NCBI GenBank assembly: GCA_016302005.1
Contig: JAEDOK010000005.1
Location: forward strand, 1 to 24,398
Reading direction: 5' to 3'
From: Oscillospiraceae bacterium
GTDB taxonomy: Bacteria; Bacillota_A; Clostridia; Oscillospirales; Oscillospiraceae
Length of the DNA stretch: 24,398 nucleotides
Shown: positions 1 through 24,398 of the stretch, one piece after another
Position numbering within the stretch: position 1 is the first letter of the stretch
Layout of the letters: the number at the start of each line of letters is the position of its first letter
Made by a program: the position numbers and the translations under genes
Notes under the pieces: generated by a model
Databases searched by the model: none
Told to the model about the DNA's origin: nothing
What the model saw: only the letters and a program-made list of their open reading frames with translations

Positions 1-1
1 T

Positions 2-184
2 TCCCCGGAGGATCTGAAAAACATCTTTAAGCGCTTCTACCGTGCGGATAAAGCCCGCGCCATGAATCACAGCTACGGACTTGGACTCCCAATCGCGGAA
101 AGCATCGCCGCCATGCACCACGGCACTATCCACGCCCAAAGCGCAAACGGTCTGAATACCTTCATCGTCGAGCTGCCGTTATAA
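2..184 (+). CDS. sensor histidine kinase, C-terminal fragment
   Basis: Only the last 60 residues lie inside the window, in frame 2 and ending in TAA. They carry the end of a GHKL-type ATP-binding domain: an F-box-like stretch (IFKRFYRADKA), then a G2 box (SYGLGLPIAESIAAMHHG), then the usual closing beta strand before the stop. This is the catalytic ATPase end of a two-component sensor kinase, which autophosphorylates and passes phosphate to a response regulator. The sensing and dimerisation parts and the partner regulator lie to the left and cannot be seen, so the signal is unknown. The family is clear; the specific system is not. The next gene on the same strand has its own promoter and is probably a separate unit. 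Confidence 0.9.
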   Translation, partial: SPEDLKNIFKRFYRADKARAMNHSYGLGLPIAESIAAMHHGTIHAQSANGLNTFIVELPL

Positions 185-215
185 TGCAAGCGTTCCGCAT
201 CCCGCTGCAGCATCC

Positions 216-244
216 TTGATATCTCTCAAGATTCATGCCATAAT
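216..244 (+). promoter_or_regulatory. predicted sigma-A promoter for the interrupted membrane-protein gene
   Basis: TTGATA (216-221) and CATAAT (239-244) are separated by 17 bases. The -10 box lies 35 bases before the ATG at 280. The match is reasonable but not perfect. Confidence 0.5.
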
Positions 245-279
245 ATTCCAAGAAAAACCGCATGGAAAGGAGCGTTTTA

Positions 280-1281
280 ATGGAGCCCGAGAAAGCCGAC
301 ACCGCTCCCGCCAAGGGAAAATATCAAAAAATCGAACGGTGTCTCGGTAGATTTGTATGGAAGCTCGCCGTATGGCTGGTGATTTGCATGCCGATCGCAT
401 TTATCATGGTTGAGGTGATCGGCACACTGCATTTTTATCGCTATCCAAAGATCACGATGTGGACGATTCTCTTTTTCTGCCTCGCCTTGCTGCCAACGGG
501 CTGCGTTCTGATCACAAGGAAGCTTAAGCTCAAGCGTGTGACGAAATCCATCATCAGAAAGCTCTGCGCGTTATACCTTCCAATCAGCTTTTTTTGCTCC
601 TGCTTGTGCCTTGGTGGCTCCGAAACGACGGATTTTCGCTATTACAGACAGTTGGATGCACAATGTCTCGCAAACCGTTCGGAGGTTTTTCAGGCGCTGT
701 TCCCCACATGGCCGCATTGTTTTATCAATGAAGCGCAGCCAAACGGCGATATAGAAACGGTTTATCTGGATGCCCATTACTATTACCGCAACCTACCGGC
801 GCTTGACTATACTTATGACATCTACGCCGAGTGGCCGCTGGAGCAAGAGAAATTCGAAAGCGAGATCACGCGCGTCACAGAGCTTTTTGAAACAAAAGCA
901 GCGGAGCATCCGTATTATACCAATCACCAATTAAAATGTGCAACGCACATTTTAATTGCGATACCGTGATTGGTACGAGACGTATTTTCGCGATGCTTAC
1001 CTTATCATCGCGAAAATGCAACGCCGGAACGGCGTTGAAAACCGATTAAAATGAATATTTTAATCGGTTTTCAGTATTACAAGTATGTGACGATGCAAAA
1101 AGGCGCTTATACCTGTCTGTTCTACTGTCGAGGAGACGCACCGTTTGAAACAGTGAGGGACAGCTACACCTATTATATCTTCGCCTACGACCCGCAAACG
1201 AACAAGGTGCGCTACATCATGTGCGACAGCCTTGAAAACGGCGCCGATCAGCCATATTATCTCGAGCTGGATTGGGAATAA
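280..1281 (+). pseudogene. hypothetical membrane protein gene interrupted by a 162-bp hairpin-rich insert
   Basis: The start chosen is ATG 280, with AAAGGAG at 266-272; an upstream in-frame ATG at 262 lacks a good ribosome site. The upstream part reads through three hydrophobic segments (about residues 25-50, 58-79 and 93-113) into a soluble tail rich in Tyr and acidic residues. After residue 211 the frame enters an insert at 913-1074 and stops at TGA 967. After the insert the same frame resumes (YYKYVTMQKGAY...) and ends at TAA 1279-1281. Removing the 162 bp restores a continuous 279-residue protein, so both halves belong to one gene. I do not recognise the family. A short ORF starting at ATG 1051 begins inside the insert and is probably an artefact. 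The gene is either inactivated, or read through by an unusual mechanism (see findings). Confidence 0.75.
913..1079 (+). repeat. 162-bp multi-hairpin element with TATTA flanking direct repeat
   Basis: The insert consists of four perfect inverted repeats in a row. Hairpin A has an outer stem 918-927/966-975 and an inner 14-bp stem 928-941/945-958 with a 3-base loop. Hairpin B has a 12-bp stem 984-995/1006-1017. Hairpin C has an 8-bp stem 1019-1026/1030-1037 with loop GAA. Hairpin D has a 15-bp stem 1038-1052/1057-1071 with loop GAAT. Hairpins C and D abut. TATTA at 913-917 is repeated at 1075-1079, as a target-site duplication would be. It has no ORF of its own, so if mobile it is non-autonomous (MITE-like or a palindromic repeat). 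I see no second copy in the window. Confidence 0.8.
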
Positions 1282-1297
1282 CGCAAATAGAAAAGAA

Positions 1298-1333
1298 TCG
1301 CACAGGGGCATACGCTCCTGTGCGAAAGTTTTT
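1298..1333. terminator. bidirectional intrinsic terminator between convergent genes
   Basis: A 9-bp perfect stem (1298-1306/1317-1325), extendable inward by three more pairs, is followed by AAGTTTTT on the plus strand. On the minus strand it is followed by a T-rich run (complement of 1286-1297). It sits between the ends of two convergent transcription units. Confidence 0.75.
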
Positions 1334-2186
1334 ATGGTTCTTCGTCCTCCGGCAGATCGTCGGAGGATTTTTTGCGGCGTTTGCGTGCCTTTTCCTCCTG
1401 AAGGCGGCGGGCTTTTTCTTCGCGTTTGGCAAATTCCAGCGGATCGACGCTCTCCCAGTAGGCGTCTAAGCGGTGATACTGCTCATACAGCGACCACTCG
1501 CTCGGGCTGAAATATAACAGCGCATTCAACAGCGAGAACACCTTAAACAGCGCCGCATAGACCCAAAAGAGCACGAAAAGGCACACCAAAAGCGCGAGGC
1601 AGCCGATGGCGATCTCCAGCACTGCGGGGGACTCCCCTTTGGCAAAAGCAATACAGGTATAGAGAATGGGGATTGCAGTGAGCGCCGTCAGGATGCTCGT
1701 CTCGGCAAAAATCGACCATTGAGGAATCTGCTTGCGAAGCTCGTAAACCGTTTCCGCCTCATAGACAAGCGCCTTCGCGCATTCCGCCTCACTGCCGCGC
1801 AAGGGTTCGACCTGATTACCGTATTTTTTTCGGTCAAGGAAGTAGATCACAGCGGTGATCGCGCCGGAGATCGCAAGCGGGATCAGATAGGAAAAGCAGA
1901 GCGTAAAGGCAATCACACCACCGAAGCTGCCCCGCGGGAAAGATTCTACCATCGCAGGCAGGAGCGGCATTTTGGTAAAATACTCCTCGATCAGCGTTCC
2001 GCCGATGTATAGCGCAAAATTCGCGGTACAAAGCAGCAGATTGAACAGGAAAATGACTGACCCCACCGGCTGAAGGATGCGGCAAAGCAGCTTATTCCGT
2101 TTCAGCCTGCGCTCCAACTTGATCAGCTCCTGCCATGTCGGCTGCACCTGTACGGCACTCATCGGTGTCTTCGGTTTCTTAAACAT
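1332..2186 (-). CDS. hypothetical polytopic membrane protein
   Basis: This is a 284-residue protein. The start is ATG at 2186 with GGGGAG just upstream; a longer frame to 2396 would overlap ispF and is rejected. There are four hydrophobic segments (about residues 37-63, 88-117, 160-182 and 187-215). The soluble loop between the second and third is charged. The C-terminal tail from residue 248 is strongly basic, then acidic (REEKARRLQEEKARKRRKK, then DDLPEDEEP), and probably helical and cytoplasmic. I do not recognise a family. It is the last gene of the murD-ispD-ispF operon, 25 bp after ispF, and shares the bidirectional terminator at 1298-1333. Its context suggests an envelope role, but that is only inference. 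Confidence 0.8.
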   Translation of the reverse strand: MFKKPKTPMSAVQVQPTWQELIKLERRLKRNKLLCRILQPVGSVIFLFNLLLCTANFALYIGGTLIEEYFTKMPLLPAMVESFPRGSFGGVIAFTLCFSYLIPLAISGAITAVIYFLDRKKYGNQVEPLRGSEAECAKALVYEAETVYELRKQIPQWSIFAETSILTALTAIPILYTCIAFAKGESPAVLEIAIGCLALLVCLFVLFWVYAALFKVFSLLNALLYFSPSEWSLYEQYHRLDAYWESVDPLEFAKREEKARRLQEEKARKRRKKSSDDLPEDEEP

Positions 2187-2211
2187 CGTAGGCTCCCCTT
2201 TCTCTATTTCA

Positions 2212-2691
2212 TCAATTGTTTGTTTCCTCAAGCAAGCAGACCGCATGGCAGGCAATGCCCTCGCCGCTGCCGGTGAAGCCAAGCCCTTCCTCTGTTGTCG
2301 CTTTGATATTAATCCGCCCGAGCGGAATACGCAAGGTCTTTGCAAGCTTCTCGCACATCTGCGGAATATAGTCCTTGAGCTTCGGACGCTGGGCAAGCAC
2401 AGTCACATCGACATTGCCGACACGGTATCCCTGTTCCGTCAGCCGTTCCATAACCGTTTGCAATAAACGCATACTCGATATGCCGCGATATCGCTCATCA
2501 TTATCGGGAAACAGAACGCCGATGTCACGCATTGCCGCAGCGCCCAAGAGGGCATCCATGACCGCGTGAGTCAGTACATCTGCGTCCGAGTGTCCGTCCA
2601 GTCCGCGTTCAAAGGGGATTTCTACGCCGCCGAGGATAAGCTTTCTCCCCTCTGTCAAGCGGTGGACATCATAGCCGTGTCCGATTCTCAT
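2212..2691 (-). CDS. ispF: 2-C-methyl-D-erythritol 2,4-cyclodiphosphate synthase
   Basis: IspF converts CDP-ME 2-phosphate to the cyclic diphosphate MEcPP with release of CMP, the fifth step of the MEP isoprenoid pathway. The 159-residue length is normal for the family. Visible motifs are the N-terminal GHGYDVHR with metal ligands D8 and H10, then [10 protein letters not shown] around residues 34-43 with the third metal ligand H42, then [11 protein letters not shown], and the C-terminal [15 protein letters not shown]. The start is ATG 2691, which overlaps the ispD stop by 4 bases (ATGA), so translation is probably coupled to ispD. IspD and IspF make consecutive intermediates but one, and are often adjacent or fused; here they are separate. 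Confidence 0.97.
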
Positions 2692-3371
2692 CTTGTTTCC
2701 CTCCGTTTTAGAATTGCCTCTGCCAAAATCAAGTCGGACGGCACGGTAATTTTCAGATTTTCTTCCTCTCCCGCCGTCAAATGCACGGGATATCCCGCAG
2801 CCTCCATTGCAGAGCAATCGTCCGTCAGCGGAAGATTTTGCGCCAATGCCGCCTGCAGTGCCCTCCGAATTGCCTCCGTTCGAAACGCCTGCGGTGTCTG
2901 CACGGCAAAAAGCGTGCTGCGGTCGGGCGTCTGCGCGACGATTCCGTTTCGCGCGACCTTGATTGTGTCATGCACCGGGATTGCAGGTGCGGCTGCGCCG
3001 TATTGCGCTGCGGCAGCGATGGTCTCCTCTATGACACGCACCGTAACCAGCGGGCGCGCTCCGTCGTGGATGGCGACCAGTTCGGTACGAACCGCCTCCA
3101 AACCGCGCAGCACCGATTCGGCACGGCTGCTTCCGCCTTCTATAACAGCACAAAGCCCTTTTGCATCCCGCTCGCAAAGCTCCTTTACTTCCTGCATCAG
3201 CTCTTTGCGGGTGACGATGATAAAATCCGTGATTTTCTCACTTGCGGCAAGGGCGCGCAATGTGCGCAGCAGCAGCGGAACGCCGCCGAGAGGGGTCATT
3301 ATTTTATCAATGCCGCACATCCGCTGCGCCGATCCGGCGGCAACGATCACGGCAGAACAGCCTTGTTTCAT
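2688..3371 (-). CDS. ispD: 2-C-methyl-D-erythritol 4-phosphate cytidylyltransferase
   Basis: IspD joins CTP and MEP to give CDP-ME and pyrophosphate in the cytoplasmic MEP pathway. The protein has 227 residues, the usual size. Motifs: the nucleotide-binding AAGSAQRM at residues 11-18 with a basic residue (K23) in the following loop, [14 protein letters not shown] at 78-91, the metal-binding HDGARP at 102-107, [14 protein letters not shown] at 159-172, and TDDCSAME at 183-190. The usual PKQ after the first motif is replaced by DKIMTPLGG, a mild divergence. ATG 3371 begins one base after the murD TAG, and the end overlaps ispF by 4 bases, so all three are one transcription unit. Confidence 0.96.
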
Positions 3372-3372
3372 T

Positions 3373-4734
3373 CTAAAGCTCCATTACCGTTTTTTTGAAT
3401 TCCGCGCCGCGCACCATAAAATTCTTGAATTTATCAAACGCCGCGCTTGCGGGAGAGAGCAATACGACATCTCCGCACTCCGCTCTGTCCGCCGCAGCGT
3501 GTACCGCTTCATAAAAATCCTCGATCTCCATAATTTCGGGGCAGCCTGCGCTCGCACGCGCCGCTTGGGCGATCTTGCCGCCTGTCGCGCCGGTGCAGAC
3601 AAGAAGCTTGACATGCGCGGCGATCTCAGGGCCGAGAACGTCATAGGGAATATGCTTGTCATAGCCGCCCGCAATGAGAATTACTTTTTGCGAGAAACTG
3701 CGCAGACCGGCGATTGTGCGGCTCGGAGACGAGGCGATAGAGTCATTATAAAACGACACGCCGTCCTTCACGCGCACCAGCTCAATGCGGTGCTCCACGC
3801 CGCCGAAGCTTTTTGCGACCGCGCGCACATCGTCATCGGTCACAAGTCCCTCCGTGGCAAGAATTGCAGCCATATAGTTTTCAACATTATGCAGTCCGGG
3901 GATCAGAATATCGCTCCGGCGCAAAATCTCACGCTCCCCGCGGCGAATCGCGCCGTCTTGGAAGTACACGCCGTTTTCGACGCGCTCCTGCCTTGAAAAG
4001 CACTTGACCGTTCCCCTCGCCTCTGCGGCAAAGGAATCGGTGATGGCGTTGTCACGGTTGACGATCAGCACATCCGACGCGCCCTGATAATGGAAGATAT
4101 TCTTTTTCGCGCTTACATATTCGTCCATATCGCGGTGCATATCCAAATGGTTCGGCGCGAGATTCGTCACGACCGCAATATGGCAGCTATGGTGCAGATC
4201 CATAAGCTGGAAGGAGCTTAGCTCCAAAACGACCAGATCCGTCTCAAGCATTTGCTCCGTCTGATCCAGTAGCGGCGTGCCGATGTTGCCGCCGAGCCAG
4301 ACGCGATGCCCGGCGTGCCGCAACAGCTCCGCGATCAGTGTCGCCGTGGTCGTCTTGCCGTCGGAACCGGTCACGCCGATGATCGGGCAAGGGCAGACCT
4401 CAAAAAACGCCTCCATCTCGCTGGTGATCCGTGTTCCTGCCGCCCGCAGCGCCAGCAGCTCCGGCTTATCGGGATGCAGTCCCGGGGTACGGAAAGCAAT
4501 GTCACCGCTGATGTCCTCTAAATAGCCTTCTCCGAGATGCAGCTTTGCGCCCATTTGCTCCAAGGTCAGCAGCTCTTCATCCAGCTTCTCACGGGGCGTG
4601 CGGTCGCAGCCGGTTACGTCGATCCCGTGCTCCAACAAAAGTCGCACAAGCGGGCGGTTGCTCACGCCAAGTCCGAGAACGAGCACCTTCTTATTTTTCA
4701 GACGGTCCAAATACGCGTCCAGTTCCAAAAACAA
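3373..4734 (-). CDS. murD: UDP-N-acetylmuramoyl-L-alanine--D-glutamate ligase
   Basis: MurD adds D-glutamate to UDP-MurNAc-L-Ala using ATP, an early cytoplasmic step of peptidoglycan synthesis. The 453 residues carry an N-terminal Rossmann-like domain (VLVLGLGVSNRPL), the ATP-binding P-loop GVTGSDGKTTT at 120-130, the central ELSSFQL, NHLDMH at 195-200, and the lysine K210 in the YVSAKK segment, which is the expected carbamylated lysine. The C-terminal ligase domain contains GGYDKHIPYD and LLSPASAAFDKFKNF. No ATG or GTG fits; TTG at 4734 behind GGAAAAGAGG is the start. It leads the murD-ispD-ispF-membrane protein operon from the promoter at 4771-4799. Confidence 0.96.
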   Translation of the reverse strand: MFLELDAYLDRLKNKKVLVLGLGVSNRPLVRLLLEHGIDVTGCDRTPREKLDEELLTLEQMGAKLHLGEGYLEDISGDIAFRTPGLHPDKPELLALRAAGTRITSEMEAFFEVCPCPIIGVTGSDGKTTTATLIAELLRHAGHRVWLGGNIGTPLLDQTEQMLETDLVVLELSSFQLMDLHHSCHIAVVTNLAPNHLDMHRDMDEYVSAKKNIFHYQGASDVLIVNRDNAITDSFAAEARGTVKCFSRQERVENGVYFQDGAIRRGEREILRRSDILIPGLHNVENYMAAILATEGLVTDDDVRAVAKSFGGVEHRIELVRVKDGVSFYNDSIASSPSRTIAGLRSFSQKVILIAGGYDKHIPYDVLGPEIAAHVKLLVCTGATGGKIAQAARASAGCPEIMEIEDFYEAVHAAADRAECGDVVLLSPASAAFDKFKNFMVRGAEFKKTVMEL

Positions 4735-4770
4735 CGCCTCTTTTCCGCAGTATGTCGATTTCTTTTCTAT

Positions 4771-4799
4771 ATTATAGCCGACAAAAAGAAAATTTGCAA
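4771..4799 (-). promoter_or_regulatory. sigma-A promoter of the murD operon
   Basis: On the minus strand TTGCAA (4794-4799) and TATAAT (4771-4776) are separated by 17 bases, 37 bases before the TTG start of murD. It is divergent from, and only a few bases away from, the rnpB promoter. Confidence 0.8.
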
Positions 4800-4804
4800 T
4801 CCGT

Positions 4805-4833
4805 TTGACAAAGGAAGAAAAATAAAGTACAAT
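4805..4833 (+). promoter_or_regulatory. strong sigma-A promoter of rnpB
   Basis: A perfect TTGACA (4805-4810) and TACAAT (4828-4833) are separated by 17 bases. The predicted transcription start, about 4840, matches the 5' edge of the RNase P RNA. Confidence 0.9.
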
Positions 4834-4841
4834 ATACCGGT

Positions 4842-5290
4842 GACCGGAACGGACAGCCGCGTGAATTTGCCGAAAGGCGCTTTCATGAGGAAAGTCCGGG
4901 CTCCGCAGGGCAAGGATAACGGGTAACGCCCGCCGAAGGCGACTTCAGGAAAAGTGCAACAGAGATATACCGCCTTGTCAAAGATTCCAACGAAACCCGG
5001 TAAAGCGTTTTCGTTGGAAAGAGGAGGCGCAGCGGAATGACCAAGCTTTGCCGCTTGCGGCGAAGCGCGGGATATGGAGCTTGTGCTGACGAGGTAAGGG
5101 TGGAAAGGCGAGGTAAGAGCTCACCCGCCGCATGGGAACATCGCGGCGCTGTAAACTCTATCCGGAGCAACACCGTGGAGGAGACACATGGTCTGCCCGA
5201 CCGTCTCCGAGGAGGTGGCTTGAGCGTATCGGCAACGATACGTCGAGATAGATGGCTGTCGATCACAGAACCCGGCTTATAGTTCCGATC
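4842..5290 (+). ncRNA. rnpB: RNase P RNA (M1 RNA), catalytic subunit
   Basis: This is the ribozyme that cleaves the 5' leader from tRNA precursors. The universally conserved P4-region block GAGGAAAGTCCGGGCTCC is present near 4887, and the partner near the 3' end, ACAGAACCCGGCTTA, is at about 5267-5281. In between are GGTAAGGGTGGAAAGGCG and a following GGTAAGAGCTCACC, typical of the P10/P12 region. The P1 closing helix can be drawn as CGGAAC (4845-4850) with GTTCCG (5282-5287), which sets the approximate ends. About 445 nt is somewhat long, consistent with extended peripheral helices in clostridia. It has its own promoter and terminator. Exact 5' and 3' ends are estimates. Confidence 0.95.
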
Positions 5291-5292
5291 AT

Positions 5293-5328
5293 AAAAAAAC
5301 AGAGCGCTTTGCGGCGCTCTGTTTTTTA
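5293..5328. terminator. bidirectional terminator shared by rnpB and tcdA
   Basis: A 9-bp perfect stem ACAGAGCGC/GCGCTCTGT (5299-5307/5314-5322) is flanked by A7 on the left and T6 on the right, so it works in both directions. The TAA stop of tcdA lies inside the T run. Confidence 0.9.
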
Positions 5329-6039
5329 TGTGGTTTCGGTAAGCCGCTGTACAACATAGCCTGCAAGCATCAGTCCCGCGCAGGACGGAACCCATGAGAC
5401 GGACGCGGGAATGCTTCTTCTGCCCGGGGGCGGAGTTTCTAGGTCAGCAGGCGTTCTCGGCAGCTCCTCGCTGTAAAGCACGGTATGGTGCAAAATGCCC
5501 CGGTTTCGCAGCTCTCTGCGCATCACACGGGCTAAGTGGCAGCCGCTCGTCTTTGAGATATCGGTAATGCAGAAGCGCGTCGGGTCGAGCTTATTGCCGG
5601 TGCCCATCGCGCTGACAATGGGAATGCCTCGCTCGATTGCCGTTTGAATCAGGCTCAGCTTGCAGGAGACTAAATCGATTGCGTCCACAATATAATCATA
5701 GCGCTCCGCAAAAAAAGCTTCCTTATTCTCCTCGCGATAGAGTAGCGGCATTGAGGTCGCACGGCAAAGCGGATTAATGTCTCTGATTCGCGCCGCCATC
5801 ACATCGGACTTATACTGTCCGAGGGTCGAGTGCAGCGCGCAGAGCTGGCGGTTCAGATTTGAGATGCCGACGGTATCGCTGTCCACCAAGGTCAGTGCAC
5901 CGACGCCCGCGCGTGCCAAGCCCTCGGCGACATAGCTTCCGACGCCGCCGATGCCGAAAACGATCACATGTGCCTGACGCAGCCGCTGCATCGCCTCCGC
6001 ACCAAACAGCATTTCCTGCCGAATAAAGGGATTTTCCAT
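5326..6039 (-). CDS. tcdA: tRNA threonylcarbamoyladenosine dehydratase (E1/ThiF-like)
   Basis: TcdA (CsdL) uses ATP to cyclise t6A at position 37 of ANN-decoding tRNAs to ct6A. The 237 residues have the E1-like fold: the nucleotide-binding GIGGVGSYVAEGLARAGVG at about 29-47, then VDSDTVGISNLNRQ at 52-65 with the conserved Arg, K77, and DAIDLVSCKLSLI. The tail SVSWVPSCAGLMLAGYVVQRL is typical of this subgroup rather than MoeB or ThiF. The start is ATG 6039 with GAGG upstream; a longer frame into the neighbour is rejected. It lies 49 bp after the foldase gene with a strong hairpin in the gap, and may be partly uncoupled from it. Confidence 0.92.
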   Translation of the reverse strand: MENPFIRQEMLFGAEAMQRLRQAHVIVFGIGGVGSYVAEGLARAGVGALTLVDSDTVGISNLNRQLCALHSTLGQYKSDVMAARIRDINPLCRATSMPLLYREENKEAFFAERYDYIVDAIDLVSCKLSLIQTAIERGIPIVSAMGTGNKLDPTRFCITDISKTSGCHLARVMRRELRNRGILHHTVLYSEELPRTPADLETPPPGRRSIPASVSWVPSCAGLMLAGYVVQRLTETT

Positions 6040-6057
6040 TCCTGTTTCCTCATATAA

Positions 6058-6085
6058 TTTAGGGCGCCGAGACCGGCGCCCTAAA
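6058..6085 (-). terminator. 12-bp hairpin between foldase gene and tcdA (weak terminator or mRNA stabiliser)
   Basis: A perfect 12-bp inverted repeat (6058-6069/6074-6085) with a 4-base loop lies just past the foldase stop. The minus strand shows only TTATAT after it rather than a T run, so partial termination or 3'-end protection is as likely as full termination. Confidence 0.5.
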
Positions 6086-6088
6086 GGG

Positions 6089-7609
6089 TTAACTTGCTTG
6101 CATAACGAGGTCGACATTTCCTCCCATAGCGGCATCCTCATCATAACCGCAATTGGCTCTCGCCGCCTCGGTGATATTTTCATACCACTCATTCGTGATC
6201 TTATTCGAGACGCTGACTGCCTGATGCGTCTCACCGGAGCCGGTAATGTAGATGAAAATCGTACCGCTGCTCGTCTCAAAGGAAGCAAAGTCTCCTGCCT
6301 TGTGCTCCTCCAAGCCCCAGTTGAACAGTTCCTTGCTTACACCTGCCATAGAATTGCGCATCAGATTTTCGATAGAGCCGTCAGAATCCTCACCGACATA
6401 TTCCTGAACCAGCGCACGGAAGTTCTCCTCAGAGCCGTCCGCCTCGAGAGAAGCCTCAATCGCAGCAACCTTCTCTGCCGCTGTTGTTTCGCCTTCTTCC
6501 AGTTCCTCGGGATCCGCGGCAACAGACAGCTCAATGGCATTATAAGACGCGTAATCGCCCTTCGCTGCGAGCTTCAAAACATAATAGACATCGTCCTTCT
6601 CAAAGAGCTTAACATTCTCGCCGTTGACGGAAGCGGTGTCAAAAATCCACGCCGCAGCCTCCTCGCCGTAGGAGCTGGTCACGGAAGCCTTCGTGTAGTC
6701 CGCACAGACCGTGACCTTTTCATCGTCGAGATCAAATTCCTTTGCCATTGCCTCTGCATCAGTCTTTGCAGCCATCTTGTCTTCCTTGGTCGGCTCGGCA
6801 GTGGTTCCGTCCTCGTTGGTTTCAGCATAATCGGAAGGCTTAGCAGTGTAGAGATAGAAGGAAACAACATCAAAGTCTTCCGGACTCTGCTCGTAGCGCG
6901 CGGTGATCTCCGCATCGGTATAGCTCAGGCTGTCCGGATAATGCGAAGCGGTATGGACGACGATCATATAGTTACGGTAGCCCTCTTCATCGCAGCCGTC
7001 ACCAAATACGCGGGCATAAAGCTCATCCGGCTTCTCTCCCTGCGCAGTTGCGATTCCGGCAATCTCCTCGATCTCGGAGTCGATCTCTGCAAGATCCTCC
7101 TCATCGAGCGTATAGCCTGCCGCAACAGCCTCGTTGTAGATCGCATAAGTCTCAACAATGGTATCCTTCGTCGCGGAAGCGAAGACCTGCGCCCAGGTCA
7201 CATCCTCATAAACGCCTTCTTCGTTCGCCTGATAGTCAGCCAAGTACGAGGTGTCAACGCCGAAGATCGACAGATAGGTCAGCGCATTGGATGTGACGTT
7301 CTGCTTATCCAGCGTCGTGGAAGTATCGATTCCTAAATAGCTTGCGTAGCTCGTAAAGGAACTGACGGTGCTGTTATAGAAGAAGTTAAACTCAGGAACC
7401 TTGACCTCATGGGAGCCGACGGTAAGCACGGTACGGCTGCGCTGATAGGCGCGGAAGCCGAAAATACCTCCGAATACCAAAGCCACGATCAGCAATATGC
7501 TGATTGCAAGGATCCAGCCTTCAGACAGCTTCTTCTTTGTTTTCTTCTCGGGCACGGACGCAGGTACATTGCTATCCTGCCGCTTTTTTCTTTCACGGGA
7601 AGCGCTCAT
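6089..7609 (-). CDS. membrane-anchored SurA/PrsA-like foldase with parvulin-like domains
   Basis: The 506-residue protein has a basic cytoplasmic N terminus (residues 1-30), one transmembrane helix at about 31-53 and a long acidic extracellular part. The region around residues 60-210 is helical and resembles a SurA N-terminal chaperone domain. Two parvulin-like repeats follow. The first (about 215-355) contains VVSFYLYTA, AEAMAKEF and LFEKDDVYYVLKLA. The second (about 356-470) contains YNAIELSVA, FRALVQEY, ELFNWGLEEHKAGDFASFE and GTIFIYITG. The usual His-rich catalytic motifs of active parvulins are not evident, so it may be a holdase rather than a prolyl isomerase. It probably helps fold secreted proteins outside the membrane. 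The start is ATG 7609 behind GAGG, downstream of a good promoter. Confidence 0.75.
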   Translation of the reverse strand: MSASRERKKRQDSNVPASVPEKKTKKKLSEGWILAISILLIVALVFGGIFGFRAYQRSRTVLTVGSHEVKVPEFNFFYNSTVSSFTSYASYLGIDTSTTLDKQNVTSNALTYLSIFGVDTSYLADYQANEEGVYEDVTWAQVFASATKDTIVETYAIYNEAVAAGYTLDEEDLAEIDSEIEEIAGIATAQGEKPDELYARVFGDGCDEEGYRNYMIVVHTASHYPDSLSYTDAEITARYEQSPEDFDVVSFYLYTAKPSDYAETNEDGTTAEPTKEDKMAAKTDAEAMAKEFDLDDEKVTVCADYTKASVTSSYGEEAAAWIFDTASVNGENVKLFEKDDVYYVLKLAAKGDYASYNAIELSVAADPEELEEGETTAAEKVAAIEASLEADGSEENFRALVQEYVGEDSDGSIENLMRNSMAGVSKELFNWGLEEHKAGDFASFETSSGTIFIYITGSGETHQAVSVSNKITNEWYENITEAARANCGYDEDAAMGGNVDLVMQAS

Positions 7610-7671
7610 TTTTATTACCTCTCATTCGTGGAAATCTTCGAGCATGATCGCTCGAATATACAACAGTAGAC

Positions 7672-7700
7672 ATTATAACTTCAATTTCCGTTTCTTGCAA
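7672..7700 (-). promoter_or_regulatory. sigma-A promoter of the foldase-tcdA unit
   Basis: On the minus strand TTGCAA (7695-7700) and TATAAT (7672-7677) are separated by 17 bases. The 5' UTR contains a 7-bp hairpin at 7637-7656 (TTCGAGC/GCTCGAA) close to the ribosome-binding site. Confidence 0.8.
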
Positions 7701-7785
7701 GTAGAAAGTGCAAAATCCGCAAAAAGTTTTGAAAAAAATTCATCGCACTCCGAAAAAGCACTTTCACAGCCTATGTACAGCCAAT

Positions 7786-7808
7786 GAAAAAGGCGGCTTA
7801 CGCCGCCT
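7786..7808 (-). terminator. intrinsic terminator of the 6S-like RNA
   Basis: On the minus strand a 7-bp GC stem AGGCGGC/GCCGCCT with a GTAA loop is followed by TTTTC. It lies immediately after the closing helix of the RNA at 7809-8010. Confidence 0.85.
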
Positions 7809-8010
7809 GTAACCCCGCTTTGGCCGTGTAGCTCCGATTATAACCTGCACAATATGGCAGGTGGGTTGTCTCTCCGCGTCTTAGCTGCTTCCAACATCCA
7901 TTCACGGTCGAAGCCGGAACGGGAGGCCTGCAATCCGAGGCGGAAGTCCGACATCCCTTCAATTTGATGTGGGTTTAAAGGGAGCTATCACGCACCAAGC
8001 AGGGAACTTT
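7809..8010 (-). ncRNA. ssrS: probable 6S RNA
   Basis: A noncoding stretch of about 200 nt ends in a terminator and folds as a long, nearly closed rod, as 6S RNA does. The 5' strand CCCTGCTTGG pairs with CCAAAGCGGGG near the 3' end (one bulge, one wobble). Inside this, TAGCTCC pairs with GGAGCTA. A purine/pyrimidine-rich central region follows, with a small hairpin ACCTGC/GCAGGT on the 3' strand, then an apical arm with CTTCC/GGAAG. 6S RNA mimics an open promoter and sequesters sigma-A RNA polymerase. Length, layout and the 3'-strand hairpin fit clostridial 6S; I could not run a covariance search. No clear promoter is visible, so it may be processed from the DUF1292 transcript. Confidence 0.6.
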
Positions 8011-8039
8011 ATTACAATCTGAACGTCAAAAGCGCAGGA

Positions 8040-8333
8040 TCAATCCTCGTCTGTCTCCTCTTCGTCGTCGTCAAACAGGGATTGCATCAAAAGATCATAG
8101 ACGGTATTCAGCTCATCCTCATCCTCCACGGCAATCAAAATCGGATCCCCGTCTTCCGTGACGGATTTTAAAATGCTGACCTCCAGTTCCTCCGCGTTCT
8201 CATCAGCGTCGGCGGGCGTAAGCGCAAGATATTCCGCGCCGCGATAGGTCACGGAAGACAAAACCTCAAGCTCGTATTCCACGCCGTCTTCATCGGTAAT
8301 GGATATAATGTTTGCGCCATAGTCTTGCTCCAT
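8040..8333 (-). CDS. DUF1292 domain protein
   Basis: A 97-residue acidic protein matching the DUF1292 (YrzB-like) pattern: an opening ISITDEDGVEYELEVLSSV, then YLALTPAD, and SILKSVTEDGDPILIAVEDEDELNTVYDLL, ending in a run of Asp/Glu. The family is widespread in Firmicutes, often near yrrK/alaS, and its function is not established. The start is ATG 8333 with AGGAGG nine bases upstream; the longer frame above it lacks a ribosome site. It has its own promoter at 8365-8393. The 6S-like RNA follows about 30 bases after its stop, and the only terminator seen is after that RNA, so both may share a transcript. Confidence 0.85.
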   Translation of the reverse strand: MEQDYGANIISITDEDGVEYELEVLSSVTYRGAEYLALTPADADENAEELEVSILKSVTEDGDPILIAVEDEDELNTVYDLLMQSLFDDDEEETDED

Positions 8334-8364
8334 AAGGAAGTACCTCCTGTGTTTCTCTTTTGTT

Positions 8365-8393
8365 ATTCTACTCCGCTTTGCGCGGAAAATCAA
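8365..8393 (-). promoter_or_regulatory. sigma-A promoter of the DUF1292 gene
   Basis: On the minus strand TTGATT (8388-8393) and TAGAAT (8365-8370) are separated by 17 bases. The spacer contains the small inverted repeat CCGC/GCGG. About 215 bp to its right (8394-8608) show no gene or clear signal. Confidence 0.6.
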
Positions 8394-8608
8394 GAGGAAA
8401 TCGGGCGAAACATTAGCACAGAAAATTTTTCCTGCGCCGAACGCAGTTTTTCACGCCCCGTTTCTTCCCTTTCTGAGAAAATAGAGGAATTCGGAAAAAG
8501 CGTATGTGAAGCGATCTTGCCGTAAAAATCAAACTACCTTTTCCCCGTTTGCTCTTAGTTTCTCAAAAAGTCGGAAAAATATCAAACAAAAAAAGCACTA
8601 ATACAGAT

Positions 8609-8640
8609 TTGACAAGCGTGATATAATTATAAAGATAGTG
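8609..8640 (+). promoter_or_regulatory. promoter of the pbp-ecf-clp operon
   Basis: An extended -10 element TGATATAAT (8619-8627) is the best core. A perfect TTGACA (8609-8614) lies too close to it for a classical pair; with a 17-base spacer it would face a poor -10 at 8632-8637. Two overlapping promoters are possible. Confidence 0.55.
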
Positions 8641-8645
8641 ATAAT

Positions 8646-8752
8646 GGGTTTTAATTGCTGTCTAACGACGGGACGTACGATAAACCCTTGCATGCAGCGC
8701 GCCGACGGCGCATATTAAATGCCGCAAGTATGCATGCCGCGTTCCATGCGGC
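8646..8752 (+). promoter_or_regulatory. structured 5' leader of the PBP operon, class unknown
   Basis: The leader of about 170 nt can form several helices: GGGTTT/AAACCC (8647-8651 region with 8682-8687), GCATGCA/TGCATGC (8690-8696/8731-8737) enclosing GCGCC/GGCGC (8699-8703/8707-8711), with CTTGC/GCAAG also available, and GCCGC/GCGGC (8736-8740/8748-8752). It has no ORF with a ribosome site and no T-run terminator. I do not recognise a known riboswitch. Confidence 0.45.
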
Positions 8753-8809
8753 GATTTCCGCTCTATGTTATAGATCAAATGCCGATATTTCAGAAAGTGA
8801 GGGTTTCCA

Positions 8810-11467
8810 ATGGCAAAGAATCCGCAGATGCCCGCAAAGCAGCCGCATATTGCATGGCGTATCACCCGCGTCGTTTTGCATATTCTCGGTAAGGTCCTTC
8901 TTTGGGCAATGATCATTGCCGGAACGGCAGCGTTGATTGCCGCAATCGCAGGCACGATTTTTATGACAAAATTTTCCGATTATCTCAAGCAGGATGTCAT
9001 TCCCAAAAGCAGAGAATATGCGGAGTCTCTCGAGCTGGACAATATTTCGCTGGCGCAGACCTCGATCATTTATTATTTTGATTCGGACAGCGGCGAGTAT
9101 CGCGAATTGCAGCAGCTCTATGCTACGCAAAACCGCATTTGGGTCTCTTATGATGAGATTCCGTCGGATCTGGTGCACGCCGCAATTGCCATCGAGGATA
9201 AGCGCTACTTGGAGCATGACGGCGTTGACTGGCTGCGTACACTGTCCGCCGTGCGCAACTTCATCGGCGGCGACTCCTCCTTCGGCGCTTCGACGATCAC
9301 GCAGCAGCTCATCAAGAATCTCTCGCAGGAGGACGATATCACCGTTAACCGCAAGGTACAGGAGATTTTCCGTGCCCTTGCCGTTGAGGAGCGCTACACC
9401 AAAACCGAAATCATGGAATGGTATCTCAATACCATCTATCTCGGTGAGGGCTGCTACGGTGTACAGAGCGCCGCAGAGGTCTATTTCGCCAAAGATGTCG
9501 GAGAACTGACAGCCGCTGAGTGCGCGAGTCTCATTGCCATCACAAACAATCCCTCTCTTTACGATCCGTATGTCAATCCCGAGGGGAACCGCCGCCGTCA
9601 GCTCATTATTCTCGACGAGATGTACGCTCAGGGCTACATTGAAACGGAAGCGGAGTTAGAGGCTGCAAAAGCACAGGAGATGGTCTTCCATAACGGTCGT
9701 TATGACGAAGAGACCTATGTCTGCGGTAATTGCGGCTTTGAAGGGCCTCGCAGCGAATATATCGAGCAGGAGGAGGACGCATATTTCTGCCCGAACTGCA
9801 ATACGCAAAACTACGCTGTAGACGATAACAACGCCTATTCCTACTTTGTGGACACGGTCTACCGAGATGTGGTCAACGATCTTTGCGACAAATATGATCT
9901 GAGCGAGCAGGCGGCGGTGCAGAAGCTTCTGACCGGCGGTTACCGCATCTACTCGACCTATGATCCCAAAGCGCAGGAGCTGGTCGACCGTGTGTACGAG
10001 AACCCCGACAATGTGCCGAATACCGTCAGCACGCAGCAGCTCCAATCCGCCATTGTTCTGATTGATAACAAGACGGGCGATATTATCGCCATGTCCGGCG
10101 GCGTAGGCGAGAAGGAAGGCAGCCTTTCCCTCAACCGTGCAACACAGAGCAAGCTGCCGACGGGCTCCTCCATCAAGCCGATTGCCGTTTACGCTCCCGC
10201 GCTTGATGCGGGTATTATCACCCCGGCAACCGTTTTTGAAGATTCGCCGTTTTATGACGACACCTCTTGGCCGAAAAACAGCAGCGGCAGCTATAGCGGC
10301 CCCTGCCTTGTGCTGCGCGGCGTCGCCGCCTCTCTGAACACCATCTCCGTAAAGACGCTGGACGCGCTCGGCACCCAGAACAGTTATGATTTCCTCACCC
10401 AAAAGATGGGAATCACCACGCTGGTTGACTCCCTCGAGCGCGGCGGTCAGCATTACACCGACATTGCCTACGCGCCTTTGGGGTTGGGCGAGCTGACCTA
10501 CGGTTTGACCGTGCGTGAAATGACGCAGGCTTACTCCGTGTTCGCGAACAACGGCGTGTTCCGTGAGGCGCGCACCTATACGCTGGTCGTCGATCCCGAG
10601 GGCAACACTGTTTTGGAGAACACGCAGGAGAGTCACACCGCCATCAGTGAAAAGGCAAACTACTATATGACCTATATGTTGGAAAACGTCGTTTCCAGCG
10701 GCACCGGTACGCCTGCATATATGAGCAATATGGCAGCCGCAGGCAAAACGGGCACCTCCAACAACAACCAAACCCGCTGGTTTGCAGGCTATACACCTTA
10801 TTACACCGCGGTGGTCTGGTGCGGCTACGACGAGCCGGAAGAGGTCATTCTCTCCGATTCGTGGACGAATCCCGCCATCGTAATGTGGAATCAGGTCATG
10901 AAGCCGCTGCATGAGGGGCTGGAGTACCGCTCCTTCCCGCAGCCCGATGGCGTAGGCTACTATTCCGTCTGCTCTGATTGCGGTATGCTGGCAGCCGAGG
11001 CTTGCGAGAAGGACGTCCGCAGCAACGGGCAAAACCGTGTAACGACCGTGCGTCTGTTCTGGCAGGATGCGCCGAAGGAGAAATGCACCTGTCATACGAT
11101 GGTCAAGATCTGTGAGGCCTCCGGTAAGATCGCAAACGAATATTGCGAGCATGTTGAGGGCAACACCGTTACAGAGCGAGGCATGCTCATCTTCAACAAG
11201 GATTGGAAGGTCAACAAGGACGAACCCTATGTCTATAATGAGAAGGATGAGGGCTCGTTCTGCACCCTGCATACTGCGGACTCCACGCGTCCTTCTACCG
11301 AGGATCCCACTGACCCGAGTACGGAGCCAACTGCGCCGACCGAACCGACCGAACCGACCGATACAACGGAGCCGACCGAGGCACCGCAGCCATCCACCGA
11401 CCCCGCCGCCGCGCTCCCGCCGGATGAGGCGCCGTGGTATGCCCGGCGGAGGATCCAAAACGCATAA
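8810..11467 (+). CDS. class A penicillin-binding protein (GT51 + transpeptidase) with inserted zinc ribbon
   Basis: A bifunctional peptidoglycan synthase of 885 residues that polymerises lipid II and cross-links stem peptides outside the membrane. Cytoplasmic residues 1-26 and a membrane anchor at 27-51 come first. The GT51 domain has IAIEDKRYLEHDG (catalytic E129), GASTITQQLIKN at 159-170, and EWYLNTIYLGEG at 203-214. Between the GT51 and transpeptidase domains lies a four-cysteine ribbon (CGNC at 305-308, CPNC at 327-330), which is unusual. The transpeptidase domain has SSIK at 453-456, SLN at 508-510 and KTG at 646-648. A C-terminal segment with many Cys (721-779, 818) and a Thr/Pro/Glu tail (829-866) follows. 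The start is ATG 8810. It heads a long operon. Confidence 0.95.
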   Translation: MAKNPQMPAKQPHIAWRITRVVLHILGKVLLWAMIIAGTAALIAAIAGTIFMTKFSDYLKQDVIPKSREYAESLELDNISLAQTSIIYYFDSDSGEYRELQQLYATQNRIWVSYDEIPSDLVHAAIAIEDKRYLEHDGVDWLRTLSAVRNFIGGDSSFGASTITQQLIKNLSQEDDITVNRKVQEIFRALAVEERYTKTEIMEWYLNTIYLGEGCYGVQSAAEVYFAKDVGELTAAECASLIAITNNPSLYDPYVNPEGNRRRQLIILDEMYAQGYIETEAELEAAKAQEMVFHNGRYDEETYVCGNCGFEGPRSEYIEQEEDAYFCPNCNTQNYAVDDNNAYSYFVDTVYRDVVNDLCDKYDLSEQAAVQKLLTGGYRIYSTYDPKAQELVDRVYENPDNVPNTVSTQQLQSAIVLIDNKTGDIIAMSGGVGEKEGSLSLNRATQSKLPTGSSIKPIAVYAPALDAGIITPATVFEDSPFYDDTSWPKNSSGSYSGPCLVLRGVAASLNTISVKTLDALGTQNSYDFLTQKMGITTLVDSLERGGQHYTDIAYAPLGLGELTYGLTVREMTQAYSVFANNGVFREARTYTLVVDPEGNTVLENTQESHTAISEKANYYMTYMLENVVSSGTGTPAYMSNMAAAGKTGTSNNNQTRWFAGYTPYYTAVVWCGYDEPEEVILSDSWTNPAIVMWNQVMKPLHEGLEYRSFPQPDGVGYYSVCSDCGMLAAEACEKDVRSNGQNRVTTVRLFWQDAPKEKCTCHTMVKICEASGKIANEYCEHVEGNTVTERGMLIFNKDWKVNKDEPYVYNEKDEGSFCTLHTADSTRPSTEDPTDPSTEPTAPTEPTEPTDTTEPTEAPQPSTDPAAALPPDEAPWYARRRIQNA
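11337..11363 (+). repeat. 9-bp tandem repeat coding the Thr-Glu-Pro tail of the PBP
   Basis: The unit CGACCGAAC occurs twice exactly and a third time with two changes, coding the repeating Pro-Thr-Glu stretch. It is a probable site of length variation by slippage. Confidence 0.7.
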
Positions 11468-11499
11468 ATCAATAGATTATAGACAGCAGGAGAAGCCCC

Positions 11500-12378
11500 A
11501 TGTGGATTGCAAAGCATTGGAAGGACTATGAAGTCCTCGATACCTCCGACGGAGAGAAACTCGAACGTTGGGGAAAATACTATCTGGTTCGCCCTGACCC
11601 GCAGGTCATTTGGGCGACACCGAAGCAGCACACGCGCTGGCGTAGCTATGACGCCCGCTACGCCCGTTCGACCAGCGGCGGCGGTCAGTGGTCGCAGCAT
11701 AAGCTTCCCGAGCGCTGGCAGATTCGCTACCGTGATCTGACCTTCAATGTAAAGCCGATGAATTTTAAGCACACGGGAGTCTTTCCCGAGCAAGCGGTCA
11801 ACTGGGACTTTATTGATGCCCAGATCCACTCTGCGGGTCGTCCCGTCAGCGTTTTGAATCTCTTTGCCTACACCGGCGGCGCAACGCTTGCCGCCGCAAA
11901 AGCCGGCGCGTCCGTTTGCCATGTGGACGCGGCAAAGGGCATGGTAGCATGGGCGCGGGAGAACGCAACCTCGTCGGGTCTGTCCGAGGCGCCGATTCGC
12001 TGGATCATTGACGACTGCGCAAAATTTGTCGAGCGCGAGATCAAACGCGGCAGGCGTTATGATGCCGTGATCATGGATCCCCCCTCTTACGGTCGGGGAC
12101 CCTCCGGTGAGATTTGGAAGCTGGAAAAGGATCTTTATCCGTTTCTGAAGCTGGTAGCGGGCGTACTGTCGGACAAGCCGCTCTTTTTCATCATCAATTC
12201 CTACACGACCGGGCTTGCGCCGTCCGTGCTGACCTGTCTTTTGGACACCATCCTCACGCCCCGCTTCGGCGGGCAGACTGTCTCGGAGGAATTGGGTCTA
12301 CCCGTGACAGAGTCCGGCATTGTGCTTCCCTGCGGCGCTTCCGCACATTGGACGGCGGAGAGGAGGGACGCAGGATGA
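11500..12378 (+). CDS. class I SAM-dependent methyltransferase, probable rRNA (cytosine-C5) type
   Basis: The 292-residue protein has a SAM-binding motif I VLNLFAYTGGATLAAA at 118-133, an acidic residue after strand 2 (D143), and the catalytic-loop DPPSYGRG at 193-200. DPPSYGRG and the FKHTGVFPEQ lead-in at about 89-98 resemble the RlmI/RlmKL-like group that methylates 23S rRNA (PF10672-type). The PUA domain of RlmI is absent. The exact target cannot be read from sequence. The start is ATG 11500 behind AGGAG, 32 bp after the PBP stop. The end overlaps ecfA1 by 4 bases (ATGA), so the genes are co-translated. Confidence 0.85.
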   Translation: MWIAKHWKDYEVLDTSDGEKLERWGKYYLVRPDPQVIWATPKQHTRWRSYDARYARSTSGGGQWSQHKLPERWQIRYRDLTFNVKPMNFKHTGVFPEQAVNWDFIDAQIHSAGRPVSVLNLFAYTGGATLAAAKAGASVCHVDAAKGMVAWARENATSSGLSEAPIRWIIDDCAKFVEREIKRGRRYDAVIMDPPSYGRGPSGEIWKLEKDLYPFLKLVAGVLSDKPLFFIINSYTTGLAPSVLTCLLDTILTPRFGGQTVSEELGLPVTESGIVLPCGASAHWTAERRDAG

Positions 12379-13223
12379 GCGAGGCAATCAAAATTGCCGA
12401 TTTGCACTTTTCCTACGCCTCGCAGACGGGAGAACTGCCTCTGAAGGTCTTTGACGGGCTTGACCTGGCGATTGCGCAGGGCAGCTTCGTCGCCGTACTC
12501 GGGCATAACGGCTGCGGGAAATCGACATTGGCTAAGCATTTAAACGCCATTTTGCTGCCGGAGGGCGGCAGCGTCAGCGTTTTCGGCATGGATACCAAGG
12601 ATGAGGCGCTCCTGCTCAACATTCGCCGCACCGTCGGCATGGTATTTCAAAATCCCGACAATCAAATGGTCGCCAATGTCGTCGAGGAGGATGTCGCCTT
12701 TGCCCCCGAAAACCTCGGCGTTCCGTCGGAGGAGATCCGTAAGCGAGTCGACGACGCGCTCAAAGCCGTCGGTATGTACGAATACCGCAAGCACGCGCCA
12801 CACCTGCTCTCCGGCGGACAGAAACAGCGCGTCGCCATCGCGGGCGTGATCGCCATGCAACCGCAGTGCATCGTCCTTGACGAGCCGACAGCGATGTTGG
12901 ACCCCCATGGGCGCGAGGAGGTCATTCGCACCATTGAGCGTCTGAATAAAGAAAAAGGCATTACCGTTGTGTTGATCACCCATCATATGACCGAAGCGAT
13001 CCGCGCTGACCGTGTGATCGTCATGGATGAGGGTAAGATTCTGACCGACGGCACGCCGAAAGAGGTGTTTACGCAGGTGGAGCTGCTGCGTAACGCGGGC
13101 TTAAGCGTTCCGGCAACCACGCAGCTCCTTTATGAGCTGAACAAGGCAGGCTGCAATCTGCCGCCGGACGCGCTTTCCACAGAAGAATGTGCGCAGGCAC
13201 TTTACGCAATGCTAAAGGCTTGA
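12375..13223 (+). CDS. ecfA1: ECF transporter ATPase subunit A1
   Basis: One of the two ATPases of the energy-coupling factor module that powers vitamin and metal uptake. The 282-residue protein has Walker A GHNGCGKST at 43-51, the Q-loop VFQNPDNQ around Q92, signature LSGGQKQR at 145-152, Walker B IVLDEPT at 166-172 (catalytic E170), and ITHHMTEA with the switch histidine. FQNPDNQ is typical of EcfA1 rather than of A2. The start is ATG 12375, overlapping the methyltransferase stop, behind AGGAGG. It lies in the standard order ecfA1-ecfA2-ecfT-truA; no substrate-binding S component is in the window, so the ECF is probably of the shared (group II) type. Confidence 0.95.
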   Translation: MSEAIKIADLHFSYASQTGELPLKVFDGLDLAIAQGSFVAVLGHNGCGKSTLAKHLNAILLPEGGSVSVFGMDTKDEALLLNIRRTVGMVFQNPDNQMVANVVEEDVAFAPENLGVPSEEIRKRVDDALKAVGMYEYRKHAPHLLSGGQKQRVAIAGVIAMQPQCIVLDEPTAMLDPHGREEVIRTIERLNKEKGITVVLITHHMTEAIRADRVIVMDEGKILTDGTPKEVFTQVELLRNAGLSVPATTQLLYELNKAGCNLPPDALSTEECAQALYAMLKA

Positions 13224-13242
13224 CCACAAGGAGGAACCACAT

Positions 13243-14109
13243 TTGTCTGCAATCATCGAGGTGCAAAACCTCTGCCATACCTACAGCGTCGGCACACCCT
13301 TTGAGCACGCCGCTGTGAAGCATATTTCCTTTTCCGTGGAGAAGGGTGAGTTTCTGGGACTGATCGGGCACACCGGCTCCGGGAAATCCACACTGATCCA
13401 ACATTTGAACGGGCTGCTCAAGCCGACCGAGGGCGATATTCTCCTCTGCGGCGAGAGCATTTGGAAGGATAAAGAGACGACCCGCGCGGCGCGTTTTCGC
13501 GTCGGGCTGGTCTTTCAATATCCGGAATACCAGCTTTTTGAGGAAACGGTATATAAGGATATCGCCTTCGGTCCGAGGAATATGGGGCTGAAGGAGGAGG
13601 AGATCCAAAATCGTGTCCTGCGTGCAATCGGATTTGTCGGGCTGGACGCGTCCGTTTTGGACAAGTCTCCCTTTGATCTTTCCGGCGGGCAAAAGCGCCG
13701 CGTTGCCATCGCGGGCGTAATCGCCATGGAACCGGAAATTGTGATTTTTGACGAGCCGACCGCCGGTCTTGACCCCGCCGGCTGTGCTTCCCTGCTGGAA
13801 AACATCCACGCCTACCAAGCTTCTGCGCAGGCGACCGTGATCATGGTCAGCCATTCGATGGATGAGGTCGCCGCGCTTGCGGATCGTCTGCTCGTATTGA
13901 ACGAGGGCAGCGTCGAAATGCTCGGCGCACCGAAGGAGGTCTTTTCTCACGCGGAGCGCCTGCGTGAGATCGGTCTTGCCGTTCCGCAGATCACCTCCCT
14001 GTTTTTACGCCTGCGGGAGTTGGGTGTCAATGTTGACCCCGCGACCTATACCGTAGCGGATGCCCTGCATCAGCTTCTTCTCCTGAAGGGGGGCAAGACC
14101 GATGCTTAA
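13243..14109 (+). CDS. ecfA2: ECF transporter ATPase subunit A2
   Basis: The second ATPase of the ECF module, 288 residues. It has Walker A GHTGSGKST at 42-50, the Q-loop VFQYPEYQLFEETV, signature LSGGQKRR, Walker B VIFDEPTAGLDP, and MVSHSMDEVA with the switch histidine. FQYPEYQLFEETV is characteristic of EcfA2. EcfA1 and EcfA2 form a heterodimer that EcfT couples to interchangeable S components. The start is TTG 13243, eight bases after AAGGAGG (13228-13234); no better ATG exists. It lies 19 bp after ecfA1 and overlaps ecfT by 8 bases. Confidence 0.95.
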   Translation: MSAIIEVQNLCHTYSVGTPFEHAAVKHISFSVEKGEFLGLIGHTGSGKSTLIQHLNGLLKPTEGDILLCGESIWKDKETTRAARFRVGLVFQYPEYQLFEETVYKDIAFGPRNMGLKEEEIQNRVLRAIGFVGLDASVLDKSPFDLSGGQKRRVAIAGVIAMEPEIVIFDEPTAGLDPAGCASLLENIHAYQASAQATVIMVSHSMDEVAALADRLLVLNEGSVEMLGAPKEVFSHAERLREIGLAVPQITSLFLRLRELGVNVDPATYTVADALHQLLLLKGGKTDA

Positions 14110-14905
14110 AGACATTACCCTCGGGCAGTATTTCCCGGGAGATACCGTAATCCACCGTCTTGACCCGCGTACCAAGCTCTTGATGGTCATTATTTATATT
14201 GTCGCGCTGTTCCTTTGCAAATGGTTTGTCTCCTATGCCGTCGCGCTTCTCTTTTTGGTGACTGCCGTCGCCCTGTCCAAGATTCGTCCAAAGGCGCTGT
14301 TTAAGGGCTTGAAGCCGCTGCTCATTATCATTATTTTTACGGCCGTCTTGAACCTTTTCTATACTGACGGCACGGTTTTGGTGAAATTTTGGATCTTTAA
14401 GATCACCCGAGAGGGCATTATGAATGCCGTTTTCCTGGTGCTGCGTATTATGCTGCTGGTCATGGGCACCTTTTTGCTCACCTATACCACCTCTCCCATT
14501 GCGCTGACGGACGGCTTGGAGTCGCTCCTCTCTCCATTGAAAAAGCTGCATTTTCCTGTGCATGAGCTTGCAATGATGATGAGCATTGCGCTGCGCTTCA
14601 TCCCGACCTTGATTGAAGAGACCGACAAAATCATCTCGGCGCAGAAGGCGCGCGGTGCGGATTTCGAAACCGGTAACATCTTCCGTCGCGCCAAAGCACT
14701 GATTCCGATTCTCGTACCTCTGTTTGTCAGCGCATTTCGGCGGGCAGACGAGCTGGCAACGGCAATGGAATGCCGCTGCTATCACGGCGGGCAGGGGCGC
14801 ACCAAGCTCAAGCAGCTCCGTTACCGCAGGCGCGATGTGCTCACGCTTCTGCTCGGCGCCGTTCTGTTGTCCGGCGTGATTGTACTGCGCCACTATGGGC
14901 TTTAA
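14102..14905 (+). CDS. ecfT: ECF transporter transmembrane subunit T
   Basis: The 267-residue integral membrane scaffold of the ECF transporter. There are several hydrophobic segments (about 24-58, 72-85, 106-130 and 200-212, plus a C-terminal helix). The coupling helix carries the ARG motif at 183-185 (QKARGADFETG), and the second ATPase-contact motif at 222-227 reads MECRCY instead of the usual ARxY-like form. The opening FPGDTVIHRLDPRTK is typical. The start is ATG 14102, inside the end of ecfA2. It transmits ATP-driven motion from EcfA1A2 to S components encoded elsewhere. Confidence 0.95.
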   Translation: MLKDITLGQYFPGDTVIHRLDPRTKLLMVIIYIVALFLCKWFVSYAVALLFLVTAVALSKIRPKALFKGLKPLLIIIIFTAVLNLFYTDGTVLVKFWIFKITREGIMNAVFLVLRIMLLVMGTFLLTYTTSPIALTDGLESLLSPLKKLHFPVHELAMMMSIALRFIPTLIEETDKIISAQKARGADFETGNIFRRAKALIPILVPLFVSAFRRADELATAMECRCYHGGQGRTKLKQLRYRRRDVLTLLLGAVLLSGVIVLRHYGL

Positions 14906-14927
14906 AGAAACTTCGGGAGGGATTTCC

Positions 14928-15692
14928 TTGCGGAATATCGCCTTATTCTTGAAATACGACGGCATCGCCTATCACGGCTGGCAGGTGCAGAAAAACGCCC
15001 GCTCCGTAGCGCAGACGCTGGAAGAAGCGACCGCTGCGGTTGTCGGGCACAGGGTGCATCTGACCGGCTGCGGTCGCACCGACGCAGGCGTTCACGCCAG
15101 AGTCTATGTGGCAAATTTTCGCACGGAGGCGCGGATCCCGACCGACCGCCTCCCCTACGCGCTCAACACCCATCTTCCCGACGACATTGTGGTATATGAC
15201 GCGCGAGAGATGCCGGACGGCTTTAACGCCATCGGCTCGTGCATCCGCAAGGAGTATACTTATCAAATTTATAATTCCCACATTCGCGATCCGTTTTATG
15301 TGAATCGTGTTTGGTTTTATCCCAAGCATTTAGACGAAGGCGTGATGCAGGAGGCGGCGGCGCAGTTCGTCGGCACCCACGATTTCGCCGCCGTGCGCTC
15401 GGTAGGGACGGAGGTTCGTTCCACGGTGCGCACTGTGCATCATTTTGAGGTTGAGCGTAAAGGCGACCTGCTTTTCTTCCGCGTCTGTGCCAATGGCTTC
15501 CTTTACAATATGGCACGAGCGATGGTTGGTACGGTGGTCTATGCTGCCGAGGGTAAGCTCGCCCCAACCGACATAGGTAAGATCCTTTCGGATGGCAACC
15601 GCACCGCTGCGGGACCTACCGTACCCGCAGGGGGGTTATACATGACGCAGCTTTGGTATGATGACGGGGAGGTGAAATTCCATGTCCGATAA
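14928..15692 (+). CDS. truA: tRNA pseudouridine(38-40) synthase
   Basis: TruA isomerises uridine to pseudouridine at positions 38-40 of the anticodon arm in many tRNAs. The protein has 254 residues, the normal length. It has the typical N terminus RNIALFLKYDGIAYHGWQVQ, the catalytic-loop CGRTDAGVHA with catalytic D52, and NGFLYNMARAMVGT near the C terminus. The start is TTG 14928 behind GGGAGG (14915-14920), which gives exactly the usual first residues; an upstream TTG at 14880 would start inside ecfT without a ribosome site. It overlaps the next gene by 11 bases. The ecfA1-ecfA2-ecfT-truA order is a common firmicute arrangement. Confidence 0.96.
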   Translation: MRNIALFLKYDGIAYHGWQVQKNARSVAQTLEEATAAVVGHRVHLTGCGRTDAGVHARVYVANFRTEARIPTDRLPYALNTHLPDDIVVYDAREMPDGFNAIGSCIRKEYTYQIYNSHIRDPFYVNRVWFYPKHLDEGVMQEAAAQFVGTHDFAAVRSVGTEVRSTVRTVHHFEVERKGDLLFFRVCANGFLYNMARAMVGTVVYAAEGKLAPTDIGKILSDGNRTAAGPTVPAGGLYMTQLWYDDGEVKFHVR

Positions 15693-16854
15693 AACAGAGA
15701 TCCAATTTGTCGAAGAAACGCCGGAAGAGCGCAAGCCCTCCGCAAAAAAGCGCTGGCTGATTTTTGCCGGTGTTTTACTGCTGATTCTCCTTCTATTGGC
15801 GTGGTTTTTGCTTTCGAACAGCACCTCGCTCGATGGAGTGAAGCGTTTTTTCCTCTATCTCGGCAAGGATGAGGCACAATACGGCAGGCTGCAATTTGAA
15901 AGCTACGGCACTTGCAGCTATGCTTTGGCAGACGGTCGCTTCGCTGTAACGACACAGGGCGGCGCGACCCTCTTTGCCGAGGACGGTAGTGCGTTATGCC
16001 GCGTGCAAGGGAGCTTTTCTAACCCCGCCATGAAAAGCGCAGACAGCTTTTTATTGCTCTATGACATCGGCGGAACTCGACTCGTTTTGCTCAACAGCGA
16101 GGGCGACACGCTCCTTGACACCACAGCCTCAGGCGAGATCTACGACGCGGAGCTGTCTCCCGAAGGCTATATCAGCGTGCTTTGCGAGGGCACAAATTGC
16201 CGCGCCTCTCTAACGGTGTATACCAAAAACGGCGCTACACCCTATGTTCGTAATTCCAAGAATCATTATCTCAACACCTGCGCCGTCTCTCCCGACGGGA
16301 AATACGCCGCCGTATCCACACTGGGGCAGCAGGATATTTCCTTTACCGGAACGGTACAGCTTCTGGAAACCGATCAAGAGGAGATCGCGGCAGAGCTCTC
16401 CCTCGGATCGCAGATGATCTACGAACTTCGTTTCTTAACGAACAAGCGCTTGTGTGCCATTGGGGAACAGCGCATTGTTTTCTTTGAAACGGACGGTACC
16501 GTTCTTTGTGAATACGAAGAGGACGACGGAGTACTCGTCAGCTACAGTTTTGACGGGGACGGCTTTCTCACCCTTGCCTATGACTTATACGATACCGAAG
16601 GCGGCAGCCGTCTTGTCACCCTAGACGACACGGGGAAAGAAATCGCCGCTGTCCGCTTGTCGCGTTCCCCTACCCATATCAGCGCCTACGGCGGATATGT
16701 TTGTATCCTGAATGAGCAGGAGCTTCTGATCTATGACCGCTCCCTGACGCTGAAAAACCAAACGGAAAACGCAGGCTATCTTGCCGCTTTGGTCCGCTCG
16801 GACGGCACCGCATTGTGTGTGTCCTCCGGCGAAGCGGTTCTCTATATTCCCTGA
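15682..16854 (+). CDS. membrane-anchored DUF5711-like beta-propeller protein
   Basis: The 390-residue protein has a charged N terminus, a single membrane anchor at about 25-46, and an extracellular domain of repeated beta strands in which Asp/Gly turns recur (ADGRFAV, EDGSALC, SEGDTLL, PEGYISV, PDGKYAAV, FDGDGFL, DDTGKEI). This layout matches DUF5711-like or WD40/NHL-like propellers of clostridia. No catalytic residues are evident, so a scaffold or sensor role is possible. The start ATG 15682 lies inside truA and is preceded by GGGGAGG, so the two are translationally coupled. Function is unknown; its place between truA and the Clp gene does not reveal one. Confidence 0.75.
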   Translation: MSDKTEIQFVEETPEERKPSAKKRWLIFAGVLLLILLLLAWFLLSNSTSLDGVKRFFLYLGKDEAQYGRLQFESYGTCSYALADGRFAVTTQGGATLFAEDGSALCRVQGSFSNPAMKSADSFLLLYDIGGTRLVLLNSEGDTLLDTTASGEIYDAELSPEGYISVLCEGTNCRASLTVYTKNGATPYVRNSKNHYLNTCAVSPDGKYAAVSTLGQQDISFTGTVQLLETDQEEIAAELSLGSQMIYELRFLTNKRLCAIGEQRIVFFETDGTVLCEYEEDDGVLVSYSFDGDGFLTLAYDLYDTEGGSRLVTLDDTGKEIAAVRLSRSPTHISAYGGYVCILNEQELLIYDRSLTLKNQTENAGYLAALVRSDGTALCVSSGEAVLYIP

Positions 16855-16880
16855 CGCTCCATTCCACAAGGAGGAATTCT

Positions 16881-19154
16881 ATGAAACCCACACTGTGCAG
16901 CAGATGTAAAAAGAATGTTGCTGTGATCTTTATCACCAAGGTTGAAAACGGCAAAAGCACAAATGAGGGACTTTGTCTGAAATGTGCAAAGGATCTCGGC
17001 ATCAAGCAGGTCGATGAGATCGTCGAGCGCATGGGCATCACTGACGAGGATCTTGAAAGCCTGAACGGTGAAATGATGTCTCTGATGCAGCCGGAGGAAG
17101 ACGAGGATGAGGACGATATCGGCAGCCGTACCGCAACCTTCCCGCACATGAACCGTCTGTTCGGAAACGCCGGAGAGATCGTGCCCAAAGAGGAGTCAAA
17201 GGAAAAATCGAAAGAGCCGCAGTCTGACAAGCCCAAGAGCAAAAAACATAAGTTTTTGGACACCTACTGTCTCAGTCTGACGGGGAAAGCGCGCGCCAAC
17301 GCAATGGATCAGATCATCGGGCGCGAGGTCGAGACGGAACGCGTCGTACAGATCCTGAACCGCCGCCAGAAGAACAATCCCTGTCTGATCGGCGAGCCGG
17401 GCGTCGGCAAGACAGCCATCGCGGAAGGACTTGCCCAGCGTATTGTCGCAGGCAACGTCCCCTTTAAGCTCCGCGACAAGGAGGTTTATCTGCTCGATCT
17501 GACCTCTTTGGTCGCAGGCACGCAGTTCCGCGGACAGTTTGAAAGCCGTATGAAAAGTCTCATTGCCGAGGTAAAAGCCTGCGGAAACATCATTCTCGTC
17601 ATTGACGAGGTGCATAATCTTGTCGGCGCTGGCGACGCGGAAGGCTCCATGAGCGCCGCGAACATTCTAAAGCCCGCTCTCTCGCGCGGCGAAATTCAGG
17701 TCATCGGTGCGACGACCTTCGCAGAATACCGGAAGTATATCGAAAAGGACGCCGCCTTGGAGCGCCGCTTCCAGCCCGTAACCGTGGCGGAGCCGACAAT
17801 TGAGGAGGCCGTCGCCATCATCCGCGGCATCTCCCATTATTACGAGCTGTATCACGGTGTCAAAGTCACACCCGAAATCGCAAGGCAAGCAGTCATTCTC
17901 TCCGAGCGCTATATCACCGATCGTTTCCTCCCCGATAAAGCCATCGACCTGCTCGATGAAGCCTGTTCCGACCTCAATCTGCACACCAAGGAGATCTCCG
18001 ACCTTGCCGAAAAGCGCAAGGAACGGGACGATTATAACCTCGAGATCAAAATGCTCACCGAGGATACCGAGCATGAGAATTTTGAGCGTCTTGCGCTGCT
18101 GCGCAGCAATGTTCTGCGCTTAAATCAGGAGATCGCCGCATTGGAGGCGAAGCCCGCGCCCGTATTGACGATGGAAAATCTTGCCCGTGTGATCGAGATG
18201 TGGACGAAGATCCCCGCGAGCAAGATCCGCGCGCAGGAATATGAGCAGCTCCGCACCTTGGAGGAGCGCCTGAAGAAGCGCATTGTCGGGCAGGATGAGG
18301 CAATCCGCGCTGTCGCCTCCGCGATTCGCCGTAACCGCGTCGGCATAGCAACGAAAAAACATCCCGTCTCGTTTATCTTTGTCGGCTCCACGGGCGTAGG
18401 CAAGACAGAACTGGTCAAAACGCTTGCAGACGAGCTGTTTGACTCCGTGGATTCCCTCGTGCGGCTGGATATGTCGGAATATATGGAACGTCACTCCGTC
18501 TCGAAGCTGATCGGTTCGCCTCCCGGCTACGTCGGCTACGACGAGGCGGGGCAGTTGACGGAGAAAATCCGCCGTAAGCCCTACAGCGTCATCCTGTTTG
18601 ACGAGCTGGAAAAGGCGCACCCCGATGTACTCAATGTGCTTTTGCAAATTCTCGACGACGGACGCATCACCGACGCACAGGGCAGAGTGGTCAACTTTGA
18701 AAATACCGTCATCGTAATGACCTCAAACGCCGGCTCCGAGCGCAAGGACGGATCCGTGGGCTTTGCCCGCAGCATGTCCGAGCAGAGCAAGGAAAAAGCA
18801 ATGAAGGCGCTCCGCGATTTCCTGCGTCCCGAATTCCTCAACCGCGTAGACGAGATCGTCTGCTTCAACAAGCTGACGGAGGAGAATTTCCGCGGCATTG
18901 CGTCGATCATGCTCGGCGAGCTGCGCGAGAATTTAGACGAGCACGGCATCAACCTGACATGGGACGACAGTATCCTTGACTACCTCGTCAAAGAGTCCTA
19001 TTCTCTCACCTACGGCGCGCGGAATCTCCGCCGCACCATCCAGCGTGAGCTGGAGGACGCAATCGCGGAGAAGATCATTGACAGCTATGAGAACCCCATC
19101 ACGCAGATCAAGCTGACGGCAGACGACGAACAGGTCAGCATTCTGTCGCTGTAA
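16881..19154 (+). CDS. ClpE-like AAA+ unfoldase with N-terminal zinc finger
   Basis: A Hsp100 subunit of 757 residues that unfolds proteins for ClpP. The N terminus has a four-cysteine zinc motif (CSRC at 6-9, CLKC at 32-35), as in ClpE and McsA, and no ClpC-type double N-domain. An acidic linker at 56-80 and a basic linker at 101-124 precede D1: Walker A GEPGVGKT at 171-178, Walker B IDEVH at 241-245. A short coiled M-domain at about 370-420 follows, then D2: Walker A GSTGVGKT at 501-508, Walker B LFDELEK at 571-577, pore loop GYVG at 548-551. The ClpP-docking tripeptide VGF lies at 625-627. The start is ATG 16881 behind AAGGAGG. No ctsR or mcsB neighbour is present. Confidence 0.92.
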
Positions 19155-19182
19155 ACAAAGTAACAGAAAGAGAGGATCCACT

Positions 19183-19974
19183 GTGAAGCATCCGATCAAA
19201 GCGGCGTTCTTTGACATTGACGGGACGCTTGTTTCGCTGAAATCAAAGGTCTATCCACCCTCGACCGCTGTCGCCTTAAAGCGCCTGCGCGAAAACGGCG
19301 TTTTGCTGTTTGTCGCGACGGGTCGTTCGCGGTTTGAGATCCAAAGCGAACACCTGCTCGACGGGCTGGAATTTGACGGCTATCTGACCAATAACGGGCA
19401 AGATGCCTACGACGCAGCGGGCACCTTGCTTTACGGCAAGCCCATCGCGCCTGACGAAGCCGCCGCCGTCTTGGACTGGGCGGAGAAAAACGGGCACGCC
19501 TGCTGGATGGTCAGCTCGGAAAAGAGCCGCCTGAACCGCAGTAATGCACGCGTCTGCGAGGCAATGGAAGCCATTCACACCCGTCTGCCCGAGATTGGTG
19601 ATCTGCGCGAAATGCTGAAAACGCCGATCTATAAAATTGTCCTCTTTCTGACGCATGAGGAGATGAAAGTCCCGATGGCGCTTGTCCCGCACTGCCGCAC
19701 GACACAGTGGTTCGAGCTTGGGCACGACGTCATCTCCTTAGACGGCGGCAAGGAGAACGCTATGGCAGACATTCTCGCGCGTTACGGCATCCCGCAGAGC
19801 GAGAGCATTGCGTTCGGCGATTCGGAAAACGACATTGCCATGCTCCGCGCCGCAGGAATCGGCGTTGCTATGGGAAACGCCACCAAAGAAGCCATGGATG
19901 CCGCCGATTACGTCACGGACGACTGCGACGATGACGGACTCCTTCATGCGTTGGAGCATTTTTCACTCATCTAA
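19183..19974 (+). CDS. Cof-type HAD-superfamily hydrolase
   Basis: The 263-residue protein contains the four HAD motifs: DIDGT at 11-15 (nucleophile D11, acid/base D13), ATGR with T46, the conserved lysine K190, and GDSENDIAML at 212-221 (metal ligands D213 and D217). The large cap between motifs II and III is of the C2B Cof type, so it is probably a phosphatase of sugar phosphates or flavin/phosphate cofactors; the substrate cannot be assigned. The start is GTG 19183 behind AGAGAGGA. It is the last gene before the strong terminator at 19977, closing the nine-gene operon. Confidence 0.9.
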   Translation: MKHPIKAAFFDIDGTLVSLKSKVYPPSTAVALKRLRENGVLLFVATGRSRFEIQSEHLLDGLEFDGYLTNNGQDAYDAAGTLLYGKPIAPDEAAAVLDWAEKNGHACWMVSSEKSRLNRSNARVCEAMEAIHTRLPEIGDLREMLKTPIYKIVLFLTHEEMKVPMALVPHCRTTQWFELGHDVISLDGGKENAMADILARYGIPQSESIAFGDSENDIAMLRAAGIGVAMGNATKEAMDAADYVTDDCDDDGLLHALEHFSLI

Positions 19975-19976
19975 TC

Positions 19977-20008
19977 AAAAACGCACGGGCAGCCGCCCGT
20001 GCGTTTTT
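19977..20008. terminator. strong bidirectional terminator between convergent operons
   Basis: A 14-bp perfect stem AAAAACGCACGGGC/GCCCGTGCGTTTTT (19977-19990/19995-20008) with loop AGCC has A/T runs on both flanks, so it ends the plus-strand operon and the minus-strand exchanger transcript. Confidence 0.95.
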
Positions 20009-20044
20009 GGGATAGATGGAAAATAATTACTGCTGTGTGTAGGG

Positions 20045-20995
20045 TCACATGAGTACGGAATAGACCAGATATGCGATATACCCGCTGACCATGATAACGC
20101 CCTGTGCTCTGTGGAATTTTTTGAAGAGCAGCGTCGGAAGCAGCGCAACTGCCGCTATGGCAAAGCAAACAGGCATGTCTAACGCGACGCTGGCGTTGGG
20201 AACCGTCAGCGTCCCGCCGGAGATGAACGCGCAGATAGGCAGGATCATCGTGATATCAATGATATTCGCGCCGATGATGTTGCCCACGGACATACTCCCC
20301 TGCTTTTTGACCAGGGAGGTAATCGCCGTAACCAGCTCCGGCAGCGATGTGCCGATGGCAATGAGCGTGATGGCAATAATGCGCTCCGGCACGCCGATCA
20401 GCTTTGCAAGATATTTTCCGTTATCCACCAGCAGGTTCGAGCCGATCGCCAGCGCAGCCGCGCCGAGGACAAATTTGAGAAGGTTGATCAGCAGGATCTT
20501 TTTCGTCACCTGCGGGCGCTCATTCTTCTCCTTCTGCTTGGAAGCGGAGTAAACATTCTCAACGATAAAGGCAACAAACAGCGCAAACAGCAGAACGGAG
20601 TCCCAAATCGTCACCGTTCCGTCCAAGCAGACCATCAGCAGCGTGAAGATGCTCATGAGCATCATAGCGGATTTCATGCCGATCTGCGCACGTTTGATTG
20701 CCATCGGTAAGAAGATGACGGACACGCCCATGATCAAGCCGGTGTTTGCCGTGACGGAGCCGATTGCGTTGCCTATGGCGATTTCGGTGCTTCCGCCCAC
20801 TGCGGCAATGGACGAGGCGAAAACCTCAGGCAGCGTCGTTGCAATCGAGACGACTGTTGCGCCGACAATAAACTTCGGAATGCCGGACGCCTCCGCCATC
20901 CATGTCGCCGCATCAACAAAGACATCGCCGCCCTTGATAATCAGACCAAGACCGAGTAAGAACAATAATATTGCGGACACGGTTTCCCAAGACAT
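20045..20995 (-). CDS. CaCA-family cation/cation exchanger (YrbG-like)
   Basis: The 316-residue membrane protein has two alpha repeats, the family hallmark. The first, about 44-90, reads IVGATVVSIATTLPEVFASS...GNAIGSVTANTGLIMG (acidic E57). The second, about 211-250, contains IAIGTSLPELVTAI (E220) and GNIIGANIIDI. About ten hydrophobic segments surround a charged central loop at 151-166. The family exchanges Ca2+ or other divalent ions against Na+ or H+; the Mn2+-type riboswitch upstream suggests Mn2+ (or Ca2+) export. The start is ATG 20995 behind AGGAGG. It converges with the HAD gene on a shared terminator. Confidence 0.9.
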   Translation of the reverse strand: MSWETVSAILLFLLGLGLIIKGGDVFVDAATWMAEASGIPKFIVGATVVSIATTLPEVFASSIAAVGGSTEIAIGNAIGSVTANTGLIMGVSVIFLPMAIKRAQIGMKSAMMLMSIFTLLMVCLDGTVTIWDSVLLFALFVAFIVENVYSASKQKEKNERPQVTKKILLINLLKFVLGAAALAIGSNLLVDNGKYLAKLIGVPERIIAITLIAIGTSLPELVTAITSLVKKQGSMSVGNIIGANIIDITMILPICAFISGGTLTVPNASVALDMPVCFAIAAVALLPTLLFKKFHRAQGVIMVSGYIAYLVYSVLM

Positions 20996-21030
20996 GAAAT
21001 GCTCCTCCTAATGTAATCTTTCCGAAAAAA

Positions 21031-21063
21031 CAAAAAAGACCTTTGGCACAATGCCAAAAGTCT
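21031..21063 (-). terminator. regulatory intrinsic terminator of the exchanger riboswitch
   Basis: On the minus strand an 11-bp stem AGACTTTTGGC/GCCAAAGGTCT (one wobble) with a 5-base loop is followed by TTTTTTG. It overlaps the 3' end of the yybP-ykoY aptamer, as expected for transcriptional control. Confidence 0.9.
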
Positions 21064-21147
21064 CGTTCCTAACCAAAGTAAGGCGCATGACCACCGAAAA
21101 AATTCGGGCGGTTGTTGACCATGCGATTTTAACTACTCCCTCTTAAC
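21037..21147 (-). promoter_or_regulatory. yybP-ykoY (Mn2+) riboswitch
   Basis: Reading the minus strand, the leader contains AGGGAGTAG, matching the L1 GGGGAGTAG of the class, then a GC-rich arm (CCGCCCGAA, TTCGGTGG), then AACGAGAC leading directly into the terminator hairpin, as in the well-known B. subtilis yybP leader (ACCGAGACTTTG). These are the conserved loops that bind Mn2+ in this class. In the usual mechanism Mn2+ stabilises the aptamer and prevents terminator formation, switching on efflux. It begins about at the predicted transcription start and ends before the exchanger's AGGAGG. Confidence 0.85.
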
Positions 21148-21153
21148 AGGATG

Positions 21154-21182
21154 ATTATAGCAGTTATTTCCCATTTTGTCAA
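21154..21182 (-). promoter_or_regulatory. sigma-A promoter of the riboswitch-exchanger transcript
   Basis: On the minus strand TTGACA (21177-21182) and TATAAT (21154-21159) are both perfect and separated by 17 bases. Confidence 0.95.
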
Positions 21183-21313
21183 GCATGACCTTTTCAAACA
21201 CGCAAAATCCCGTAACAGAATGCCTTGACGCAAAACATCCTCATCTCAATATATATGTCACTTCACTATACCCCCATTTTCCGGTCTTTTTCGATCAATC
21301 CACAACAGCATTC

Positions 21314-21342
21314 TTGCTTCTCCGAAAATAATTTGCTATAAT
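21314..21342 (+). promoter_or_regulatory. sigma-A promoter of the ABC exporter pair
   Basis: TTGCTT (21314-21319) and TATAAT (21337-21342) are separated by 17 bases. A 6-bp hairpin CCATGC/GCATGG at 21345-21363 lies at or near the transcription start. Nothing else is evident between 21183 and 21313. Confidence 0.8.
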
Positions 21343-21393
21343 ATCCATGCTTATCATGCATGGAATTTTGCTATTTTCCGTGTAAATTCCGTT

Positions 21394-21411
21394 AAGGAGG
21401 CGTTTTCCATC
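21394..21411 (+). promoter_or_regulatory. ribosome-binding site with probable AUC start codon
   Basis: AAGGAGG (21394-21400) is followed eight bases later by ATC (21409-21411), in frame with the exporter. No ATG, GTG, TTG or CTG occurs in this frame between the promoter and TTG 21517. Confidence 0.6.
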
Positions 21412-23226
21412 AAGCAAAAGAAGAATGAGAGACTTTTCCGTCATCTTGGAAAGTGTCTCGGAAGCTACAAGCGCTGGACAATCGCGGCAGCGATCTTCGG
21501 CGGTGTCGAGGTCATATTGGAGATATTGATGCCCATTTTAATGTCCGTGATCGTGGACGGCGGTCTGTATCGGGAGGAGGACTTTATTCTGCGTTCTCTC
21601 TTTCCCGACACACTGGTTGCAAATCGCAATCGCTTTGTCCTCGTTGTCGGCGCGGTGATGGTCTTTGTCGCCTGCCTTTCGATGCTCTGCGGGCTGTTGA
21701 GCGCCCGCTGTTCCGCAGTTGCCAGTCAAGGCTTCGCGAAGAATTTGCGGAGCAACCTGCTGCAAAAGATTCAAGGCTTCTCCTTTTCCAACATAGACCG
21801 TTTTTCCACGCCGAGCCTTATCACCCGTGGGACGACCGACGTCAATACCGTCCGTACCTCCATGCACCAGCTTCTGCGCACGTTTTCCCGCTCCCCGATC
21901 ATGCTGGTCATGGCAACCCTGATGGCATTCACCATTGCGCCGCGACTCGCACTGATCTTTCTGCTCTCCATCCCGCTGCTCGCGGGCATACTGATTATAT
22001 TGATGAAGATCGGGCAGCCGCGTTTCAAGCGGATGCTGCGAAAGACGGATGCCATGAACCGCGCCGTGCAGGAAAATCTTGTCAGCAGCCGCGTTGTCAA
22101 AGCCTATGTCCGCGGTGACTACGAGTCCGAACGCTTCCGTGACACCGCTGAGGAGCTGCGTCAGGCAACGCTCTCCTCCTCCCGCCTGTTCACGCTGACC
22201 GGTCCGATCCAAATGCTCATCATGTGGGGTTGCACCATTCTTCTGCTCCTGTTCGGCGGCAGAGAGATCATCTTCCACACCACCGGGCTTTTGACCGGCG
22301 AGCTTGTCAGCCTCGTCTCTTACGCAACTCAGGCGGTCAGCTCTCTGACGGCGATCTCTTGGCTCATCATGTCCATGTCCCGCGCCCAGGCTTCTCTTGT
22401 GCGAATCAACGAGGTCTTCGACGAATCACAGGATATTGCCGACGGTCCCTGCGACGAGCCGGTAAAGGACGGCAGCGTCGGTTTTGAGGATGTCTGCTTC
22501 AGCTATACCAAGAATGCGGACAAGCCCACCCTCGATCACATCACCGTCCATATTCGCAGCGGCGAGACGCTCGGAGTCATCGGCGGCACGGGCGAGGGAA
22601 AATCCACATTTGTCAACCTGATCCCGCGCTTTTATGACACGCTTTCCGGAATCGTGCGCGTAGGCGGGCGCGATGTAAAGGACTATACGCTCAAAGCGCT
22701 GCGTGACGGCGTGTCGATGGTGCTGCAAAACGGCACGCTCTTTTCCGGCACGATTGCCGATAATCTCCGATGGGGCAAGCCCGACGCAACCCTTGCGGAA
22801 ATGCAGGAGGCGTGTTCCATTGCCTGTGCGGACGAATTCATCGACCGCTTTGCCGACGGCTATGAAACGATGCTCGAGCAAAACGCCGCCAACCTATCCG
22901 GCGGTCAGAAGCAGCGCCTCCGTATCGCCCGCGCTGTCATAAAGCATCCGAAAATTCTGATTCTTGACGATTCCACCAGCGCCGTAGATATGACGACCGA
23001 CGAGCATATCCGCAGCGCGCTGCGCACCGCTCTGCCGGGCACAACGAAAATCATCATTGCGCAGCGTATCGCCTCTATTATGGCGTGCGACCGTATCCTC
23101 GTTTTGGACGAGGGAAAGCTTTCGGATATCGGAACGCATGAGGAGCTGATGTCGCGCAGCCATATCTATCGTGATGTCTATCAAAGCCAAATGCGAGAGG
23201 AGGCGGCTGTACATGGCGAAGGTTGA
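21409..23226 (+). CDS. ABC exporter subunit with degenerate ATPase site (heterodimer partner 1)
   Basis: A half-transporter of about 605 residues if started at the AUC at 21409; the next alternative, TTG 21517, lies inside the first transmembrane helix and has no ribosome site. The membrane domain has six hydrophobic segments, then the NBD: Walker A GGTGEGKST at 392-400, Q-loop MVLQNGTLFSGT, signature LSGGQKQR at 496-503, Walker B ILILDD at 516-521. Two key residues are changed: the catalytic Glu after Walker B is Asp (D521) and the H-loop His is Gln (Q552, in IIAQRIAS). This matches the degenerate subunit of heterodimeric exporters such as TM287. The stop overlaps the next gene by 14 bases. 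Substrate unknown; drug or peptide export is possible. Confidence 0.9.
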   Translation: MKQKKNERLFRHLGKCLGSYKRWTIAAAIFGGVEVILEILMPILMSVIVDGGLYREEDFILRSLFPDTLVANRNRFVLVVGAVMVFVACLSMLCGLLSARCSAVASQGFAKNLRSNLLQKIQGFSFSNIDRFSTPSLITRGTTDVNTVRTSMHQLLRTFSRSPIMLVMATLMAFTIAPRLALIFLLSIPLLAGILIILMKIGQPRFKRMLRKTDAMNRAVQENLVSSRVVKAYVRGDYESERFRDTAEELRQATLSSSRLFTLTGPIQMLIMWGCTILLLLFGGREIIFHTTGLLTGELVSLVSYATQAVSSLTAISWLIMSMSRAQASLVRINEVFDESQDIADGPCDEPVKDGSVGFEDVCFSYTKNADKPTLDHITVHIRSGETLGVIGGTGEGKSTFVNLIPRFYDTLSGIVRVGGRDVKDYTLKALRDGVSMVLQNGTLFSGTIADNLRWGKPDATLAEMQEACSIACADEFIDRFADGYETMLEQNAANLSGGQKQRLRIARAVIKHPKILILDDSTSAVDMTTDEHIRSALRTALPGTTKIIIAQRIASIMACDRILVLDEGKLSDIGTHEELMSRSHIYRDVYQSQMREEAAVHGEG

Positions 23227-24398
23227 GCTGCGAAATTACCGCAAGGCACGCACGCCGTTCCGTACGCTCCTGCGCCTGTTCCGTTATTTTAAGCACTGCC
23301 GTCCCATTTTGATCTGCGCGCTTCTTTCCATCCTTGTCTATACCGCCGCAACTGTTGCTTCCTCCTATTGTATGCGGCCACTGGTCAATTTGCTGGAGGG
23401 CAGCGGTCTGACCCCGAATGAGACACAGGCAAAGTATCTTGCCCTATTGCTCGGGCTGGCAGGACTTTATCTGTTGAGCGCAGTGACGAATTATCTGCTG
23501 AACCGTCTGATGCTGGAATGCAGCACGGTCATCATGCGCGAGCTGCGCACGGAGCTTTTTGCGAAAATGCAGCGGCTTCCCATCAGCTACTTTGACGAGA
23601 ATACCAACGGCAGCCTCATGAGCTATTTCACAAACGATATTGAAGCAACGAATGAGCTATTACAGCACAGCATCACGCAGCTTCTGATCTCCGTGATCTC
23701 TCTGATCGGTACAATTGCCATGATGCTTGTGTTAAGCATGAAGCTCTTTGCTATCATGGTTGTTCTCGGCGCGATTGTCACCGTTGTTGTGCGCATCACG
23801 ACAAAGATCAGCGCCCGCAGCTACCGGGCGCAGCAGAAAAACGCCGCAGAGGTCAACGGCTATATCGAGGAGATGATCGCCGGTCAGCGCGATATCAAGG
23901 TCTTTACGCACGAAGCGGAGGTCATGCGGGACTTTGCCGTCATCAACGAGAAACTGTACGCCTCTGCAACCACGGCAACCACCGTCACCTCCATGGTCGG
24001 TCCTATTTTAAACAACCTCTCCCATATTTTCTACGCCCTCACCTGCGCCATCGGCGTGGTTTGGCTTACGGGCGAGGGTACGGGCGGTATCCTTATCACC
24101 TTCCTGCAATACATCCGCAATTTTGCCGAACGCGTCAGCCAAATCTCCGAGCAATTCAATTCCATCATGCTCGCCCTTGCCGGCGGAGAGCGTATCTTCG
24201 ATGTGCTGGATATGCCGGACGAGCTTGACGAGGGCAGCGTCCGTTTAGAGCAGCGCGGCAGAGAATACGACTGGGTGCGCGCCGACGGAACAACGGTTCC
24301 TTTGCAGGGAGATGTCCGCTTCCACAATGTCGATTTTTCCTATGTTGAAGGCAAGCCCATCCTGCAAAAGCTCTCGCTTTACGCAAAGCCGGGGCAAA
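23213..24398 (+). CDS. ABC exporter subunit (heterodimer partner 2), truncated by window end
   Basis: The visible 395 residues begin at ATG 23213 behind AGGAGG, inside the end of the partner gene, and stay open to the window edge. They contain the complete membrane domain with about six hydrophobic segments, the typical LPISYFDENTNGSLMSYFTNDIEATNELL after the first cytoplasmic loop, and GYIEEMIAGQRDIKVFTHE in the second coupling region. The NBD begins with GDVRFHNVDFSYVEGKPILQKLSLYAKPGQ; the Walker A and later motifs lie beyond the window. The loop DWVRADGTTVPLQG before the NBD is longer than in the partner. It is expected to hold the consensus ATPase site of the heterodimer. Confidence 0.92.
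   Translation, partial: MAKVELRNYRKARTPFRTLLRLFRYFKHCRPILICALLSILVYTAATVASSYCMRPLVNLLEGSGLTPNETQAKYLALLLGLAGLYLLSAVTNYLLNRLMLECSTVIMRELRTELFAKMQRLPISYFDENTNGSLMSYFTNDIEATNELLQHSITQLLISVISLIGTIAMMLVLSMKLFAIMVVLGAIVTVVVRITTKISARSYRAQQKNAAEVNGYIEEMIAGQRDIKVFTHEAEVMRDFAVINEKLYASATTATTVTSMVGPILNNLSHIFYALTCAIGVVWLTGEGTGGILITFLQYIRNFAERVSQISEQFNSIMLALAGGERIFDVLDMPDELDEGSVRLEQRGREYDWVRADGTTVPLQGDVRFHNVDFSYVEGKPILQKLSLYAKPGQ

Follow-up and report, generated by a model that had tools for sequence, protein, structure and literature searches.

The window, the whole 24,398-nucleotide stretch of Oscillospiraceae DNA that was analyzed, contains a gene whose reading frame is broken by a chain of hairpins. 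What is this insert, and what could have moved it there? Our preferred answer, to which we assign a probability of roughly 0.88 from sequence comparisons, is that the insert is a MITE moved in trans by a subgroup of IS630 transposons with TNA, not TA, as the target.

The interrupted gene and the limits of the insert

The host gene (positions 280..1281, plus strand), delimited from its open reading frame and by comparison with intact alleles, encodes a protein of unknown function that has about 280 amino acids in its intact form. In the window, the open reading frame terminates at position 969, and the stops that the host frame encounters lie within the insert, in keeping with an earlier note on this DNA that had described the insert as noncoding. 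Neither piece of the gene matched Pfam or NCBIfam profiles at E ≤ 0.01. Excising 162 bases rejoins the reading frame, and two intact alleles cross the insertion site uninterrupted, as ...AAEHPYYKYVTMQ.... One of these (P0001; 282 amino acids), from a cluster of 39 member sequences, is 96% identical to the 211-amino-acid query, while the other (P0007; 155 amino acids) is 98% identical across 41% of the query. The earlier note had described the resumption of the frame and had proposed a comparison with close strains for an uninterrupted allele. About 212 native codons precede the insert and the final 66 are severed from the gene, which is probably inactivated. Because intact alleles with 96 to 98% identity exist, the insertion is, judging from the alignments, recent. 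The MITE family explains one class of gene interruption.

The earlier note had placed a 162-bp insert at 913..1079. The 162 bases stand as the length that restores the frame, but the element itself is 159 bp long and runs from TAC to GTA at 918..1076 (plus strand), boundaries that we obtained from copies with different flanks. It is bordered by two copies of TTA (915..917 and 1077..1079, plus strand), each identified from the intact alleles and from flank comparison, the left one also from a TNA rule applied across copies. The left terminal inverted repeat, TACCAATCACCAATTAAAAT (918..937, plus strand), is identical at 15 of 20 positions to the right one, TACTGAAAACCGATTAAAAT as read on the minus strand (1057..1076), which was defined by end comparison.

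The direct repeat around the insert is GTATTA (912-917 and 1074-1079). Since differing flanks set the boundaries at TAC...GTA, this repeat is the TTA duplication plus the element's own GTA (1074-1076), and the GTA in the left flank is a chance match to the element end. TATTA, which had been proposed as the flanking duplication, was ruled out when the flanks of copies gave TTA instead. TA was ruled out as well, by the intact proteins and by a nested case (L104) in which a 39-bp palindrome with TAA on either side lies inside an otherwise intact 44-bp element. When 39 + 3 bases are subtracted from this locus, the remaining 44-bp element falls into a size class already known, which indicates that TAA was duplicated. 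Empty sites are thus represented at the DNA level by L104 and at the protein level by P0001 and P0007.

Four hairpins, all given here on the plus strand, occupy 918-1076. Hairpin A (918..975) has an outer stem of 10 bp (918-927/966-975) and an inner stem of 14 bp (928-941/945-958). It is followed on its 3' side by the linker motif GAGACG (977..982), the first five bases of which are unpaired in the fold. Hairpin B (984..1017) has a 12-bp stem (984-995/1006-1017), hairpin C (1019..1037) an 8-bp stem (1019-1026/1030-1037), and hairpin D (1036..1073), which shares 2 nt with C and covers most of the right terminal repeat, a 17-bp stem (1036-1052/1057-1073). The back-to-back order and the stems of A, B, and C had been described correctly before; the stem of D is 17 bp, not 15 bp. 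An internal duplication suggested by recurring AAAATG and CAACGC motifs was not borne out, as copies differ in the loop of hairpin A (AAC, GTT, or AAA). What does recur internally is the left end, a copy of which, in inverted orientation, forms the 3' arm of the outer stem of hairpin A. Folding of positions 900-1090 as DNA gave -60.1 kcal/mol compared with -21.6 ± 3.1 kcal/mol for shuffled sequences (z = -12.3; 0 of 200 as low), and folding as RNA gave z scores of -9.1 on the plus strand and -9.5 on the minus strand.

Copies, size classes, and the TNA rule

We began the search for copies with the genomes of 20 loci encoding relatives of the host protein. One of these genomes (G001) held three near-full copies with 91 to 96% identity. 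Among 199 relatives of G001, matches at E ≤ 0.001 were found in six genomes (G001, G025, G028, G031, G033, and G034), the first five with copies at 91 to 98% identity and G034 with a diverged form. A fuller search of the six genomes recovered further copies, mostly in G033 and G034. By these comparisons, the element is present in multiple copies at unrelated sites in related genomes. The earlier note had named a pattern that would argue against a mobile element, with no other copy anywhere and every orthologue filled; what we found instead were copies with variable flanks and orthologues without the insert. Its proposal of a recently inserted, nonautonomous palindromic element is supported by the intact alleles, the differing flanks, and the target duplications. 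In the phage and plasmid collections, searches with the element returned only matches at E 6 that covered 11 to 17% of its length.

Within the subfamily of the window element, identical 3-bp flanks border 7 of 12 near-full copies. Two others (L081 and L085) have flanking triplets that differ in the middle base, one (L088) has a shortened right end and its flank was therefore misread by the script, and one (L103) has an altered first base and an altered right flank. In another near-full copy (L100; region 1579-1965, G033:C91), hairpin A contains a second insert, a palindrome-rich element of another kind that is about 210 bp long; the apparent duplication of about 19 bp at this second insert is the hairpin itself.

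The ends define a wider set of elements. A 20-base end pattern (≤2 mismatches) was searched for in 400 genomes from the family to which G034 belongs and occurred in 79, many with single hits, as was also the case for a reversed control. At least four hits were found in 12 of the 400 genomes with the true pattern and in none with the reversed one. Element sizes, taken either from a TNA-TAC...GTA-TNA rule or from paired ends in carrier loci, include 39, 44 to 50, 57, 70 to 72, 118 to 125, 141 to 189, 220, 262 to 263, and 319 bp, among others. On loci L021 to L179, the rule gave 118 raw hits, versus 2 on reversed sequences. For these loci together with the window, removal of 24 nested sub-hits followed by de-duplication left 67 distinct, nonnested elements. 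Identical TNA flanks were present in 51 of the 67, where 17.4 were expected; the rule itself requires the T and the A, such that only the middle base counts as evidence. The identical triplets were TTA (18), TAA (15), TGA (10), and TCA (8). The middle base differs in the other 16, and a few of the 67 resemble chance pairs.

Several shorter and longer forms were seen alongside the window type. Palindromes of 39 to 48 bp that fit the rule, with ends matching at 16 of 16 positions (L104, 1682-1720; L107, 904-942; L118, 45-92), are among the shortest units in this material, and hairpin A also occurs as a stand-alone 50-bp form flanked by TCA and TGA (L108). A second subfamily (L140 to L147 and L159, in genomes G229, G379, and G497) consists mostly of 159-bp elements, with others of 143, 259 to 263, and 319 bp. 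Where folded (two elements of G229), it forms one long imperfect hairpin, and its longer forms carry an extra block. Because short members amount to little beyond two facing ends, each terminal repeat comes to lie inside a hairpin; long members string further hairpins between the two ends and may have arisen as composites of short ones. Members of 39 to 50 bp, together with a recurrent hairpin chain that shows compensatory stem changes, are unusual. Of 53 copies with flanks of 500 bp, 12 sit in frames open for at least 150 codons, a rough count that had no matched control and that tentatively points to an intergenic bias.

The candidate mobilizer

The textbook target duplication of IS630 elements is TA. 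We found, in place of TA, a 3-bp TNA at two complete IS630-family elements from related genomes, at eight plasmid relatives, and at the MITEs, and for this reason we refer to the proposed mobilizer as a subgroup variant. The TNA duplication looks like a trait of this branch of IS630. The two complete elements, which have TAC...GTA ends and TTA on both sides, are 1,104 bp (L246, from G030) and 1,116 bp (L245, from G116) long; the first frame of the latter has stops. For the L246 transposase, the C-terminal half scored 141.7 bits against the NCBIfam IS630 model NF033545 (cutoff, 100) and 81.3 bits against DDE_3 PF13358 (cutoff, 28.6), and the N-terminal half alone scored 54.1 bits against the IS630 model. 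An IS630 end pattern taken from genome G474 located eight ends in 8 of 16 DDE_3 loci, with T-N-A beside all eight. Among the plasmid records, 869 had IS630 relatives. Of 11 relatives examined among the 25 listed, 8 had TAC ends and identical TNA triplets as read by script, three of these being ISAli3 copies from a single strain. A ninth (L258) had TTA on both sides, as judged by eye, with TTC ends, and two had no readable ends. The phage collection contained one distant transposase relative.

A link to genomes that carry the MITE comes from G025, which has a copy of the window element at 97% identity. One of its contigs (C148) encodes the C terminus of an IS630 transposase adjoining an end, TGA-TAC, that matches the left repeat of the element at 14 of 20 positions. 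A second (C42) finishes at an incomplete IS630-type end, TTA-TAC, that matches the left repeat at 17 of 20 and encodes SITGRKWIIECFN*, similar to the C terminus of the G474 transposase, SITGREWIVKCFN*. The complete copies L245 and L246 match the left repeat at 12 to 14 of 20 positions and the right repeat at 10 to 14 of 20. No complete insertion sequence was found whose ends agree with those of the element at all 20 bases. Of 18 carrier or candidate genomes searched for DDE_3 at E ≤ 0.001, 15 gave no hit, G034 and G033 included. G025 was negative in that search, yet a transposase fragment was found there by a fragment search, which among 296 relatives of G025 detected the transposase in 10 at E ≤ 1e-6, the complete elements L245 and L246 being among these hits. 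A multicopy insertion sequence may have been lost from draft assemblies.

From the matching target and similar ends of these transposons, we infer that the element is mobilized in trans by cut-and-paste chemistry. Autonomous copies within the same lineage would supply the enzyme, a DDE transposase (DDE_3) from the IS630-family subgroup related to ISAli3, and this transposase would bind the terminal repeats of about 20 bp and excise the element. It would then insert the element into T-N-A through cuts staggered by 3 bp, and their repair would produce the duplication.

Two further observations concern the IS630 elements themselves. In three genomes (L230, L245, and L246), an A-rich run after GCCTCAAAA lies near the point at which the transposase is split between two frames, an arrangement that suggests programmed frameshifting. 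Upstream of one IS630 copy in G474, positions 1-120 of L230 resemble, by eye, the 3' end of a group II intron.

Alternative explanations and known systems

The 3-bp duplication is by itself compatible with another enzyme, as IS5-family transposases (related to PIF/Harbinger) can also leave T-N-A or TWA duplications. That such an enzyme moves the MITE seemed promising from one DUF4096/DDE_Tnp_1 insertion sequence in G229, apparently lying between TGA-TAC and GTA-TGA, until further copies overturned the case through their ends and targets. Elsewhere, related copies, as judged by eye, lack TAC and have ends of GGCCTTGTTTGAAAA or the like next to a target that resembles TA; in G034, the IS5-type copies end in GGAACC after TTAA, CTAA, or TTAG, and only some follow TAC, again by eye. 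DUF4096 is present in 1 of 16 carrier genomes and in 29 of the 400 genomes of the family, G034 not among them, and although DDE_Tnp_1 occurs in 7 of the 16, TAC/TNA pairs accompany it in only two of those cases. We consider an IS5-type mobilizer very unlikely, and we rate marginally lower still a single-strand element (HUH/Y1, IS200/IS605, or REP-like) in which the hairpins serve as the recognized ends. Hairpins do stand at both ends of the element, which is typical of that group. Elements of the IS200/IS605 type make no target duplication, whereas a 3-bp duplication is found here; the element ends in inverted repeats, and the enzyme encoded by transposons whose ends match is of the DDE type. 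Single-strand elements also typically carry a guide sequence 5' of the hairpin, while hairpin A begins at base 1 and leaves no space for one. As separate observations, two IS5-type elements (L197, 253-988; L199, 1419-2290) have TACTA on one side and TAGTA on the other, next to TNA-like flanks, and look as though their insertion had split a palindrome of this type at its center.

A further possibility is that the hairpin chain is a structured RNA or an extruded single-stranded DNA module under selection within the MITE, for example, one that regulates neighboring genes or transposition. Such a module would comprise a branched helix on the left end, the GAGACG linker, and further hairpins, maintained by compensatory change across subfamilies with dissimilar stems. 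Relatives of the window form do share the layout of hairpin A on the left end, the GAGACG linker, and then further hairpins. The closure of hairpin A is GTA-TGA in G034, G420, and the G025 copy, resembling a third, outward-facing end with its target; it is GTA-CGA in most window-type copies, GCA-TGA in G032 and G114, and TTA-TGA in G109. We aligned 17 chosen copies (A1) and then extended the alignment to 21 rows (A3) with L052, L054, L061, and L127, excluding L100, which is interrupted by another insert; the two alignments agreed. In A3, 96.5% of cells pair, compared with 38.3 to 46.5% in slid controls, and both sides have changed at 12 of 36 pairs, although these counts include related rows. 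None of 500 shuffles reached the paired percentage or the covariation score, while further pair types were not in excess (266 of 500 shuffles were as high). Compensatory changes can also result from quasi-palindrome correction, without selection. Neither strand is clearly favored, with G-U occurring at 7 pairs versus 8 for C-A/A-C, although G-U cells are more numerous (31 versus 10).

The linker gives a similarly mixed picture. GAGACG stands directly 3' of hairpin A in elements of G034, G032, G114, G109, and G420 that have differing stems. Among 16 folded elements it is present in nine, and in eight of these it is unpaired, wholly or in all but the last base; in the G034 locus L168, the GAGA is paired. 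The seven folded elements without it are those of G386 and G486, one of G034, two of G229, and the 44- and 57-bp ones. An alignment of nine GAGACG elements plus that of G420 (A2) has the motif in a constant position next to stems that are unrelated, but its members were picked for GAGACG and its 10 of 10 is no test of the motif. RNAalifold found no pairs in A2, an outcome that counts against a conserved structure, possibly from a failure of MAFFT to align unrelated stems. Rfam gave no match at the cutoff over the element, with sub-threshold hits only (rox1, E = 0.14 and 0.99), and none over the related elements in 13 loci, where the sole hit, at the edge of L120, was a SAM riboswitch. Because GAGACG is exact, by eye, in only 14 of the 21 A3 copies, which span the window and G034 types, we slightly reduced an already low estimate for a selected module, which we regard as improbable, though well ahead of the other two alternatives. 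If it were true, the chain would have a role in transposition or in the control of flanking genes, and the elements would represent a class of mobile structured nucleic acids, not filler between repeats.

The elements described here define a family of very small transposons, some only 39 to 50 bp long, from uncultured gut Clostridia, and our preferred reading, a MITE moved by the TNA-targeting IS630 subgroup, ties them to a specific branch of IS630 that duplicates TNA and not TA. The family can be annotated as TNA-TAC...GTA-TNA, and it offers a minimal substrate for studying the end requirements of DDE transposases and any role of the hairpin chain. Among the titles listed by a literature search, none was on TNA-target IS630 elements or on MITEs of this bacterial group, and publication elsewhere is possible. 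Among eukaryotic elements, Tourist MITEs of the PIF/Harbinger type have a 3-bp duplication of the T-W-A type and an IS5-related transposase. The duplication is similar to that described here, but the partner of the present element is of the IS630 type, and the likeness would therefore be convergent. ISAli3 and related IS630-family elements share the TAC...GTA ends and lie between identical TNA triplets, and their DDE_3 transposases are homologous to the one proposed here; unlike the noncoding MITE, they are autonomous and about 1.1 to 1.2 kb long, and those examined came from Proteobacteria and Deinococcus. Other bacterial hairpin MITEs, such as Correia/NEMIS and RPE, are short and palindromic, and some lie within genes (PMC2229807), but they have TA or other termini, and the available part of that source does not describe for them a chain of A, linker, B, C, and D. 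Nor does it describe a hairpin chain for RUP of Streptococcus pneumoniae, a noncoding, multicopy element of 107 bp with terminal repeats like those of the IS630-family insertion sequence (IS630-Spn1) proposed as its mover (PMC2229807). By description, not by sequence, RUP is like the present element in being noncoding and multicopy with IS630-like terminal repeats; according to the same part of that source, it inserts at sites with TA, whereas the present element targets TNA with a 3-bp duplication.
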